A DNA stretch of 64,000 nt, from the NCBI GenBank assembly GCA_013697915.1, contig JACCVY010000247.1, forward strand, positions 1 through 64,000, read 5' to 3'. The position numbers and the translations under genes are program-made. Of the stretch, positions 1-64,000 are shown piece after piece. This DNA is from Blastocatellia bacterium. GTDB lineage: Bacteria; Acidobacteriota; Blastocatellia; Pyrinomonadales; Pyrinomonadaceae. The notes below the pieces were generated by a model, which saw only the letters and a list, made by a program, of their open reading frames with translations, did not search any database and was not told the DNA's origin. Numbering within the stretch: position 1 is the stretch's first letter; each line of letters begins with the position of its first letter.

Positions 1-2
1 GA

Positions 3-143
3 TGGTCAAGCTTTAATGCGTTCTATTCCGGGCCGCCGGAGCCTTTGGCAGTAGACAAAGACTGGTGGTGGCCTGATGATTCAGAAAAATTGTCAAAGGC
101 TATGAAAGAGTTGGGCTGGAGAACTTACCATAAAAGAAATTGA
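3..143 (+). CDS. 3' end of an unrecognised protein (5' end outside window)
   Basis: An open frame enters from the left edge and ends at TGA 141-143. It gives about 46 residues, rich in Trp, Lys and acidic residues (for example VDKDWWWPDDSEKLSKAM), and ends in a basic tail. The composition looks like a soluble protein C terminus rather than random translation. I do not recognise a family. The other two forward frames are broken by stops in this stretch, which supports this frame, but the evidence is limited by the short length. Confidence 0.5.
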   Translation, partial: WSSFNAFYSGPPEPLAVDKDWWWPDDSEKLSKAMKELGWRTYHKRN

Positions 144-202
144 TCAGGAGGGGCAGGCCCTTTCCTGAACTGAGGGTCTTGGCTTGAAAGACTCTTGAGC
201 AA

Positions 203-235
203 GAGCGGGGGCATGCCCCCTTCCCAACCCTGAGA
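203..235 (+). repeat. REP-like palindromic repeat, family A, copy 1
   Basis: The core at 207-220 is the perfect palindrome GGGGGCATGCCCCC, followed by CTTCCCAACCCTGAGA. Close copies lie at 1579-1611 and 25879-25908, and an inverted, diverged copy at 1691-1714. All are intergenic. Confidence 0.75.
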
Positions 236-273
236 TTACCTAACTTGAACCAACCCTGAGATTCCGAAACTTG
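224..273 (+). repeat. Tandem direct repeat, period 26, running into the start of the next gene
   Basis: CCAACCCTGAGATT followed by ten less conserved bases occurs at 224-247 and again at 250-273, with three mismatches over 24 bases. The second copy ends on the TTG at 271-273 that is the first usable start codon of the hydrolase gene. It overlaps the tail of the family A repeat at 203-235. Confidence 0.7.
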
Positions 274-1560
274 GTTTCAAATAAAACAAACTTGTCGCCG
301 GCTCGATCAAAGGACCGCGCTAAACTTCCCGGTCTCGTTAACGCTCACTCACATGCGTTTCAACGCGTCATTCGCGGCCGCACCGAATATCGCACCAGCA
401 ACGACAAAGACAGTTTTTGGACCTGGCGCGAAATGATGTATCGCGCCGCGGAACGACTCACGCCGGAAGACATCTACGACGCGTCGCGTATGGCGTTTCT
501 CGAGATGGCGCTCAGCGGTATCACAACCGTGGGCGAATTTCATTACCTGCACCACGCACCTGATGGCACTGCTTACGACGATCCCAATTTGCTTGCAAAA
601 GAAGTTGTACGCGCGGCTAACGACGTCGGTCTGCGCATTGCTCTATTGCGAGTGGCATATGCGCGTGCCGGATTTGAAGCTAAGCCTAATCCGCGGCAGG
701 CAAGATTTATTGAGAATGACGCGGAACAATATCTGAAAAATGTTACTCAACTAGGAAAATACCTGGGAGCCGAAAATGGTATGGCCTGGGTCGGTGTGGC
801 GCCACACAGTGTGCGCGCGGTGCCGCTCAATTATCTAAAAGAGATCGTAGCCTTCGCCAAAGACGAAGGGCTACCGGTACATATGCACGTCGCGGAACAG
901 GCCGCTGAAGTTTCTGCTTGCATCAAGGAGTATGGCCGCTCGCCGCTTGCGTTGTTGGCAACCGAAGGGCTGCTTAGTGAGCGGTTCACCGCCGTTCATG
1001 CGATTCATGTAACGGCGAAAGCTATTCGCATGCTGGCGGACGCGCGTGCGAGCGTTTGCGCCTGCCCGACCACTGAACGAAATCTTGGCGATGGAATTGT
1101 TCCCATTGATGGATATTTTAAAGAGAGTGTGCGCGTCAGTTTAGGAACGGACAGCCAGGTTCAAATCGATCTGCTGGAGGATGCGCGCGAGCTTGAGTAT
1201 CACCTGAGACTACAAAAGATGGAGCGCGCCGTTTTGGCTGAAGGCGTTGACGTGAAATCAGCGTTGGCCGCTCAGCTCTTTGAATGCGCGACAGTTAATG
1301 GCGGCAAAAGCATCAATGCGCCGTTTGCTGCTCAGGAAAACGATGAACCGGCAGACTTCTTTACAGTTGACCTGAACGATCCTTCGCTGGCCGGCGCGGG
1401 GGAAGACGATCTACTTACACACATTGTTTTTTCTCTCTCAAAGACGGCGGTGAAGGATGTAGTGGTAGCCGGCAAGCGCATCGTCGAAGATGGTAAACAC
1501 GCGCAGCAGGAAGAGATTGTTGAAAGGTTCAAAGCCCTGCAGAAAAAGTTATGGGGCTAG
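271..1560 (+). CDS. hutF: Formimidoylglutamate deiminase-like amidohydrolase (HutF), short N terminus
   Basis: An amidohydrolase-superfamily enzyme of 429 residues, most like HutF, which hydrolyses N-formimidoyl-L-glutamate to N-formylglutamate and ammonia in histidine breakdown. Visible metal-site residues are H26 and H28 in NAHSHAFQR, H206 and E209 in HMHVAEQ, H243/H246, and D294 in GTDSQ. HutF proteins normally carry a beta-sandwich segment of roughly 40 more residues before the HSHAFQR motif. Here the frame is closed by TAA at 241-243, so the first start is TTG 271, only 25 residues ahead of the motif. No good ribosome-binding site is seen, and a tandem repeat abuts the start. Either the 5' end was lost to repeat insertion or this subfamily is short. 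The active-site part is intact. Other amidohydrolases such as guanine deaminase fit less well. Confidence 0.8.
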   Translation: MVSNKTNLSPARSKDRAKLPGLVNAHSHAFQRVIRGRTEYRTSNDKDSFWTWREMMYRAAERLTPEDIYDASRMAFLEMALSGITTVGEFHYLHHAPDGTAYDDPNLLAKEVVRAANDVGLRIALLRVAYARAGFEAKPNPRQARFIENDAEQYLKNVTQLGKYLGAENGMAWVGVAPHSVRAVPLNYLKEIVAFAKDEGLPVHMHVAEQAAEVSACIKEYGRSPLALLATEGLLSERFTAVHAIHVTAKAIRMLADARASVCACPTTERNLGDGIVPIDGYFKESVRVSLGTDSQVQIDLLEDARELEYHLRLQKMERAVLAEGVDVKSALAAQLFECATVNGGKSINAPFAAQENDEPADFFTVDLNDPSLAGAGEDDLLTHIVFSLSKTAVKDVVVAGKRIVEDGKHAQQEEIVERFKALQKKLWG

Positions 1561-1578
1561 GCTGGTGTCTCAAAAAGA

Positions 1579-1714
1579 AGAGCGGGAGCATGCCCCCTTC
1601 CCAACCTGAGAGATGTTCTGAGAGCCTGGTTGGGCCAATCTTGTGGACTCTTGATGAGAAACGGGAAGCAACTCCGATTAGCTCATGGTCGGGAAGGCGA
1701 GCTTGCCCCCGCTT
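1579..1714 (+). repeat. REP-like doublet, family A: direct copy 1579-1611 plus inverted copy 1691-1714
   Basis: Copy 1579-1611 matches 203-235 almost base for base (AGCGGGAGCATGCCCCC then TTCCCAACCTGAGA). At 1691-1714 the complementary strand reads AGCGGGGGCA, a diverged centre, then CCTTCCC, so the two halves can pair across about 80 bases. It ends in a T-rich run (1712-1719) and could also end transcription of the upstream gene. Confidence 0.65.
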
Positions 1715-1743
1715 TTTCTTTACCTTACTAAACTGAATTAAGC

Positions 1744-2871
1744 ATGACAGTTAAACAAACCCTAACTGAACTGGTTGCCATCGATTCCGTTTCATCGCGC
1801 GCAAACGGTCCTGTCATCGACTATCTCGCGGCGCGCTGCGCGGCGATGGGTTTCAGTGTGCAGCGCTTTCCCTACACGGATGACAACGGTGTCGAAAAAA
1901 TAAACTTACTGGCAGTCGCTGGTCCAAAGTCTACTGAGGTGAACGTTGAACTCGTATTAGTCGGTCACACCGACACCGTCCCTTACGATCCTAATTGGAC
2001 AGAAGCGCTGAAACTCAGCGAACGGGACGGAAAACTTTTCGGGCGCGGCGCCTGTGACACGAAGGCATTCATTGCGGCCGCCCTGACAGCAGTTGAAAGT
2101 CTGGAGTTGAAAAACTTGCGCCGCCGGTTGGCGCTCGTTTTTACTGCTGACGAAGAGATTGGACTGATAGGCGCGAAGCGCTTCGCTGAACAGCGTGCGA
2201 TGCGCGCGCGGTTTGCAATTGTCGGCGAGCCCACTTCCCTGCGGCCCATGCGTGCCGGCAAGGGCTACTGCCTGGCGGAAATAACTGTGAAAGGCCGCGA
2301 GGCGCATAGTGCTTATCCATCGCTTGGCACTTCAGCCGTGTTTGGCGCCGCGCGTTTGCTTGCGCGCATCGAAAAAATCGCGGAACAACTCCAAACTGAA
2401 ACGCACGCGGATTTCGATCCACCATACACCACGCTTAATGTTGGCGTGGTCCATGGCGGCACTGCGAAAAATGTTGTCGCCGGTTTATGTAAGTTCACTT
2501 TGGAGTGGCGACCAATTCCCGGGCAAGAGCCGAGCCGTTTACTTGAACTGCTGCCTGCCGCCATTGCGGAAGAGACCGCGCGCGATTGCAATTTGACCTT
2601 TGCAATTGCTGCCGCCCGTGCGGATCAGGGTTTCGAGACACCCGTGAATTCAGAATTGGTGACACTGCTTGAAACACTGACGGCTAACAGCGCGGGCACA
2701 GTGGCCTTTGGTACCGAGGCGGCGCAGCTGGCTGAACTCGGGGCTGAAGCGGTCGTCCTTGGCCCGGGAAACATTCGCGAAGCACATCGTACCGGCGAGT
2801 TTGTGCCGGTTAGTGAGCTTGAAGCGTGTGTTGCAATATTAAGAAAAGCAGTCGAAACGCTTTGTTTATAA
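1744..2871 (+). CDS. argE: M20 family metallopeptidase, acetylornithine deacetylase-like (ArgE/DapE)
   Basis: A 375-residue di-zinc amidohydrolase of the M20 family. It shows the full set of family residues: H75 and D77 in VGHTDTVP, D105 in GACDTKAF, catalytic E137 with ligand E138 in FTADEEIG, E162 in VGEPTS, and a C-terminal EAHRTGEF histidine. The lid domain occupies about residues 170-285. ArgE removes acetate from N-acetylornithine in arginine synthesis, but M20 substrates are hard to tell apart by motif. The gene starts at ATG 1744, about 180 bases after the HutF-like gene and on the same strand. Since HutF makes an N-acyl glutamate, an acyl-glutamate hydrolase role is an alternative to the arginine role. 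Confidence 0.8.
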   Translation: MTVKQTLTELVAIDSVSSRANGPVIDYLAARCAAMGFSVQRFPYTDDNGVEKINLLAVAGPKSTEVNVELVLVGHTDTVPYDPNWTEALKLSERDGKLFGRGACDTKAFIAAALTAVESLELKNLRRRLALVFTADEEIGLIGAKRFAEQRAMRARFAIVGEPTSLRPMRAGKGYCLAEITVKGREAHSAYPSLGTSAVFGAARLLARIEKIAEQLQTETHADFDPPYTTLNVGVVHGGTAKNVVAGLCKFTLEWRPIPGQEPSRLLELLPAAIAEETARDCNLTFAIAAARADQGFETPVNSELVTLLETLTANSAGTVAFGTEAAQLAELGAEAVVLGPGNIREAHRTGEFVPVSELEACVAILRKAVETLCL

Positions 2872-3012
2872 GGCTGTGATTCGCAGTTCTGGAACCTCTA
2901 AGCACCAGCAGCGACCTGAAGGTTTCACTCAGAACTTCTCTTTAGGCAACTGGGCGACGCTTTGTTCCATCGGAACTGTTCAGACATCAACCGATTCGCT
3001 GCCTGCATTAAT

Positions 3013-4113
3013 ATGAACTGTATAAACAAGAAACTTTTGTGCGCCTCGTTCGCCTGCGTCGTTGGGTTAATCTGTTTGCAAAGCGCGGCTGCGCAGTCGT
3101 CTGTTCCGCTTGCCAGCAAGGAACTGGTCACGCTGGTGTACCAACTTCCAAAGCATCCGGAGATGCGCGACGAACTTGTTGCCGAGATTCGCAAGCGCGG
3201 CATATCATTTCCTCTCACTGACGGCATGCGTTCGTTGGTAGCCACGAAGAGCGGCAACGACGCGTTGCTGCGGCGCACGTTGGAAGAAGCCGAACGCCGG
3301 CGACTGAACCCGACCGTTTCAACGTTGCCGCCGGAGCGCGAAGGAAACGAATTGCTGGAACGCGCGCGCGCGGCCACGCTCGCTGCTGCGGATGCGATGC
3401 CCGACTTTATCGTTAAGCAACTGATCAAACGTTCACGCGCTTACGGCAACACGAACAATTGGCTGCCGCAGGACAACCTCACCATCGCCGTTGCCTACCG
3501 CGCCAACGCGGGCGAACAATATAAAGTCCTGGCGGTAAACGGCGTGCCACGTGCCCAGGAAACCACGCAGAAACGCGACTACAGCAAGGACGTCGACCCC
3601 GGCGCAACCTCGAGCGGAGTTGAATATATTTCCGCCGTCGCTGATGTGTTCAAGACACAATCGGATACAAAGTTTAAGCTCGTCGACACAGACCTGGTTC
3701 AAGGGCGCCACACATTAGTTTATGAGTACGAAGTTGCCCGCGAGCTTTCGCAATTGACTTTGCGTGCCGGCGATGCCGCGCCGGCGGTGGTCGGCTCACG
3801 TGGTCGGATTTGGATCGATAGGGAGCTGAATCGCGTCCTGCGCTTTGAGCAGATTGCCACTGAGGTGCCTGGAGACTATCCAATCCGCGCGGCTAGCACC
3901 CTGATTGACTACGACTGGGTCACCATCGCCGAAAACAAGTATCTACTGCCAACTCATTCCGAGATTCTGCTGACAACCATTGGGCGCGGCATGACGGTTC
4001 AGAGCCGCAATGAAATTCGTTTTCGCGGTTACCAGAAATTCGGTGCTGAACTGAAGGTAATTGACGAAATCGATGAAAAGGATTTCCCGCCCGATAAGCC
4101 TGAGAAGCCATAG
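3013..4113 (+). CDS. Exported protein of unknown function
   Basis: A 366-residue protein that I do not recognise. From ATG 3013 it begins with a signal peptide (MNCINKKLLCASFACVVGL...QSAAAQ, likely cut after AAA or AQ). An upstream TTG at 2962 would put 17 polar residues before the signal, so ATG 3013 is preferred. The mature part starts with a helical, charged region (about 30-120) including EEAERRRL. A beta-rich half follows with Trp/Tyr-rich strands (NTNNWLPQDNLTIAVAYR, RGRIWIDRELNRVLRFEQIA, IDYDWVTIAENKYLLP), reminiscent of outer-membrane lipoprotein-carrier-like folds seen in acidobacterial exported proteins. The fold remark is inference. It stands alone with no close neighbour on the same strand. 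Confidence 0.7.
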   Translation: MNCINKKLLCASFACVVGLICLQSAAAQSSVPLASKELVTLVYQLPKHPEMRDELVAEIRKRGISFPLTDGMRSLVATKSGNDALLRRTLEEAERRRLNPTVSTLPPEREGNELLERARAATLAAADAMPDFIVKQLIKRSRAYGNTNNWLPQDNLTIAVAYRANAGEQYKVLAVNGVPRAQETTQKRDYSKDVDPGATSSGVEYISAVADVFKTQSDTKFKLVDTDLVQGRHTLVYEYEVARELSQLTLRAGDAAPAVVGSRGRIWIDRELNRVLRFEQIATEVPGDYPIRAASTLIDYDWVTIAENKYLLPTHSEILLTTIGRGMTVQSRNEIRFRGYQKFGAELKVIDEIDEKDFPPDKPEKP

Positions 4114-4211
4114 CAAAATTGAATCAAGCCACGGACGCGCGCGGCCTGCCAACCGAACGCCAGCTCAGGAGGAGCCGGATGTTTATAGAACCGGGCCTTA
4201 CCAAGACAAAA

Positions 4212-4330
4212 GCTCCAGCGGAGCGAAAGGTTATGAGTAGGAAATTCGCCTCAGCAAGCATTTCGCTCCTTCGGAGCTAAGAACATTCTAATGGAGCCGG
4301 TTGAACATAAACATTTCGTCCCTCCGGGAC
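4212..4330 (+). repeat. Cluster of three short co-varying hairpins
   Basis: GCTCC-AGC-GGAGC at 4212-4224, GCTCC-TTC-GGAGC at 4265-4277 and GTCCC-TCC-GGGAC at 4318-4330 lie about 53 bases apart (starts 4212, 4265, 4318). The second and third are preceded by TTTC. The third has changed stem bases on both sides, so pairing is kept. It falls inside the predicted first codons of the next gene. Confidence 0.65.
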
Positions 4331-5514
4331 TACGGTGGCCAATTGCCGGGCTCATGGCACTCCTCTTCTTTGCAATCCTGGGCGCGGACGGTCCTGCCTC
4401 CGCTCAGACCAGACCTGATAAGGACTACCTCGTCTATGTCGTATCCGAAGCCGCTGACACAATCTCGTTAGTTCGCTTTGGACCGTCCGGGGCGCGCGTT
4501 GAGCGCGAAGTCCCCACCGGCGATATGCCGACGGACATTGATGGACCACATGGCATCGCCGTCTCGCGCGATAAACAGTTTTACTACGTATCGCTCGGGC
4601 ACGGCCGTCCTTTCGGAAGCGTTTGGAAATATTCGACCAAAGATGACCGCGTGCTTGGCAAGACCACTCTGGGGTTTTTTCCTGCCACCATGGATCTCAA
4701 CACCGATGGCAGTTTGCTTTACGTAGTCAACTTCAATTTGCACGGCGACATGGTGCCCTCGTCCGTTTCGGTAGTTGCAACTGGTCCGATGCTAGAAGTG
4801 GCCCGCATTCCAACCTGCGTGATGCCGCATGGCTCGCGCCTGAACCCACAGGGAACCAAACACTACTCGGCCTGCATGATGGATGACATGCTGGTTGAGA
4901 TCGACACACAGACACTAAAAGTTTCACGCCACTTCCTGCTAACCAAAGGACGCGAGATGGGAAAGAGCGGCGCACCCGCAACGGCAAGTATGAAACCAAG
5001 CGCGGCCGGCGGCATGAAACATATGGACATGGGCGGTCATGGCATGGAAACGCCCAAGCCCGGCGATGTCACCTGTTCACCAACCTGGGCCCAGCCCTCG
5101 ACGACGGGTTTGTCCATTTTCGTGGCGTGTAATAAGTCCAATGAGATTGTCGAAGTCGATGCCACGAAGTGGAAAGTTTTGCGACGTCTTCCGGCCCGCG
5201 CCGGAGTTTACAATCTCGCCATCACCCACGATGGCTCACGTTTGCTCGCGACCAACAAACGCGATCAGTCAGTTTCTCTTATCGATTTGAAAACAGGCGG
5301 CGAGCTGGCGCGGCTGCCGACGCGGCGAAAGGTATTGCATGGCGTCGTTGTGTCACCCGACGATCGTTATGCATTCGTTTCCGTCGAAGGCGTTGGGGCT
5401 GAGCCGGGCACAGTCGAGATAATTGAGCTGGCGACGCTCCGGATTGTCGCGAGCGTAGATGTGGCCGAGCAGGCAGCCGGCATCGACTTTCTGCGCGTCG
5501 AGCCCGCAAAATAA
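4291..5514 (+). CDS. Exported YVTN-type beta-propeller protein with a Met/His-rich insert
   Basis: A 407-residue beta-propeller of the YVTN/YncE kind. Blade-like repeats run through the chain (DKDYLVYVVSEAADTISLV, GLSIFVACNKSNEIVEVDATK, GSRLLATNKRDQSVSLIDLKTG, DDRYAFVSVEG). Residues about 16-38 form a signal peptide ending GPASAQ. An insert at about residues 230-255 is rich in Met, His and Gly (GGMKHMDMGGHGMETPKPGD), like copper-binding stretches of periplasmic copper proteins. The ATG at 4291 is kept because it leaves an Arg ahead of the hydrophobic core. The ATG at 4354 is possible, and a repeat hairpin lies between the two. Such propellers are periplasmic or surface scaffolds. A metal role is inference from the insert alone. 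Confidence 0.75.
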   Translation: MEPVEHKHFVPPGLRWPIAGLMALLFFAILGADGPASAQTRPDKDYLVYVVSEAADTISLVRFGPSGARVEREVPTGDMPTDIDGPHGIAVSRDKQFYYVSLGHGRPFGSVWKYSTKDDRVLGKTTLGFFPATMDLNTDGSLLYVVNFNLHGDMVPSSVSVVATGPMLEVARIPTCVMPHGSRLNPQGTKHYSACMMDDMLVEIDTQTLKVSRHFLLTKGREMGKSGAPATASMKPSAAGGMKHMDMGGHGMETPKPGDVTCSPTWAQPSTTGLSIFVACNKSNEIVEVDATKWKVLRRLPARAGVYNLAITHDGSRLLATNKRDQSVSLIDLKTGGELARLPTRRKVLHGVVVSPDDRYAFVSVEGVGAEPGTVEIIELATLRIVASVDVAEQAAGIDFLRVEPAK

Positions 5515-5713
5515 CTCCCCCTCACGCTTCACCTAATTGTCCACGTCTGTAGACACGGCTATCGCCGATTGTGTCCAAAGCAGCACAGGCAAGGCTCATT
5601 GCTAGACTGACATCCATGTTATGAGTCATCAGATAGTTTCCAGCCCAACGTTGGTATGCCCATTGCGACGACCTCCATTAATCCGAAGCTGTTTTCGGTT
5701 AAGGAGTCCGCCA

Positions 5714-6103
5714 ATGAAGCCCAGAATCCTCATCGTGGATGACGACGAAGCTATAACTCAACAACTTTTCTGGACGCTTAGCGACGATTACGACGTGGTA
5801 ACCGCAAACGATTTGGCATCTGCTGTGCGCCGGGCCACGGTTTACGAACCGGCCATTTCGATTCTGGATCTGCATCTTCCTCCTGAAACTGCCTCGCCTG
5901 ACGTCGGCTTGCGCATCCTGGAATACATCAAGGGCCACCTGCCAAAAACTAAGGTGCTGGTGATGACTTCCGCCGACTCTGCCCACATTCGCGAAGAATG
6001 CTTTGCACAGGGCGCGGATGAGTTTCTCAACAAACCATTCGACACCGAACTGCTAATCTCCACGATGCGCCGCATGGCGCCACACTCGCTCGATCTCGCG
6101 TGA
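5714..6103 (+). CDS. Single-domain response regulator (CheY-like receiver)
   Basis: A 129-residue protein made only of a receiver domain. The acidic pair D9/D10 (LIVDDDEA), phospho-acceptor D52 (SILDLHLPP), T85/S86 (VLVMTSADS) and K107 (FLNKPFD) are all present, so phosphorylation should work. No output domain follows. The start is ATG 5714, preceded by AAGGAG at 5701-5706. A longer upstream extension would add an unrelated Pro/Arg-rich segment. No histidine kinase gene is adjacent. The only kinase in the window (56.7-58.2 kb) is far away, so the partner is unknown. Confidence 0.85.
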   Translation: MKPRILIVDDDEAITQQLFWTLSDDYDVVTANDLASAVRRATVYEPAISILDLHLPPETASPDVGLRILEYIKGHLPKTKVLVMTSADSAHIREECFAQGADEFLNKPFDTELLISTMRRMAPHSLDLA

Positions 6104-6248
6104 AGTAATCCAAACCAGGACACTACCTTCCCAGCTTCCGTGCTGACTTCCGTCTAATCGTCTGCGATAATGACGACCTCGCGATAGTTGATCCGCAAAC
6201 TTGATGGCACAACTGTGTAGTTCGTAGCTTAACCTCGGTTCACAATCA

Positions 6249-6950
6249 ATGAGTGAGGCGTTTGACAAAGTAACCGGCGTAAGTGAGCTGCCGATCTTTC
6301 CGCTGGCGCTGGTGTTGTTTCCCGGTATGCCGCTCCCGCTGCATATTTTCGAGCCGCGCTACCGGCAAATGCTGAGTGACCTGCGCGCAGGGAATAGTCT
6401 GTTTGGCGTTTCCTACTACGACGCTTCAACTTCCGAGAAAGATATGCCGGCCACTGGCCATGTTGGTTGTGTGGCCGAAGTCACCGAAACCCAGACCATG
6501 CCTGACGGTCGTTCCAACATTCTTACCGTCGGAATCATTCGCTACCGGCTTGAGGAATATGTCGAGCGGGATGATCCTTATCTGCTGGCGCGCGTCAGTT
6601 ATTTTGAGGACGAAGAAGAAGACGCAACCTTGCTGAGTGAAAGCGCTCGCGACGTGGCCGAAACTTTCACGCGCATCGCGCGCGCTGTGCGAACAATCAA
6701 CGACGAGCGGGCGAACTTGCCGGATATTTCTGATACCGAGCCGCAAAGGCTTTCGTTTTTGGTGGCGGCGGCAATGGAGGTTGATACCGACATCAAGCAG
6801 GACTTGCTGGAGCTGCGCTCGACGGCTGAACGCCTGCAACGCTTGCGCGAGATGCTCGGGCGCGCCGTGTCGAACTACGAAGAACGCGCGCGCATTCATG
6901 AATTGGCAAAAGGCAATGGCCACAGTGTTAAGAAAATTGATCTAGAGTGA
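6249..6950 (+). CDS. LON peptidase substrate-binding (N-terminal) domain protein
   Basis: A 233-residue protein matching the N-terminal domain of Lon protease (LPIFPLALVLFPGMPLPLHIFEPRYRQML at residues 14-42), followed by the helical region that ends this domain (about 150-220). There is no AAA+ ATPase or serine-lysine protease part, so it cannot degrade proteins by itself. Stand-alone proteins of this type are common and are thought to bind unfolded or specific protein substrates. The start is ATG 6249 with a weak ribosome-binding site. Spacing to the receiver gene upstream is about 145 bases. Confidence 0.85.
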   Translation: MSEAFDKVTGVSELPIFPLALVLFPGMPLPLHIFEPRYRQMLSDLRAGNSLFGVSYYDASTSEKDMPATGHVGCVAEVTETQTMPDGRSNILTVGIIRYRLEEYVERDDPYLLARVSYFEDEEEDATLLSESARDVAETFTRIARAVRTINDERANLPDISDTEPQRLSFLVAAAMEVDTDIKQDLLELRSTAERLQRLREMLGRAVSNYEERARIHELAKGNGHSVKKIDLE

Positions 6951-7056
6951 AGCTGACGGGGAAGTAAATTGCTGGTGGATTCAAGTTTTCAGTGCAACCA
7001 TTGCACTTCAAACTTTAATTCGCGAATGATAAATCTGTTCTCCTCCTTTGAAAGCA

Positions 7057-7863
7057 ATGCCGCAATCTAATGAAAACCAACGGAGTGTGACGGTTCTCTT
7101 CTTCGGCGCCGCGCGCGATATCGTGGGCCAGACGGAGGTGAAACTTTCGTTGCGTGGCGCGAACGCGGCTACCGCATTAGGAGAACTGCTGGAAAGGTTT
7201 CCCGAGCTGCGTCGCTTTGGACGTTCGCTGTTGTTCGCAGTGAATCAGGAATACGCGCAGCCTGACCGAGAGATAAAAGACGGCGACGAATTGGCTGTGT
7301 TTCCTCCAGTAAGCGGAGGCTGCTCAGCCCCAAAACACAACTCCGAAGAAACCGACGCATCTGCTACTGGGACCGCGGGCGGGGCGGGATCCCCAGCGGG
7401 GCAGCCCCGCTGGGGTGCTGTATCGCCCGCCTCAACATCCGCTAACGACTTCTTCGAACTAACCGTCGAGCCGATCGACGTCGGTGCTGTCGCTCGCAGG
7501 GTCGTCCTTCCTGAATGCGGGGCAACCGTGACGCTGGACGGTTACGCTCGGGAATGGACGCGCGGACGGCGAACTTTGTATCTCGTTTACGAAGCCTACG
7601 CCCCGATGGCTCTGCGCGAACTTGAACGACTCGAACGCGAAGCTCATGAACGTTTTGAGATTGCTCATATCGGTATTGTTCACCGCACTGGCCGTTTGGA
7701 GATTGGCGAAACAAGCGTCGTCATCGCCGTCAGCGCGCCGCACCGCCGCGCCGCGTTTGAGGCTTGCGAATGGGCCATCCGCGAACTAAAACGCACGGTG
7801 CCGATTTGGAAGAAAGAAGTTTTTGAAGACGGAGAGGTTTGGGTCGAAGGCGATAATGTCTAG
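7057..7863 (+). CDS. moaDE: Fused molybdopterin synthase: MoaD domain joined to MoaE domain
   Basis: A 268-residue fusion of both molybdopterin synthase subunits. Residues 10-88 are a MoaD ubiquitin-like domain ending in PPVSGG (G87-G88). Residues about 133-268 are MoaE, with HRTGRLEIGE (209-218) and the lysine region VPIWKKE (249-255). The enzyme adds dithiolene sulfur to cyclic pyranopterin monophosphate, with the MoaD C-terminal Gly carried as a thiocarboxylate. Here that Gly is internal, so the chain must be cut after GG or work differently. Mycobacterial MoaX is a known fused example. The 44-residue linker (89-132) is low complexity and encoded partly by a perfect palindrome. The start is ATG 7057; TTG 7048 is an alternative. 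No other moa genes are in the window. Confidence 0.9.
   Translation: MPQSNENQRSVTVLFFGAARDIVGQTEVKLSLRGANAATALGELLERFPELRRFGRSLLFAVNQEYAQPDREIKDGDELAVFPPVSGGCSAPKHNSEETDASATGTAGGAGSPAGQPRWGAVSPASTSANDFFELTVEPIDVGAVARRVVLPECGATVTLDGYAREWTRGRRTLYLVYEAYAPMALRELERLEREAHERFEIAHIGIVHRTGRLEIGETSVVIAVSAPHRRAAFEACEWAIRELKRTVPIWKKEVFEDGEVWVEGDNV
7376..7433 (+). repeat. Palindromic element inside the moaD-moaE linker
   Basis: CCCCAGCGGGGC (7391-7402), a single A, then GCCCCGCTGGGG (7404-7415) form a perfect 12-bp inverted repeat. GC-rich flanks (GCGGGC at 7376-7381 and TCGCCCGCC near 7426-7433) extend it imperfectly. It encodes about residues 107-125 of the fusion, in frame and without stops. Confidence 0.75.
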
Positions 7864-8163
7864 GGAGTAAAACGATTGCGCGGACGCGCTTTCGGCGATA
7901 GTTACCGCCAGCAACAACAACACTATGTAACCAGCGCGGGTGATTACAGCTAGCTGATGGCGAGGCAGGGTCAATACGAAGGAAACCCTAGTTCATGGTT
8001 TCGGTTTTCTCCGTGCGTCCTTTGTGTTCTCTGTGCCTCTGTGGTGAGCAATCATCAAAAAGGATCCACTTCAGAGACTCAGAGAACACAAAAGGACGCA
8101 CAGAGATTAATTCAACCCAGGACTCTACCGAATCGACTGGACTGGACTTCTGGCTCGATCAGA
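7864..8163. other. Gene-free stretch holding one long inverted repeat
   Basis: Between moaDE and the 3' end of gyrA. I see no gene. The only structure is the inverted doublet at 8009-8105, described separately. Confidence 0.6.
8009..8105. repeat. Long inverted repeat (REP-like doublet, family B)
   Basis: The left arm 8009-8041 (begins CTCCGTGCGTCCTTTGTG) and right arm 8072-8105 are reverse complements over about 33 bases, with a few mismatches and one extra A, around a 30-base loop. The wording CTCTGTGCCTCTGTGG resembles intergenic repeats I have seen in many unrelated bacterial genomes; that is recollection, not a search result. Confidence 0.75.
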
Positions 8164-10728
8164 CTAGCTGGCGGGCGTGTCTTCAGTCTCTTCTTCAGCA
8201 GCAGCCTCAACCAGCGAGGCGCTTGTCACCCTGTCGCCTTCTTCAGTTTTGATTAGCCTGACGCCCTGGGCGCTACGTCCCGTCTTGCGGATGCTGTCGG
8301 CTTCGATGCGTATCAGCTTGCCCTGTTGCGTGATGATCATGATCTCAGACTCAGCATCAACCGGGAAAACAGCAACAACTTTTCCGGTTTTGTCGGTCGT
8401 CTTCATGTTGATGACGCCCTTGCCGCCGCGCGACTGCAAGCGATAGGTCGTGATCAGAGTCTGTTTGCCGTATCCCTGTTCGGAAACGGAAAGCATCTTC
8501 TCAGTGTCATCGGCAGAAACGGGACAAACCGAAACCACATAATCATCCGCCCGCAGGTTAATGCCGCGCACGCCGCGCGTGGCCCGGCCCATAGGCCTCA
8601 CGTTCTTCTCATCGAAACGAATTGCCAGACCATTATGAGTAGCAATGAAGATGCGTTTCGTGCCGTCAGTCAACACTACATCCAGCAACTGATCGCCCTC
8701 ATCGATGTTGATGGCGATGATGCCGTTGGAACGAATGTTCTGAAAATCCGCCAGCGACGTTTTCTTGATTACGCCTTTGCGCGTGACCATCAGGACGTAA
8801 CGGCCTTCGGCGAATTCCCGCACCGGCACGACGCCGGCAAGTTTTCGTTCAGAAGGAATATTGATCAGATTGACAACTGCTTTGCCGCGCGCCGAGGCGG
8901 CAGCGTCCGGCACTTCATGGACTTTCAACTTATAGACCATGCCGTCGTCAGTAAAAATCATGATGTAAGCGTGCGTCGAAGCGATGAAAAGATGTTCGAC
9001 GTAATCGCTGCCCTTGGCAGCCGCGCCGAATCTTCCTTTGCCGCCGCGTCCTTGCCGTTGATAAGTCGTGATCGGCGTGCGCTTGATGTAACCACTGTTG
9101 GTGACAGTAATAGCGACATCCTCGTCGGCGATCAGATCCTCGATTGAGAATTCAACGCCTTCGTCGACAATCTCGGTGCGTCGCGCGTCGCCAAAGTCTT
9201 TCTTGACCTCTTCAAGCTCGTTCCCGATCACACGGCGCAGCGAACTCTCGTTGGCCAAAATCTCTTCCAGCTCGGCGATCAGCTTGATGATGCCTTCGTA
9301 TTCGTCGGTGATCTTTTGCCGTTCGAGCGCTGCCAGCCGCCGCAACTGTAGATCGAGAATGGCCTGCGCTTGCAGCTCGGAAAAAGCCAACCGCTCCATT
9401 GCCTTTTGCAGCTTGGGAACATAAGCCTTGACCGTCGTGTCCGAAGGAATTCCCTTCCAGCTTTTCACTTCGCTCATCGTCTTGGTTTGGCCCGTCAACC
9501 AAAGACGCGCCTGATCGACAGAGCTGGAGTTGCGAATCAAGGTGACGATGAAATCCAGAGCATCGATTGCTTTCGTCAGTCCTTCGAGGATGTGCGCGCG
9601 CGCCCTGGCTTTGCGCAGCTCGTATTCGGTGCGCCGCCGCACCACTTCGCGTCGAAAGTCCACGAAGCACTCGAGCATCTGTTTTAGATTGAGCACCCGC
9701 GGCTGGCCATTGACGATGGCCAAATTGATGACACCAAACGACGATTGCATCGGCGTCAGCTTGTAAAGTTTGTTGAGTACAATCTGGGGCACAGCATCGC
9801 GCTTTAACTCAACTACGATACGCATGCCTGTTCGATCTGACTCATCGCGCAGGTCCGAAACGCCATCGAGCTTTTTCTCGTTTATGAGTTCGGCGATGCG
9901 CTCAATTAAGCGGGCCTTGTTGACCTGGAAAGGAATTTCCGTGATTACGACTGCATCGCGTTCCTGCGTGCCGCGGCCAATGCGGTCAATTCCGGCGCGC
10001 GCGCGCATTTGTATGATCCCGCGACCGGTCAGATACGACTTCCTTAGCTCTTCGCCGCCATAGATAAAACCACCGGTGGGAAAGTCCGGCCCGGTTACGA
10101 TTTTCAATAAAGCTTCGATAGCGATATCCGGCTTGCGCAGCAGAGCCAGGGTGGCATCGACGATCTCGGTGAGATTATGAGGCGGAATCTTGGTAGCCAT
10201 CCCTACCGCAATTCCATCTGAACCATTAACCAGCAGGTTCGGGATGCGCGTCGGCAGTACCTTGGGCTCGCTTAGCGATTCATCGTAGTTTGGCTGAAAA
10301 TCGACTGTCTCTTTTTCCAGATCCGCAAGCACGACGTTCGTCACGCGTGCCATACGAATTTCCGTGTAGCGCATTGCCGCCGCAGCGTCGCCATCCACCG
10401 AACCAAAGTTTCCCTGGCCGTCAACCAGCGGATAGCGCATGGAAAAGTCCTGCGCCAAACGCACGATCGTGTCGTACACCGCAGTGTCGCCGTGCGGATG
10501 ATATTTACCAATCACGTCGCCGACGATGCGCGCGCTTTTCTTGTATGGCTTGTTGTAGGCATTGCCAAGTTCGTGCATTGCCCAAAGCACCCTCCGGTGC
10601 ACGGGCTTCAGTCCATCACGCACGTCGGGCAGAGCGCGCCCGATGATTACGGACATGGCGTAATCGAGATACGATCGCCGCATCTCGTCTTCTATGTTTA
10701 TATGATCGCGTTCAGAAGTGGTTTCCAT
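8164..10728 (-). CDS. gyrA: DNA gyrase subunit A
   Basis: An 854-residue GyrA, the breakage-reunion subunit of DNA gyrase. The catalytic tyrosine is Y121 (AMRYTEIRM). The quinolone-resistance region reads [10 protein letters not shown] (77-86), so the position equivalent to E. coli Ser83 is Thr82 and Asp87 is Asp86. The winged-helix, tower and coiled-coil regions are followed by a C-terminal beta-pinwheel. Its GyrA box is QGRGGKG (near residue 556), with Gly in place of the usual second basic residue, and a looser repeat LQSRGGKG lies further on. The box and full length favour GyrA over ParC. The acidic C-terminal tail ([10 protein letters not shown]) is common. The start is ATG 10728, with AAAGG upstream. 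gyrB is not in the window. Confidence 0.97.
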
Positions 10729-11065
10729 CCGTTAACCTTTCCAGTACAATCCGCCCGCCGTGAAACTTCATTTTGCCAAACTTAAAAGAGCCGGTCCGCG
10801 ACATAACCAGCCCGGCGAGGCCGTATGCTTTTCGCGTCTTAAATGGGTTGTGGTTCGCGCAGAATCAAGTTCAAAATGGGCGCACTGAAGTAAGGATTAT
10901 TGTAGTCGATCCAGCCCCTTTGTGGCAAACTGAAAAAGGAACAAAAACCTAATAAAATCAAGGGCTTTGGTTAAGATTTAGCTTTCAAGATTTGCGCTCC
11001 TGCCCCAGCGCCAACAGTTTTCTATACGCCCCCTGAATTCTGGATGATTAAGCTCGATCTTCACC
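10729..11065. other. Divergent intergenic region between gyrA and the PilZ gene
   Basis: About 337 bases that must hold promoters for gyrA (minus) and the PilZ gene (plus). I see only the gyrA ribosome-binding site next to 10730-10745 and no promoter pair, RNA gene or repeat that I would defend. Confidence 0.4.
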
Positions 11066-11794
11066 ATGCCTGAAGAGCGAAAAAGGAAGCGCATACGCGA
11101 GCGGTTGGAGCTCCAATTACCCGTGCGCGTAAAGTGTCGCGAAACCACGGATTTGCAGTGGACGGAGATAACGCGTCTGATTGACGTTACGCCGTTTGGC
11201 GCCGGCTTTACCTTGAAACGCCCGGTAGAAAAAGGGCGACTCCTGCACATGACCATCCCAATGCCGCGCCAGTTGCGAGTATTCGATCACGTTGAGGATC
11301 AATACCGTGTTTGGGCCCTGGTGCGTTACGTCAAATCAATTGCGCCGCCAGACAAGGCAGCGCAGTTTGAAGTTGGCGTTGCCTTCATCGGCAAACGCGC
11401 CCCTCGCAGTTACGAGGAAAATCCAGCAAAGCGATACGAGATTGGCGCGTTGTCAGCCGAGAGCTTGAGTGGCCTTGAAGAATGGCAAGAGCTGGAGTCG
11501 GCGGGTTCTGATAAACGGAAACTGACACGCCATAATATTCCGGTAGATATGTTAATTGAAACTCTTGGTGACACAGGCGGCGTAGAAAAAAGTGAATATA
11601 CGGTCACGGAAAACATCAGCGCCAAGGGCGCTGCGATCTACACAACGCTCGATTTACCGATTGGCTGTTTTATTCGTTTGTCCAGCGAACAATACAAAGT
11701 GACGGTGTATGCGGCAATACGTGGCTCCAGTATGGGACCTTCGGGAGTGCCGCGCATACACGTTGAGTTTGTCGATCGCGAGTGGCCTTTGTAA
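11066..11794 (+). CDS. Protein with two tandem PilZ (cyclic-di-GMP receptor) domains
   Basis: A 242-residue cytoplasmic protein with two PilZ-like halves. The second (about 145-242) has a complete ligand signature: RKLTR (RxxxR, near 150-155) and NISAKG (NxSxxG, near 182-188). The first (1-130) has a basic RKRIRERLEL start and DVTPFG, where Thr replaces the Ser of the (D/N)xSxxG motif. PilZ domains bind cyclic-di-GMP and alter motility, secretion or polysaccharide output through partners. No output domain is fused, so it probably acts by protein contact. The start is ATG 11066. A free-standing gene. Confidence 0.85.
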   Translation: MPEERKRKRIRERLELQLPVRVKCRETTDLQWTEITRLIDVTPFGAGFTLKRPVEKGRLLHMTIPMPRQLRVFDHVEDQYRVWALVRYVKSIAPPDKAAQFEVGVAFIGKRAPRSYEENPAKRYEIGALSAESLSGLEEWQELESAGSDKRKLTRHNIPVDMLIETLGDTGGVEKSEYTVTENISAKGAAIYTTLDLPIGCFIRLSSEQYKVTVYAAIRGSSMGPSGVPRIHVEFVDREWPL

Positions 11795-11917
11795 ACAGTC
11801 GCGGGTTACGCCGCGACGAGATGGTAAGATTCGCCCAAACAAAATCGTTACTAAAACACCTGGCATAACATTTTCAGATTTAGAAATCCGCGTGGGCACA
11901 CGGTTAATACATTCGGA

Positions 11918-12625
11918 TTGCGCGTGACCGCCTCAATCACGCGTGGCGTGATTGATACACAAACATTGGTAAGACAAAACTCCGACGATCGATCGAAACG
12001 ACGCGACGCAACACTGCCCCCAGGATTGATCGGCTTGCTGCGTCCGGTAGTAGGTGTGTTTAGTCGGGCGATCTGGCGGCTGGAATTCAAAAACATAGAA
12101 AACATACCGGGCGACACTGGCCTGATCGTTGCCGCAAATCACCAAAGCTATGGCGATCCTTTTTGGCTGGCACTTCCCATCAAGCGGCCGATCCGATTTT
12201 TGGCTTGGAGTGAAGCGTTTTCCTGGCCCGTCGTGGGCAAGGCCATTGAATTGCTGGGAGCCTGGCCGCTGCAAGTCGAGGGTAGCGACCCGGCTGCCAT
12301 TAGACGTTCGCTGAACTGGCTGCGCGAAGGTGGTGTCGTAGTGATTTTTCCGGAAGGCGGCCGTGGCCTGCCGGACGGCTCGATGATTCACATGAAGGGC
12401 GGCGCGGTGCGCATGGCGCTGGAAGCGGGCGTTCCTATTCTTCCGGTGACTATTCGCGGAGGAAACAAGGTGTGGCCGGCAAGCCAAACCTTACCGCGCC
12501 CGGGAAAAGTTGAGATCATCTATCACCCGGTTATTCACGTCGAGCAACTGTCTGGAGAAGAGACGCGCGCCTGTGCGCGGCGCGAGACTGACCGGCTGGC
12601 CAACGTCATTCGTTCGGCGCTCTAA
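11918..12625 (+). CDS. plsC: 1-acyl-sn-glycerol-3-phosphate acyltransferase family protein
   Basis: A 235-residue PlsC-family acyltransferase, which transfers an acyl chain to lysophosphatidic acid to form phosphatidic acid at the inner membrane. The HX4D catalytic pair is H75/D80 (AANHQSYGD), and the substrate motif FPEGGRG is at 144-150, with the usual Arg-Ser changed to Arg-Gly. About 30 polar N-terminal residues precede the domain, so the start is uncertain: TTG 11918 and GTG 11924 are both in frame. It converges on suhB, and the stop codons overlap by four bases. Confidence 0.85.
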   Translation: MRVTASITRGVIDTQTLVRQNSDDRSKRRDATLPPGLIGLLRPVVGVFSRAIWRLEFKNIENIPGDTGLIVAANHQSYGDPFWLALPIKRPIRFLAWSEAFSWPVVGKAIELLGAWPLQVEGSDPAAIRRSLNWLREGGVVVIFPEGGRGLPDGSMIHMKGGAVRMALEAGVPILPVTIRGGNKVWPASQTLPRPGKVEIIYHPVIHVEQLSGEETRACARRETDRLANVIRSAL

Positions 12626-13389
12626 CTATTCAGCACGCGCATCATCGCGTCGTGCACCCGACCATTTGTGGCCAGAACTTTAGGCGTGTAAATATCCAGG
12701 GGCGCTCCGCGATAATCCGTCACGCGCCCGCCGGCTTCCTCAATCAACAACACCCCCGCCGCCACATCCCAGGCGTTGAGGCCATCTTCCCAAAAGCCAT
12801 CAAAGCGGCCACAGGCAAGATAGGCGAGATCGAGCGCCGCCGAGCCGTCGCGTCTGACCGCTTGTGCAGTCATGGTGAAGTTAACAAAATCGCGCGCAAA
12901 GTTTGGCCGCTCGCGAACGTTGTAGGGAAAACCAGTGCAGAGCATCGCGGCGTTCAAATCGTCAACGGTGGAGACGCGTATGGGCCGTTCGTTCAGGGTG
13001 GCGCCTTGTCCACGTTCGGCGGCGAACATTTCATCTCGCGTCGGATCGTAGACGACGCCGATCTCGACTGCTGCGGCGCGCTCCACTGCGATCGAGACGC
13101 AGAAGCACGGGTAACCGTGCGCATAGTTTGTAGTGCCGTCGAGCGGATCGATGATCCACTTCCAATCGCTCTTTCCCGCCGCCATTTCATCGCTGGCGCC
13201 TGACTCTTCAGCAAGAATCGCATGGCGTGGGTAATGAGACTTAATGCGCTCGATGATTAGTTTTTCCGCAGCCAGATCGGCTTCCGTCACCAGATCGATG
13301 TCGCCTTTGTTTGATACCTGGGCGCGCCCAAGGCGATCGATGAGAACACCACCGGCATCGCGCGCGGTTTGAATGACGAAGTTAAGCAA
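12622..13389 (-). CDS. suhB: Inositol monophosphatase family protein
   Basis: A 255-residue phosphatase with the metal-binding motifs of the family: E61/E62 (LAEESG), DPLDGTTN at 81-88, and WDVAAGVLLIEEAGG near the C terminus. It hydrolyses inositol-1-phosphate or related sugar phosphates with Mg2+. SuhB homologues can also bind RNA polymerase/Nus complexes, which cannot be told here. The first codon is TTG 13389. The 3' end overlaps plsC tail to tail (stop codons share 12623-12624). Confidence 0.9.
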   Translation of the reverse strand: MLNFVIQTARDAGGVLIDRLGRAQVSNKGDIDLVTEADLAAEKLIIERIKSHYPRHAILAEESGASDEMAAGKSDWKWIIDPLDGTTNYAHGYPCFCVSIAVERAAAVEIGVVYDPTRDEMFAAERGQGATLNERPIRVSTVDDLNAAMLCTGFPYNVRERPNFARDFVNFTMTAQAVRRDGSAALDLAYLACGRFDGFWEDGLNAWDVAAGVLLIEEAGGRVTDYRGAPLDIYTPKVLATNGRVHDAMMRVLNS

Positions 13390-13548
13390 GCCTGCTCTCT
13401 CTTAGTGTGGATTGAATTTCAATGGCAAGCATATATCAAACACTGATTGCCAGCGAATGGCGCGCCATTCGGATACTCATGTAGTTTGGATTGGTAGATT
13501 ATTGCCGATTCACATTAAGCCTTAGTGGCAACGAGCCCTCGCTTGCCA

Positions 13549-13576
13549 TTGACATAACTTTTGCGCGAGTTATCCT
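13549..13576 (+). promoter_or_regulatory. Sigma-70-type promoter for the S1/P1 nuclease gene
   Basis: TTGACA at 13549-13554, a 16-base spacer and TATCCT at 13571-13576. This predicts a transcript start near 13583, about 54 bases before the ATG at 13637. Confidence 0.65.
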
Positions 13577-13636
13577 AGTCCGCGATTCTTACTCACCGCC
13601 GTTTCTTTCACGATGACTTGAGGGAGATATTTGTTT

Positions 13637-14674
13637 ATGAAAAGGTCCGCCTCGTTTTTGCTCGGCATAATTATCTTCGTTGCCGCTGCCAGCGCTGCTT
13701 TTGCCTGGGGCGACGATGGCCACCAGACGGTGGGCAAGATAGCTTCGTTACGCATCAAGCCGCGCACGGCCCAAAAAATCGCGCAAATCCTCAAGCCGGG
13801 GGAAACCCTCGCGAGCGTTGCCACCTGGGCCGACACCGTTAAAGAGCGCGTGGGCAAAACCGATCCTGATCCGGATACGAACGCGTTTCTTCAGGACGTG
13901 GTCTATAACGAGAAAAACCGCGAATGGCACTACGACGATCTGCCGCTCAATTGCAAGAACTATCAAACTTGCACTGGTTTCACTCCCGACAACGACATCG
14001 TGCACATGCTGAATATTTGCATTCGCACTTTGCAGGGACACCCTGATCCAAATCATCCGCTTACCCAGCGTAACGCTTTACGTCTGCTGGTCCACTTTCT
14101 GGGCGACATTCATCAGCCATTGCACGTCGGCTGTGGCTTCATTGACCTCAATGGCCCAAACCACACGATCCTTATTGTTCGCAACCCGGCAGTTATCAAG
14201 CAAAAGAATCTTCCGAGTGATAAAGGCGCGAACGATCTAATCATCGATAACGATCGCAAGAATTTGCATTCGTTCTGGGATTTCACTCTGGTGACGTCAT
14301 TGATGAACGTAGTCGGGCAGGAGATCACATCTGATACCTTGGGCGCCTTCCTGGAACAGAATGTGAAACCTGAGTCGAGCTGGAATCCGCACGGGCCAGT
14401 CGGCAGTTGGGCCGCGCAATGGGCCACCGATTCGCTGCGCCAGTCGCGAGATCATACTTACCAATCTGTGAAAATCACCGGTCAGCGAACGATTCCCGTG
14501 CTTAGCCACGGTCAGCCTGTGGTGAGAGATGGGCAACCAGTCATGCAGACCGTTTTCGATATTACTCGTGCGACCAATTACGAAGCGGTGAACCGCGAGT
14601 TGGTTCGACAGCAGTTGGCCAAGGGCGGTTATCGTTTGGCAAAACTGCTCGATGCAATCTTCGCAACAAATTAG
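13637..14674 (+). CDS. Exported S1/P1-family nuclease
   Basis: A 345-residue zinc-dependent nuclease of the S1/P1 family. A signal peptide (residues 1-23, ending SAAFA) is followed directly by W24, the residue whose free amino group binds zinc in mature P1 nuclease. Further likely ligands are H29, D66 (TWAD), H98 (EWHYDD), then H153, D157, H159 and H163 in HFLGDIHQPLHVG, and H/D in LHSFWD. It should cleave single-stranded DNA or RNA, or 3'-nucleotides, outside the cytoplasm, perhaps for phosphate or nucleotide scavenging. ATG 13637 follows GAGGGAGAT; TTG 13631 is less likely. It has its own promoter. Confidence 0.92.
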   Translation: MKRSASFLLGIIIFVAAASAAFAWGDDGHQTVGKIASLRIKPRTAQKIAQILKPGETLASVATWADTVKERVGKTDPDPDTNAFLQDVVYNEKNREWHYDDLPLNCKNYQTCTGFTPDNDIVHMLNICIRTLQGHPDPNHPLTQRNALRLLVHFLGDIHQPLHVGCGFIDLNGPNHTILIVRNPAVIKQKNLPSDKGANDLIIDNDRKNLHSFWDFTLVTSLMNVVGQEITSDTLGAFLEQNVKPESSWNPHGPVGSWAAQWATDSLRQSRDHTYQSVKITGQRTIPVLSHGQPVVRDGQPVMQTVFDITRATNYEAVNRELVRQQLAKGGYRLAKLLDAIFATN

Positions 14675-14677
14675 ATC

Positions 14678-14760
14678 TAGACAGGATTTACCCGATTCAC
14701 ATATTTAAGAAACCCACTAAACAGTTTCAGTAATCTTGTTCATCCTGTTAATCCTGTCTA
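14678..14760. repeat. Inverted repeat with AATCCTGTCTA arms (family C)
   Basis: TAGACAGGATT at 14678-14688 and AATCCTGTCTA at 14750-14760 are exact reverse complements. The right side continues leftward as TTGTTCATCCTGTT, a wording common in intergenic repeats of many genomes (recollection). It lies between the nuclease and cupin genes and could also act as a terminator. Confidence 0.65.
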
Positions 14761-14784
14761 CGTTTCCTGTCCCGGTCCCGCAAC

Positions 14785-15177
14785 ATGTATAAAATCAGTC
14801 TCGCGCAAAAGTTTTCGCTAATCGATGACTATTGGAATCCGCGCATCGTCGGCGAACTCAATGGCCAATACTTGAAGCTGGTAAAGTTTCAGGGACCATT
14901 CACCTGGCATCATCACGACAACGAAGACGAAATGTTTCTGGTGGTCCAGGGCCGGTTTCGCATGGAGTTTCGCGAGCCGCAGGATGAGGTCGCCTCGTCC
15001 GTGCCAAGCAAAGAAATATGGCTGGAGCAAGGTGAATTCTGTATTGTACCTCGCGGCGTGGAACACCGGCCGGTTGCTGAGCAGGAATGCCAAGTTCTCT
15101 TATTTGAGCCGGCTACCACGCTGAACACCGGGAACGTCAAGAATGAATTCACTGTTCCTGTTCTCGAACGGGTCTGA
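14785..15177 (+). CDS. Small cupin-domain protein
   Basis: A 130-residue single-cupin protein. Motif 1 has H42-H43-H44 (FTWHHHDNEDEM) with E49, then G56. Motif 2 is GEFCIVPRGVEHRP, with the last metal His. This is a complete metal-binding beta-barrel site. Such small cupins include dioxygenases, isomerases and sugar-binding proteins, and the sequence does not say which. There is no signal peptide. The start is ATG 14785. It lies close to the family C repeat and shares the strand of its neighbours. Confidence 0.85.
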   Translation: MYKISLAQKFSLIDDYWNPRIVGELNGQYLKLVKFQGPFTWHHHDNEDEMFLVVQGRFRMEFREPQDEVASSVPSKEIWLEQGEFCIVPRGVEHRPVAEQECQVLLFEPATTLNTGNVKNEFTVPVLERV

Positions 15178-15227
15178 ACAAATCACCGTAGATTTCGTAT
15201 TAAGTAAACGAACCATAACCCAGACAT

Positions 15228-15232
15228 GGAGG
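15228..15232 (+). promoter_or_regulatory. Shine-Dalgarno GGAGG that decides a GTG start
   Basis: GGAGG sits eight bases before GTG 15241 and overlaps the in-frame ATG at 15226. The ATG has no such site, so GTG is the better start. Confidence 0.7.
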
Positions 15233-15240
15233 CTTACAAC

Positions 15241-16380
15241 GTGAGCAAACATCCCTATTTCCTCGCTTCGTTTCTAATTGTTGGATTGCTGGCAAGCGCA
15301 CCGGTGCGGGCGCAACATCCTGTTGCGATACACGCCGCGACCACTGCGACTGTCAGCAGCGCAACACCTTCAAAGCCCGTTTCACAAATCGTCAGTTCAC
15401 TGGCTACCCTGCCGGAAGCCGACACGCTGATCTACATCAACCCGCAGCGAATTCTCAACGAGGTAGTGCCCAAGTTCATGCCGGCGAAAGACGTCGAGGG
15501 CATGCGCAAGGCTTTCGATGATGTTCGGAAGAACGCGGGTATCGATCCGACCAAGGTCGATTACATCGTGATCGCGGTCCGCTTTAAGAAGCCAACAGCC
15601 GATCTCAACTTTCAGCCCCCGGAATTTCTGGCGGTTGCGAGTGGCGACTTCAGTGCCGACTCGCTGTTGGGGCTGGCGCACATGGCTTCGCAAGGCAAGT
15701 TGCGCGACGAGAAATATGGAACAAAAACGCTGGGGTTGATGACTATAGATCCGTTGGTGAAAATGGCCGAGCAGAACCCGTTGCTCAAGTCATTCACGGA
15801 GGTTGGCATCGTTTCGCTCAGCGCGAATACGATTGCTGTCGGCACTCCGGGTTATCTGCGAGCCGCCATTGATGCCAGCGATGGCAAGGACCGCATCAGC
15901 GCCGACACGCTGAATTCCCTGGTGCGCGATCCTAACGCACTGGTCAGCGTCGCGGGTGCACCGTGGCATTCGTTTGCAAAGAGTTTTGGCATGCTGGGAA
16001 CCGGAACTACCGCGCGCGCGCCCCGCTGCGAATCGAAGATCGGCGACTTTTACTTAGCGCTAACGATGGATGCGACGAATTTCATGCTGCGCGGAGTCTC
16101 AAATGCTGACAATCCTGACACGGCAAAGATCATCAGCAAACTGTATTCGGGCTTACTGGCGTATGCTACACAATCCATTCCCGACGCAACCGCGCAGTCG
16201 CTCCTGAAGAACATCGCGATAACTGCCGAAGGCGATGAAGTGCTATTGCGTGCCAATGTGCCGCAGCAAACAATCGTCGACCTGATCCAACAGCAGATGA
16301 AGAAACCCGAAACGACCAGTCCGGCCACAGACAAACAACCAATGAAGCACCGGCGCAACAGACGCAGAACGCACAAGTGA
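15241..16380 (+). CDS. Exported protein of unknown function
   Basis: A 379-residue protein I do not recognise. From GTG 15241 it has a clean signal peptide (MSKHPYFLASFLIVGLLASA then PVRAQ). The mature part begins with a Ser/Thr/Ala-rich linker (about 25-60), then an alpha/beta region (PEADTLIYINPQRILNEVVPKF, DPTKVDYIVIAVRF, PPEFLAVASGDF, VGIVSLSANTIAVGTPGYLRAAID). It ends with a very basic Arg/Lys-rich tail (MKHRRNRRRTHK). The pattern of a lone predicted periplasmic protein with 'residues to be penalised or scored' style repeats is seen in acidobacterial genomes, but no function is assigned. A terminator follows at 16519-16545. Confidence 0.7.
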   Translation: MSKHPYFLASFLIVGLLASAPVRAQHPVAIHAATTATVSSATPSKPVSQIVSSLATLPEADTLIYINPQRILNEVVPKFMPAKDVEGMRKAFDDVRKNAGIDPTKVDYIVIAVRFKKPTADLNFQPPEFLAVASGDFSADSLLGLAHMASQGKLRDEKYGTKTLGLMTIDPLVKMAEQNPLLKSFTEVGIVSLSANTIAVGTPGYLRAAIDASDGKDRISADTLNSLVRDPNALVSVAGAPWHSFAKSFGMLGTGTTARAPRCESKIGDFYLALTMDATNFMLRGVSNADNPDTAKIISKLYSGLLAYATQSIPDATAQSLLKNIAITAEGDEVLLRANVPQQTIVDLIQQQMKKPETTSPATDKQPMKHRRNRRRTHK

Positions 16381-16735
16381 AATTCTGCCGCGGCTGTGCG
16401 CGGATTAAGAAGGGATCGAATAAAGCAAGAGGCACCACGGCTGTCTTGACTCTCTTAGTTGAGATCCGCGTTCATCCGCGGAAATCGCGGCTAATTGAAC
16501 TATGTCGAAGACAAACAGGCCACGCATCTCGCGTGGCCCTTTTTATTGCGGTTTGATTGTAACTGGATGAATTAACGTTTTAGCCCTCCTTCTCAAGTTC
16601 TGCTCAAGAATTCCTCAACCCGGCCTGACTATCGTTACAACAGAAAAAAGCATTTCGCTCTTTCTACTATCTTTTGCCGTTGTAACCACTCAATTCTTCC
16701 GGTGCCGCCGGAAGTTCCATCCGCAGGAGGCCGCC
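16381..16735. other. Intergenic region: repeat, terminator, then leader of the giant gene
   Basis: About 355 bases without a gene. It holds a GC-rich repeat (ATCCGCGTTCATCCGCGG at 16466-16483, with a weaker inverted partner near 16386-16405) and the terminator at 16519-16545. The exact 8-bp inverted pair GTTACAAC (16634-16641) and GTTGTAAC (16679-16686) may be a regulator site for the giant gene. Confidence 0.5.
16519..16545 (+). terminator. Rho-independent terminator
   Basis: Stem GGCCACGC (16519-16526) with GCGTGGCC (16531-16538), a 4-base loop, then CTTTTTA. It ends the exported-protein transcript. Confidence 0.8.
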
Positions 16736-19700
16736 ATGTTCCGTCGTCTAAGAACCGTCCGTTCCGGTTTTTCTACCTTCACTTCAAGCCGGCTAAGGAT
16801 TTCGCTGGTTATGGTGTTTTGTTCGTTGGCGCTCGCTTCAGCGGCCAGTTTCGCACCCGCGACATTCAGCGCTGCGCGAGCGGCGTTGGCCTCCCCGAGC
16901 TCGATGATGGCAATCACGCCCAGTAGCGGCAACACGTTAACGGACAGCAGTGGACCGTTGACCTTCACGGGTGGTCCATACTTCGTGGCCAATCCATCGT
17001 CCCAGGTGGATGGCAACCCGACGTGCAATGCGGCGCTGCCCTGTGATGAGTACACTTTTAACGTTTCTGTTAGTGACGCCACCTCGCGGAATAAATATGT
17101 GCGCATTGAAGTCAACTGGCCGGTGGTGGGCGAAGCACAGTTTGACCTATATGTTTTCGACGGTTCGACCGCTTCTGGAAAGCTGATTGCGAAATCGCTT
17201 GGCGATCAAACTTATGTCGCGCCCGATGTCGCATTGATTCCGGCAGTACCGGCGACTAATGGAATTTATACGCTTCGTCTCGTTCCTTTCCTTCCGTTTG
17301 GTCAGAGTATTACTGGAACGATTAACCTGGTCGATATTCCCACCGCCGCGCCGGCAGATCCCGGCGTCGCGCCCAGTTTCTCGAACCATGTCTCTCCGGG
17401 CAGTATGGGAAACAATGCCGGCGAGCCGTCGATCGGCATTGACTGGGCGCCCAAGGTTGCAAGTCTTAGAAACGACGCCAACAAAACAAATACCGGCGGT
17501 GTGGCGTTCTTTCAATCAGGGCGTAACACGTTACGGGTAAGCTTCGACGATCGCACCACTCCGTCGAACGCACTATGGGAAGATAAATCCGCTACAACGG
17601 TGCAGCAGTTTGTGCTTTCCGATCCGATTGGTTTCGTTGATCGGCAAACAGGGCGTGTGTTCTCGCTTGATTTGCTCGGCGGCGAAGGAAACAGCCTGGC
17701 TGCATTTTCCGATGACGATGGCAACTCGTGGACACCGATGCAGGGTGGTGGCGCCCCTGCCGGTCCAGATCACGAAACACTTGGTGGCGGGCCTTTCAAT
17801 AATGCGGCAGTGCCGGCGCCGCCTCCGCATCCTTTATATCCAAACGCCATTTACTACTGCTCACAAAACATTGCCGGCGGCGCCGAATGCTCGCGCAGTG
17901 ACGATGGCGGTCTAACATTTGGTCCAGGTGTCGACATCTTCACTCCGACGCAATGCTACGGCGGAATTCATGGCCACGTTAAAGTTGCACCGGACGGGAC
18001 GGTATATGTGCCTAACTCGTCATGCACGTCTGGGAACGGCGGCAGCCAGGGCATGGCAGTTTCGCGCGACAACGGTTTAACCTGGCACGACTCAACCGTG
18101 CCGACGAGTACGGGTAGCGGCGACCCTTCTGTCGGTATTGACGCAGATAACAATGTATTCATCGGTTACGTAAACGCGGACGGCCGACCTCACGTCGCGG
18201 TCACGTCGGATCACGGTACCACATGGTCCAAAGACTACGACGTCGGAGTGCCGGCTGGTTGCAATCCTGCTGCCGATCCTAATCCGGCGTACGCGCCGTG
18301 CCGAATCAAAAGCGCAGTGTTCCCGGTTGTGGTCGCGGGCGATAAGGGCCGCGCGGCCTTCGGCTTTGTTGGTACCACCAGCGGCGGAAACTACCAGGAT
18401 GAAGCGTCGTTTCAGGGTACCTGGTATTTTTACGTGGCGACGACTTTTGACGGGGGAAATACCTGGTCCACCGTTAACGCGACTCCGGGCGATCCGGTAC
18501 AGAAGGGATCGATCTGCCTTGGCGGCCTAACCTGTGGCACTGACCGAAATCTGCTCGACTTCAACGATATGTCCATTGACAGGGAAGGTCGCGTGTTGGC
18601 GGCGTATGCTGACGGCTGCGTTGCGTCTGCTGGATGCGTCGCGCCAAATTACTCGGGTCGCTCAAAGAAGGCGGCGATTGTTCGTCAGTCGGACGGCCGG
18701 CGAATGTTTGCCGCGTTCGATGCGAGCGGCACCCCGACACCCACCCCAACTCCGACGCCTACGACTGACAATCCCTGCTATACGCCGGGACCGGTAGTTG
18801 TTAGCGACGGCGCCACGAATGATGCCAGTGACGCGCTCTCGATTCATGACATCATCAGCACTTCAGTCGCTTATCCCTTTGTCAGCGACAGCGCGCCTGA
18901 CCAGCTTGTTTTCACGATCAAGGTCGGCTCACTCACGGCTTTAACGCCGGGCAGTTTCTACTACTCGTCGTTCACAGTTGATGGTGCGCCTGCAGCTGCT
19001 GGAAAAGTTTACGGCGTGCGAATGGTGGTTGACGCAGCGGGCGCAGCTACTTTTGAAAGCTACCTTGCCGGTGCGTCCAATGGTGGAACTGTCGACGGCC
19101 GTTTTGTAACCGCGTCTCTTCCCGCCGAAGCGGGCAGCGCTTACAACGCAAACGGAACAATTACCATCATCGTCAAACCCAGCAACGTCGGCGTGAATGG
19201 CAGCGGCCATAGTTTGACGAACTGGAACGGCGCGGTGGCTGCAACCGCAGCGGGTGTTATTACCGGAATCCTGGATGCAATGCCATCGGGCAGCTCGACG
19301 GCAACTATCACCCGCGGCGGCAACAGCTTCCCGGTGAACAGCAACCAGACTTGCAAAGTCGGCGGCACGCCGACGCCCACACCGACACCAACGGCAACAC
19401 CAACGCCGACGGTTTCGCCAACTCCAACAGCAACACCGACGCCCGGGGCCGGTGGACCAAGCTACATCAATTACTATCCGCCCTCTGGAGTCGCTGAAGA
19501 TTTTGGCGAACCATCAATCGGCGCGAATTGGAAGTCCGGAAAAATAATGTTCTTCGGCGGCTTCTCGCCTTACGCGTTGCGCGTGGGCTTTAACGACGCC
19601 ACCACGCCGGCAACGGTTACCTGGGACCAGACTAACTTGCTGGTGGCAGCAACACCGCGAGCTTTTGGCGATCCCATTTTGTTTACAGACCGCGGCACGG

Positions 19701-22700
19701 GTCGCACCTTTGTATCCCAATTGTTTGGTCTGACGCCATTCAACGGCATGGACTTTACGGATGACGACGGCGCCACCTATCTGCCCAGCCAGGGTTCCGG
19801 CATTGGCAGCGGCATTGACCACCAGACGATTGGCGGTGGTCCATTCCACGCGCCAATTCCAACCGGCGCAGCCTATCCGCACTCGGTGTACTACTGCGCT
19901 CAGGAAGGCCTGAACAGTAATGGCACGGGCATCGCAAACTGCGCGCTCAGCATTGACGGTGGCGTGACTTTTGGACCAGCAGTTCCAGTCTATGCTCTTT
20001 CAGTTAACGGTTGCTTCCCATTGCACGGCCACATGAAGGTTGGGCCAGACGGCACTACTTATTTGCCAAACCGCAAATGCGGGGCGGGCGCCGGACTTGT
20101 GCTAACTGAAGATAATGGTGTGACGTGGTCAGCCCGGACAGTGCCGAATTCGACCGTCGGCGACAGCGATGCCTCACTGGGCATTGCTACTGATGGCACG
20201 CTGTTTCTGGGTTACGAAGGAGCGGATGGCCATGCCTACATCGCGGTATCGCGTGACAAGGGAACGACCTGGACCAATCCTACAGACGTTGGGACGCAAC
20301 TAGGATTGCAGAACGCAATCTTCCCGGCGGTTGTCGCGGGCGACGGCGGCCCGAACGCGCGCGCGGCGTTTGCCTTCTACGGCAGCACCAGTCCGGGCGA
20401 TCAGGACGATCCCGCATATCGCGGCGATTGGTACCTGTTCATCTCTTCCACCTTTGACGGCGGTCAGACATGGACCACCGTGAACGCCACGCCTGGCGAT
20501 CCGATCCAACGGGATGGCATTTGCACGCGTGGATTCCAGGGCTGCACAGTGCCACGCAACCTACTCGACTTCTTCGACGCCACAGTCGACAAGGAAGGCC
20601 GCGTCGTTGTTGGTTACCAGGATGGCTGCATGGGCGCATGCGTTCAGGCAGGTCCAAACTCAAACACCAAGAAGGGCGTGATCGCGCGCCAAAGCGGCGG
20701 CAAGCGCATGCTGGCGGCATTCGATTCCGGCAATCCCACGCCAACGCCTACGCCGACACCGTCACCAACGGCGACGCCAACCCCGACGCCCGGTCCCATC
20801 ACGCCGATCTACCAAAAGGGCGGCATGACCTTTAGTCCAAACGTCGCCTTGCGCGCGTCCGTAACTGGACGCGACGGTGAACCAAGCTTGCGCGTTGATA
20901 GATTCGGCAATGCTTACGTGGCGGGCATCCGCGGCGTGCCGGCGGGCGTAGACCTTTGGTACCTGGATCTAAATCCCAGCAGCACAACCTACGATCCGTT
21001 TATGCGTAATCCGATTTATCGAGGACAACCGGATCAGTTCTCACCTGATGAATCATTCGAGTTGGGCGCAGACGGCGGTGGGGACGTGGACCTGGCAGTC
21101 GGCTTTGATGAATCGACTCCGGGCAATCCACCCTACCTGGCATTTAGCAGTCTGGCGGCCGCAAATATTTCGTCGGCACGCTCGACTGACAGGGGTGCAA
21201 CTTTCACGAAGAACCCTGCCGGCAACGTAACCGGTGGTCTACCAGGAGACGACCGCCAGTGGATGGAATTCCTGGGTAAGGATTCCGTCTATCTGATTTA
21301 TCGCACTCTGGATCCGGCAATCGCATTTGTGCAGCGCTCAAATGACGGTGGCTTGACTTATGGACCAGCGCGCGAAGTGGGCACAATCGGACAGGTTGGC
21401 GGCGTCACCGTTGACCAAAACGACGGCACTGTTTACCTCAGCGGCTCGAATGGCGTAGTGGCGGTGGGTACGCCGGCGTCGCCTGGAGCAGAACCGTTAA
21501 CTTACACAATTCACACCGTTGCCCCCGGCAACGCACACATCTTCTTCACGGTGAAAGCCGCGAAGGACGGCACCGTTTATGTTTGCTACTCCGACGGCAC
21601 CGGTGTGTTCATCAAATATTCGAGGGACAAAGGGAACAACTGGAGCCCTGCAGTGAGAGTTAGTGATGGACCAGAAACAGCAACCAGTATTCTGCCCTGG
21701 ATGGAAACAGGATCAACGCCCGGATCCATCGGCGTGGTCTGGTATGGCAGCACAGCGAGTTCGAACAACGACAATGCAAACTGGAAGGTATTCTTCGCGC
21801 AGAGCTTGAACGCGACAGATGCGAACCCAGTGTTCCGCCAGGTTGAACTAAGCGATCACTTCATTCACGGCAGTAATATTTCCGAGTCGGGCTTGCCGGT
21901 TATCCCGGGCGCCGCGCCCAACCGTAACCTGCTCGACTACTTCCAGATTGGATTTGATCCAACCGGCGCCGCGGTGGTCGCCTACACGGACGATCACAAC
22001 GACGCTGACGGAAATACCTACGTGGCCCGTCAAATCAGTGGACCAGGCGTTAAGGGCACGGACATTCCAGCGCCGGCCGAAGGCAGCGCCTTGCCGCCGC
22101 GAGTAACCAGACCAGCAAATAGCCCACAGGTGATCGACTATGCCCAGGACGCGAAGACAGGCTTGTTAACCGTTCTGCCGGTGAACGATCCGTTGGATAT
22201 TCTTTCGGTCAAGTACTCGACTGAACCGGGGGCGAATGGACCAGTGCTGGTCACGACGATGAAAGTCTCTGACCTGTCCACGGTCCTGCCGCTGTCGAAT
22301 TGGCGCATGAGTTTCACCGCCAACGCGCCTGATTCGCGGATGAGTCCAACCGGAGACTACACATTCGGACTTTCGGATCGCGGCGATCAGTTCTTCCTGC
22401 GTGCAACGACGGACGCGACTGGCGCTCGCACTTACACCTACGGCACCGCGGTCAGAGAACATCAACACCGAGGCTTGATTGCCTATACCGATCGCGGCGC
22501 CGCGGACAGCGGTTCATTCGATTCGGCGACAAACACAATCACGGTCAAGGTGTCGCTCAGTAAACTGAATGCTTCGCTGGCAGCAGGACGCGCTCCGCTC
22601 GGTTCAGGTTCGATCCTGGTGGGGCTGCGCGGCAACGCCTATACGACCGGCGACGATAATCCTGCTGATAGAAACGATCGTGCTAAGTCGGACGTTACGC

Positions 22701-24079
22701 GCGGTGGCACGCAGTATGCGATTAACAGTCCGCCGACTACGGTGCTGACTGCCAACCCAACTTCAGGAGCGCCGCCTTTGCTCGTTAGTTTCGATGGCTC
22801 AGGCTCGACAGATCCTGATCCGGGCGACACGCTAACTTACACGTTTAATTTCGGGGATGGTTCAGCGCCGGTTACGCAAGCAAGCGCTAACATCACACAT
22901 ACTTACAACCAACTCGGGAAGTACACTGCGAGTTTGACTGTCAAAGACTCGAGCGGATTCACGGGCAACACCGCTACGGTTGAAATCAATGTCACCAACC
23001 GTCCGCCAACCGCGGCCTTGAGCGCAACGCCAACCAGTGGTTACGCTCCGCTGCCAGTGAACTTTGATGGATCTGCTTCCAGCGATCCGGACCCCGGAGA
23101 CTCAGTCGCGTCGTACACATTTGATTTCGGTGACGGCGCCGTAGTCACTCAGTCGGGCGCGAAGATTGCGCACACTTACAACGCCGGAGGTATCTACACC
23201 GCGAAACTTACGGTAGCGGATACGCACGGCAGCACCAGCACTAACACGGCGCAGGTGCAGATCACCGTTAACAACCGGCCGACAACCGACTGCATGGAAG
23301 AGGATGACGCGCGCATCACGTATTCCGACGGCTGGCACAATGGCACTTCGACCAGCGCCAGCGCCGGACACTTCCGTTGGCACCAGGGCAAGTCACCGAG
23401 CCATACGGCTGGAGTTGACTTCAGTGTTCCAGCCAATGGCACCGGCGTGTTTGGTTACCGTTACGCCAAGAGCACGAAGGGCGGAACGGCTGAAGTGTTC
23501 ATCGATGGTGTCTCGCGCGGCACGATCAACTACAAGGGTAGCGCGGGTTCAGACAAGTCGCCTGAGTTCGGAGGTGGAGGCGTGGCCTATGAAGCGCGTT
23601 ACGACGGACTCGCGGCGGGTTCGCACCGCTTCGAGCTGCGTAACATGGCGGACAGTGTGTTCATCGACGGCTTCTGCCTGACTGTTACGGTGGCGCCCCA
23701 GGTTGTCACCAATTCAGGAAGCTCGGGCGGCGGCGCCACTACGCAGAGCACCTTTACCGGTGCGCCTGCTGCCGGGCCCGGACAAAGCACAAGCAACGAC
23801 TCATTTGTAAACGCTGGTCAGGAGTCGAAGAGTAATGTCACGCTCGGAACAGATGCGCGCGCGCTGTCGATAGTGGCAGAAACAAATGGAGACCTTCCGG
23901 TGAAGTTGGCGCTGGTGAGTCCAACTGGCCTGACACTGCAAATCGTAGATGCGGTGAATGGGGTTGCTGTACTTACCACGCCGGTGACGCAAGGCGGCAT
24001 CTACACCGTCAAGGTGATCAACGTCAATCTGGGACCGGTCCAGGTTTGGACGGTGGCTACACCAACAGTTGCCAGGTAA
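16736..24079 (+). CDS. Giant secreted Asp-box (BNR) / PKD multidomain protein
   Basis: A 2447-residue exported protein. Order: signal region (1-50); N-terminal beta domain (about 70-205); Asp-box module 1 (about 220-660); Pro-Thr linker (about 665-677); a beta domain (about 680-875); a longer Pro-Thr linker (about 877-902); Asp-box module 2 (about 905-1330); linker (about 1332-1354); Asp-box module 3 (about 1356-1780); a beta domain (1800-1998); two PKD domains (about 1999-2181, FNFGDGS and FDFGDGA); a jelly-roll-like domain (2185-2318); and a terminal beta domain. Asp boxes such as SDDGGLTFGPG and TFDGGNTWSTV recur about thirteen times. Modules 1 and 2 are duplicates, sharing VNATPGDP and NLLDF blocks. 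No sialidase FRIP motif is seen, so enzymatic activity is not implied; adhesion or polymer binding is likelier. AGGAGG at 16725-16730 fixes the start. Confidence 0.9.
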   Translation: MFRRLRTVRSGFSTFTSSRLRISLVMVFCSLALASAASFAPATFSAARAALASPSSMMAITPSSGNTLTDSSGPLTFTGGPYFVANPSSQVDGNPTCNAALPCDEYTFNVSVSDATSRNKYVRIEVNWPVVGEAQFDLYVFDGSTASGKLIAKSLGDQTYVAPDVALIPAVPATNGIYTLRLVPFLPFGQSITGTINLVDIPTAAPADPGVAPSFSNHVSPGSMGNNAGEPSIGIDWAPKVASLRNDANKTNTGGVAFFQSGRNTLRVSFDDRTTPSNALWEDKSATTVQQFVLSDPIGFVDRQTGRVFSLDLLGGEGNSLAAFSDDDGNSWTPMQGGGAPAGPDHETLGGGPFNNAAVPAPPPHPLYPNAIYYCSQNIAGGAECSRSDDGGLTFGPGVDIFTPTQCYGGIHGHVKVAPDGTVYVPNSSCTSGNGGSQGMAVSRDNGLTWHDSTVPTSTGSGDPSVGIDADNNVFIGYVNADGRPHVAVTSDHGTTWSKDYDVGVPAGCNPAADPNPAYAPCRIKSAVFPVVVAGDKGRAAFGFVGTTSGGNYQDEASFQGTWYFYVATTFDGGNTWSTVNATPGDPVQKGSICLGGLTCGTDRNLLDFNDMSIDREGRVLAAYADGCVASAGCVAPNYSGRSKKAAIVRQSDGRRMFAAFDASGTPTPTPTPTPTTDNPCYTPGPVVVSDGATNDASDALSIHDIISTSVAYPFVSDSAPDQLVFTIKVGSLTALTPGSFYYSSFTVDGAPAAAGKVYGVRMVVDAAGAATFESYLAGASNGGTVDGRFVTASLPAEAGSAYNANGTITIIVKPSNVGVNGSGHSLTNWNGAVAATAAGVITGILDAMPSGSSTATITRGGNSFPVNSNQTCKVGGTPTPTPTPTATPTPTVSPTPTATPTPGAGGPSYINYYPPSGVAEDFGEPSIGANWKSGKIMFFGGFSPYALRVGFNDATTPATVTWDQTNLLVAATPRAFGDPILFTDRGTGRTFVSQLFGLTPFNGMDFTDDDGATYLPSQGSGIGSGIDHQTIGGGPFHAPIPTGAAYPHSVYYCAQEGLNSNGTGIANCALSIDGGVTFGPAVPVYALSVNGCFPLHGHMKVGPDGTTYLPNRKCGAGAGLVLTEDNGVTWSARTVPNSTVGDSDASLGIATDGTLFLGYEGADGHAYIAVSRDKGTTWTNPTDVGTQLGLQNAIFPAVVAGDGGPNARAAFAFYGSTSPGDQDDPAYRGDWYLFISSTFDGGQTWTTVNATPGDPIQRDGICTRGFQGCTVPRNLLDFFDATVDKEGRVVVGYQDGCMGACVQAGPNSNTKKGVIARQSGGKRMLAAFDSGNPTPTPTPTPSPTATPTPTPGPITPIYQKGGMTFSPNVALRASVTGRDGEPSLRVDRFGNAYVAGIRGVPAGVDLWYLDLNPSSTTYDPFMRNPIYRGQPDQFSPDESFELGADGGGDVDLAVGFDESTPGNPPYLAFSSLAAANISSARSTDRGATFTKNPAGNVTGGLPGDDRQWMEFLGKDSVYLIYRTLDPAIAFVQRSNDGGLTYGPAREVGTIGQVGGVTVDQNDGTVYLSGSNGVVAVGTPASPGAEPLTYTIHTVAPGNAHIFFTVKAAKDGTVYVCYSDGTGVFIKYSRDKGNNWSPAVRVSDGPETATSILPWMETGSTPGSIGVVWYGSTASSNNDNANWKVFFAQSLNATDANPVFRQVELSDHFIHGSNISESGLPVIPGAAPNRNLLDYFQIGFDPTGAAVVAYTDDHNDADGNTYVARQISGPGVKGTDIPAPAEGSALPPRVTRPANSPQVIDYAQDAKTGLLTVLPVNDPLDILSVKYSTEPGANGPVLVTTMKVSDLSTVLPLSNWRMSFTANAPDSRMSPTGDYTFGLSDRGDQFFLRATTDATGARTYTYGTAVREHQHRGLIAYTDRGAADSGSFDSATNTITVKVSLSKLNASLAAGRAPLGSGSILVGLRGNAYTTGDDNPADRNDRAKSDVTRGGTQYAINSPPTTVLTANPTSGAPPLLVSFDGSGSTDPDPGDTLTYTFNFGDGSAPVTQASANITHTYNQLGKYTASLTVKDSSGFTGNTATVEINVTNRPPTAALSATPTSGYAPLPVNFDGSASSDPDPGDSVASYTFDFGDGAVVTQSGAKIAHTYNAGGIYTAKLTVADTHGSTSTNTAQVQITVNNRPTTDCMEEDDARITYSDGWHNGTSTSASAGHFRWHQGKSPSHTAGVDFSVPANGTGVFGYRYAKSTKGGTAEVFIDGVSRGTINYKGSAGSDKSPEFGGGGVAYEARYDGLAAGSHRFELRNMADSVFIDGFCLTVTVAPQVVTNSGSSGGGATTQSTFTGAPAAGPGQSTSNDSFVNAGQESKSNVTLGTDARALSIVAETNGDLPVKLALVSPTGLTLQIVDAVNGVAVLTTPVTQGGIYTVKVINVNLGPVQVWTVATPTVAR

Positions 24080-24084
24080 CAATT

Positions 24085-24151
24085 GGCGGGATTCGTCCCG
24101 CCTGGCTTACTGGCATAACGGGGGCGGACCTGGTATCCGCCCCCTTTTTTT
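24085..24151 (+). terminator. Hairpin plus strong rho-independent terminator
   Basis: First GGCGGGA-TTCG-TCCCGCC (24085-24102), a stem with a UUCG loop. Then GGGGGCGGA (24120-24128) pairs with TCCGCCCCC (24136-24144), followed by a run of Ts. It closes the giant gene. Confidence 0.9.
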
Positions 24152-24229
24152 CTGCCGATTGCGGCTGTGCCGGTCGTTCACTTCGTTTGCTCTTCCTAAC
24201 CTCACGCCTTATAAATATTGTTCCAACTC

Positions 24230-24775
24230 ATGGATCCGATGACTTCAGCAGTGGCCGTTCTGACGGCAATGATTACGCCGGCGGTTTTGATTTCCGCGTG
24301 CGGCAGTATGATTCTTTCCACTTCGTCCCGGCTGGGGCGGGTGGTCGATCGGGTGCGCGCGCTTTCGGACAAGCTAAACGAACTTTTCGGCAAGGATGCG
24401 GATGAAACCAAAGATCGCCAGGCAATTATTTTCGCGCAACTCGACAAGCTCACCAGCCGCGCTCGCATCCTGCAACGCGCGATGGTTACTTTTTATTTAG
24501 CAACGGGAATGTTTGTTGCGACCAGCGTTGCGATTGGCGTTGTAGCCTTCGTGCCAAATAGGCCACGCTACAATATGGTGCCGGTTGTCGTTGGTCTGCT
24601 CGGTGCCTGCTTTCTTTTCTACGGCAGCATGTTATTGATTTTCGAAGCGCGGCTGGCGCTAAGCACGATTCATGCGGAGATGGATTTTATCTGGCGCCAG
24701 ACGACGCGCGCGGCTCCTGCCGAAGTGGTTGGGCAATATAAACCACACTTCGTGCACTTTCGATCGCGCAAATAA
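24230..24775 (+). CDS. DUF2721 membrane protein
   Basis: A 181-residue protein of the DUF2721 family. The N-terminal membrane segment (AVAVLTAMITPAVLISACGSMIL) is followed by a polar helix with the family's SSRLGRVVDRVRAL sequence (about 30-45). Two further membrane segments follow (FYLATGMFVATSVAIGVVAF and VPVVVGLLGACFLFYGSMLL), then a cytosolic tail. Function is unknown for the family. The start is ATG 24230 rather than TTG 24218, because the second gives no better site. Confidence 0.85.
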   Translation: MDPMTSAVAVLTAMITPAVLISACGSMILSTSSRLGRVVDRVRALSDKLNELFGKDADETKDRQAIIFAQLDKLTSRARILQRAMVTFYLATGMFVATSVAIGVVAFVPNRPRYNMVPVVVGLLGACFLFYGSMLLIFEARLALSTIHAEMDFIWRQTTRAAPAEVVGQYKPHFVHFRSRK

Positions 24776-24791
24776 TTTCGGGAAGTGGCAT

Positions 24792-24839
24792 AGACTTCAG
24801 TCTGTGCCTAACTAGGAAACACACAGGCTAAAGCCTGTG
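24792..24839. repeat. Paired hairpins with ACT/AGT and GCT/AGC cores (family D)
   Basis: AGACT-TC-AGTCT (24792-24803) and CACAGGCT-AA-AGCCTGTG (24822-24839). The same two-hairpin layout with different outer stem bases occurs at 32641-32686, so the stems have changed while pairing is kept. Confidence 0.7.
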
Positions 24840-24852
24840 CTACTACAATCGG

Positions 24853-25863
24853 ATGAAACCGTCGTATCTTAATTTGCTTCGGAATGGCGAGCTGGCAATT
24901 CGTGTAGCCGCCCTTGAGTCGCTGCTTGAGCGCTGCACTGTATGCCCGAAAGATTGTCTTAACAACCGTTTGAATAACGAAATTGCGGCTTGCTATTCCG
25001 GCCGGCTGCCTGTCGTTTCTTCTTACACTGCTCACTTTGGCGAAGAGCCGGCGCTGGTCGGCACGCGCGGCGCCGGAAACATTTTTTTCGGGAACTGCAA
25101 TCTGCGCTGCGCCTATTGCCAGAACTACCAAATCTCGCAAACGCACAAAGAACAACTGAAGAACGAAATCAGGCACGAGCGTCTGGCAGACATCATGCTG
25201 GAGCTTCAGGAAAAAGGCTGCCACAACATAAACTTCGTTTCGCCGACTCACTTTGCACCGCAGATGGCGCGCAGCATTCTCATCGCTGCCGAAAAAGGTT
25301 TGCACCTTCCTATTGTTTACAACACAAACGCTTACGATTCCGTTGAAGTATTGCGGCTGCTCGATGGCCTCGTTGATGTCTATCTACCCGATTTGAAATA
25401 CGCGGAAAGCGAAGCGGGGTATCTCTATTCCAAAGTGAGTGGCTACAAAGATCACGCGCGGCGCGCAATCGCGGAAATGTACCGGCAAACTGGCGCTGAG
25501 CTGGTGTTCGATGAAAACGGGTTGTTGCAGCGCGGCCTGATTGTTCGGCTGCTGGTTTTGCCAAACGAAATTGGCGGCATACGCGAGTCGCTGGAATGGA
25601 TTAGAGACGAGCTGAGTCCGCGCGTGGCGATTTCATTGATGGCCCAGTACTACCCGACGCATCAGGCGGCGACTAATAATCGTTTCCTGCTGCTCTCGCG
25701 CCGTGTTTCGGAAACGGAATGGCTGCGCGCGGTTAATCTGCTGGATGAGTTTGGAATAGAAGAAGGCTGGATGCAGGAGTTTGATGGTTCAGCTTTTTAC
25801 TACCGACCGGACTTTGAAAATGCCGAGACACCCTTCAAGGACATTCGGGACTTTAACCGTTGA
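24853..25863 (+). CDS. Radical SAM protein, PflX/COG1313-like
   Basis: A 336-residue radical SAM enzyme with the CX3CX2C cluster motif at C82, C86 and C89 (NCNLRCAYCQNY). Four more N-terminal cysteines (C28, C31, C35, C47; RCTVCPKDCLNN) suggest a second metal or Fe-S site. Overall layout, including SYTAHFGEEPALVG before the cluster and YLPDLKYA and MAQYYPTH later, fits the PflX group, which is related to pyruvate formate-lyase activating enzyme but of unknown substrate. No glycyl radical enzyme gene is next to it. The start is ATG 24853. Confidence 0.88.
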   Translation: MKPSYLNLLRNGELAIRVAALESLLERCTVCPKDCLNNRLNNEIAACYSGRLPVVSSYTAHFGEEPALVGTRGAGNIFFGNCNLRCAYCQNYQISQTHKEQLKNEIRHERLADIMLELQEKGCHNINFVSPTHFAPQMARSILIAAEKGLHLPIVYNTNAYDSVEVLRLLDGLVDVYLPDLKYAESEAGYLYSKVSGYKDHARRAIAEMYRQTGAELVFDENGLLQRGLIVRLLVLPNEIGGIRESLEWIRDELSPRVAISLMAQYYPTHQAATNNRFLLLSRRVSETEWLRAVNLLDEFGIEEGWMQEFDGSAFYYRPDFENAETPFKDIRDFNR

Positions 25864-25878
25864 GATGATCGCGAAGAC

Positions 25879-25908
25879 AGCGGGGGCATGCCCACCTTCC
25901 CCACCTGC
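25879..25908 (+). repeat. REP-like palindromic repeat, family A, copy 4
   Basis: AGCGGGGGCATGCCC, then ACCTTCCCCACCTGCGA; one arm base differs from the copies at 203-235 and 1579-1611. Confidence 0.65.
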
Positions 25909-26023
25909 GAATAGACCGCGCGTCTGGTGGTCGGTCCTGGAAAGCCTCTCAAATCAGATTTAAGAACACGCCTCCCCTAAGCTCGGGGTGAGGGGGCGCG
26001 ACAGCGGCGAAGTTCCTTGGTTT

Positions 26024-26108
26024 GTAAAGCAAACTGTCAGTTTGCGGTGGCTAGTTAGCACTCAACCTGGATGGCTGGCAACCGCCGCAAACTAACAGTT
26101 TGCTTTAC
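26024..26108. repeat. Inverted doublet of CAAACT-NNN-AGTTTG hairpins (family E)
   Basis: Left arm 26024-26050 and right arm 26082-26108 are reverse complements with two mismatches in 27 bases and a 31-base loop. Each arm also contains its own hairpin (CAAACTGTCAGTTTG and CAAACTAACAGTTTG). The right arm includes the stop codon of the DUF427 gene. A half copy lies at 26817-26840. Confidence 0.8.
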
Positions 26109-26389
26109 GATTCTTCAACCGTGACGCCATGCCAGAAGGCAATGCGATCCTTGATCTCGGCAGCGGCAGGTTTTGGATCGGAATAGTACCAGGCGGCGTC
26201 GCCGTTTATCTCGCCGTTAACTACGACATCGTAGTAACTCGCCTCGCCCTTCCAGGGACAGATCGTATGGCTGGTGCTCGGTTGCAGATATTCGTTGTTG
26301 ACCGAATCGCGCGGGAAATAGTGATTGCCTTCAACGACAACCGTGTCGTTGCTTTCCGCGATTACTGCATTGCTCCAGATAGCTCTCAT
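26105..26389 (-). CDS. DUF427 domain protein
   Basis: A 94-residue protein spanning one whole DUF427 domain. It shows AIWSNAVIAESNDTVVVEGNHYF at the start, the conserved TICPWKGEASYYDV centre (about 42-55), and AAWYYSDPKPAAAEIKDRIAFW near the end. The family is small, soluble and of unknown function. It is the last of three minus-strand genes (Asp-box propeller, MoaD/ThiS-like, DUF427) that may be co-transcribed. Its stop codon TAA lies inside the family E repeat arm, so the repeat is inserted exactly at the gene's 3' boundary. Confidence 0.88.
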   Translation of the reverse strand: MRAIWSNAVIAESNDTVVVEGNHYFPRDSVNNEYLQPSTSHTICPWKGEASYYDVVVNGEINGDAAWYYSDPKPAAAEIKDRIAFWHGVTVEES

Positions 26390-26395
26390 AGCCGT

Positions 26396-26524
26396 GAATC
26401 GTTAAATCGTGAATCGTAAATGGTAGGAGCCAATTTCACTCGTTTTCGTGAATTGACTGAGAGTTGTAATTCGCAACCGCTTTTTCTATTTACGATTTAC
26501 TATGCACGATTTACGATTTACGAG
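26396..26524. repeat. AT-rich inverted doublet of ATCGTAAA-type units
   Basis: GAATCGTTAAATCGTGAATC (start 26396) on the left, and on the right (26488-26524) several ATTTACGATTTAC units in the complementary sense, with about 65 bases between. The right half is read as the last codons of the MoaD/ThiS-like gene. Confidence 0.6.
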
Positions 26525-26806
26525 TTCGCTGCCGCCGCTGACTGCCGGCAAAATTGTTATCTCACAAGTGTCGGGTAATTGCGTGTCGAGCATCTCTTTG
26601 TGCCTGACATTTTCGTCATTAATAAAAATGTTGACGTGCGGCCTGAGCTGACCGCGCTCGTTAACCACACGATCACGCAAGCCGACGTGCTGTTGCCATA
26701 AACTGTTTAGAGCCTGGCCAACAGTTGCCGGTGTCGAGTCCAAAACTATACGGTTCTGCCCGTTCGTAAAATCAGTTAAGAAGCCGGCAACATTTACAGT
26801 AATCAT
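26486..26806 (-). CDS. MoaD/ThiS-like ubiquitin-fold protein with residues after Gly-Gly
   Basis: A 106-residue beta-grasp protein. MITVNVAGFLTDFTNGQNRIVLD starts the fold, PHVNIFINDENVRH is the family's central strand region, and CEITILPAVSGG (about 81-92) is the expected sulfur-carrier terminus. In MoaD/ThiS proteins Gly-Gly is the C terminus, to be adenylated and thiocarboxylated. Here 14 residues follow (SELVNRKSCIVNRK), encoded by the AT-rich repeat. A protease would have to expose the Gly-Gly, or the protein is not a sulfur carrier. Upstream on the same strand is an Asp-box propeller, downstream DUF427. No activating enzyme (MoeB/ThiF) or JAMM peptidase gene is in the window. Confidence 0.82.
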   Translation of the reverse strand: MITVNVAGFLTDFTNGQNRIVLDSTPATVGQALNSLWQQHVGLRDRVVNERGQLRPHVNIFINDENVRHKEMLDTQLPDTCEITILPAVSGGSELVNRKSCIVNRK

Positions 26807-26816
26807 GTTTGAGTTG

Positions 26817-26840
26817 CACCAAACTGACAGTTTGCTTTAC
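26817..26840. repeat. Half copy of the family E repeat
   Basis: CACCAAACTGACAGTTTGCT, then TTAC, matches the reverse complement of the left arm at 26024-26050, including the CAAACT-GAC-AGTTTG hairpin. It lies between the Asp-box and MoaD/ThiS-like genes. Confidence 0.7.
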
Positions 26841-26959
26841 GCGTTCCAGGTATTCGTTAAGGCAGGATGCCTTCAGGAACCAGCCACGGATGCATGTCAA
26901 TCTTTAAGCTTTGCGGCTCAACAACGGACAGGCTCGAGTTTTTTCTATTCCAGTCTGAA

Positions 26960-28087
26960 CTATTGGACTACCGCCGTCTTCACGCAAACGACTGGAGGCA
27001 AGCTCTCCTGAATCGCGCCCCAGGAATCGCCGCCATCTCTCGATCCAAACAACTTGCCGTTGCGGGTGCCGAAATAAATTCCGGTCGGTTTTAAGGTGTC
27101 CGCCGACATGCCATCGCGCAAGACGGTTTCCAGGGCATTTTCCTGTGGCAAGCCGTTCGTTAGCGCTTCCCACGACTGTCCCTCATTTCGCGTGCGATAA
27201 ACTCGCATCTTCCCTTCCGGTGTACAACGAAATTCGTCTGACTCCATCGGAATGATAAAGACACTGTTCGCGTCGTTTGGATCAACCTCCAGCGCAAATC
27301 CAAAATCCGAAGGCACACCATTCGCCACGTCATTCCACGAATCACCACCGTCATCGCTGCGATAGAGTCCCCAATGGTTTTGCAAAAACAAACGCTCGGG
27401 ATTCGCAGGATGGCTGACGATCTTGTGCACGCACTGGCCCCATTCCGGAAAGCGCTGTTCGGGCGGCAGAAATTGCGCACGCACTCCTTTATTCCGCGGC
27501 TGCCAGTTTTCTCCGCCGTCATCGGTGCGATACACGCCACCGGTTGAGATCGCTATAAACAAACGTTTTGGATTCGACGGGTCAGGCAGGATCGTGTGCA
27601 AACACAAGCCGCCACCACCCGGCATCCACTGCGGACGGTGTGGATGGTCGTACAGTCCTTTGACCAGTGACCACGAAGCGTCGGCATCCGTCGACTTGAA
27701 CAACGCCGCCGGCTCAACACCGCAATAGAGAGTGTCCTGCTCTCCTGGGTGGCCTTGCGCGATCTGCCAGATTTGTTTCACTGAAGAGTCGGTGTCCTCA
27801 GGAAACTTAACGCCATAAGTTTCCGGCTCAGTCCAGGTCTTGCCGTAATCATCAGACGAACTCAAGTACGAACCCCAGAATGAACTATTGACGGCCGCCC
27901 ACAGACGCTTCCGTCCGTTGCGGTCGTCATAAGCCATCGCGTAAATCGCGCGACCCGGAAAATACGGGCCGCCAACATCCCAAGTCGCGCGCGCACTTTC
28001 CGAACGAAGAATGAATGCGCCTTTCATCGTGCCAACGAGTAACAACACGTCTCCCGAGGCGGCATCAACATGTTTTGCTTCAGGCAT
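26960..28087 (-). CDS. Cytoplasmic Asp-box (BNR) beta-propeller protein
   Basis: A 375-residue propeller without a signal peptide. Asp boxes recur: SDDYGKTW, STDADASW, RTDDGGENW, RSDDGGDSW, RTRNEGQSW and SRDGGDSW. The chain starts with LLLVGTMKGAFILRS and has an HTILPDPSNPKRLFIA blade typical of 'WD40/YVTN/BNR-like' proteins often named glycosyl hydrolase or exo-sialidase. No sialidase catalytic set is visible, so those names should not be taken as function. ATG 28087 is followed by a clear fold. It precedes the MoaD/ThiS-like gene by about 150 bases containing a repeat half copy. Confidence 0.85.
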   Translation of the reverse strand: MPEAKHVDAASGDVLLLVGTMKGAFILRSESARATWDVGGPYFPGRAIYAMAYDDRNGRKRLWAAVNSSFWGSYLSSSDDYGKTWTEPETYGVKFPEDTDSSVKQIWQIAQGHPGEQDTLYCGVEPAALFKSTDADASWSLVKGLYDHPHRPQWMPGGGGLCLHTILPDPSNPKRLFIAISTGGVYRTDDGGENWQPRNKGVRAQFLPPEQRFPEWGQCVHKIVSHPANPERLFLQNHWGLYRSDDGGDSWNDVANGVPSDFGFALEVDPNDANSVFIIPMESDEFRCTPEGKMRVYRTRNEGQSWEALTNGLPQENALETVLRDGMSADTLKPTGIYFGTRNGKLFGSRDGGDSWGAIQESLPPVVCVKTAVVQ

Positions 28088-28275
28088 AAGGGAACCCCCA
28101 ACTAAGCAAGCAGGATGAATAGCGTGTGCGCATTATAAATCACCACCAAGCGTGCGGCGAAACAAACTCAAGAATTCTGATCCGATTAACCGTATATAAA
28201 GGCATTCGGAAAACTGTGAAGCACTAATGGGTTGCCCGGCACGTGCCGGAATGTCCGGAGACTTTCTGTTTCTTC

Positions 28276-30756
28276 ATGTCCATTGAAGTAACATCTATCG
28301 CCCCCGACGGGAGACGTTTTTCCCTACGCACAATTGCGGCCACTGTTCGCAATCACCTGCCCGATTCCCCGCTCTCCAGCAAACAGCTTGTCACCCGGTT
28401 CGCCTTTGGCTTGCTCGCCTTCGCTGCGGTTGCCGGCGCCGATGCGTTGTTGCGTTCTTATAAGTGCTACTCTCGAATCATCGATGCGCGTCTGGCAAGC
28501 GGTTATCTCACCAGTCGTCCTGGCCTTTACGCCGCGCCGCGCACCATCGGGCGTGGAGAGAAACTAACCAAACAAGATCTGATTCAAGCGTTACGCCGGG
28601 CGGGATACGTGGATTCAGCCAACAGCAACGTCTGGAACGGCAGCTTTCGCGAAACTACCTCGACTATAGAAATCAGTCCCGCCGAAGCAAATGGAATTAA
28701 GCCGGCCGTTGTCACAGTTCTCTTTAAGAATAATCGTGAGATAGAAGCGTTACTTGCCGGCAACCTTACGCTGGACACTTTCGCGCTGGCACCCGAAGTA
28801 CTCACCAACGACCTTTCTTCAAAGACTGGTGAACCCGATAACGTAACCTACGTTGAAATTCCACCAGTACTCAATCACGCCATTCTCTCGATCGAGGACC
28901 AACGGTTCTTCGAACATCCGGGCGTCGATGTTTGGGGAATTGCACGCGCGCTGGTACGCAACGCCGGTGATGATCGGCTGGGCCAGGGCGGCTCAACCAT
29001 CACTCAACAGCTCGTAAAAAATACTTATCTTTCTTCGGAAAGAACTCTCGCGCGCAAATACGCCGAGGCCATGCTCGCGTACGCGTTGGAGCGGCGACTG
29101 TCCAAGCAGGACATCTTTGCGCTCTATTGTAACGAAATTTACCTGGGACAACGTGGCGCTGTCGGAGTGCGCGGCGTAAGACAAGCTGCGCGTGTCTACT
29201 TTGGAAAAGAATTGAAAGACGTCTCGATTGCGGAAGCGGCGACAATCGCGGGCATGATCCAGGGCCCCGCGCGTTACTCGCCGGTACATCACGCCGAAGC
29301 CGCACAAGCGCGCAGGAGTCTTGTCCTGGAAGCAATGCTGCGCGACGGGTGGATTACAAACGACCAGGCGAAGAGCGCCGGAACGGAGCCCATTGCTTTG
29401 TCTCCGCTAAAGGACGTTGCCTCCGTGGCTCCTTATTTCGTCGACTACGTCGACCGCATGTCAGTTCAATATGAAGTGCAACCGGCACGCGAAAAAATCT
29501 ACACCACCATCGACCTCAACCTGCAACGGCTTGCGGAAAATGCTTTGCAGCAGCAGTTGGACCGACTCGCAGTTGCGTACAAAGATGTCGCAGCAAAGCC
29601 GCAGGGCGCGTTGGTCGCGCTCGATCCGAAGACTGGCAACGTGCTGGCAATGGTTGGTGGCCGCGACTATGCCGAGTCGCAGTTGAACCGAGTTACCGAT
29701 GCGCGAAGACAACCAGGATCTACGTTTAAGCCTTTCGTTTATGCGGCAGCGCTGGAAGATGGCATGTCGCCGGTGCAAACCTTCAGCGACGCGCCCCGCG
29801 AGTTTGTCTATGACCGCAACAAGGTTTATCGCCCGGCCAATTTCGGGAGCGGTTATTCGCTGAGTGAGGTAACGATGCGGACCGCGCTCGTAAAATCTCT
29901 TAATGTGGTTACGGTAGACGTTGCTTTGCAAACTGGCTTGGCGCGCATTGCAAATCTTGCTTCTGATTTTGGGCTGCCACGGCCGGAGCGCTATCCCGCG
30001 ATGGCGCTGGGCACAGAAGAAGTGACACCGCTTCAATTGGCCGCCGCCTATGCCGCGTTTGCAAATGGCGGCCATCGGGTTGAGCCGAGGATCATTGCCA
30101 GCGTTGGTGAACCGCCGGCGTTACATCTCAGTAATGGCAACAACGGGAGGCAAGTCATTAGTCCAACGACTGCGTACATGATCACGAACATGCTGGAAGC
30201 GGTGGTCGATCATGGCACGGCCCACGCTGCGCGCGGTGCGTTAAAAGGGACGTCCTTCGCCGCCAAAACCGGCACATCGCGCGATGGCTGGTTCGTGGGC
30301 TACACGCCAAATTTGGTTTGCGTCGTATGGATCGGATTTGACGACAACCGGCAACTCGGGCTGACAGGCGCCACAGCCGCACTGCCCGCCTGGGTAAATT
30401 TCATGCAGGGCGCGGTTGACGCTAGACCGGAGTTGGGTGGCAGAAATTTTGAGTGCCCCGAAGGAATAGAGTTTGTTGAGATCGATGCTGATAGCGGTTT
30501 GCGTTCAACTCTTACTTGTCCGCATCGGGAATTGATCGCCGTTACAGAAAGGCTGGCGCCGAATTTGGAATGCTACCGGCATGGGAATCTGCGTGAGTCA
30601 GGTGATGGCGCGACGGACCAAACGCAAGAGGCGGAAGTAAACGAACCTATTCTTGCCCAGCATTCCAGAGCACCGATGCCTGCCGGTTCTCTGGCACGGA
30701 CTCAGGTCAGCGTGGATATTCAGGGAAGGCGCACCCTTGTGAATGCCATGCGATAG
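28276..30756 (+). CDS. Class A penicillin-binding protein (PBP1-type glycosyltransferase/transpeptidase)
   Basis: An 826-residue bifunctional peptidoglycan synthase. After an N-terminal cytosolic stretch and one membrane helix (about 40-58) comes a UB2H-like region. The GT51 glycosyltransferase has catalytic E207 (IEDQRFFEHPGVD) and GQGGSTITQQL (236-246). The transpeptidase has S482-TF-K485 (QPGSTFKP), the SLN motif and K664-TG (AAKTGTSRDGW). It polymerises lipid II and cross-links the strands. The last 80 residues are a polar, Pro/Ala-rich periplasmic tail after cysteines (NFECP, TLTCPH, NLECY) that may form disulfides. ATG 28276 is preferred; GTG 28243 would add 11 residues. Confidence 0.93.
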   Translation: MSIEVTSIAPDGRRFSLRTIAATVRNHLPDSPLSSKQLVTRFAFGLLAFAAVAGADALLRSYKCYSRIIDARLASGYLTSRPGLYAAPRTIGRGEKLTKQDLIQALRRAGYVDSANSNVWNGSFRETTSTIEISPAEANGIKPAVVTVLFKNNREIEALLAGNLTLDTFALAPEVLTNDLSSKTGEPDNVTYVEIPPVLNHAILSIEDQRFFEHPGVDVWGIARALVRNAGDDRLGQGGSTITQQLVKNTYLSSERTLARKYAEAMLAYALERRLSKQDIFALYCNEIYLGQRGAVGVRGVRQAARVYFGKELKDVSIAEAATIAGMIQGPARYSPVHHAEAAQARRSLVLEAMLRDGWITNDQAKSAGTEPIALSPLKDVASVAPYFVDYVDRMSVQYEVQPAREKIYTTIDLNLQRLAENALQQQLDRLAVAYKDVAAKPQGALVALDPKTGNVLAMVGGRDYAESQLNRVTDARRQPGSTFKPFVYAAALEDGMSPVQTFSDAPREFVYDRNKVYRPANFGSGYSLSEVTMRTALVKSLNVVTVDVALQTGLARIANLASDFGLPRPERYPAMALGTEEVTPLQLAAAYAAFANGGHRVEPRIIASVGEPPALHLSNGNNGRQVISPTTAYMITNMLEAVVDHGTAHAARGALKGTSFAAKTGTSRDGWFVGYTPNLVCVVWIGFDDNRQLGLTGATAALPAWVNFMQGAVDARPELGGRNFECPEGIEFVEIDADSGLRSTLTCPHRELIAVTERLAPNLECYRHGNLRESGDGATDQTQEAEVNEPILAQHSRAPMPAGSLARTQVSVDIQGRRTLVNAMR

Positions 30757-30800
30757 CACTGGTTTTCTCTGACATCCGATGTGAGGAGATCTGCCAGTAG

Positions 30801-31266
30801 ATGCAAGCGATGCTGCATCCCGGCTGTGCCGTCCGATATAGGCTTTTGATTTTCGCCTATGTGATCATGCTGGATCATCTCCACCTGTTGACCAATCAGC
30901 CGAAAACATCAGCAGAAGTATTGCGATATCTCAAGGGCATAACCGCACGCCGCACCATCGATTACCTGCGTCAAAACAACTTCCAGAGCTCGCTCGCCAA
31001 GTTGCAGCACGAAAGCTGGAAGAGGGACCACAAATATTCACTCTGGCAGCAAGAGAAGAGTGTATTTTCAATTTACAGCGGCAATGTTCATGCAGAAAGT
31101 AAATTACCTCCACCTAAACCCAGTAAGGGCCGGGTTGGTTGAGAGGGCAATTGACTACCGTTGGTCGAGCGCGAGGATTTGGAAAAAGTGTCCAACTGAG
31201 GATGAACCCCTCAACGTTGACTTGAACAACATCGCTTGGAGAAGTGGGCACAGCCCAATCAGGTAA
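30801..31266 (+). pseudogene. Decayed REP-associated tyrosine transposase (RAYT, IS200-like Y1 fold)
   Basis: The HUH motif region survives as YVIMLDHLHLL, followed by [19 protein letters not shown] and KYSLWQQ. The frame then shifts by +1 near 31080. The C-terminal RAYT signature [20 protein letters not shown] and [10 protein letters not shown] continues in the next frame to the stop at 31266. The N-terminal part of the domain is missing: the frame is closed at 30798-30800. Single-copy RAYTs are thought to mobilise or maintain REP palindromes. A pair of similar 38-base repeats follows directly at 31285-31383. Confidence 0.85.
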
Positions 31267-31284
31267 TATACTTCCGGAAGGTCA

Positions 31285-31383
31285 CAGAGCTTCCGCACAT
31301 CAGGCTGCATAGCCGAAATGCACTAACTCTTGCATTTGGGTAAGGCAGAGCTTCCGCACATTAGGCGTCAGAGCCGAAACGCA
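31285..31383. repeat. Two 38-base direct repeats next to the RAYT remnant
   Basis: CAGAGCTTCCGCACATCAGG (start 31285, to 31322) and CAGAGCTTCCGCACATTAGG (start 31346, to 31383) both end in AGCCGAAAYGCA. Offset is 61 bases. Between them AAATGCA (31316-31322) and TGCATTT (31331-31337) form an inverted pair. They are the best candidates for this transposase's own REP units. Confidence 0.75.
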
Positions 31384-31405
31384 TTATCACCCTGCCTTGT
31401 TCTCA

Positions 31406-31786
31406 TCAAACTTTTTCCAGCACGACCTGCGCAATCGCATGTTGAGTGGTATGCGATATTGAAAGATGGGCCACGGTCGCTCCCGAAGCTTCAAATAGTT
31501 TTTGTGACTCGCCGTGAAAAGTCAGAAACGGCGCACCGCTTTCCAGTGAACCAATCTCTACGTCCTGCCAACTGATTCCGCCACTCCACCCGGTCTTCAG
31601 CGCTTTCAACGCTGCTTCTTTCGCAGCGAAGCGAGCGGCATAATGCTGTGCAGCCACCACGCCACGACTGTCGCAGTAGGCGCGTTCGGCCGCGGTAAAA
31701 ACGCGCTCAGTGAAGCGCGGCGTGCGCTCGAGTACTTCGCGAATGCGCGCAACTTCGATAATGTCTATGCCAATGGAGACGATCAT
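31406..31786 (-). CDS. acpS: Holo-[acyl-carrier-protein] synthase
   Basis: A 126-residue AcpS, which moves 4'-phosphopantetheine from CoA to the serine of acyl carrier protein. Mg2+-binding D8 (IGIDIIEV) and E57 (FAAKEAAL) are in place, and the FTAAERAYC and LSISHTTQHAIA segments fit the family and length. The start is ATG 31786. Its first codons overlap those of the divergent pgeF gene (ATG 31773), so the two share about 14 bases of coding sequence. Confidence 0.95.
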   Translation of the reverse strand: MIVSIGIDIIEVARIREVLERTPRFTERVFTAAERAYCDSRGVVAAQHYAARFAAKEAALKALKTGWSGGISWQDVEIGSLESGAPFLTFHGESQKLFEASGATVAHLSISHTTQHAIAQVVLEKV

Positions 31787-32636
31787 AAACGACCCGGGAT
31801 TAGAACACGCCGGCTTCTACTGGCGCGAGCACGAAGGCGTCCGCGCGCTGGTTTGTGCGCCTCTGGAAGACTCAGGTTTCGCCAACGGATTTTCGACCAG
31901 AGGCGGCGGAGTCAGTTCCATGCCGGCGAAGTCGCTGAACCTCGCCGGCTTTAACGAGGACGCGGCGGAAAACATTCTGGAGAATCGCCGTCGCTTTCTC
32001 AAGCTCTTTCCCGGCCACTGGGCGCTGGCAGGCTGTTGGCAAGTTCATGGCGCCGATGTGCGCGTGGTGAAAAACCTGATCGATGCCAAGCCTGCTGAAG
32101 ACGCGCACGGTGACACAGTTTACTGCGATGCGATTGTCAGCGACGCGCCCGCGGTGATGGCGGGCGTGAAAACTGCGGACTGCGTTCCCATTTTGATTGG
32201 CGATTCACAAACCGGAGCTTTTGCCGCGGTACATGCGGGTTGGCGCGGCACCGTCGCGGAGGTCGCAACTAAAGCACTGGCGCGAATGGTGAACGATTAC
32301 AAAACCAAGCCGAAGGATGTCGTTGTTGCGATTGGACCGGCCGCGGGCGCGTGCTGTTATGAAGTTGGAAGTGAAGTCATCGATGCGTTCGGCAAACGTT
32401 TTGCGAATTCGGCCGACCTATTCAACCCAACGAATGAGGATCATGCCTGTGTCGATTTGATAAAAGCGAATCGCGCGCAACTTACTACGGTTGGTGTGAA
32501 TGAAGAAAAGATTTACAGCGCGCCGCTGTGCACGATGTGCCGCACGGATCTGTTTTTCTCGTACCGGCGCGAAAAGAATCTGTTTGGAAAGGTCGGACGC
32601 TTGATGAGCGTGATCGGGAGGAAGGAAGCAGTTTAG
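31773..32636 (+). CDS. pgeF: Peptidoglycan-editing factor / laccase-domain protein (YfiH family)
   Basis: A 287-residue protein of the YfiH/DUF152 family with the zinc site H92 (CWQVHGADV), C137 (KTADCVPIL) and H154 (AVHAGWRGT), plus GFSTRGGG at 40-46 and the late CTMCRTDLFFSYRRE. Bacterial members remove L-Ser wrongly put into peptidoglycan precursors; others are purine-nucleoside enzymes with oxidase activity. ATG 31773 is the most upstream start consistent with the family N terminus. It lies inside the first codons of acpS on the other strand, so each gene's promoter must lie within the other. Confidence 0.9.
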   Translation: METIINDPGLEHAGFYWREHEGVRALVCAPLEDSGFANGFSTRGGGVSSMPAKSLNLAGFNEDAAENILENRRRFLKLFPGHWALAGCWQVHGADVRVVKNLIDAKPAEDAHGDTVYCDAIVSDAPAVMAGVKTADCVPILIGDSQTGAFAAVHAGWRGTVAEVATKALARMVNDYKTKPKDVVVAIGPAAGACCYEVGSEVIDAFGKRFANSADLFNPTNEDHACVDLIKANRAQLTTVGVNEEKIYSAPLCTMCRTDLFFSYRREKNLFGKVGRLMSVIGRKEAV

Positions 32637-32640
32637 AGTA

Positions 32641-32686
32641 CAAACTTTAGTTTGCGTTCGTTACCCAGGCAGCAAGCTAAAGCTTG
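32641..32686. repeat. Paired hairpins with ACT/AGT and GCT/AGC cores (family D, second copy)
   Basis: CAAACT-TT-AGTTTG at 32641-32654 and CAAGCT-AA-AGCTTG at 32673-32686, four bases after the pgeF stop. Layout and inner bases match 24792-24839 while outer stem bases differ in a compensated way. Confidence 0.75.
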
Positions 32687-32746
32687 GACTCTGAACTGTT
32701 TGAGTGCCAGCGAGTCGTTGCACACCCCAAACCCTACACTCTGATC

Positions 32747-33238
32747 TCATTGCACCTTTAACCACAAACTGACATCGCGGGACTGTGGCGGAAAGCAAAC
32801 CTCATCATTGCAGCTTTGGTATCGCAGGTGCACCTTCAATTCTGTAGTGCCTGAAGGAAAATTCGCAGGCACGGTCACGTTGAACCTCATCGTCGCGCGG
32901 CCTTCATAAACCGATACCCGATTTTTGGAAAATTTGAAGTTGCGCAAGACCGCGCGCGGGTAACTGACGGCACTCACTCGCACTGCTTTTGGCGAATCGA
33001 TCTTAAGCTGTGTTGCGATCAGAAATTTCCCTAGCGGCCTGTTTGAGTTGACGTGAAAGCCTGAAGGAATATCCATTACCACTGTTGCCTGCACGGTCCG
33101 CCCGCGTTGCACTTTGTCCGACGACAGCGCAGCCGTGACGGCAATGTTTGGGGCGGATTGCGGCGACGGCTCGGCCAGAAAATTCGCCGGCGCGATAAGC
33201 AGAGTCATCAAGAACAACAGTTGAATTTTTAGTCCCAT
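32747..33238 (-). CDS. Exported DsbD N-terminal-domain protein (stand-alone)
   Basis: A 163-residue periplasmic protein equal to the N-terminal immunoglobulin-like domain of DsbD. A signal peptide (MGLKIQLLFLMTLLIAPANFLA) is followed by strands VQRGRTVQATVVMDIPSGFHVNSNRP, typical for the family, and by C143/C148 in RYQSCNDEVCFPP, the redox pair. In DsbD this domain takes electrons from the membrane part and hands them to periplasmic partners. Here the membrane and thioredoxin domains are absent from the gene and its surroundings, so its electron source is unknown. Confidence 0.85.
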   Translation of the reverse strand: MGLKIQLLFLMTLLIAPANFLAEPSPQSAPNIAVTAALSSDKVQRGRTVQATVVMDIPSGFHVNSNRPLGKFLIATQLKIDSPKAVRVSAVSYPRAVLRNFKFSKNRVSVYEGRATMRFNVTVPANFPSGTTELKVHLRYQSCNDEVCFPPQSRDVSLWLKVQ

Positions 33239-33328
33239 TTGTTTCCCGAGATCTAAGATAGTTTCGAGTCAGTTCCAAGTTGCTCTAAAGCTTATCGCAA
33301 GACATTAGGCGCAGTGTTGCCAAGCCTT

Positions 33329-34414
33329 CTAGTTCAACGCTACACCGGCAAGATTATTTTCCCGCCGCGCCGCCAACTGACCGCAAGCTGCGAAAATATC
33401 CCGACCGCGCGGCCGCCGCACGTAACTGTGAATGCCCTTCGACTCAAGAATCGCTTTGAACATTTCGACTCGTTCCGATGGCGATGGCACATATGGCAGC
33501 GGGTCAGCCGGATTGTGCGGAATCAAATTCACTTTCGCGCGCAGACCGTGGCGATTCAGCAGGTTCGCCAGTTGCCTTGCCTGCTGGTCGGAATCATTAA
33601 CACCGTTCAGCATTACATATTCAAAGGTTACTCGTTCGCCCGGCTTCAAACTCTTTTCAAATTCCTTGCAGGCGCTCAATAAATCCTCGAGTGGCCATTT
33701 CTTATTGATCGGCATCAGCTCGTCGCGCAGCTCATCTGTAGCCGCCGCCAAAGAGATTGCCAAATGAGGCCGTGCCGGCATCGTTGCCAGCTCGCGAATG
33801 CGCGGCACCACACCGGCAGTGGAAATCGTGACGCGATTGGGAACGATGAACAACCCGCCCGGATCGGCCATGATGCCGAGCGCCTTCATCAGCTCATCGA
33901 AATTCAGAAACGGTTCGCCCGCACCCATGCCTACCAGGTTGATTCCTCGCGGCGGCTTAACACCGACGCCATAGGCATCATTGAGCGCGATTATTATTTG
34001 TTCGACGATTTCTCCGGCGGTCAACGAACGTAGTAAACCAAGTTGCGCAGTCAGACAAAAAGTACACTGCAAAGGACACCCCGACTGCGATGAAAAGCAG
34101 ATTGTGTCGCGACGTTCTTCGGGAATGAAAACTGTTTCAACCGGACGGTTGTCATGTGTCTTCATTAGGAAGCGCCGCGTTCCATCTTCCGAAACATAGC
34201 GCGATTCGATGCTGAGAGATGAAGCTGTTGCGATTGAATCCAAATGCGCTCGCAAAGCCTTTGGCAAGGCGGTCATCGCTGCGAAGCTTTGCAGCCGCCG
34301 TTGATACAGTCCCGCAAAAACCTGTCGCGCGCGATATGCAGGTTCCCCGCTGCGCGCAAAAAACTCAACAAGTTCATCCTGAGTGAACGTCAACAAGTTT
34401 ACAGGTGGTTCCAT
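33329..34414 (-). CDS. rlmN: 23S rRNA (adenine(2503)-C(2))-methyltransferase
   Basis: A 361-residue dual-specificity RNA methyltransferase. The radical SAM cluster motif is C113/C117/C120 (SGCPLQCTFC), the methyl-carrying cysteine is probably C344 (IFAACGQL), and NLVGMGAGEPFLNFD and VTISTAGVVP are the usual family blocks. It methylates A2503 of 23S rRNA and, in many bacteria, A37 of some tRNAs. Motif and length separate it from the resistance enzyme Cfr only by overall likeness, but housekeeping RlmN is the simple reading. The start is ATG 34414. Confidence 0.95.
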   Translation of the reverse strand: MEPPVNLLTFTQDELVEFFARSGEPAYRARQVFAGLYQRRLQSFAAMTALPKALRAHLDSIATASSLSIESRYVSEDGTRRFLMKTHDNRPVETVFIPEERRDTICFSSQSGCPLQCTFCLTAQLGLLRSLTAGEIVEQIIIALNDAYGVGVKPPRGINLVGMGAGEPFLNFDELMKALGIMADPGGLFIVPNRVTISTAGVVPRIRELATMPARPHLAISLAAATDELRDELMPINKKWPLEDLLSACKEFEKSLKPGERVTFEYVMLNGVNDSDQQARQLANLLNRHGLRAKVNLIPHNPADPLPYVPSPSERVEMFKAILESKGIHSYVRRPRGRDIFAACGQLAARRENNLAGVALN

Positions 34415-34521
34415 CGGTATTTGTATTCTATCATCCGCGCCACGCAGCCTTGGATCAGACGCTTCTTCGCAGCAAACAGAAGCTTTGGGCCACGGTTCAA
34501 GCTATAATCAGACTTACCAAA

Positions 34522-34806
34522 ATGTCCTCAATTGCCAATGTTGAGCGAAAGATTAGGCGCATTGAAGGTTTTCGTGTTCGCATCCTTCACCTGACCGGCG
34601 CCGACGTTCGCGGCGATCGCGAGGGATTGCCGCAATATGGATATCACCGCGCCTCCGAAAACGATATTACCGTCGAGACCTGGAAAGCACAGCGATTCCG
34701 TCCTTCCTATCCAGGTTTCGAAGTTGACGTAGTCGATGCGCGAAGAAACTCGGTTCAGGGGAACACGAAACTGGGAACCGTCAGGGAAACCTACCAGCGC
34801 AAATAA
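34522..34806 (+). CDS. Small protein of unknown function
   Basis: A 94-residue basic protein starting at ATG 34522. It contains KIRRIEGFRVRILHLTGADV and the aromatic segment GYHRASENDITVETWKAQRF, then RFRPSYPGFEVDVVDARRN. No signal peptide or membrane helix is seen. A TATAAT at 34503-34508 lies too close to the start for a normal leader, but could serve a short or leaderless transcript. I do not recognise the family. It is convergent with the GWxTD gene and divergent from rlmN. Confidence 0.6.
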   Translation: MSSIANVERKIRRIEGFRVRILHLTGADVRGDREGLPQYGYHRASENDITVETWKAQRFRPSYPGFEVDVVDARRNSVQGNTKLGTVRETYQRK

Positions 34807-34870
34807 CAAATGGTGACAGTGGTTGCTGTTTGCAACCAACATCACCATTCATCGTTGCCGTAAATCTTAA

Positions 34871-36499
34871 TTACTGGATAATCGTGAATTTCGCAGCAGG
34901 CGCCAGCGCCTGACCGGAAACCCGGTCGCGAATGCGAATAGTCAATTCATAGTCGCCGGGCGCCAGCCGTTGCGAATCAATCAGCCGCGCCAGCGTCAGC
35001 CGTTGGCCGGCATCGCTCATGCCTTGCCAGTTCTCCGGCTGCTTGCCAACCTCTTTGCCGTCCTTCATCAACACATATTCGACGTCGACGGCGGGGCGCA
35101 GTGTAGTTTGATCGATGCCCGCGTTATAGATCTGCAAGTACACACCCAGCGGCTGCCCTCGATGGTAAATTCCCGAAACGTTAGGAATTACTTTTGTCTG
35201 GCCGATCACAAACTGTCCTACTGCGGGCTGACCACCGAGGCTTTCAAGTCTTGATGCCAGCACCAACGTAGATGTGGAGAGTTTCTGAACATCATACTTC
35301 GGCACTGTGAAACCAACGTGACGCACGCCGGTGGCCCCGGAGGTGACATCGCGCACAATGACATCAACCTTGTACGTTCCCGGCACCAACGCTACGGCTT
35401 TCTGATAGGCAGACTTGCGTTCCTTCGCTTCTGTCAGTTCCTGCGTAGTAGCGGTGGTAATTACGGGATCTTCGAAAACTCCTGCGCGGCGCCCGGCGAC
35501 CGATGTAATCCTTCCAAAAATATTCATGCGAGCTTGCTGCAGACCACCACTATCGCTGAAGGTCAAGTCCCGATTCTCAGTTTGGATGGTAAACGCTGTG
35601 ATTACCCGCTGATCTGATTGACGGAAGAAATCCACGCGAATATCGAAATTCAATGGGTTCTCTTCAATGACGCCCGTGTTAACCGCGCTTGCCAGATCGT
35701 TAAATTTGATCTGCGGCGGACGGTTTAGATCGGTGAGCAACTGTAAGCGCGAAAATGGACTGTCCTGTGAACGCTGGTAATTCGCAATTCCGAATTCGCC
35801 CCCGGTACCAATGCGCTCGCCTTTGGATGAAAGACCTAATTGCTCGGATAAAGTCAATCCCGCACCAGGAATGTTGAGTAATGCATCCTTCTCATTTGGA
35901 TTGCGGGCGATTCGATATTCCCCGCTACCGGTAGGATCCACGAACTCTATTTCGACTCCCGACCCCACGCCGGGCAGATAACGATAAAACCAGGTTTCAA
36001 ATGGATACGTCGAAGTGTTGCCACCACCTTCGTACGAGGGTCGATCATAGGTGCCACCCGACGGGTGAGTTTCGCGCTCGTCAGGTTTGCCGTACATGAT
36101 CCAAATGCGGCCGCGATCGGTTTTCCAACCGGGAATTCCTGAAGCGAAGTGCTCGTTGGTGTAGGCTATGCGCTCGTAGTATTCCTCTTTGAATTCGTTC
36201 TCGTCGGTGTCGGGATCAGGATCGCGCCGGCGCCAGAATTCCTCGATAAACTTTTCACGCTCGTCGTCGGTTGCGAGCTTCTTGAAAGCTTTTCGCTCTT
36301 CGTCAGTGATGATATAGGTGACGTCCTTGTCCAGCCAATCCTTGTATGCTTTCTTTAGTTCCGGCTTTACGTTGCGCGGTTTCTCCATCGGATCCTGAGT
36401 CTGGGTTTGACGAGGATCCTGCGCAAAGCCCAAAAAGCTGGCGCCTGCCAACACGAGGGGGAAAAGAACCAGGCGGACACTGGCTTTGGGAAAAGACAT
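34871..36499 (-). CDS. Exported GWxTD-domain protein
   Basis: A 542-residue exported protein with a signal peptide (1-26, ending FLGFAQ). The domain opens with KKAYKDWLDKDVTYIITDEE (the GWxTD-like stretch), then EEFWRRRDPDPDTDENEFKEEYYERIAYTNEHF and the WKTDRGRIWIMYGKPDE block (about 85-140) that marks the family. The second half is beta-rich (PGTYKVDVIVRDVTSG, LAPGDYELTIRIRDRVSG), like surface-displayed Ig-type domains. GWxTD proteins are widespread in Acidobacteriota and Bacteroidetes-related groups without a known role. ATG 36499 has TAGGAG eight bases ahead. It is downstream of tatC on the same strand, about 160 bases away. Confidence 0.85.
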   Translation of the reverse strand: MSFPKASVRLVLFPLVLAGASFLGFAQDPRQTQTQDPMEKPRNVKPELKKAYKDWLDKDVTYIITDEERKAFKKLATDDEREKFIEEFWRRRDPDPDTDENEFKEEYYERIAYTNEHFASGIPGWKTDRGRIWIMYGKPDERETHPSGGTYDRPSYEGGGNTSTYPFETWFYRYLPGVGSGVEIEFVDPTGSGEYRIARNPNEKDALLNIPGAGLTLSEQLGLSSKGERIGTGGEFGIANYQRSQDSPFSRLQLLTDLNRPPQIKFNDLASAVNTGVIEENPLNFDIRVDFFRQSDQRVITAFTIQTENRDLTFSDSGGLQQARMNIFGRITSVAGRRAGVFEDPVITTATTQELTEAKERKSAYQKAVALVPGTYKVDVIVRDVTSGATGVRHVGFTVPKYDVQKLSTSTLVLASRLESLGGQPAVGQFVIGQTKVIPNVSGIYHRGQPLGVYLQIYNAGIDQTTLRPAVDVEYVLMKDGKEVGKQPENWQGMSDAGQRLTLARLIDSQRLAPGDYELTIRIRDRVSGQALAPAAKFTIIQ

Positions 36500-36662
36500 A
36501 ACTAAACTCCTATTAATAGCCGGAACTCCAACAGTTGCGCGACGATTCGGCGTCGAGCGAGAACCAGGGATTCTAAAGTCTCGCTAAGAACACAGTCAAG
36601 ATGCCGAAAACAACTCATTTCGTTGCCTTTTTCAAGCGAAAAACGCGGCGGCTTCGAGCCAT

Positions 36663-37730
36663 TTAGCTGACGCGACGGGGACGGCTGAATATCCAGGCAA
36701 CAAATATCGAAACTACGTACAGCACGATCATGGGCGCTGCAAATAAGAGCATGTTCGGAATATCGTTGGTTGGCGAAAGCACCGCCGCCGCTATCAGAAT
36801 CACGATTAGCGCCGTTTTCCAAATGCGAATAAGGAGTCTCGCAGTCACCAGGCCAATTCGCGCGAGTACATAGGTGATCGCGGGCATTTGAAAGACGACT
36901 CCCATGCCTAACATCACAATGATTATGAAATCAAAGTAGTCGTCGGCTTTCAGCAGCAACCTGAAGTCCTGCCCCAGACCCAAAAGATATTTTGCAGCCG
37001 GCGGAAAAATAATCTTATATGCAAACGCTGCTCCCAGCACGAAAGAGATCGACGAAAGCGCGATGAAGGGTGTGACGTAGGCACGCTCGTGAGGATAAAG
37101 CCCCGGCGAAACAAATGCCCAGATTTGCCACAGTAAGAATGGTACGGACAAACAGAGCGCAGCGTACAACGACACTTTCACGTACAGCGCAAATGGTTCC
37201 ATCGCGCTGGTAACAATTAGCTTGTCGCTAATTCCTGAATCCGCTTCCGGCGGGGCCTTTAAATCCACCGGCAGACGCACGCCCTTGGGAATAATCGTGC
37301 TCCCGGCGTACAAAGGCTCGTCGGTAAAAAGACCAACTTGTCCCCGCGAATCTTTTAACGCCCGCGCCGTGACGGAAGCGCCGGCGGGAATTACACTCGT
37401 GCCCAACTTGGTCTCCGCCGGAAAGATATAACAGCCGAGGTCATTTTCCTGAACCGAAGTAAGCGGGAGTATTCTCTCGTTCCCTGTTAATCCATTGATT
37501 GGCACCTGGCGTCTTTGCGCTTCGGCAAGCGCTCGTTCGACGGGAACCGCAAGAAAAGCATAGATGCGGTCCGAAAAAAACCAGCAGACAGTCGCCGCGA
37601 GAAAGACGAATATAAGCGAGCGCATCAGACGACTGCGCAGTTCGTCGAGATGCTCGAGGAAAGACATCTGCCCGCCGAGTTCATCTTCCTTTGACCGGCC
37701 CGAAGCAAGCGCTTTGAGAAATGTTGACAT
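36663..37730 (-). CDS. tatC: Twin-arginine translocase subunit TatC with enlarged first periplasmic loop
   Basis: A 355-residue TatC. The signal-peptide-binding N-terminal motif FLEHLDELRSRL (24-35), the first helix (38-52), EPF (178-180) and the later helices are all present. Between helix 1 (ending near P63) and VTSAMEPF there are about 110 residues, where ordinary TatC has roughly 15-25. The insert (about 65-170) is polar and beta-like, with TGNERILPL, CYIFPAETKLGTSVIPAGASV and STIIPKGVRLPV. It should lie in the periplasm near the substrate entry side. TatC is the receptor of the twin-arginine export system. tatA/B lies just upstream, 28 bases away, on the same strand. Confidence 0.93.
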   Translation of the reverse strand: MSTFLKALASGRSKEDELGGQMSFLEHLDELRSRLMRSLIFVFLAATVCWFFSDRIYAFLAVPVERALAEAQRRQVPINGLTGNERILPLTSVQENDLGCYIFPAETKLGTSVIPAGASVTARALKDSRGQVGLFTDEPLYAGSTIIPKGVRLPVDLKAPPEADSGISDKLIVTSAMEPFALYVKVSLYAALCLSVPFLLWQIWAFVSPGLYPHERAYVTPFIALSSISFVLGAAFAYKIIFPPAAKYLLGLGQDFRLLLKADDYFDFIIIVMLGMGVVFQMPAITYVLARIGLVTARLLIRIWKTALIVILIAAAVLSPTNDIPNMLLFAAPMIVLYVVSIFVAWIFSRPRRVS

Positions 37731-37758
37731 TAATGATCGCTACCGAGGCGTGGCCGCT

Positions 37759-38178
37759 CTATATCCAGTCGCGTTTGCGCGAGGGTTCCGGCTGATTGGA
37801 ATTGGGCTCAGCATAATCGACGGCAGATGAGTTGGGATCGATATTCTGGGCCGGTTGGCGAGCGATTACTCGGTCGGGCGAAACCGCCTCGATCATTGGC
37901 GCCTGCAAAACCTGATTAGTGGACGCGGGCGCCAGTATCGAATTCTCTGGAAGGCCATCGGCTGGTTGGTTCATTGTAACCATGGCCTTCACTTCTTCGT
38001 TTACTTCGCGATCCCAGGTTCGTTTGAAATCTTCGGAAGCCCGTCGAAACTCCGCCATGCTCTTGCCGAGCGAACGGCTTAGTTGCGGCAGTTTGCGCGG
38101 GCCAAAGAAAATCAGGGCCATCGCCAAAATGAACAGAAGCTCAGTACTGCCCAGCGACTCGAGAATCAGCAGAACCAC
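37759..38178 (-). CDS. tatB: Tat translocase TatA/TatB-type subunit
   Basis: A 139-residue protein with one N-terminal membrane helix (LGSTELLFILAMALIFFGP), the FGPRKLP hinge (25-31) and an amphipathic helix (LSRSLGKSMAEFRRASEDFKR). The longer C-terminal tail (about 65-139) is polar and Pro/Asn-rich. Length and the following long helix favour TatB over TatA, but subtype is not certain. It is co-oriented with and 28 bases upstream of tatC. The start is GTG 38178 with AAAGGA ahead. Confidence 0.88.
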   Translation of the reverse strand: MVLLILESLGSTELLFILAMALIFFGPRKLPQLSRSLGKSMAEFRRASEDFKRTWDREVNEEVKAMVTMNQPADGLPENSILAPASTNQVLQAPMIEAVSPDRVIARQPAQNIDPNSSAVDYAEPNSNQPEPSRKRDWI

Positions 38179-38337
38179 TTTTGGGAATTTCCTTTCGGTT
38201 TACTCTTCTAAACGCCGCACTGTCCAACACTGATTGTAACCCGCGCGCTTACAAAGCAGAAATATGCCGCCCCGGGTTGGCGCGTCGATGGCCCGGCTGG
38301 AACATCCGTTCGAGAAAAATCCGCGCTTGACACTGTC

Positions 38338-38353
38338 TTGCGCGCTCGCGCAA
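38338..38353. promoter_or_regulatory. Palindrome upstream of the DNA ligase gene
   Basis: TTGCGCG-CT-CGCGCAA, a perfect 7-bp inverted repeat, overlaps the region just after a TTGACA at 38327-38332. The -10 partner is poor (CAACCT at 38351). It may be an operator; low confidence. Confidence 0.35.
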
Positions 38354-38420
38354 CCTTGTGTTTGATATTCACTGAAATCCATCTCAATGTTTCTGACCAG
38401 GTTCAAAAGACTGGAAGTTA

Positions 38421-40118
38421 ATGTCTGCTGCAGCGAACAACGAGCAACCTGACGTGGAAAGAACGGATGCCTACGCTTTACTACAGAGTCTGGCTGAAGT
38501 TGCTGAACAAGTTGCGGCGACCACTAAGAAGCTCGCCAAGGTTGCCCTGGTCGGAGATTACCTGAAGCAACTCAACGACGCCGACCTGTCCCGCGCAGCG
38601 CGCTACTTCGCTGGGCATCGATTCCCGCTTAATGACTCACGAACCACGAATGTCGGCGGCAGCATCATCAGCAGTGCGCTCAGCGAAGCAACGGGTTTTA
38701 GTCTTCAGGAGCTTCAGCCGGTTTATGTGCGTCTCGGCGACGCCGGCGAAGCTGCTTACGAGGCGGTTAAAGCGGCGAGACATTCAGGAGTTAAGGAGGA
38801 GATCACTCTCGCAGAAACCGATTCCGTTATCAGCCGACTGAGCGAGACAAGAGGAATCAAAAACAAGACTGCGCTACTGGCGGCTATATTGCGGCACGCA
38901 ACCCCGTTGGAAGCAAAGTATCTCATCAAGTTACTGGCTGGCGACTTGCGCATCGGCCTCCGAGAAAGTCTGGTCGAAGATGCAATCGCGCGTGCTTTCG
39001 CACAACCACTCGTTCGTGTGTCGCAGGTCAACATGCTCCTTGGCGACATTGGCGAGACAGCGGTCCGCTCCCGTGCGAACGATTTGACGGACGTAACCAT
39101 GCGCTTGTTTCACCCCATCAAGTTCATGCTGGCCACTCCGGCAGCTGATCTTGCAGACATCGCGCGCACTATGCCACAGGAGTTTTTTGTTGAAGACAAA
39201 TTTGACGGCATCCGCGCCCAAGCGCACACCCGCGACGGGCGCGTGGCGATTTACTCTCGAACAATGGATGAGATCACGCATCGCTTTCCGGAGTTGGAAG
39301 CGCCGCTGCGCAACGTCAAAACAGACGCCGTTATCGATGGCGAGATCGTGCCGGCCATCGGCGAGCAAATCCTTGCGTTCAGCGAGCTGCAAAAAAGGCT
39401 GGGGCGAAAAACTATCGGAGAAAAACTGCTACAAGAGGTGCCTGTCATACTCGTCGCTTACGATCTGCTATACGCGGCGGGCCGCGTGTTGACAGACGAA
39501 CCACTCAATGAGCGCCGGCGAATTCTGGGAGAAATCATCCCGCAAAATGCCGTGATCCGGGTTTCTTCTGCAAAACTGTTCAATGAAGTGGTGGCGCTTG
39601 ACGATGAATTTGATCAAGCGCGAGCTCGCGGCAACGAGGGCTTGATGATCAAGAGCCCGGCATCACTTTATAAACCCGGCCGGCGCGGCCGCGATTGGCT
39701 AAAGCTAAAGCGTGCAGTTGCCACACTCGACGTTGTGGTTACCGCAGTTGAAGTGGGCCACGGCAAGAGAAAAGATTTACTTTCGGACTATACGTTTGCC
39801 GTGCGCCGATCGGAAGATGATGGTGAGTTGCTCAACATCGGTAAGGCGTATTCGGGATTGACGGATGCGGAGTTAACGGAAATGACAGCGTGGTTTACTG
39901 AACACACACTTCAGCAGTTCGGACATGGTCGCGTCCGTCTGGTTGAACCTGCGGTTGTGATTGAAGTTACCTTCGATAGGGTGCAGCCGTCGAAACGACA
40001 CAAGAGCGGCTATGCGCTGCGCTTCCCCAGGATTCTGCGTCTACGTCCGGACAAGAAGCCGGCCGACATCGACACCCTGGAAACGGTCCGCAGGCTTGTA
40101 GCCGCTAATACGAACTGA
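38421..40118 (+). CDS. ATP-dependent DNA ligase
   Basis: A 565-residue ligase of the archaeal/LigB-like ATP-dependent group. The N-terminal DNA-binding domain (about 1-230, with LAGDLRIGLRESLVEDAIARAF) precedes the adenylation motif EDKFDGIRAQ (K260 is the nucleotide-accepting lysine), DGEIV, then motif V LMIKSP and the OB-fold with HKSGYALRFPRILRLRPDK at the C terminus. It seals nicks using ATP, beside the NAD-dependent LigA expected elsewhere. No Ku or LigD polymerase domain is attached or adjacent, so double-strand repair by NHEJ is not shown. The start is ATG 38421. Confidence 0.93.
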   Translation: MSAAANNEQPDVERTDAYALLQSLAEVAEQVAATTKKLAKVALVGDYLKQLNDADLSRAARYFAGHRFPLNDSRTTNVGGSIISSALSEATGFSLQELQPVYVRLGDAGEAAYEAVKAARHSGVKEEITLAETDSVISRLSETRGIKNKTALLAAILRHATPLEAKYLIKLLAGDLRIGLRESLVEDAIARAFAQPLVRVSQVNMLLGDIGETAVRSRANDLTDVTMRLFHPIKFMLATPAADLADIARTMPQEFFVEDKFDGIRAQAHTRDGRVAIYSRTMDEITHRFPELEAPLRNVKTDAVIDGEIVPAIGEQILAFSELQKRLGRKTIGEKLLQEVPVILVAYDLLYAAGRVLTDEPLNERRRILGEIIPQNAVIRVSSAKLFNEVVALDDEFDQARARGNEGLMIKSPASLYKPGRRGRDWLKLKRAVATLDVVVTAVEVGHGKRKDLLSDYTFAVRRSEDDGELLNIGKAYSGLTDAELTEMTAWFTEHTLQQFGHGRVRLVEPAVVIEVTFDRVQPSKRHKSGYALRFPRILRLRPDKKPADIDTLETVRRLVAANTN

Positions 40119-40316
40119 CCTCGAGCTCTCAGTCCAGGAGATTTATTCAATCCCTCGCGGCTCAGTTCGTTCAACTAGCTCTTGCTTTCCCGTCGGCTAT
40201 GAAGGTAGCATTCGCTTGGTTACAGTTCGCTTGCCGGGCATGCAAGGTATCCGCCAAGTCATGGTCGCCCAAAAACGTAGCTGAAACCAATTTGAAATGA
40301 CGCTTCTTGATTCCCT

Positions 40317-40526
40317 TTAGAACGTCGACACGAGCGCCAACAAGAAGTCGGCAAGCGTGCCCAGCGCATCAGTCGATACAGTTGGGGCGCCGCTCGAAAC
40401 GGGGCAAGGCGTGCCAATTTCACACGTAACGGGGGCGCCGGGGCTGCTGATGTCGCCGGCAAATACGGAAACGCTAAGAGTCAGGGACAAGACGGTTGCC
40501 GTGCAGATCGCTTTCATCGTTTTCAT
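40317..40526 (-). CDS. Small exported peptide, divergent from a TPR regulator
   Basis: A 69-residue gene starting at ATG 40526 with GGAGAG upstream. Residues 1-23 are a signal peptide (MKTMKAICTATVLSLTLSVS then VFA). The mature part is about 46 residues: a Pro/Ser/Gly-rich segment with C35 and C41 (CEIGTPC, able to form a disulfide) and a hydrophobic C-terminal stretch, ALGTLADFLLALVSTF. I do not recognise a family. The next gene, on the other strand, encodes a TPR/Fis-type regulator; the two starts are 162 bases apart. The pairing suggests an exported signal or a regulated small protein, as discussed in the findings. Confidence 0.65.
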   Translation of the reverse strand: MKTMKAICTATVLSLTLSVSVFAGDISSPGAPVTCEIGTPCPVSSGAPTVSTDALGTLADFLLALVSTF

Positions 40527-40571
40527 GGTTTTCTCTCCAATTCGGTTTTTTCGGGTTAACGATTGATAAAA

Positions 40572-40602
40572 GCAGTTGAGCACGAGGTGGGAGGCCAACT
40601 GC
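40572..40602. promoter_or_regulatory. Inverted repeat in the peptide/regulator divergent region
   Basis: GCAGTTG (40572-40578) and CAACTGC (40596-40602), exact arms with 17 bases between. Candidate operator for either divergent gene. Confidence 0.4.
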
Positions 40603-40647
40603 GGGATTACTAAAACGAGGCGCATCATATCCACATGTTTACTTCCT

Positions 40648-40663
40648 TGCAAGGATTCTTGCA
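40648..40663. promoter_or_regulatory. Short palindrome just upstream of the TPR regulator
   Basis: TGCAAG-GATT-CTTGCA, exact 6-bp arms, 26 bases before the regulator start and close to its AAGGAG (40674-40679). A site for autoregulation is possible. Confidence 0.4.
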
Positions 40664-40688
40664 TCGCAAAATAAAGGAGCACCCTCAC

Positions 40689-42248
40689 ATGAAAATAGAC
40701 TTTATGGTTTCAGCCAGCCGTGACGAGGCCAAAACGGCCTCTGCCCTTCAAATTGGGCTAGTTTGCCGCCGCGCAAAAGAGCTCGAGGACGCTGGGGAAT
40801 ATGAGTCTGCGCGCGCCGCTATGAGTCCCTATTGGGAACGGATTGGCGAACGTCCTGAAATGGAAGGCGAGAGCGCATTAGATCGCGCTGAAGTGTTTTT
40901 GCGGGCCGGAACACTCTCTGGATGGATCGGAAGTGCACGGCAAATAACCGGCGCGCAGGAATTCGCAAAGGATCTGATTTCCGAAGCTGCTCGTCTTTTC
41001 GAAGAAGCACAGCTCGTGGAGCGCGCGGCCGAAGCTCGGGTAGACCTCGCAATCTGTTATTGGCGTGAAGGCGCTTTTGACGAAGCGCGCGTTACGCTCG
41101 ACGATGCCTTGCGACAGCTTGGAGATCTTCAGAGCGAACAGCGGCTGCGCGCTTTGTTGAACCGAGCTATCGTCGAAAAAGTTTCCAATCGCTATGAAGA
41201 CGCGTTGCAAACCCACCGCGAGGCAGCGCCGCTGTTTGCAATCAGCAGCAACGATAACCTTAGAGGTAAGTTTCACAACGAGTATGCGACGGTACTGAAG
41301 AACATCGGGCTCGCCAATAACCGCGAAGATTACATTGACCAGGCATTGGTGGAATATTCGGCCGCCAGCTTCCACGCTGAGAGGGCCGGTAATAAGCGCT
41401 TTCACGCCTTGGTTGAAAACAACGTCGGTTACCTTTTTGTACGCCTGGGTCGTTTCACTGACGCGACCAATCATCTCGATCGTGCCCGCTTACTTTTCAA
41501 GGCGCTAAAGGACAAGGGCATGGTGGCCCAGGTCGACGACACGCGGGCCAGAGCACTGATTGCTCGTGGCAGTTTTACTTCTGCTGAGACAGTGGCGCGC
41601 GGCGCGGTACAGTCACTAAAAGAAGGCGACGAGCTTTCCCTGCTGGCAGAAGCTTTGACCACCCACGGGACAGCTTTGGCGCGTTTAGGTAACTTTTCCA
41701 AAGCGCGGGCCACATTTGAAAAGGCAATCCGGGTAGCCCACGACGCCGGCGATCCGGAAAGCGGCGGGACCGCTTCACTAACGATCGTCGAGGAGTTAGG
41801 CAGTCAACTTCCTTTTGATGAGGTGCTGGCATACTACCGGATTGCGGAGTCGGAGCTGGGAAACTCCCAGCATCCCGAGATACAAAATCGCCTCGGAAAA
41901 ACTGCGCGACGTTTTCTTGTTACCCACTTTACGTCAGGGTCGCAGCAGCGGAATGATGACAATGGCAGGCGCACAGAGAGTGTGGCCCAGTCGCAATCAG
42001 CGCCGGAAATGTCAGACCTACCGGGTTTTTCGATCGAGGTTTCACTTGAAGAACACGTGCTGCGGTATGAGGCGGACTTGATAAGCCGGGCGCTGGCCGC
42101 CTCCGACGGCAGTGTAACGCGTGCTGCCCGTATGTTGGGAGCTACTCACCAGGGTCTGGCCTTTATTCTTAACGGCCGGCACAAGGATTTGCTCTCCGCA
42201 CGAAAGCCCGTCAAGCGTCGTCGGCGCAGCATAATTAAATATCATTAA
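40689..42248 (+). CDS. TPR regulator with C-terminal Fis-type helix-turn-helix
   Basis: A 519-residue soluble protein. From about residue 15 to 400 it is built of tetratricopeptide-like helix pairs (for example AEARVDLAICYWREGAFDEA, FHALVENNVGYLFVRLGRFTDATNHLDRA, TTHGTALARLGNFSKARATFEKAI). After a polar linker, residues about 455-505 form a Fis-type helix-turn-helix (YEADLISRALAASDGSVTRAARMLG), the DNA-contact domain usual at the end of NtrC-type activators, but with no AAA+ domain here. The tail is Arg/Lys-rich. ATG 40689 follows AAGGAG at 40674-40679. The TPR part probably senses a peptide or protein partner. Gram-positive RRNPP regulators have TPRs too, but with an N-terminal HTH of another class. 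Confidence 0.8.
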   Translation: MKIDFMVSASRDEAKTASALQIGLVCRRAKELEDAGEYESARAAMSPYWERIGERPEMEGESALDRAEVFLRAGTLSGWIGSARQITGAQEFAKDLISEAARLFEEAQLVERAAEARVDLAICYWREGAFDEARVTLDDALRQLGDLQSEQRLRALLNRAIVEKVSNRYEDALQTHREAAPLFAISSNDNLRGKFHNEYATVLKNIGLANNREDYIDQALVEYSAASFHAERAGNKRFHALVENNVGYLFVRLGRFTDATNHLDRARLLFKALKDKGMVAQVDDTRARALIARGSFTSAETVARGAVQSLKEGDELSLLAEALTTHGTALARLGNFSKARATFEKAIRVAHDAGDPESGGTASLTIVEELGSQLPFDEVLAYYRIAESELGNSQHPEIQNRLGKTARRFLVTHFTSGSQQRNDDNGRRTESVAQSQSAPEMSDLPGFSIEVSLEEHVLRYEADLISRALAASDGSVTRAARMLGATHQGLAFILNGRHKDLLSARKPVKRRRRSIIKYH

Positions 42249-42400
42249 GAGGACCCAAGGCGCTTCCGTAAACGCCCCAGACCTTCCAGCTCTCCATCCA
42301 ATCTGAAGTTCTAAGGCAGGCAACTTCGTCTATTGTTTTGCGCTCTAAAGGTCACTGCAATGATCATCCGTTAACCCGACCATTTAGCCCAGCACCGTAA

Positions 42401-43954
42401 ATGAATAAACCTAAAACTGTTTCGCTACTCGTTCTCATGCTGTTTGTGCTTGGGAGCGTCAATGCACAGACCGCGCGGAGACAACGTCCGGCGCGACGCA
42501 GTGTTGCAAAGACTGAAGTTAAGATTCCGGTGGCACAACCGTCGCCAACAGTTCCAACGGTCCGACCGCCTGCCGCGCCAGTTCTGCTGGCTGTGGTGAA
42601 TGGGCAAAACGTAACGACAGCTGAAATTGATCCACGGGCGCGCGAAGAAGCTGAAAATTTAAATGACAAGATTGCGGAAGCGCGCCGCCAGATACTTGAG
42701 CTCCAGGTCAATACATTGTTGCTGGACGCCGAAGCTTACCGGCGAAAAATGACACCGCAGCAGTTGTACGACATTGAAGTAAAGCGAAAGCTAACCGAAC
42801 CGACGACTGCTGAGATTAATAAGTTTATAGAGGCGAATCGCGAAGCAATTAACCAGACCGAACCTGAGGCGATGAAGAAAGAGGTGACTGCTTATTTGCT
42901 GGGGGAGAAAGAGACGCGGTTGTCGGGAGAATTGGTAAATCGACTACGCGCGACCATGCCGGTGGTGAAGGGCGCTGATGTGAACGCGGCGACACTTGCG
43001 CCCGCAACAGTGCTGGCGACGGTGGCCGGCAAAACCATAACGGCGGCGCTGATCGATGAGCGCTTGCGTCCTCTTGTTTACAAGCTTCGTCTGAGTACTT
43101 ATGAGCTGGAAAAACAAGCGCTGGACCAGGCGATCTACAACATGTTATTGCTGGCTGAAGCGGATCGCCGCAACATTGCGCCAGAATCTCTGGTGCGCAC
43201 GGAAATCAGCGAAAAGACGCATCAGCCGACTGAAGCTGAGATCTCAAAGTTCTACAGTGAAAACCAGAGCAGCATTCAGGGCGGGCTCGATGCTGTTCGT
43301 AGTCAGATTGTGAGCTACTTACAGGAGCAGGAGCAGCAAAAACTAGAAAGCGCGTTCGCGGAAAAGCTGAGGAAGCAAGCCAACATTCGCCTGTTAATTT
43401 CTGAGCCCCCGGCGCTGGTGCAGTCGATCAGTGTTGACGACGACCCGGCGCGCGGCGAAGCGGGAGCGCCGGTCACCATCGTCGAGTTCACAGACTTCCA
43501 GTGTCCTTCATGCGCGGCCATGCAACCGATCCTCGATGAAGTGTTGAAGAGCTACGGCAATAAAGTCAGATTCGTGGTGCGTGATTTTCCTTTGTCGGCA
43601 CATGCGAATGCGCGCAAGGCTGCGGAGGCCGCCAACGCCGCCAATGCGCAGGGGAAGTTTTTTGAATATGCCTTGTTGCTCTTCAAACATCAGAACGCGC
43701 TGGATGTGGCATCACTCAAGAAATACGCGAGCGACCTGGGATTGAATCGCGCGCTGTTTGATGCGGCCCTGGACAGCGGCAAGTACGCAGCTGAAGTCAG
43801 GCATGATATGGACGATGGTGAAAAGTATGGCATCGACAGCACTCCTACCATTTTTATCAACGGCGTCGCGCTGACGGTGCTGAGTACTGAAGGGTTGCGG
43901 GCGGCAATCGATAAGGCCCTCGCCGGAACCACGCCGAAAGTCCGCCCCAACTAA
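42401..43954 (+). CDS. Exported SurA-like chaperone fused to a DsbA-type thioredoxin domain
   Basis: A 517-residue exported protein. A signal peptide (1-22, ending GSVNA) is followed by a basic, Pro-rich linker. Two consecutive helical units follow, each opening with a short strand and Thr (LAVVNGQNVTTAEID near 63 and LATVAGKTITAALIDERL near 207), as in SurA/PrsA-type chaperones without the isomerase domain. Residues about 335-510 form a DsbA-like domain with CPSC (C368-C371, in DFQCPSCAAM) and the cis-Pro loop IDSTPTIFING. It should oxidise or isomerise disulfides while its N-terminal part holds unfolded clients. ATG 42401. Free-standing. Confidence 0.83.
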   Translation: MNKPKTVSLLVLMLFVLGSVNAQTARRQRPARRSVAKTEVKIPVAQPSPTVPTVRPPAAPVLLAVVNGQNVTTAEIDPRAREEAENLNDKIAEARRQILELQVNTLLLDAEAYRRKMTPQQLYDIEVKRKLTEPTTAEINKFIEANREAINQTEPEAMKKEVTAYLLGEKETRLSGELVNRLRATMPVVKGADVNAATLAPATVLATVAGKTITAALIDERLRPLVYKLRLSTYELEKQALDQAIYNMLLLAEADRRNIAPESLVRTEISEKTHQPTEAEISKFYSENQSSIQGGLDAVRSQIVSYLQEQEQQKLESAFAEKLRKQANIRLLISEPPALVQSISVDDDPARGEAGAPVTIVEFTDFQCPSCAAMQPILDEVLKSYGNKVRFVVRDFPLSAHANARKAAEAANAANAQGKFFEYALLLFKHQNALDVASLKKYASDLGLNRALFDAALDSGKYAAEVRHDMDDGEKYGIDSTPTIFINGVALTVLSTEGLRAAIDKALAGTTPKVRPN

Positions 43955-44178
43955 TCTCTTAACTTCAATTAACTCGCGGTACCTTTGTAAGCGAATCCGC
44001 AGCACTAACGATGGGACGGTCTTCCTCGGCTTAAGTCCCTGATTATCGCTCCAAAAAGTGTGCTCGCAGACTAGGCACCGTTGCCTGCTAGAGTTGGCCC
44101 ACAAATTGCTGGGTGCCCACCGATAGAGCCCGTAAGAACATTTTTTAGTAGAATCGCCCGCAAAAGGACTGCATACGA

Positions 44179-45852
44179 ATGGTTTCGCTTAAACCCGAAC
44201 GCCTGAAACGATACAAAGACGTCGCCCTGCTGTTCGTCAAATATGGGCGCTCAGATCTGGTCCAACAGGCTGGTCTGGAAGACAGCATCGAGTTGGACGC
44301 GATGCAACTGGCTGAAACGCGGCCACAAGCCGAAGAACTCGCCGCTGACCTGGAAAAGCTTGGTCCGACATTTATCAAGTTGGGCCAACTGCTATCGACG
44401 CGTGCCGATCTATTGCCCACACCCTACCTGGAAGCCCTGTCGCGTTTGCAGGATCGCATTGAGCCTTTTCCCTATGAACAAGTGGACGAGATCGTCTCGG
44501 GCGAATTGGGTGTGCGCATTTCCAAAGCCTTCGCCGATTTCGATCCTGAGCCGTTGGCTGCTGCGTCGCTGGCCCAGGTGCATCGCGCACATATGCGCGA
44601 TGGTCGCGCCGTCGTCGTCAAAGTGCAGCGCCCAAACATTCGCGAACAGATCATCGAAGACCTCGAGGCCCTCGGCCAGATGGCCCAGTTTCTGGACGCC
44701 CACACCGAACTTGGCAAGCGTTATGACTTTGAAAACATGCTGCTGGGTTTGCGCAGAAGTTTGTTACGCGAGCTGGATTTCAAAGCCGAGGCGAACAATC
44801 TGATTTCCTTCGCCGAGAATCTGAGAGAATTTGACCGAATAGTCATTCCTGAACCGATTGAGGCATTTTCGACGGCCCGCATCCTCACGATGGAATTCAT
44901 TCCGGGTAAAAAGATTACCGAGATCAGCCCGTTACGCCTTATGGAAATTGATGGCGGCGGCTTGGCGCGCGAGTTGTTTCGCGCGTACTTAAAGCAAATC
45001 CTACTCGATGGGCTGGTCCACGCCGATCCTCATCCCGGTAATGTCATTCTCACGGATGACAATCGTATAGCACTGCTGGACCTGGGAATGGTGACGCGAC
45101 TGCTGCCGGGCTTTCGCGATAATCTGTTGCGTTTGTTGCTGGCCATCAGTGAAGGACGCGGCGAAGAAGCAGCCGAAACAACGATTAGAATGGGTGAACC
45201 AAAACCCGCGTTTAACAGGGCGGAGTTTACGAGTCGAGTTGCGGAGCTTGTCGCCGAACATGCAGATTCAAACTTGAGCCGGCTAAATTCTGGTCAAGTG
45301 GCGCTGGAGATCACCAAGATCTCCGCTGACTGCTGGTTCCGCCTGCCTTCTGAATTCACCATGGTCGCGAAAGCGTTGCTCAATCTTGACCGGGTCGTCT
45401 TTACGTTGGATCCCAATTTCGAGCCGGCCGCCGTAATCCGTCAGCGAGCAACCGAGATTTTGCAACGCAATTTGATGCAAAGCATCGCTCCGGGAAACCT
45501 GATTGGCAGCGTCGTCGAACTCAAGGAGTTTGTGGAAAAGCTTCCCGGCCGCGTCAATAAGATTCTGGACACGATCGGCGATAACAAGTTGAAGATCGAT
45601 GTCGATACAATTGACGAAAAGGTCGTGGTGGAAGGACTGCAGAAAGTAGCGAACCGGATCAGCCTGGGCCTCGTCCTCGCCGCCCTGATCGTCGGAGCTT
45701 CAATGCTGATGCGCGTCGAGACTTCGTTTCGCATCCTCGGCTATCCCGGCTTCGCGATGATCTTCTTCTTGCTTGCCGCCATCGCCGGCATAGGTCTGGT
45801 CATTAGCATTCTTGCCAGCGACGTGAAGGCTCGCAAGAAACCGAACCAATGA
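44179..45852 (+). CDS. UbiB/AarF-family (ABC1) atypical kinase
   Basis: A 557-residue ABC1-type protein. The family's KxGQ motif is in FIKLGQLLSTRADLLP (about 60-75), the Ala-rich nucleotide loop in LAAASLAQVHRA, the lysine in VVVKVQRP, the catalytic loop in HADPHPGNV and the metal site in LLDLGMVTRL. Two C-terminal membrane helices (about 505-545) anchor it. UbiB and its kin are ATPases tied to ubiquinone or prenyl-lipid metabolism. Which lipid it serves here cannot be seen, as no quinone genes are nearby. The start is ATG 44179. Confidence 0.9.
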   Translation: MVSLKPERLKRYKDVALLFVKYGRSDLVQQAGLEDSIELDAMQLAETRPQAEELAADLEKLGPTFIKLGQLLSTRADLLPTPYLEALSRLQDRIEPFPYEQVDEIVSGELGVRISKAFADFDPEPLAAASLAQVHRAHMRDGRAVVVKVQRPNIREQIIEDLEALGQMAQFLDAHTELGKRYDFENMLLGLRRSLLRELDFKAEANNLISFAENLREFDRIVIPEPIEAFSTARILTMEFIPGKKITEISPLRLMEIDGGGLARELFRAYLKQILLDGLVHADPHPGNVILTDDNRIALLDLGMVTRLLPGFRDNLLRLLLAISEGRGEEAAETTIRMGEPKPAFNRAEFTSRVAELVAEHADSNLSRLNSGQVALEITKISADCWFRLPSEFTMVAKALLNLDRVVFTLDPNFEPAAVIRQRATEILQRNLMQSIAPGNLIGSVVELKEFVEKLPGRVNKILDTIGDNKLKIDVDTIDEKVVVEGLQKVANRISLGLVLAALIVGASMLMRVETSFRILGYPGFAMIFFLLAAIAGIGLVISILASDVKARKKPNQ

Positions 45853-45859
45853 TCAAAGA

Positions 45860-47029
45860 TCAATCGGGCTGAGTGCGCTTGCGTGTAGGAAGCGATCCGT
45901 CTTTAGTCTTCGCAAAGTAACCCGGCCGGTAGTTGAGTTTCAAATTCTGCTTGCGCACTTCCGGATCAATCACTTCAATCTGAATTCGCCGATAAGCGCC
46001 GTCGTGGGTCTTGTTGGAGGGTGAGTAAGCGACCAGATATTGTTCGCGCAGATCTGTCTGAATCTGGGCAAAGGCGCCGCGAAGCTCCCGTTCATTGCGC
46101 GGAAAATAAGCGCGGCCGCCGGTCTGCTCGGCAATCTTCTTCAACGAGCCTGCATCAACTCCACCCTGATAGGTATCCCCAATGCCGATAGCATAAATGA
46201 GCGCATCCGCTTTTTGGGCGCGCTCAATTGCCTGGTTCATCTTCATCTGGCTGATGGTGTCGTAACCATCGGTCAGAAGAATGATAGTGCGGCGCGTGTT
46301 TTCCGCCGCAGAATCTGACAACAGTTCGTTGGAGGTTGCCCAAACCGCATCCCAAATGGCGGTTGAACCGGCCATCATTTGATTTGTGTCAGAAATGGGA
46401 GGCGTTCCACCAACTACTACTCCGCCGCCGATGTAACCAGAGGGCGGTACAAACTCTATGCGATCAATCGCCTTGCGCAAGCGATCGACGTTACCGGTGA
46501 AGCCCTGTTCCAGCGTGACGTCGCCGGTGAAAGAAACAACTGCTGCCTCGTCTTTGTCGGCGCGCATGACCGCTTCCAGAAAAGATCGCGCTGCCGCCTT
46601 TTCATCCGGCAGCGTCCGCTCTTCCGATCGGCTCGTATCGATGAGAATGCCGATTGAGAGCGGCAAATCGACATTCGTTTGAAAAGTGAAGATTTCCTGG
46701 GGCTGGCCATCTTCCGTAATGCGGATATCTTCCTTCTTCAGCGTGTTGACAAACCGTTTATTGCTGTCGGCCGCGGTAAAAAAGATGTTCGTTAGGTTCG
46801 TCTCGACGCGCACAACGTCTTCCGATTCCTGCGGCAGGTCTTCTTTTGGATTTAGCGGAGGCGTAGGAGATGCCACTTCGGATGCGCGCCTGCTTCTCGA
46901 TTTCTCAGCGTCAGCGCCGGCGGGCGTCTGCGCCAGAGATCGATTGGCGATCATCGCGGTCGTTACCAGGGCGAACGCGACAACCAATGTCAAAGTTAGT
47001 TTTCCCAATCCTTGATTTAACATCTTCAT
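45860..47029 (-). CDS. Exported VWA-domain protein (acidobacterial VWFA-related type)
   Basis: A 389-residue exported protein. After the signal peptide (1-34, ending RSLAQ) and a Pro/Glu linker comes the short domain VVRVETNLTNIFFTAADSNKRFVNTLKKEDIRITEDGQPQ, whose order marks the acidobacterial VWFA-related family. The VWA domain follows with a complete MIDAS, D131-T-S133-R-S135. The last 60 residues are polar with YLVAYSPSNKTHDGAYR, also typical. Such proteins bind metal and protein partners outside the cytoplasm; a specific role is unknown. It lies 6 bases after a paralogous VWA gene, so the two are probably one transcript. Confidence 0.9.
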   Translation of the reverse strand: MKMLNQGLGKLTLTLVVAFALVTTAMIANRSLAQTPAGADAEKSRSRRASEVASPTPPLNPKEDLPQESEDVVRVETNLTNIFFTAADSNKRFVNTLKKEDIRITEDGQPQEIFTFQTNVDLPLSIGILIDTSRSEERTLPDEKAAARSFLEAVMRADKDEAAVVSFTGDVTLEQGFTGNVDRLRKAIDRIEFVPPSGYIGGGVVVGGTPPISDTNQMMAGSTAIWDAVWATSNELLSDSAAENTRRTIILLTDGYDTISQMKMNQAIERAQKADALIYAIGIGDTYQGGVDAGSLKKIAEQTGGRAYFPRNERELRGAFAQIQTDLREQYLVAYSPSNKTHDGAYRRIQIEVIDPEVRKQNLKLNYRPGYFAKTKDGSLPTRKRTQPD

Positions 47030-47035
47030 GTCTTC

Positions 47036-48040
47036 TTATGGCCTGACGCTATCGGCGATAGCTTTGTAGCCCTGTTTAGTTCTTACTTTCAAATCACCCC
47101 GCCCGGCGGCAAGTTTGACCTGAATCCTTCGGAAGCTGCCATCGTAACGATCATTCAGCGGTTTGTAAGTAAGGAGGTATTGCGCCCGCAATTCTTTGGA
47201 TATTTTGGTAAACGAGCGCTCGAGCGAAAGCATGTCTCCGGTGAAAAAGGCAACGCCGCCGGTCTCTTCGGCCAAGGTGGTCAGATCCCGATCCTTGCGA
47301 TCTTTAACTTCGCCGGCTTCTACTCCCGGTACGGTTGAAAGAAAACCCGCCTTGGTCGAGATCGCGTAGATTGTCGTCTCGGTGCGCTGCGCTATATCGA
47401 TGGCATCCCTAATATTGGCCCGACTGTAAGTGTCCTCACCGTCGGTGACGATCACCATCACGCGACGGCCCGCAACGGATCTCAGTTTTTCATCACAGAA
47501 TTGCCAGACTGCATCAAACAGCGCCGTTTGATTTCCCAGGCTCTTCACGCTGTCAACCGCCTTGTCCAACAGATCAAGTTTGTCGGTAAAGTCCTGTCGC
47601 AAATTAATCTCATGATCAAAAGTCGCAAACAACACCCGATCGCGTCGCGGCCGCACAACGGTATGGATAAAGTTCATCGCCGATTCCTGCTCAAACTTTA
47701 ACTTTCCCGCAGTTGACGGCGATGTGTCCATCAATACAACGACGTAGAGCGGTAGAGCTTCGCCCAGATCATCTGAGAACGTCTCGACTTGTTGCGGCAC
47801 TTTATCCTCTAAGATCAAAAAGTCGTTCTTTGTAAGTCCGGGAACGAACTGACCCTTCTTGTCGACGACGGTTATCGGCAACCGCACGCGGCGAATGAAA
47901 GTTGTAATCGATTCCTGGTCGTCATTCCGGGGCGGTGTGGGACTTGGTTTAGGCTTTTGCGCCTGGGCCACACCGGCCAGGATCAAGAAGGAAGCGAGCA
48001 GCGCGAGCCGCGAAACAAACGAAAATCGAAACAGTGTCAT
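47036..48040 (-). CDS. Exported VWA-domain protein (acidobacterial VWFA-related type), paralogue
   Basis: A 334-residue paralogue of the next gene. Signal peptide 1-28 (LASFLILAGVAQAQ), then LPITVVDKKGQFVPGLTKNDFLILEDKVPQQVETFSDD, the VWA MIDAS D105-T-S107-P-S109 and the terminal YLLTYKPLNDRYDGSFRRIQV block. ATG 48040 is preferred over TTG 48064, which would add eight residues. It is the first gene of the pair. Confidence 0.9.
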   Translation of the reverse strand: MTLFRFSFVSRLALLASFLILAGVAQAQKPKPSPTPPRNDDQESITTFIRRVRLPITVVDKKGQFVPGLTKNDFLILEDKVPQQVETFSDDLGEALPLYVVVLMDTSPSTAGKLKFEQESAMNFIHTVVRPRRDRVLFATFDHEINLRQDFTDKLDLLDKAVDSVKSLGNQTALFDAVWQFCDEKLRSVAGRRVMVIVTDGEDTYSRANIRDAIDIAQRTETTIYAISTKAGFLSTVPGVEAGEVKDRKDRDLTTLAEETGGVAFFTGDMLSLERSFTKISKELRAQYLLTYKPLNDRYDGSFRRIQVKLAAGRGDLKVRTKQGYKAIADSVRP

Positions 48041-48223
48041 GTTATGTGTTTTGGGGATAATCAATGTGCCGTTCGACCGGTTGGAGACTGCGCTTTGATG
48101 CCCTGCCTGTAAGCGCTAGTTGCCCTAAGAACCATTACCTAACCAAAGTATCGCGCCAATTATAAGAATATACCGTTGCCGCAAACCAGATATCGACGTG
48201 CCGCGCAAACCAGGCTTTCCATC

Positions 48224-49228
48224 CTAAATCGTACTGGCAGCCGCGTCCAATTCAGCCAGTAACTTAGATAGCTCTTCCGGCAACGGAGCAACAAACTGCA
48301 GCGACTCGCCACTGATAGGATGACGAAACCCGAGCCGTTCGGCATGCAGAAACTGTCGGTGCAATTTGCGGATCGCCGCTCGCAGTCTGACGTCCTGAAC
48401 AGTTTTGTCGCGGCCGCCGCCATAGACTTCGTCGCCAACGACCGGGTGCTTTAGCCAGGAGAGATGCACGCGAATCTGATGCGTGCGACCAGTCTTCAAT
48501 TCCACATCAAGCAAGGTAAACGATTTAAAGCGCCGGCGAACTTTGTAGAGTGATAGCGCACCGCGTCCGGCAAGCACCACGGCCATGCGAATTCGAGTTC
48601 GCGGATCGCGGGCAATTGGCTGTTCAATGCGCCCTGATTCCTGCTTGACGACGCCATGGACCAACGCCACATAACTTTTGAACACTTCGCGCGCGCGAAA
48701 CTGATCCGCCAGGTTCTCGTGCGTTGCTTCATTCTTCGCAACAACCATTAGTCCGGAAGTATCTTTGTCCAGGCGGTGGACTATTCCGGGACGAATATCG
48801 CCTGCGCGCTTCGAAAGTTTTTGGAAGTGATAGGCCAGCCCGTTAGCGAGCGTTCCCGAATGAATGCCGGCGGCTGGATGGACTACCAGGCCCGCTGGTT
48901 TGTTAACCACGATCAGCGAATCGTCTTCAAAGATGATCTCGAGCGGTATGTCTTCAGGCGTAAAAGTGGCCGCGGGTGGCGGAGTCAGTTCAACTTCAAT
49001 TTCGTCTCCAGCACGCAATTTGTACGAAGCTTTTGCCGGCTTGCCATTGATGAGCACCTCTTCGTCCTCAATCAGCCGTTGCAATCGCGCACGACTCCAG
49101 CCATCGATTTGGGCCGCGAGGAAAGCATCCAAACGAGTGCCGGCATCGGTCTCACTGACTTCCAGCGAGACTATTTCATTGTCGGAAGATTGAACCGTGG
49201 ATACCGCCTTCTGATCACCGAAACTCAT
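48224..49228 (-). CDS. rluD: RluD-family pseudouridine synthase
   Basis: A 334-residue enzyme with an N-terminal S4 RNA-binding domain (about 29-80) and the RluA/RluC/RluD catalytic domain. The catalytic aspartate is D154 in HRLDKDTSGL, with KPAGLVVHPA at 110-119 and RTHQIRVHL later. Family members convert uridines of 23S rRNA helix 69 or related sites to pseudouridine; RluD is the best guess by domain order. It follows serC by 30 bases on the same strand. Confidence 0.92.
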   Translation of the reverse strand: MSFGDQKAVSTVQSSDNEIVSLEVSETDAGTRLDAFLAAQIDGWSRARLQRLIEDEEVLINGKPAKASYKLRAGDEIEVELTPPPAATFTPEDIPLEIIFEDDSLIVVNKPAGLVVHPAAGIHSGTLANGLAYHFQKLSKRAGDIRPGIVHRLDKDTSGLMVVAKNEATHENLADQFRAREVFKSYVALVHGVVKQESGRIEQPIARDPRTRIRMAVVLAGRGALSLYKVRRRFKSFTLLDVELKTGRTHQIRVHLSWLKHPVVGDEVYGGGRDKTVQDVRLRAAIRKLHRQFLHAERLGFRHPISGESLQFVAPLPEELSKLLAELDAAASTI

Positions 49229-49258
49229 GCAGCGATTTAAAGAAGTGCTTAACCGACG

Positions 49259-50344
49259 CTAACCGTTGTTCTTTTCAAACTCTTTCATGAAGGCAGCCAA
49301 GGCCTTGACGCCGGCGAGCGGAAACGCGTTATAGATCGATGCGCGAATGCCGCCGACCGAACGGTGTCCTTTCAAGCCATCCAAACCCTGCGCGGTCGCT
49401 TCGGCAGTAAACTTCTTCTCCAGCTCTTCGTTGGGCAAGCGAAACGTGACGTTCATTATTGAACGTGAATCGTGATCGGCATGACCTCGATAGTAATCCG
49501 TTGCGTCGATAGCGTCATAGATTAGTTGTGCCTTCGCTTCGTTCTCGCGATGCATGCCGACGAGGCCGCCCTTTTCTTTCAGCCAGTCACAGATCAGGCT
49601 GATGATGTAAATGCCCCAGGTGTTCGGCGTGTTGTAAAGCGATTTGTTCTCGACGTGCGTGCGATAGTCGAGCATGGTGTGCAGCCCATCCGGAATTTTC
49701 TTAAGCAGGTCATCGCGGAGAATGACGAGCGTGACTCCGCTTGGCCCCATATTTTTCTGCGCGCCAGCATAGATGATTCCATATTTCTCAATTGGAATCG
49801 GGTGCGACAAAATGTCGGACGACGCATCTGCCACCAGCGGTACATCACCAACCTCAGGTTCCTGTTTCCATTCGACACCTTCGATCGTTTCGTTGGTAGT
49901 TATGTGCACGTATGCCGCTTGCGGATCCAACTTCAACTCTTCACTTGCAGGCACGCGTGTAAAGCCCCCGTCCGCCATCGTCGCCGCGACGTTCACATTG
50001 CCGGAACGTTTTGCTTCTTTCAGCGCCTTTTTTCCCCAACTGCCGGTAATCACGTAGTCAGCACTGGCATCCCCTGGCAGAAAATTCATCGGCACCATGG
50101 AAAACTGCAGGCTCGCTCCGCCCTGCAAAAAGAGGACGTGATAGTTGGCCGGGATGCCGAGCAACTCTCGCAATCCCGACTCGGCCTTGGCAAAGATTTC
50201 GTCGAAAGTTTTTGAGCGGTGGCTGATCTCCATCACCGACATGCCGACGCCCGGCAGTGCGAGCAAATCCCGCTGGGCGAGTTCCAAAACGGGAACCGGC
50301 AATACGGCTGGTCCGGCGCTGAAGTTAAAAATTCGTTCGTCCAT
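49259..50344 (-). CDS. serC: Phosphoserine aminotransferase
   Basis: A 361-residue PLP-dependent aminotransferase. The PLP lysine is K197 (GAQKNMGPSG), with NFSAGPAVLP at the start and GHRSVGGIRASIYNA near the end, as in SerC. It converts 3-phosphohydroxypyruvate and glutamate to O-phosphoserine and 2-oxoglutarate. It is 17 bases from the SDR gene upstream, which overlaps serA, so serine-pathway genes are co-transcribed. Confidence 0.96.
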   Translation of the reverse strand: MDERIFNFSAGPAVLPVPVLELAQRDLLALPGVGMSVMEISHRSKTFDEIFAKAESGLRELLGIPANYHVLFLQGGASLQFSMVPMNFLPGDASADYVITGSWGKKALKEAKRSGNVNVAATMADGGFTRVPASEELKLDPQAAYVHITTNETIEGVEWKQEPEVGDVPLVADASSDILSHPIPIEKYGIIYAGAQKNMGPSGVTLVILRDDLLKKIPDGLHTMLDYRTHVENKSLYNTPNTWGIYIISLICDWLKEKGGLVGMHRENEAKAQLIYDAIDATDYYRGHADHDSRSIMNVTFRLPNEELEKKFTAEATAQGLDGLKGHRSVGGIRASIYNAFPLAGVKALAAFMKEFEKNNG

Positions 50345-50361
50345 TTATCGTCTCCGAACTC

Positions 50362-51138
50362 TTATTCATCATAACGACCGCGCATCATGCGGCCGGCCAT
50401 GCGCGTCACCAGCGAGCGCGGCGCCAGCCGTTGCGATTCCGTCATCACCCGATTGATCCATCCGGAAATGACATGACTCTTGCCGCGCGCAAGTGCTCGC
50501 AACGCAGTGTCGACCACTTCTTCCGGAGTCTGCGAAGCCCGTGCGGGCGGCTTTTCGCCGCGCGCAGCCTCGAAAAAATTGGTATCAGTGACGCCGGGAC
50601 ACAGGGCCATGACCTTTACTCCAAATGCTCGATTCTCTTCCCACAACGCTTCCGAAAAAGACAGTACGAACGCTTTAGTCGCGGCGTAAGTCGCCATGTA
50701 CGGAACGCCCTGAAACGCGGCGGTGGAAGCGACGTTGATGATCGCGCCTTGTTTGCGTTCACGCATCGGCTGTAAGAAACGATAAGTGAGTTCAACCAGC
50801 GCTTTGATGTTGAGATCGATCATGTTCAACTCACGCGCCAGGTCCGCCTTGCTAAAGTCGCCAAACGATCCGAAGCCGGCGTTGTTAATCAACAAGTCTA
50901 TTGTCAAACCTCGCTTCTCGGCTTCTTCGAACAACCGCGCGGGAGATTCTGGCAGGCTGAGATCGAGTGCAACGTATTGCGCACGAATGCTGTTGGAGCG
51001 GCCCAGCTCATTGCACAACGTGATTAGCTTCTCTTCCGAACGCGCCACCAACAAAACATTGCGGCCACGCGCGGCGAGACGGCGGGCAAAGACCTCGCCA
51101 ATGCCGCTAGAGGCGCCGGTTATGAGGGTCGCGTTCAT
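50362..51138 (-). CDS. Short-chain dehydrogenase/reductase
   Basis: A 258-residue classical SDR. The NAD(P) motif TGASSGIGE is at 7-15, NNAG at 85-88, and the catalytic S138, Y151 and K155 (YAATK) are present. Arg at the second strand (VARSEEK) favours NADP. The C-terminal part includes a helix with RVMTESQRLAPRSLVTRMAGRMMRG, seen in membrane-associated members of the family. Substrate is not predictable. Its start codon overlaps the serA stop by four bases (ATGA), so it is translated with serA, though it has no known serine-pathway role. Confidence 0.9.
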   Translation of the reverse strand: MNATLITGASSGIGEVFARRLAARGRNVLLVARSEEKLITLCNELGRSNSIRAQYVALDLSLPESPARLFEEAEKRGLTIDLLINNAGFGSFGDFSKADLARELNMIDLNIKALVELTYRFLQPMRERKQGAIINVASTAAFQGVPYMATYAATKAFVLSFSEALWEENRAFGVKVMALCPGVTDTNFFEAARGEKPPARASQTPEEVVDTALRALARGKSHVISGWINRVMTESQRLAPRSLVTRMAGRMMRGRYDE

Positions 51139-52346
51139 TTCTCGTTCAACTGAAGCAAATCAAGTTCGATAATGTCGACATTTTCCTTTTGTAAATTGTC
51201 CAGCATCGCGCGCGAAGGTGCATTATCCAAATTGATGCGCGCGACGGCAGCTTCCGCGCCGTCAAACACGATATTCTCCATCTCCTGCACGTTGATGTGT
51301 TCGCCTTTGATAGCGTCGAGGACGACAGCCAACACGCCGGGGCGATCAAGATGGCGAACAACCAGTCGATGCGTCGCCGGAGTTTGGCGCGCCAGGTTGA
51401 CGACGTTGGGCACGTGTCCTGTTTCCTTGAACTCGCGCAAAATGCGCACTGTTTCCGCGGCAATCGCTTCCTGCGCCTGATCGGTTGAGGCGCCAATGTG
51501 ATGCGTGCCGTACAGGTTCGGCTCCTGCGCTATAGAATCGGTGAATTCTGCCGTCGCCGAAGTTGGCTCGCCCGCGTAAACATCCAGCCCGGCACGAATG
51601 CCACGCGACCGCATCGCATCGACCAGCGCTGCATGATCAACGACTTCACCGCGCGCAGTGTTAATGAAATATGCGCCCGGCCGCATCGCCGCAAAAAACT
51701 CCGTGTTCAGCATTCCTTTGGTTTCTGAATTGAGCGCGAGATGAGCGCTGACAACGTCGGCTTCACGCGCGACATCGGCGGGTGTGTTTTTGAATTCAAC
51801 GCCAAGATCAGCGGCGCGTTCCGGCGTCAGGCTGCGACTCCAGGCAATTACAGGCATGCCGAAAGCTTGAGCGCGTGGAACCATTTCCTGGCCGATTTTT
51901 CCAACGCCAATCAGCCCGAGCGTGCGACCAAACAACCCGCGCGCCTTTGAAAACTCTTTCTTGTTCCACTCGCCGCGACGCAGCGCGATAATGTTATCGG
52001 CGATGCGCCGATCGAGTGCGAGGATCAGCGCAAAGGCCAGCTCAGCAACGGCAATCGAGTTTTTGCCGGGGCAGTTGGAAACATAAATCCCGCGCCGCGA
52101 TGCAGCGGCAACATCGATGGTGTTATAACCGGCGCCGGCCCTGACCACCAGTTTGATTGGTCCGGCCGCAAGCATTTTCTCGTTCACCTTTGTGCCGCGA
52201 ACTACCAGCACGTCAGGCAAGTGCTTTTCGATGGCGGCGACGAGCGCCTCGTCTTTTAAATCCGGCTCAAACGTGATCTCGCAACCAAGCGCTTCCAGCC
52301 CGGCGCGGCCTGATTGTTCGAATTTGTCAGCGATGAGAACGTGCAT
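51135..52346 (-). CDS. serA: D-3-phosphoglycerate dehydrogenase with C-terminal ACT domain
   Basis: A 403-residue D-isomer-specific 2-hydroxyacid dehydrogenase. The nucleotide motif GVGKIG is at 147-152, the substrate-site RAGAGYNTID at 69-78, and the catalytic His is in GTHHIGAST. A short ACT-like regulatory domain (about 330-403, VRHLDRPGVLAVVLDAI) ends the chain, which suggests serine feedback. It oxidises 3-phosphoglycerate as the first step to serine. It is the head of the serA-SDR-serC run; the next gene upstream, DUF1015, is 102 bases away. Confidence 0.93.
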   Translation of the reverse strand: MHVLIADKFEQSGRAGLEALGCEITFEPDLKDEALVAAIEKHLPDVLVVRGTKVNEKMLAAGPIKLVVRAGAGYNTIDVAAASRRGIYVSNCPGKNSIAVAELAFALILALDRRIADNIIALRRGEWNKKEFSKARGLFGRTLGLIGVGKIGQEMVPRAQAFGMPVIAWSRSLTPERAADLGVEFKNTPADVAREADVVSAHLALNSETKGMLNTEFFAAMRPGAYFINTARGEVVDHAALVDAMRSRGIRAGLDVYAGEPTSATAEFTDSIAQEPNLYGTHHIGASTDQAQEAIAAETVRILREFKETGHVPNVVNLARQTPATHRLVVRHLDRPGVLAVVLDAIKGEHINVQEMENIVFDGAEAAVARINLDNAPSRAMLDNLQKENVDIIELDLLQLNEK

Positions 52347-52351
52347 GGCTG

Positions 52352-52434
52352 TCAGTTGTCAGTTATTAGTGGTCAGTTGCTCAGGTGTGTTGTGACAGCA
52401 AGAGCGCCCGAACGCAAATGCTACTGACAACTGA
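52352..52434. repeat. Inverted repeat with TCAGTTGTCAGT arms
   Basis: TCAGTTGTCAGT (52352-52363) and ACTGACAACTGA (52423-52434) are exact reverse complements about 60 bases apart, with extra CAGTTG units nearby. It lies between the DUF1015 gene and serA. It is a repeat rather than an obvious operator. Confidence 0.65.
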
Positions 52435-52448
52435 CTACCAACTACTGG

Positions 52449-53675
52449 TTAAATTGTATGAATCAACAAGCCGTCGCGCAGCTTCGGCTCAAACCAGGTT
52501 GACTTGGGCGGCATGATTTCACTTGCGTCAGACACTCGCAGTAATTCTTCAATCGTCGTCGGATGCAATGAAAAAGCCACCGCGGTTTTACCTTCATCGA
52601 CCAGGTTTTCCAATTCCTTCGTACCGCGAATACCGCCAATAAAATCGATGCGCTTATCAGTGCGCACGTCCTTGATTCCGAGAATCGGATCCAGCAAATG
52701 ATCCTGAAGAATACTAACGTCGAGCGATGCGACCGTTCCCGGCGGCTGGGACGAACTAGCGGAAAGAGTTAGCGTATACCACTGGCCGCCCAGATACATG
52801 CTCCATTTGCCGCGGCGATCCGGCGTTGAGCTTTCTCCTTCGGCAACTGCGAAACTCTTGCGCACCGCCGCGAGAAATTGTTCCGGCGACAGGCCGTTCA
52901 GATCGCGCACCACACGGTTGTAAGGCAGTATCTGCAACTGATCATCCGGAAACATCACTGCCAAAAAGAGGTTGTACTCTTCGTCGCCGGTATGTCCAAA
53001 GCTCTGTTCTTTAAGTTCAGCTCGCGCGCGAGCGGCGCTGGCTGCGCGATGGTGACCATCAGCGATGTAGAGAAAAGGAATTTCGCGGAACGCGTGAACA
53101 AAGCGAACCGGGTCGGGAACGCGCCAAACCGTATGCTGGATACCGTCGTCGGCGGTGAAATCGAAAATGGCATTCGCCATCGTCGTTTCCATCACCATCG
53201 TGTCAATATCGCGGCTGGCGCGGTAGGTCAGAAACACCGGTCCAGTTTGCGCCCGCAGCACCAGCATGTGCCGCGTCCGATCATCCTCTTTATCGCGGCG
53301 TGTTCGCTCATGCTTGCGGATTATTTCCTGGTCGTACTCATCAATGGAGCAGCAAGCGACGACTCCAATCTGTTCGTGCTCACCCATAATCAGGCGGTAA
53401 AGGTAGACGCTCGGAACATCTTCAGTTTCCAACGGGCATTCCTTTTTTAGCCGCTCGTAATTTTCCAGAGCCTTGCGATACACCTGATCCGAATAAGGAT
53501 CGGTGCCGTCAGGTAAATCAATTTCCGGCCGCGACACATGCAGGAAGCTTAGCGGATTATTCGCCGCGAGAGCCCGCGCCTCGGCGGTGCTGACAACGTC
53601 ATAAGGGACGCTAGCTACCTGGCTGACTCGCTCGGCTGGCGGACGCAATGCTCGAAAAGAACGGATGATTGCCAC
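52449..53675 (-). CDS. DUF1015 family protein
   Basis: A 408-residue DUF1015 protein. It starts MAIIRSFRALRPPAERV with SVPYDVVSTAEARALAANNPLSFLHVSRPE, the family's classic opening, and has YIADGHHRAASAARARAE in the middle. GTG 53675 with GGGGAGG a few bases ahead is the start; GTG 53726 further up would add a basic 17-residue stretch. It lies just upstream of serA and serC, a neighbourhood often seen for this family. No classical serB (HAD phosphatase) gene is present, so a phosphoserine phosphatase role is a reasonable hypothesis, not shown by the sequence. Confidence 0.85.
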   Translation of the reverse strand: MAIIRSFRALRPPAERVSQVASVPYDVVSTAEARALAANNPLSFLHVSRPEIDLPDGTDPYSDQVYRKALENYERLKKECPLETEDVPSVYLYRLIMGEHEQIGVVACCSIDEYDQEIIRKHERTRRDKEDDRTRHMLVLRAQTGPVFLTYRASRDIDTMVMETTMANAIFDFTADDGIQHTVWRVPDPVRFVHAFREIPFLYIADGHHRAASAARARAELKEQSFGHTGDEEYNLFLAVMFPDDQLQILPYNRVVRDLNGLSPEQFLAAVRKSFAVAEGESSTPDRRGKWSMYLGGQWYTLTLSASSSQPPGTVASLDVSILQDHLLDPILGIKDVRTDKRIDFIGGIRGTKELENLVDEGKTAVAFSLHPTTIEELLRVSDASEIMPPKSTWFEPKLRDGLLIHTI

Positions 53676-53679
53676 GAAA

Positions 53680-53686
53680 CCTCCCC
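53680..53686 (-). promoter_or_regulatory. Shine-Dalgarno GGGGAGG that decides the DUF1015 start
   Basis: On the minus strand GGGGAGG ends about four bases before GTG 53675. The family normally begins MAIIRxFRALRP, which agrees. Confidence 0.7.
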
Positions 53687-53905
53687 GCGCAGCAAGTTTG
53701 GTACGTGCGCGTTGCTTGCTGCTCACAAACGAAAGTTTTTATTAATTGCTGAAGGCTTGCTTAAGACTATCCGTTGCGCGCGTATCTTAGCAAGCCGCGA
53801 AATTGACCGGAGACTCAAGTTCCGGCACGAGACTGCTGGCGGCTGCCGTTGAAGCGAAGCGGCGTGTAGAATATTTGTAACGAAGTCTTGCCGAGGAGAA
53901 AACAG

Positions 53906-54229
53906 ATGGGCGACTTAGCCAGTCGAGATTGCGTTCCCTGCCGCGGCGGTGTCCCGCCGCTGAAAGGCGACGAGCTTACCGAACTGCAAAGCGAAATCGC
54001 GGGATGGGAGGTTGTAAACGAGCATCATTTGCGCAAGGAATACAAGTTTGGCGATTTTGCCAAGACGCTTGAGTTCGTTAACCGCGTGGGCCAATTAGCA
54101 GAAGAGCAGTGGCATCATCCGGATATCAGCTTCGGTTGGGGCCGCGCAGAAGTAACTATTTGGACGCACAAGATTGATGGCCTGACCGAAAGCGACTTCA
54201 TTCTGGCAGCCAAGATCGATGCTCTTTGA
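53906..54229 (+). CDS. 4a-hydroxytetrahydrobiopterin dehydratase (pterin carbinolamine dehydratase)
   Basis: A 107-residue enzyme of the PhhB/DCoH family, with the N-terminal CVPCRGGVPPL stretch common in bacterial members and the catalytic region EEQWHHPDISFGWGRAEVTIWTHKIDGLTESDF. It dehydrates 4a-hydroxytetrahydropterin to recycle the cofactor of aromatic amino acid hydroxylases. ATG 53906 follows GAGGAGA; TTG 53888 is less likely. No hydroxylase gene lies nearby. Confidence 0.92.
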   Translation: MGDLASRDCVPCRGGVPPLKGDELTELQSEIAGWEVVNEHHLRKEYKFGDFAKTLEFVNRVGQLAEEQWHHPDISFGWGRAEVTIWTHKIDGLTESDFILAAKIDAL

Positions 54230-54231
54230 AT

Positions 54232-55341
54232 TTACTTAAGGCTCGCTTGATAAATCTTTTCAGTTTCATCAACCATCCGCTCAACACTGAACTTCTCGGC
54301 TACATCTCTTTGGGCGGCTGCCGCAATCCGGAGCCTGGTGGCCTCGTCATTCAACAGAGATTGAATTGCAACTGCCAACTCATTTGGATCGCTAATCTGA
54401 GTCAACAGGCCAGTTTCTCCATCTCGAATAATCTCGCGCGCGCCCTCGGTTTCGGTTACCACTACAGCGGTGCGACTGGCCATAGCTTCAACTATTGCGA
54501 GGCCGAACGACTCGGTATGCGATGCGGAAACAAAAACATCCAATGCACAATACAGTTGTGCCAGGTCGTCCAGCCATTTTACGCGGCGCACCTGCTTTCT
54601 CAGATCTAGTTCGTCAATCAGCTTTTCAACTTGCGTTTCATTTTTTCCGTCCGGCGAGTGATCGATGCCGGCGATGATGAAATTGCAGCCGGCGATGTCC
54701 TTTGAGATTTGCGCAGCGGCGCGCAAAAAATCCTGATGGCCTTTCAACGGCGTCAACTCCCCGACTGTTCCCACCAGCCAGCCAGGTTCAGGCAGTTTCC
54801 AAGTCTTAAGAAATTCCTGACGATTAAACTGTTCTCGCGCCCGGGCAAATCGGCGCGTGTCGACTCCGTTCAGCACCACGGATATCTTTTCTGGGGGCGC
54901 CACTTTGTCGGCGCGCAGTTGGGTAGCGACTGCCTGCGAAACTGCAATAATCCGCGATGCTCCGGAAAACGTAAGACGATGCAGGCGGTTCAATGGAAAA
55001 AGAACGTGCCGTGTCAGTATCAATCGGGAGACCGGATTCCGGCGCGCGGCGTAAGCGGCCAGCGGATAATCACGGGCCATGTGCGCCTGAATTATTTGGA
55101 TATCGTTTTTGCGCACCAGACTTGCAAGCGCGCGCGCGCTGCTTACGTCCAGCGAATTCCGCAGCGGCAGCGCCGTAATATTTTCTTTTGCAACTTTGCT
55201 GAGTTCATCGTTCAAAGCCGAATGCTGGCGCAGCGCGACGAACACCTCGTGGCCGCGATCGACGAGACCGTTGGCAAGGTCCGCCAAGTGGCGCTCGCCG
55301 CCGCCAAGCGATTGGGCTGAACTTATCTGGAGAATTCGCAA
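54232..55341 (-). CDS. GT4-family glycosyltransferase
   Basis: A 369-residue GT-B glycosyltransferase. GGGERHLADLANGLVDRGHEV opens the N-terminal fold, GTVGELTPLKGHQDFLRAA starts the C-terminal fold, and the E-x7-E motif is in ESFGLAIVEAMA (near 277-288). It transfers a sugar from a nucleotide donor, probably for surface polysaccharide or lipid glycans. Donor and acceptor cannot be read. The start is TTG 55341. It ends two bases from the dehydratase stop, tail to tail. Confidence 0.9.
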   Translation of the reverse strand: MRILQISSAQSLGGGERHLADLANGLVDRGHEVFVALRQHSALNDELSKVAKENITALPLRNSLDVSSARALASLVRKNDIQIIQAHMARDYPLAAYAARRNPVSRLILTRHVLFPLNRLHRLTFSGASRIIAVSQAVATQLRADKVAPPEKISVVLNGVDTRRFARAREQFNRQEFLKTWKLPEPGWLVGTVGELTPLKGHQDFLRAAAQISKDIAGCNFIIAGIDHSPDGKNETQVEKLIDELDLRKQVRRVKWLDDLAQLYCALDVFVSASHTESFGLAIVEAMASRTAVVVTETEGAREIIRDGETGLLTQISDPNELAVAIQSLLNDEATRLRIAAAAQRDVAEKFSVERMVDETEKIYQASLK

Positions 55342-55639
55342 AACGAAGTTGAGTGCGGTCAGATTTAAATCAAAGCGATTTGAAATTTACACGAGAAATC
55401 TCGCAGCAGCCATAAAAACTCCAGTTTAGCGTCAATCAGCTTAGACAATTGCGCTGCGAGAGGCGTACCGAAGCGAAACAGGAAATCCCGTTCGCTGTTT
55501 GCTTACCGCCTGGCGGTTGCCTGTTTTCCATCAAAACGCTAGTAAAGCGGCGCGCGGAATTCGGCACACCCGTTGCCATTTAAAAACATTTCTCCCGGTG
55601 AAAAATGTATTTCGGCGCGGAAACTGAAGGAGGACATTT

Positions 55640-56146
55640 ATGGCAAAATCAAAATTGGTAACAGGTCTTTTCAAGAACAGGTTGGCTGCTGAAGCGGCGG
55701 TTGACGCAATCATGAAACGCGGATACACGCGAGACGACATCAGCGTGATGATGTCCGACGCAACGCAGAGCAAAGAGTTTGCGCTGCAAACACGGACCCA
55801 TGCAGCTGATGGCGCAGGCATTGGCGGTGCTGTTGGTGGCGTTGTTGGCGCAGTGCTGGCGGCGATTGTTGCGGTCGGCAGCACCATTTTGCTTCCCGGC
55901 ATTAACCTGGTAATCGCTGGTCCAATTGCCGCGGCCCTGGCTGGAGCGGGCGCGGGCGGTGCAACCGGAGGTGTCATTGGCGCACTAATCGGCGCCGGCA
56001 TTCCGGAGTATCGCGCTAAAGTTTACGAAGCTGGACTACGCGGCGGCGGTATTCTTTTAGGAGTAGAAGCGAAGACGGATGAAGAGGTCGATAAACTCGA
56101 GGAACTGCTCGAAGCAATCGGCGGTGAGCACGTTAGGACCGAGTAG
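55640..56146 (+). CDS. Glycine-zipper membrane protein, possible stress protein
   Basis: A 168-residue protein. Residues 1-50 resemble the N-terminal fold of general-stress YflT/Gsp17M-like proteins (VTGLFKNRLAAEAAVDAIMKRGYTRDDISVMM). The centre (58-125) is a long Gly/Ala hydrophobic segment (GIGGAVGGVVGAVLAAIVAV and more), forming membrane helices with glycine-zipper packing. The end is soluble (ILLGVEAKTDEEVDKLEELLEAIGG). Strong AAGGAGG precedes ATG 55640. It converges on a CsbD stress gene across a shared terminator. Confidence 0.75.
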   Translation: MAKSKLVTGLFKNRLAAEAAVDAIMKRGYTRDDISVMMSDATQSKEFALQTRTHAADGAGIGGAVGGVVGAVLAAIVAVGSTILLPGINLVIAGPIAAALAGAGAGGATGGVIGALIGAGIPEYRAKVYEAGLRGGGILLGVEAKTDEEVDKLEELLEAIGGEHVRTE

Positions 56147-56175
56147 CTGTCATCTTCTGATTTCAGAATAAAAAA

Positions 56176-56207
56176 AGAGGCTTACGACACTCCGATCGTA
56201 AGCCTCT
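56176..56207. terminator. Bidirectional rho-independent terminator
   Basis: AGAGGCTTACGA (56176-56187) with TCGTAAGCCTCT (56196-56207), an exact 12-bp stem and 8-base loop. An A-run lies on the left (a T-run for the minus-strand csbD gene) and TTGTTT on the right. Confidence 0.9.
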
Positions 56208-56225
56208 TGTTTGCTGAGGTGAAAA

Positions 56226-56438
56226 CTATTTGCGAACTGATTCGCCGAGATCTTCGATTGCTTCTCCAACCTTACGGCGAGCGGTTCCGAACCCTTCCCG
56301 GATCTCGCCACCGGCCTGATCGCCGCGACCTTCTTTTTCGAGGTCTCGATCATCCAGGGCATGGCCAACAGTTTCTTTCGCCTGACCTTTAGCCTGATCA
56401 AACTTTCCTTTTATTTCATCTCGATTTGGCAAACCCAT
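56226..56438 (-). CDS. CsbD family stress protein
   Basis: A 70-residue highly charged protein with the family pattern DEIKGKFDQAKGQAKETVGHAL (about 7-28) and DLEKEGRGDQAGGEI. CsbD proteins are abundant stress-induced proteins, in several bacteria under the general stress sigma factor; the mechanism is unknown. AGGAGA precedes the ATG. It shares the terminator with the convergent glycine-zipper gene. Confidence 0.93.
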   Translation of the reverse strand: MGLPNRDEIKGKFDQAKGQAKETVGHALDDRDLEKEGRGDQAGGEIREGFGTARRKVGEAIEDLGESVRK

Positions 56439-56663
56439 ATTGCAGTCTCCTTTGTTGAAAGCCCGTTATTCCGACGCTTTCTCAATGCAACGGGTGTTCC
56501 CTGTAAGCTAAGAATCCAGTTCTGCCTGCTTTTCGGGTATTTTTTGCCTTAAAGGCTGAGAAGTTGGTGAAGGCTGGCTTGGCAAACCTGTATGTTTTTC
56601 GCGGAACCTAATGCTTGATCTTAGGACAACTGAAGCTGGCGGGCCGATTAGCTAGTTTCGTTT

Positions 56664-58190
56664 CTAGGCAGGCTCAAGTGATTCGTCGACTGCATCGCTA
56701 TTCTTAATGAACCTATCGTTCTTTTCGCAGATTGGCAGCCTCACTTCGAATCGCGTACCTTCACCAGGTTCGCTCACGACCACTATCTCGCCTCTGTGAC
56801 GAGTGACAATTCCGTGCGAGGCCGAAAGTCCGAGACCACTTCCGAGTTTTCCTTTGGTTGTGAAGAAGGGTTCAAAAATCCGCGATGCGGTCTCTGGCGA
56901 CATGCCGCAACCACTGTCCGCCACCCAGAAACAACCGCATTCGATTTCAGCGCGCGCGCCGATTTCCATGGTACCGCCTTCGGGCATAGCATCGACAGCG
57001 TTGAAAAGTAGATTAAGCACAACTTCCCGCAACTCCGCTTGTTCGCCCATCACATAAACAGGCGTATTGCTTTGGACCTTCAAATTGATCGTGCCCTTGC
57101 GAGACTTGCTTTGCCATTTAGGACGCGCGATATCGACACTGGAAGTGAGCAGGTAACCCAACTCTACAGGAGCAAATTCGCTGGCAGAGTCACGACGCGC
57201 AAATTCGAGAATCCTGCGTAATGTCTTGGTGCCGTCTTCCACGGCGTTAGTGATTACTTGCAGACTCTTGGCAGACGTCTCGTCGGTAGCGTTGCGCAAA
57301 AGCAGTTGAGCGCGGCCCTGGATTACTGTTAACGAATTATTCAGATTATGAGCGACGCCAGCCGCCAGTTCACCAACCGCGCGTAACTTGTCAGACTGGG
57401 CCATCAACTCATGCTCGCGTTTGCGTTCAGTTACATCGCGAAGAAAAACCAAAACTCCGCCGATTTCCCCGTCTTTCCACAGCGGCGACGCATGCGCTTC
57501 GGCGTACCGAACAAGTCCTTCGGCGTGCAGCACGCGCACTTCGCATTCGGTGTCAGTTCCGGCCAGCGTGCGCCGCAGGTTCTGTTCGGCTGTATCTCTA
57601 GATTCCGGATAGATGATGTCCACGAAGCGGCCACCGGCGATCGTCACCGGCTTGAGAGCTTCGGCACGCTCGTTCATCCAGGTGATACAACCCGCCACGT
57701 CAAGCGCATAGATTTCGTCAGGTGTCCGGTCTGCGACGCTCGCGATAAACGACTTGTGAGCGATGGCTTCCGCCTCGGCACGTCGCAGATCGGAAATGTC
57801 GCGAGCAATGACAAGAGCGCCCGGTCCTCCGTGCTCATAATTGAGCGGTTCAACGGTGATCGAGATCGAAAGGCTCTGTCCCGCTCCCGATTGGATTTCT
57901 ACTTCAACCTTTTCGCCGCTCTCAATCGCACGATCGACCACGCAGGCATTGGCTCCCTCAACACTCCAAAACATTTCGCAGCAAAGTCGACCAGCACAAA
58001 GATCGTCGCTTTGCAGCTGAGCCGCACTCGCATTCCCTTTGATCAAGCGGCGGTCACTGCCAAAAAGAAAGGCGCTGTCGGGCAAAACCTTGAATGCATA
58101 CTCCAGCATTTGCTCAACCGTCCGCTGGCTCACCGGGGGAGAGTCTTCTGGCAAAGCTTCAAGCAAACTAATCGCGTGTCGATGTGGCAT
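56664..58190 (-). CDS. Soluble PAS-domain sensor histidine kinase
   Basis: A 508-residue kinase with no membrane helix. Two PAS domains (about 25-130 and 140-260; the first has paired Cys C66, C70-C71 and C82) are followed by the HisKA H-box with H281 (GVAHNLNNSLTVI), then the HATPase with NAVDAMPEG, VADSGCGM and FTTKGKLGSGLGLS. The PAS cysteines (CAGRLCCEMFW) might bind metal or redox ligands. No response regulator gene is adjacent, so the partner is unknown. ATG 58190. Confidence 0.9.
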   Translation of the reverse strand: MPHRHAISLLEALPEDSPPVSQRTVEQMLEYAFKVLPDSAFLFGSDRRLIKGNASAAQLQSDDLCAGRLCCEMFWSVEGANACVVDRAIESGEKVEVEIQSGAGQSLSISITVEPLNYEHGGPGALVIARDISDLRRAEAEAIAHKSFIASVADRTPDEIYALDVAGCITWMNERAEALKPVTIAGGRFVDIIYPESRDTAEQNLRRTLAGTDTECEVRVLHAEGLVRYAEAHASPLWKDGEIGGVLVFLRDVTERKREHELMAQSDKLRAVGELAAGVAHNLNNSLTVIQGRAQLLLRNATDETSAKSLQVITNAVEDGTKTLRRILEFARRDSASEFAPVELGYLLTSSVDIARPKWQSKSRKGTINLKVQSNTPVYVMGEQAELREVVLNLLFNAVDAMPEGGTMEIGARAEIECGCFWVADSGCGMSPETASRIFEPFFTTKGKLGSGLGLSASHGIVTRHRGEIVVVSEPGEGTRFEVRLPICEKNDRFIKNSDAVDESLEPA

Positions 58191-58382
58191 TTATTTCTTG
58201 GGGGAGGAAATGAAAAACTCGAGGTAGGCCTGAACAGGCACTCACATACTAGCAAAAACCTCTGTAAACGGGCCAGAAAAATCGTTCCCGGACAAGAAAT
58301 GGACGGAGTAGGAATGCCAACCGTGGCGTTTCTCAGCTATTTCGCCATTTTGGGCGGAAGGAGGGAGCAATTGGCACCCTGT

Positions 58383-58411
58383 TTGATGCCTGTTCGTTCA
58401 GCCAGTATCAT
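58383..58411 (+). promoter_or_regulatory. Sigma-70-type promoter for nadCAB
   Basis: TTGATG at 58383-58388, a 17-base spacer and TATCAT at 58406-58411. The predicted start near 58418 leaves only about 12 bases before ATG 58430 and no Shine-Dalgarno, so the first gene may be nearly leaderless. Confidence 0.55.
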
Positions 58412-58429
58412 CTGAATCATCTAATAATT

Positions 58430-59305
58430 ATGGTTAGTGAACCTCAACTTATGCGCGACGTGTCTTCGGAAATAGCCGCTTGCATAAAGCATGCGCTGGC
58501 CGAAGACTTGGGCTCAGGCGACGCGACCACAAACGCTATCGTTTTCCCGGGCTTGAAGATTCACGGAGACATAATTGCAAAACAGAATGGAATCATCGCC
58601 GGTCTCGACGTTGCTGCAAAGGTGTTCTTCACGTTAGATGAGACGGTGGTTTTCGAGACGAATGTAAGCGAAGGCGAACGTGTTGCGGATGGAGCCGTCG
58701 TTGCCAAGCTCTTTGGACCAGCCCGGGCACTTTTGTCGGCAGAGCGTACCGCTCTTAATTTTCTTGGACGGATGTCGGGAATAGCCACGCTTACGAAACA
58801 GTTTGTAGATAAGGTTGCGGGCACATCAGCGAAGATTCTCGATACTCGCAAAACTGCTCCCGGACTGCGCGTCATTGATAAGTTGTCGGTATTGCGTGGC
58901 GGCGGACACAATCATCGCCAGGGTTTGTTCGACATGATTTTAATTAAAGACAACCATATCGCCGCCGCCGGTTCGCTGGCCCAAGCGGTGCATCGCGTCA
59001 GGGATTGCGGCACAAATCTCGAGATTGAGATCGAAGCGGCGAGCCTCCAGGACGTGGAAGCAGGTATCGAATTAGGGATTCAGCGCATCTTACTCGACAA
59101 TATGTCGCTTACAATGATGAAGGAAGCGGTGAAACTAACGGGCAAGCGCGCCAAGCTGGAGGCGTCAGGAAACGTAACACTTGAAAGTGTCCGTGAGATC
59201 GCCGATACGGGAGTTGACTACATCTCAGTTGGTGCGCTTACTCACTCGGCGAAAGTTTTTGATGTCAGTTTGAAATTTGACCAGCTTGAAGCAGCGCACA
59301 GCTGA
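58430..59305 (+). CDS. nadC: Nicotinate-nucleotide pyrophosphorylase (carboxylating)
   Basis: A 291-residue quinolinate phosphoribosyltransferase. Conserved blocks include EDLGSGDATTNAI (25-37), AERTALNFLGRMSGIAT, ILDTRKTAPGLR with the active-site Arg/Lys, GGGHNHRQGLFDMILIKDNH, and EIEAASLQDV. It joins quinolinate and PRPP to give nicotinate mononucleotide. First gene of nadC-nadA-nadB. The start is ATG 58430 without an obvious Shine-Dalgarno; an internal ATG seven codons later (MRDVSS) is possible. Confidence 0.95.
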   Translation: MVSEPQLMRDVSSEIAACIKHALAEDLGSGDATTNAIVFPGLKIHGDIIAKQNGIIAGLDVAAKVFFTLDETVVFETNVSEGERVADGAVVAKLFGPARALLSAERTALNFLGRMSGIATLTKQFVDKVAGTSAKILDTRKTAPGLRVIDKLSVLRGGGHNHRQGLFDMILIKDNHIAAAGSLAQAVHRVRDCGTNLEIEIEAASLQDVEAGIELGIQRILLDNMSLTMMKEAVKLTGKRAKLEASGNVTLESVREIADTGVDYISVGALTHSAKVFDVSLKFDQLEAAHS

Positions 59306-59322
59306 TTTAACAACTCAACTAA

Positions 59323-60369
59323 ATGATCGCTGAAACAAACCCCGAGAAGATGTACCAGGCAATGAAGGCGAAGCTCGCCAACGTCGTGCCGGACTTTGAG
59401 CTAAAGATCAAGGCAGAGCTGGCGGCAGAAATTAATCGCCTGAAAGCCGAGAAAAATGCCGTTATTCTCGGACACAATTATATGGAAGCGGCGCTTTTCA
59501 ACTCGGTGCCGGATTTTGTTGGCGACTCACTTGAACTCGCTCGAAAAGCAGCCCAAACCGACAAGGACATCATCGTCTTTTGTGGGGTGAGGTTTATGGC
59601 GGAGACGGCGAAGATCCTCAATCCGGGCAAGACCGTTTTGTTGCCTTCCGAGAAGGCGGGCTGTTCGCTGGCGGCCAGCATTACCGCTGAGGACGTGCGC
59701 GAACTGAAGCGAAGGTTTCCCGGCGTGCCAGTTGTCACCTACGTTAATACCTATGCTGATGTGAAAGCTGAATCGGATATCTGTTGCACTTCTGGGAACG
59801 CCCAGGCGGTCGTAGAGTCGCTCAACACCGAAACTGTCATCTTCATTCCGGACGAGTACCTCGCGAAGAATGTCGCAAAGGAAACCGGTAAGCACATTAT
59901 CTTTCCAACCATGGATCCGCGGAAAAAGTTTGAAGGAGAACTGGACTACCAGATGATCGGTTGGTTAGGACGATGCGAAGTTCACGACAAGTTTACTGTC
60001 GAAGATATCGAGAACGTCAGGAAGCAGTTTCCGGATGTCACGATTCTGGCCCATCCCGAATGTAGTCCCGAGGTAGTCGCCGCTTCAGATTTCTCCGGAA
60101 GCACCGGGGCGATGATCAGGTTCGTCGAAAATAGTTCTGCCCCCCATTATCTGCTTCTCACTGAATGCGCTATGGGCGATAACATTGCCGCCGCCAATCC
60201 TGATAAAGACATGCTGCGCCTTTGCAGTGTCAGATGTCCCCACATGAATCAGATCACGCTTGAAGACACGCTCGAGTCGCTCAGAAAAAACCAGTACGTG
60301 ATCGAGATACCTGAAGACATTTTGCAACGGGCCGCTCGGTCAGTTGAAAGAATGATAGCAATCGGCTGA
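59323..60369 (+). CDS. nadA: Quinolinate synthase
   Basis: A 348-residue NadA, which condenses iminoaspartate with dihydroxyacetone phosphate to quinolinate, using a [4Fe-4S] cluster. Candidate cluster cysteines include C114 (EKAGCSLAAS), one in LGRCEVH or HPECSPEV, and one in VRCPHMNQITLE. AVILGHNYMEAALFN and DFVGDSLELAR are the family's first substrate-binding block. It starts 17 bases after nadC. Confidence 0.96.
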   Translation: MIAETNPEKMYQAMKAKLANVVPDFELKIKAELAAEINRLKAEKNAVILGHNYMEAALFNSVPDFVGDSLELARKAAQTDKDIIVFCGVRFMAETAKILNPGKTVLLPSEKAGCSLAASITAEDVRELKRRFPGVPVVTYVNTYADVKAESDICCTSGNAQAVVESLNTETVIFIPDEYLAKNVAKETGKHIIFPTMDPRKKFEGELDYQMIGWLGRCEVHDKFTVEDIENVRKQFPDVTILAHPECSPEVVAASDFSGSTGAMIRFVENSSAPHYLLLTECAMGDNIAAANPDKDMLRLCSVRCPHMNQITLEDTLESLRKNQYVIEIPEDILQRAARSVERMIAIG

Positions 60370-60390
60370 GTCCGTCATGAAGGAACCCTA

Positions 60391-61995
60391 TTGAACAGGA
60401 CCGATGTTTTAATCATCGGTTGTGGCATAGCCGGCGCAACCGCCGCGCTGCGGCTGGCACGCAATCCGAACCGTCTCGTCACTATCGTTACTCGTGCGCG
60501 CGATGCGCATGAATCAAATACTTTCTACGCACAGGGTGGCATCGTTGGCCGGAGCGCCGGGGACACTTCCGAGTTGCTGCTGGCTGATATCTTGCAAGCA
60601 GGCGCCGGCGTTAGCTCACCCAAGGCCGCTCGCATTCTTTCGGAAGAAGGCCCAACGCTGCTTCATGAGGTGCTGGAAGGACTGGCGCAGGTTACGTTTG
60701 ATCGGGACAGCAATGGCCAGCCGCTCTTTACTCAGGAAGCTGCCCATTCACAACGGCGAATACTTCACGTCGGCGATGGCACCGGCAAAGCCATCATGCA
60801 TGGCCTAATCAATGCCTTAAACGACTATCCAAATGTAACTATCGAATCGCAGATGACTGCGGTTGATCTGATCACTTTCCCGCACCATTCGCGTAACCCG
60901 CTGGACAATTACGAAGGCATCACCTGTCACGGCGCTTACATGTTTGACCGCCAGGAACGAACTGTACATCGCTGCCTCGCAACCACCACGGTACTCGCGA
61001 CCGGTGGCCTGGGACGCATTTACCGCAACACCACGAATCCGCTGGGGGCGCGCGGTGACGGTCTGGCGATGGCTAACCGGGCCGGCGCGCGGATCACAAA
61101 CGCAGAGTACGTGCAGTTTCATCCGACCGCATTGGCTGTCCCTGGTGCTGAAGGTTTCCTAATAAGCGAAGCAGTTCGCGGTGAAGGCGGCGTCTTGATT
61201 ACGCCGGAGGGACAGCCGTTCATGATGAGTTATGCGCCCGAATGGGGCGACCTTGCTCCCCGCGATATCGTGGCCCGCGCTATTCATCATGAGATGGAAC
61301 GTAACGGCTACTCTTACGTGCTGCTCGATATTGCCTCACGAATGCCGGCGGACAGGATTCGCGAGCGCTTTCCCAATATTTACAGCCGCTGTCTAAAAGC
61401 CGGCCTCGACATCACGAAGGAGCCTATTCCAGTTGTTCCCGCCGCTCACTACTTTTGCGGCGGCGTGCTTGTGGATGAATGGGGTCGCTCCAGCGTCGCG
61501 CGGCTATACGGCGTTGGCGAAGTCAGTTGCACGGGCGTGCACGGCGCCAACCGTTTGGCTTCGACTTCGCTGTTGGAAGGTTTGGTGTGGGGAAACCGTG
61601 CCGCACAACATATCGAACAACTGCTGGACCAGGAGAACCTCGTGCGGGCTGAGTTTGACAACGTGCCGCCATGGGATGAAAGCGGTCTGGTGGCCGACGC
61701 GGACCCGGCCTTAATACAGGGCGACATGCAGACCATTCAAAATATTATGTGGCACTACGTGGGTTTGGTGCGGAGCGCGGAACGAATCTCACGAGCCATT
61801 CGCGAGCTGCGCCACCTTTGGAATGAGATCGAGACTTTTTATCGAACCACCAAACTTGACGATGGCTTGATCGGTCTACGCAATGCCGTGGAAGTAGCAC
61901 TCATCATCGCCCAAGCTGCACTGCACAATCGACAGAGTCGCGGCTGCCACTACCGGCAGGATTCTGTAGCCGTCGAAGGCGATCGATTAATTTAG
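60391..61995 (+). CDS. nadB: L-aspartate oxidase
   Basis: A 534-residue flavoprotein with the FAD motif G10-x-G12-xx-G15 (LIIGCGIAGATAAL), the SNTFYAQGGI block (fumarate-reductase-like active site), HFHPT-like VQFHPTALAVPG, and GEGG at the flavin edge. It oxidises L-aspartate to iminoaspartate for NadA. The start is TTG 60391 with AAGGA ahead. Third gene of the de novo NAD operon, followed by a bidirectional terminator. Confidence 0.95.
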   Translation: MNRTDVLIIGCGIAGATAALRLARNPNRLVTIVTRARDAHESNTFYAQGGIVGRSAGDTSELLLADILQAGAGVSSPKAARILSEEGPTLLHEVLEGLAQVTFDRDSNGQPLFTQEAAHSQRRILHVGDGTGKAIMHGLINALNDYPNVTIESQMTAVDLITFPHHSRNPLDNYEGITCHGAYMFDRQERTVHRCLATTTVLATGGLGRIYRNTTNPLGARGDGLAMANRAGARITNAEYVQFHPTALAVPGAEGFLISEAVRGEGGVLITPEGQPFMMSYAPEWGDLAPRDIVARAIHHEMERNGYSYVLLDIASRMPADRIRERFPNIYSRCLKAGLDITKEPIPVVPAAHYFCGGVLVDEWGRSSVARLYGVGEVSCTGVHGANRLASTSLLEGLVWGNRAAQHIEQLLDQENLVRAEFDNVPPWDESGLVADADPALIQGDMQTIQNIMWHYVGLVRSAERISRAIRELRHLWNEIETFYRTTKLDDGLIGLRNAVEVALIIAQAALHNRQSRGCHYRQDSVAVEGDRLI

Positions 61996-62020
61996 ATCAT
62001 CTACACTGTAGCCAAAGAAA

Positions 62021-62055
62021 AAACCGGGTGGCCCTTAAAAAGGCACACCCGGTTT
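62021..62055. terminator. Bidirectional rho-independent terminator
   Basis: AAACCGGGTG (62021-62030) with CACCCGGTTT (62046-62055), an inner GCC/GGC pair and one bulged A. An A-run precedes it and TTGTTT follows. It serves nadB and the convergent TonB receptor gene. Confidence 0.88.
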
Positions 62056-62077
62056 TGTTTGCTTTCCAGTTTAGAAA

Positions 62078-64000
62078 CTAGAAGTGGAAACGCACCGCGA
62101 ACTGGACCTGGCGCTGGGAATACTTGTTACTGTCCGTCGAGGTCACACTTCCGAAAGTGGGCGTGTAGCACAACCCATTAGTAACCGGTGTGGTGATGCC
62201 GTTAATGCCTCCACAATTAGTGTTGGTTCCGGTGTATAGCGTTCCGCTCTTACCAAACACCTGGGTGCGATTGAACAGGTTAAAGGCCTCTCCGAGCAGT
62301 TCAAGATTATATCTTTCTGAGAAATTGATACGCTTCGAAAGTCTCAGATCGATATTCTTGACTGCCGGCAGACGGAACGAGTTACGCGGCAGACGGAAGT
62401 AACGGAAGTCGCCGTTTGAGCCGTTCAGACCGTTAGTCACACCCGACGTTTCAGCACTGTATGGCTGGCCGCTGTAGAGCACAAAGATTGGAGAAATCGA
62501 CCAACCGTTTAGCACATAGTCGCCGAACGAATCGCCGCCGCCCTTGTAAAGCGTAGGCGCATACACTGCGCTGGCTACGAACTTATGTCGCGTATCAAAG
62601 TTACTCGGCCCGAAATCGTAGGCCTGGCGGTTAAATACATCCACGGGCTGATTAAAGATGCTCGTGGTGATCAGCGAGGTTTGTCCGGTATCAGTCGCCT
62701 TTGAAAAGGTGTAGCTCGACTGGAATTGGAGACCATTAGTAAAGCGACGGTTGACCTGAAAAACCAGACCGCTGTATTCCGACTTTACTGAACTCTCTTC
62801 GCGAAGCATCGATGGTTGCGAAGAAATGGCCTTGGCGTACTGCGGGACTGTAAAAGTCGTCCCGTCTTGAGGTCCACCAACAATCGTGTAGGTCTTGATT
62901 ACGCCGGTTGGAGCAAGATTCATGTCGACGAAGGTGGGCAAGTCATAACCTCTAGCCCCGACGAACGAGACTGAAGCGACCGTATTCTTGGCAATCTCAC
63001 GCTCCAGAATGAAGTCGTACTGAACAATCTTCGGCGTTTGGAAATTTCTTTGGAAGAAGAAGATCGTCCCTGACGACGTAAGTGCCGTCGTGTTGGGTAG
63101 GACATTGGGGAAGACTGGGGCGCATGGAACCGTCGCCGCAGCAACGAGCGGGAAGCAACTGGCAGTCACGGTCTGCGCTACGGTGATCGTTCCCTGTCCC
63201 GCTAAATTACCCGTCTTTAACAGGTTGTTCCAAATGTGCCCGCCAAGGATGCGGCCAAAATAAACTCCGAACCCGCCGCGGATTGAAGTTTTGCCATCAC
63301 CGTTAACGTCGTAAGCAAAACCAACACGCGGACCAAAGTTATTCTTGTCGCTCGGCATCGTGGAGGTCGCTTGAGCAAGCGTTCTGCCGTCATTCGGAAT
63401 GACCACCGTACTAGGGTTAGGCAGGATGGCGGCAGGCAACTTTTGGTATTCGTAACGCAAGCCGGAATTCACGGTGAAACGTGGCGTTACGCGAGTGTCA
63501 AGCTGGCCAAAGAAGCTATACTCGTCTTCCTTAAACTTCACGCCCTGAATGCCAATACCCTGAAGGTAAGTGGAGGTATAGCACCGGCCCGCGAAACGTC
63601 GCACTGCGGCGGTGTCGGAAGTGCACGTTGTAGTTCCCGGTAATGGCGTCTGCCAATTGACGTAGTCAATCACAAAGTCTGTGATGTTGGCGTAGGAATA
63701 AGAACCCGCTTCAGAACCCCGGTTTAGGATTTCGTCGGTTACGTGATTATAGTCAGCGCCAAACTTGAGGGTATGAATACCCTTGGTCCAGGTTACCGTA
63801 TCCGCAAATTGAATGCGTCGCTCGTCCGGATACTTGATGCGTTCAAAGTTGGTCGTCGTGCCAAAGGTTAAGCCATTCGTCAAACGCACCTGAGGCGAAC
63901 GCGCGCCCAATTCAGTGGTTGCGGTTGACGGTTCGCCGGCCAGAGGCGGCTGGCTGAAAGCAAATTCAAAGTCTTTCGAATACTGAAAACGCGCTTCATT
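62078..64000 (-). CDS. Oar-like TonB-dependent outer-membrane protein, C-terminal part
   Basis: The frame is open from the right window edge to the stop at 62078, giving the last about 640 residues. It shows outer-membrane beta-barrel features: alternating strands rich in aromatic residues (FGQLDTRVTPRFTVNSGLRYEYQKL, FGPRVGFAYDVNGDGKTSIRGGFGVYFG), long polar loops, and a terminal YSQRQVQFAVRFHF ending in Phe, the barrel-assembly signal. The style with NKNNFGPRVGFAYD-like blocks is that of Oar/CarboxypepD-plug receptors abundant in Acidobacteriota. Plug and signal peptide lie outside the window. Substrate is unknown. Confidence 0.88.
   Translation of the reverse strand, partial: NEARFQYSKDFEFAFSQPPLAGEPSTATTELGARSPQVRLTNGLTFGTTTNFERIKYPDERRIQFADTVTWTKGIHTLKFGADYNHVTDEILNRGSEAGSYSYANITDFVIDYVNWQTPLPGTTTCTSDTAAVRRFAGRCYTSTYLQGIGIQGVKFKEDEYSFFGQLDTRVTPRFTVNSGLRYEYQKLPAAILPNPSTVVIPNDGRTLAQATSTMPSDKNNFGPRVGFAYDVNGDGKTSIRGGFGVYFGRILGGHIWNNLLKTGNLAGQGTITVAQTVTASCFPLVAAATVPCAPVFPNVLPNTTALTSSGTIFFFQRNFQTPKIVQYDFILEREIAKNTVASVSFVGARGYDLPTFVDMNLAPTGVIKTYTIVGGPQDGTTFTVPQYAKAISSQPSMLREESSVKSEYSGLVFQVNRRFTNGLQFQSSYTFSKATDTGQTSLITTSIFNQPVDVFNRQAYDFGPSNFDTRHKFVASAVYAPTLYKGGGDSFGDYVLNGWSISPIFVLYSGQPYSAETSGVTNGLNGSNGDFRYFRLPRNSFRLPAVKNIDLRLSKRINFSERYNLELLGEAFNLFNRTQVFGKSGTLYTGTNTNCGGINGITTPVTNGLCYTPTFGSVTSTDSNKYSQRQVQFAVRFHF

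Follow-up and report, generated by a model that had tools for sequence, protein, structure and literature searches.

The window, which is the whole stretch of 64,000 nucleotides that was analysed, carries two genes placed head to head, a small minus-strand gene for an exported propeptide and a plus-strand gene for a regulator with tetratricopeptide repeats (TPR), whose starts are 162 bases apart. The features of this locus are as follows.

40317-40526, minus strand: gene of an exported propeptide of 69 aa (MKTMKAICTATVLSLTLSVSVFA followed by GDISSPGAPVTCEIGTPCPVSSGAPTVSTDALGTLADFLLALVSTF), supported by the open reading frame, a profile match in its own genome and dN/dS
40320-40367, minus strand: conserved hydrophobic C-terminal tail (ALGTLADFLLALVSTF), from family comparison
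40404-40424, minus strand: second core copy, degenerate, CEIGTPC, from the sequence and the family rule of repeats within one precursor
40437-40457, minus strand: first core copy, GDISSPG, at the mature N-terminus, from the family alignment; its position 2 (D) agrees with K204/N205 of the receptor
40458-40526, minus strand: Sec-type signal peptide, residues 1-23, cleaved after FA and before G, assigned by eye and heuristic
40572-40602, minus strand: inverted repeat GCAGTTG-N17-CAACTGC in the 5′ leader of the peptide mRNA, from an alignment of eight orthologues
40624-40652, minus strand: peptide-gene promoter, with -35 TTGCAA (40647-40652), a 17 bp spacer and -10 TATGAT (40624-40629), conserved in the window's orthologues
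40648-40663, no strand: dyad TGCAAG-N4-CTTGCA overlapping the -35, a candidate operator of the Fis-type helix-turn-helix (HTH), conserved in intergenic regions
40689-42248, plus strand: TPR receptor/regulator of 519 aa, ATG at 40689, from Pfam and an AF2 model
40758-41954, plus strand: TPR superhelix, residues 24-422, proposed peptide sensor, from the AF2 model (pLDDT 91.9) and structural matches to Rap, NprR and AimR
41298-41303, plus strand: proposed specificity residues K204-N205, facing the groove from inner helix A4, from covariation with core position 2
42045-42200, plus strand: C-terminal Fis-type HTH, residues 453-504, from Pfam and AF2
42401-43954, plus strand: downstream SurA_N/DsbA-like exported protein, a neighbour kept in the window's orthologues only

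An earlier sequence-only reading of this DNA had described the 69-residue gene with its signal peptide and CEIGTPC motif, the distance of 162 bases to a 519-residue regulator with TPR-like helices and a C-terminal Fis-type HTH, and two exact inverted repeats at 40572-40602 and 40648-40663, all of which were confirmed on the sequence. Two of its details could be refined: CEIGTPC turns out to repeat a motif that occurs first, as GDISSPG, at the mature N-terminus, and the proposed hydrophobic C-terminal helix is indeed a hydrophobic C-terminus, better described as a short conserved tail. The open reading frame is preceded by the ribosome-binding site GGAGA and is matched by the peptide-family profile in the window's own genome at E=1.4e-15; no match to the peptide was found in Pfam or NCBIfam. 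The regulator matches the Pfam models TPR_12 (E=1.5e-15) and HTH_8 (Fis; E=1.9e-5), and Pfam finds no AAA+ domain in it. The genome is a 4.5 Mb draft with one copy of the module. Elsewhere in the window, a TatC-like gene (36663-37730, minus strand) apparently has about 100 extra residues inserted behind its first membrane helix. The exported protein at 42401-43954, which adjoins the orthologous modules, consists of SurA_N-like repeats fused to a DsbA-type thioredoxin domain.

The module is a conserved pair of genes in the Pyrinomonadaceae, a family of the Gram-negative Acidobacteriota, where dozens of paired genes occur. Of 102 distinct regulator homologues whose TPR start is intact, 97 can be judged because their upstream sequence is long enough, and 92 of these 97 (95%) have a divergent ORF with a ribosome-binding site for a Sec-type exported peptide of 50-94 aa, the signal peptides across homologues being called by a heuristic. 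A look-alike divergent ORF was found beside 14 of 205 control genes (7%), none of them family-like. In the reverse direction, 73 of the 82 matches to the peptide profile, from 59 genomes, stand head to head with a regulator, and several of the remaining ones sit close to contig ends. The dN/dS ratio of the peptide gene is 0.14-0.53 in 16 of the 17 pairs compared and 0.72 in the other, indicating purifying selection in nearly all of them. The sequence-only reading had named two outcomes that would refute it, namely homologous regulators consistently lacking a small exported neighbour and a 69-codon frame not conserved in relatives, and neither was encountered. Some relatives have about ten copies, the richest genomes containing 10-11 strong profile matches. 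Among the relatives is Pyrinomonas methylaliphatogenes K22, a cultured, Gram-negative bacterium, whose locus L140 has GEMGTG cores. A DNA ligase gene and the gene of the SurA_N/DsbA protein flank the module among the window's orthologues only. The idea that the paralogues share common downstream targets was rejected, as those other than the window's orthologues have no shared neighbours.

For five to seven receptors no partner peptide was detected (L130, L146, L197, L198, L072, L035 and L071). Of these, L130 and L146, probably together with L197 and L198, seem to form a single receptor clade, and it is possible that receptors without a detectable partner listen to the peptides of other systems. 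Tandem propeptide genes also occur, with two beside one receptor (L060) and three beside another (L065), and their cores are related but different.

The precursors of the family share a layout. The signal peptide, ending in AxA before G, is their best-conserved part; a hexamer core comes next, in most cases followed by a Pro-rich linker, and many precursors have another core ahead of the hydrophobic tail. The core consensus is roughly G-x-[I/M/T/V]-x-[T/S/I]-[P/G/D], and the hexamer in the window is GDISSP. A precursor holds one to five copies, cores often being repeated two to five times inside it. At an identity of at least five of six residues, a core recurs within its own precursor in 35 of 92 cases and across precursors in 1.4%; 86 of the 92 cores are distinct. 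Deep relatives encode plain tandem arrays, such as GNITSRT in five copies (the final one being GNITSRA), AGTISTT[KR] in five and PGDISGK in four. In three pairs of close paralogues the copies have been altered in concert, with GNIGSPG/GNIGSPG versus GQIGTPG/GQIGTPG, GIIHTE/GIIHTE versus GIIWTE/GIIWTE, and GETSTPPC/GETSTPPC versus GETATPPC/GETATPPC.

In the AF2 model of the receptor, built from a 73-row alignment, a TPR superhelix of about nine helix pairs (residues 2-422) is followed by a flexible linker and a four-helix HTH. The best bacterial structural matches are peptide receptors, namely RapF-PhrF and the Rap of phi3T (Z 29.2 each), RapJ (28.1), NprR (27.4), the pLS20 Rap (22.8) and AimR (22.2); domain III of MalT reaches 26.7. 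The structural match alone is weak evidence because TPR superhelices resemble one another, and the eukaryotic TPR proteins APPBP2 and APC5 match about equally well. A sequence search of the PDB found NprR only marginally (E=0.004-0.009), below the TPRs of kinesin light chain, and none of the RRNPP-specific Pfam models was among the regulator's matches at E<=1.

The output domains of the family are exchangeable. In 108 members they comprise an HTH alone (51), an HTH with a receiver (34) and AAA+ with an HTH (18), and deeper relatives carry a histidine kinase with a receiver (L189) or, in a phage copy (L178), an S24 domain. The GAFTGA loop of the AAA+ members is mostly degenerate (GSFTDA or similar), three having GSFTGA. 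On the TPR tree the output type switches at least 15 times, at least nine of these switches being forced by strong branches, and the peptide is retained; it is therefore the TPR domain, and not the output, that goes with the peptide. At the loci L189-L195, TPRs are joined to a hybrid histidine kinase (HisKA, HATPase_c and, in L189, a receiver) and the propeptides are tandem arrays, for example GNITSR[TA] in five copies; at several of these loci a second TPR-family gene adjoins, without a detected peptide. On sequence grounds these receptors may be read as intracellular peptide-sensing kinases, peptide binding being inferred.

Evidence for a contact between peptide and receptor comes from their covariation. 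The mutual information that receptor columns share with core positions is highest in the inner helices of TPR 3, 4 and 6, and among the informative pairs the strongest joins receptor residue 204 to core position 2. Core position 2 is E (26) or D (11) where residue 204 is R, and D (17) or N (5), never E, where it is K; with a hydrophobic core position 2, residue 204 is T, I, M, N and similar. Residues 204 and 205 together are net positive in 55 of 56 cases with an acidic core position 2 and in 4 of 36 with other residues (phi 0.89). When 175 residue pairs were compared, only those including 204 stood out (0.89 and 0.79), the next unrelated pair reaching 0.43. We take residues 197, 201, 204 and 205 to be TPR groove positions 5, 9, 12 and 13, the canonical numbering being inferred. 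The same charge code was met in 23 deep and phage loci outside the discovery set, where residues 204-205 are net positive in nine of nine acidic cores and two of 14 others (p=7e-5), and where all eight N cores go with an acidic residue at 205. Cores at these loci were assigned by eye, and the net-charge rule was phrased after their residues 204-205 had been seen. The in-sample p-values carry no correction for relatedness, and only a few sister pairs are strictly independent, about four of them in favour of the charge code and none against it. Covariation of core position 1 with residues 93, 280 and 266 was set aside because this position is nearly always G. The groove-core coevolution, including that in the out-of-sample loci, supports peptide sensing by the TPR domain, which the sequence-only reading had put forward as a possibility, although binding has not been demonstrated.

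The intergenic region points to a second link between the two genes. The right half of the dyad at 40648-40663, on the minus strand, overlaps the -35 element of the peptide promoter, and the dyad is matched at 11 or more of its 12 positions in 25 of 92 intergenic regions, across paralogues, compared with 0.2 expected from shuffles. The conserved dyad supports the earlier suggestion that the regulator controls expression of the peptide; binding of the Fis HTH at the dyad, and thus self-control of the module, is inferred without binding data. The arms of the other repeat, at 40572-40602, show complementary changes and enclose a loop of variable length in the eight orthologues, as judged by eye without statistics, and therefore this repeat is more likely to form an RNA hairpin than to be an operator. 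Although the window genome encodes sigma-54, control of the peptide promoter by it was rejected, since its sites are no commoner than in shuffled sequence. A large regulon was also rejected, with 13 dyads at one mismatch or fewer in the window genome versus 12 for a reversed-pattern control. This genome has two other exact dyads, of which one precedes the gene of a 266-aa exported protein and the other separates two ORFs. With one module copy and few other exact dyads, the regulon of the window genome looks small.

We hold with good confidence that the locus is a self-contained peptide-signalling module. The pairing, the export signal, the repeated cores, the groove-core coevolution, the dyad and the output swapping are computational observations; processing, re-import, physical binding, the sign of regulation and wider targets are inferred. 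The propeptide would be exported by Sec, and the cut by signal peptidase would place the core hexamer at the mature N-terminus. Core peptides would then be freed by proteolysis in the periplasm or outside the cell and brought back by an oligopeptide permease; five SBP_bac_5 matches are present in the window genome, and Pyrinomonas K22 has oppABCDF (PMC4644332). Inside the cell, a core peptide could bind the concave groove of its cognate TPR receptor, residues 204-205 reading core position 2, and the Fis-type HTH of the receptor would bind the dyad over the peptide promoter. With the receptor on this dyad, signal and receptor would form a feedback loop, whose sign, activation or derepression, is undetermined.

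The alternative that survives best, though we regard it as unlikely, is that the TPR receptor binds the peptide inside the cell before export, so that the module gauges how much peptide is made, or whether secretion fails, and tells the cell nothing of its environment or population. The pairing and the groove-core coevolution would then need no import step, and the hydrophobic C-terminal tail could keep the peptide at the membrane. However, the repeated cores, the Pro-rich linkers and the start of a core precisely where signal peptidase cuts fit release of short peptides after export, the paralogue-specific cores suit signalling specificity over stress sensing, and the phage copies described below favour communication. 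Small exported peptides with cognate regulators are generally common, and the sequence-only reading had offered a regulated small secreted protein as its simpler account; an ordinary secreted effector, such as an antimicrobial or surface peptide, with a TPR protein that regulates it on another cue, would nevertheless predict neither the covariation of core position 2 with groove residues 204-205, nor identical core repeats within each precursor, nor a TPR domain that stays constant amid output swaps, and we judge peptide sensing the better reading and the effector very improbable. Equally improbable is a core-TPR correlation arising from shared descent alone between co-inherited divergent neighbours. 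In its favour, receptor clades do share core types and relatedness is not fully corrected; against it, signal-peptide positions with the same tree and history lack comparable peaks in the same helices, the only pairs to stand out contain residue 204, which faces the groove from an inner TPR helix, and deep and phage homologues outside the discovery set obey the charge code.

Copies on phages extend the module beyond cellular genomes. Six IMG/VR contigs (L174-L179) carry the receptor, each with a divergent peptide gene, which in L177 starts with GTG. Five of them have terminase, portal, tail or endolysin genes, and the sixth has NinB and a DNA methyltransferase; the terminase family phrog_2 was not found in these contigs, which do contain further families of terminase, portal and tail genes. 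In L176 and L177 the next substantial gene encodes a CI-type repressor, and an integrase lies nearby in L174 and L176. No match was found in 50,697 annotated phage records, and further viral scans gave no additional copies. The arrangement resembles arbitrium (AimR-AimP of Bacillus phages) in combining a TPR receptor with an exported peptide on phages of apparently temperate type, and differs in its Fis HTH or S24 output, in another presumed host phylum and in that no target has been shown. By this analogy the phage copies are a possible counterpart of arbitrium outside Bacillota, their function and host not having been shown.

Compared with known systems, the module comes closest to the RRNPPA family of Bacillota (Rap-Phr, NprR-NprX, PlcR-PapR and AimR-AimP). 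In RRNPPA systems the receptor adjoins a gene for a Sec-exported propeptide, in which the mature peptide is at times present more than once (PMC9765709, PMC11343458). The module is alike in its adjacent Sec propeptide (92 of 97, by heuristic), its intracellular TPR receptor with a structural match over about 350 residues, its paralogous expansion and its phage copies, and by the AF2 model and the groove covariation it also has the RRNPPA trait of 5-9 TPRs wound into a superhelix around a concave pocket for the peptide. It differs in belonging to Gram-negative Acidobacteriota, in a peptide gene that is divergent and upstream rather than downstream, in a peptide with its core at the mature N-terminus, a Pro-rich linker and a hydrophobic tail, and in a C-terminal, interchangeable output (Fis HTH, AAA+, receiver, kinase or S24) instead of an N-terminal one. 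The family is defined by an N-terminal HTH or three-helix bundle (PMC9765709), and because this is absent the module is not a member, although by analogy it would work like RRNPPA quorum sensing. The earlier comparison with RRNPP regulators thus holds for fold and mechanism and fails for membership. The large paralogous family, the repeated cores and the phage copies were beyond the reach of that sequence-only reading.

Other regulators share only parts of the module. Bacterial enhancer-binding proteins of the NtrC/FleQ type (HTH_8) have the same C-terminal Fis-type HTH, and about one sixth of the module family has AAA+; in the module, by contrast, the sensor is a TPR domain, AAA+ is often missing, GAFTGA is mostly degenerate and sigma-54 promoters are not enriched. 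MalT-type regulators share a TPR sensor domain; MalT itself senses maltotriose, carries an ATPase and a LuxR-type HTH, and is not known to have a partner peptide gene.

TPR receptors that sense exported peptides inside the cell have been described from the Gram-positive Bacillota and from phages of these bacteria, and a large-scale survey was confined to the genomes of Bacillota and viruses (PMC10075063). A literature search that did not cover subscription papers or preprints found no earlier description of the module. Although binding, secretion and expression data are lacking, these Gram-negative bacteria very probably use an undescribed peptide messenger system. Little is known of how Acidobacteriota, which abound in soil, communicate. 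On balance, though with distinctly less assurance, we favour the broader view of an undescribed peptide-communication superfamily assembled independently in a Gram-negative phylum. In this view, multi-copy Sec pheromone precursors are read by TPR receptors with swappable outputs, certain genomes hold about ten or more separate channels, part of the specificity code can be deduced from sequence, and the phages that carry the module may exploit it as others do arbitrium. The family offers a wealth of receptor-peptide pairs on which the charge code can be tested, and Pyrinomonas methylaliphatogenes K22, Gram-negative and with opp genes, is a cultured host for such tests. The phage copies allow one to ask whether peptide messages guide lysis-lysogeny decisions outside Bacillota.
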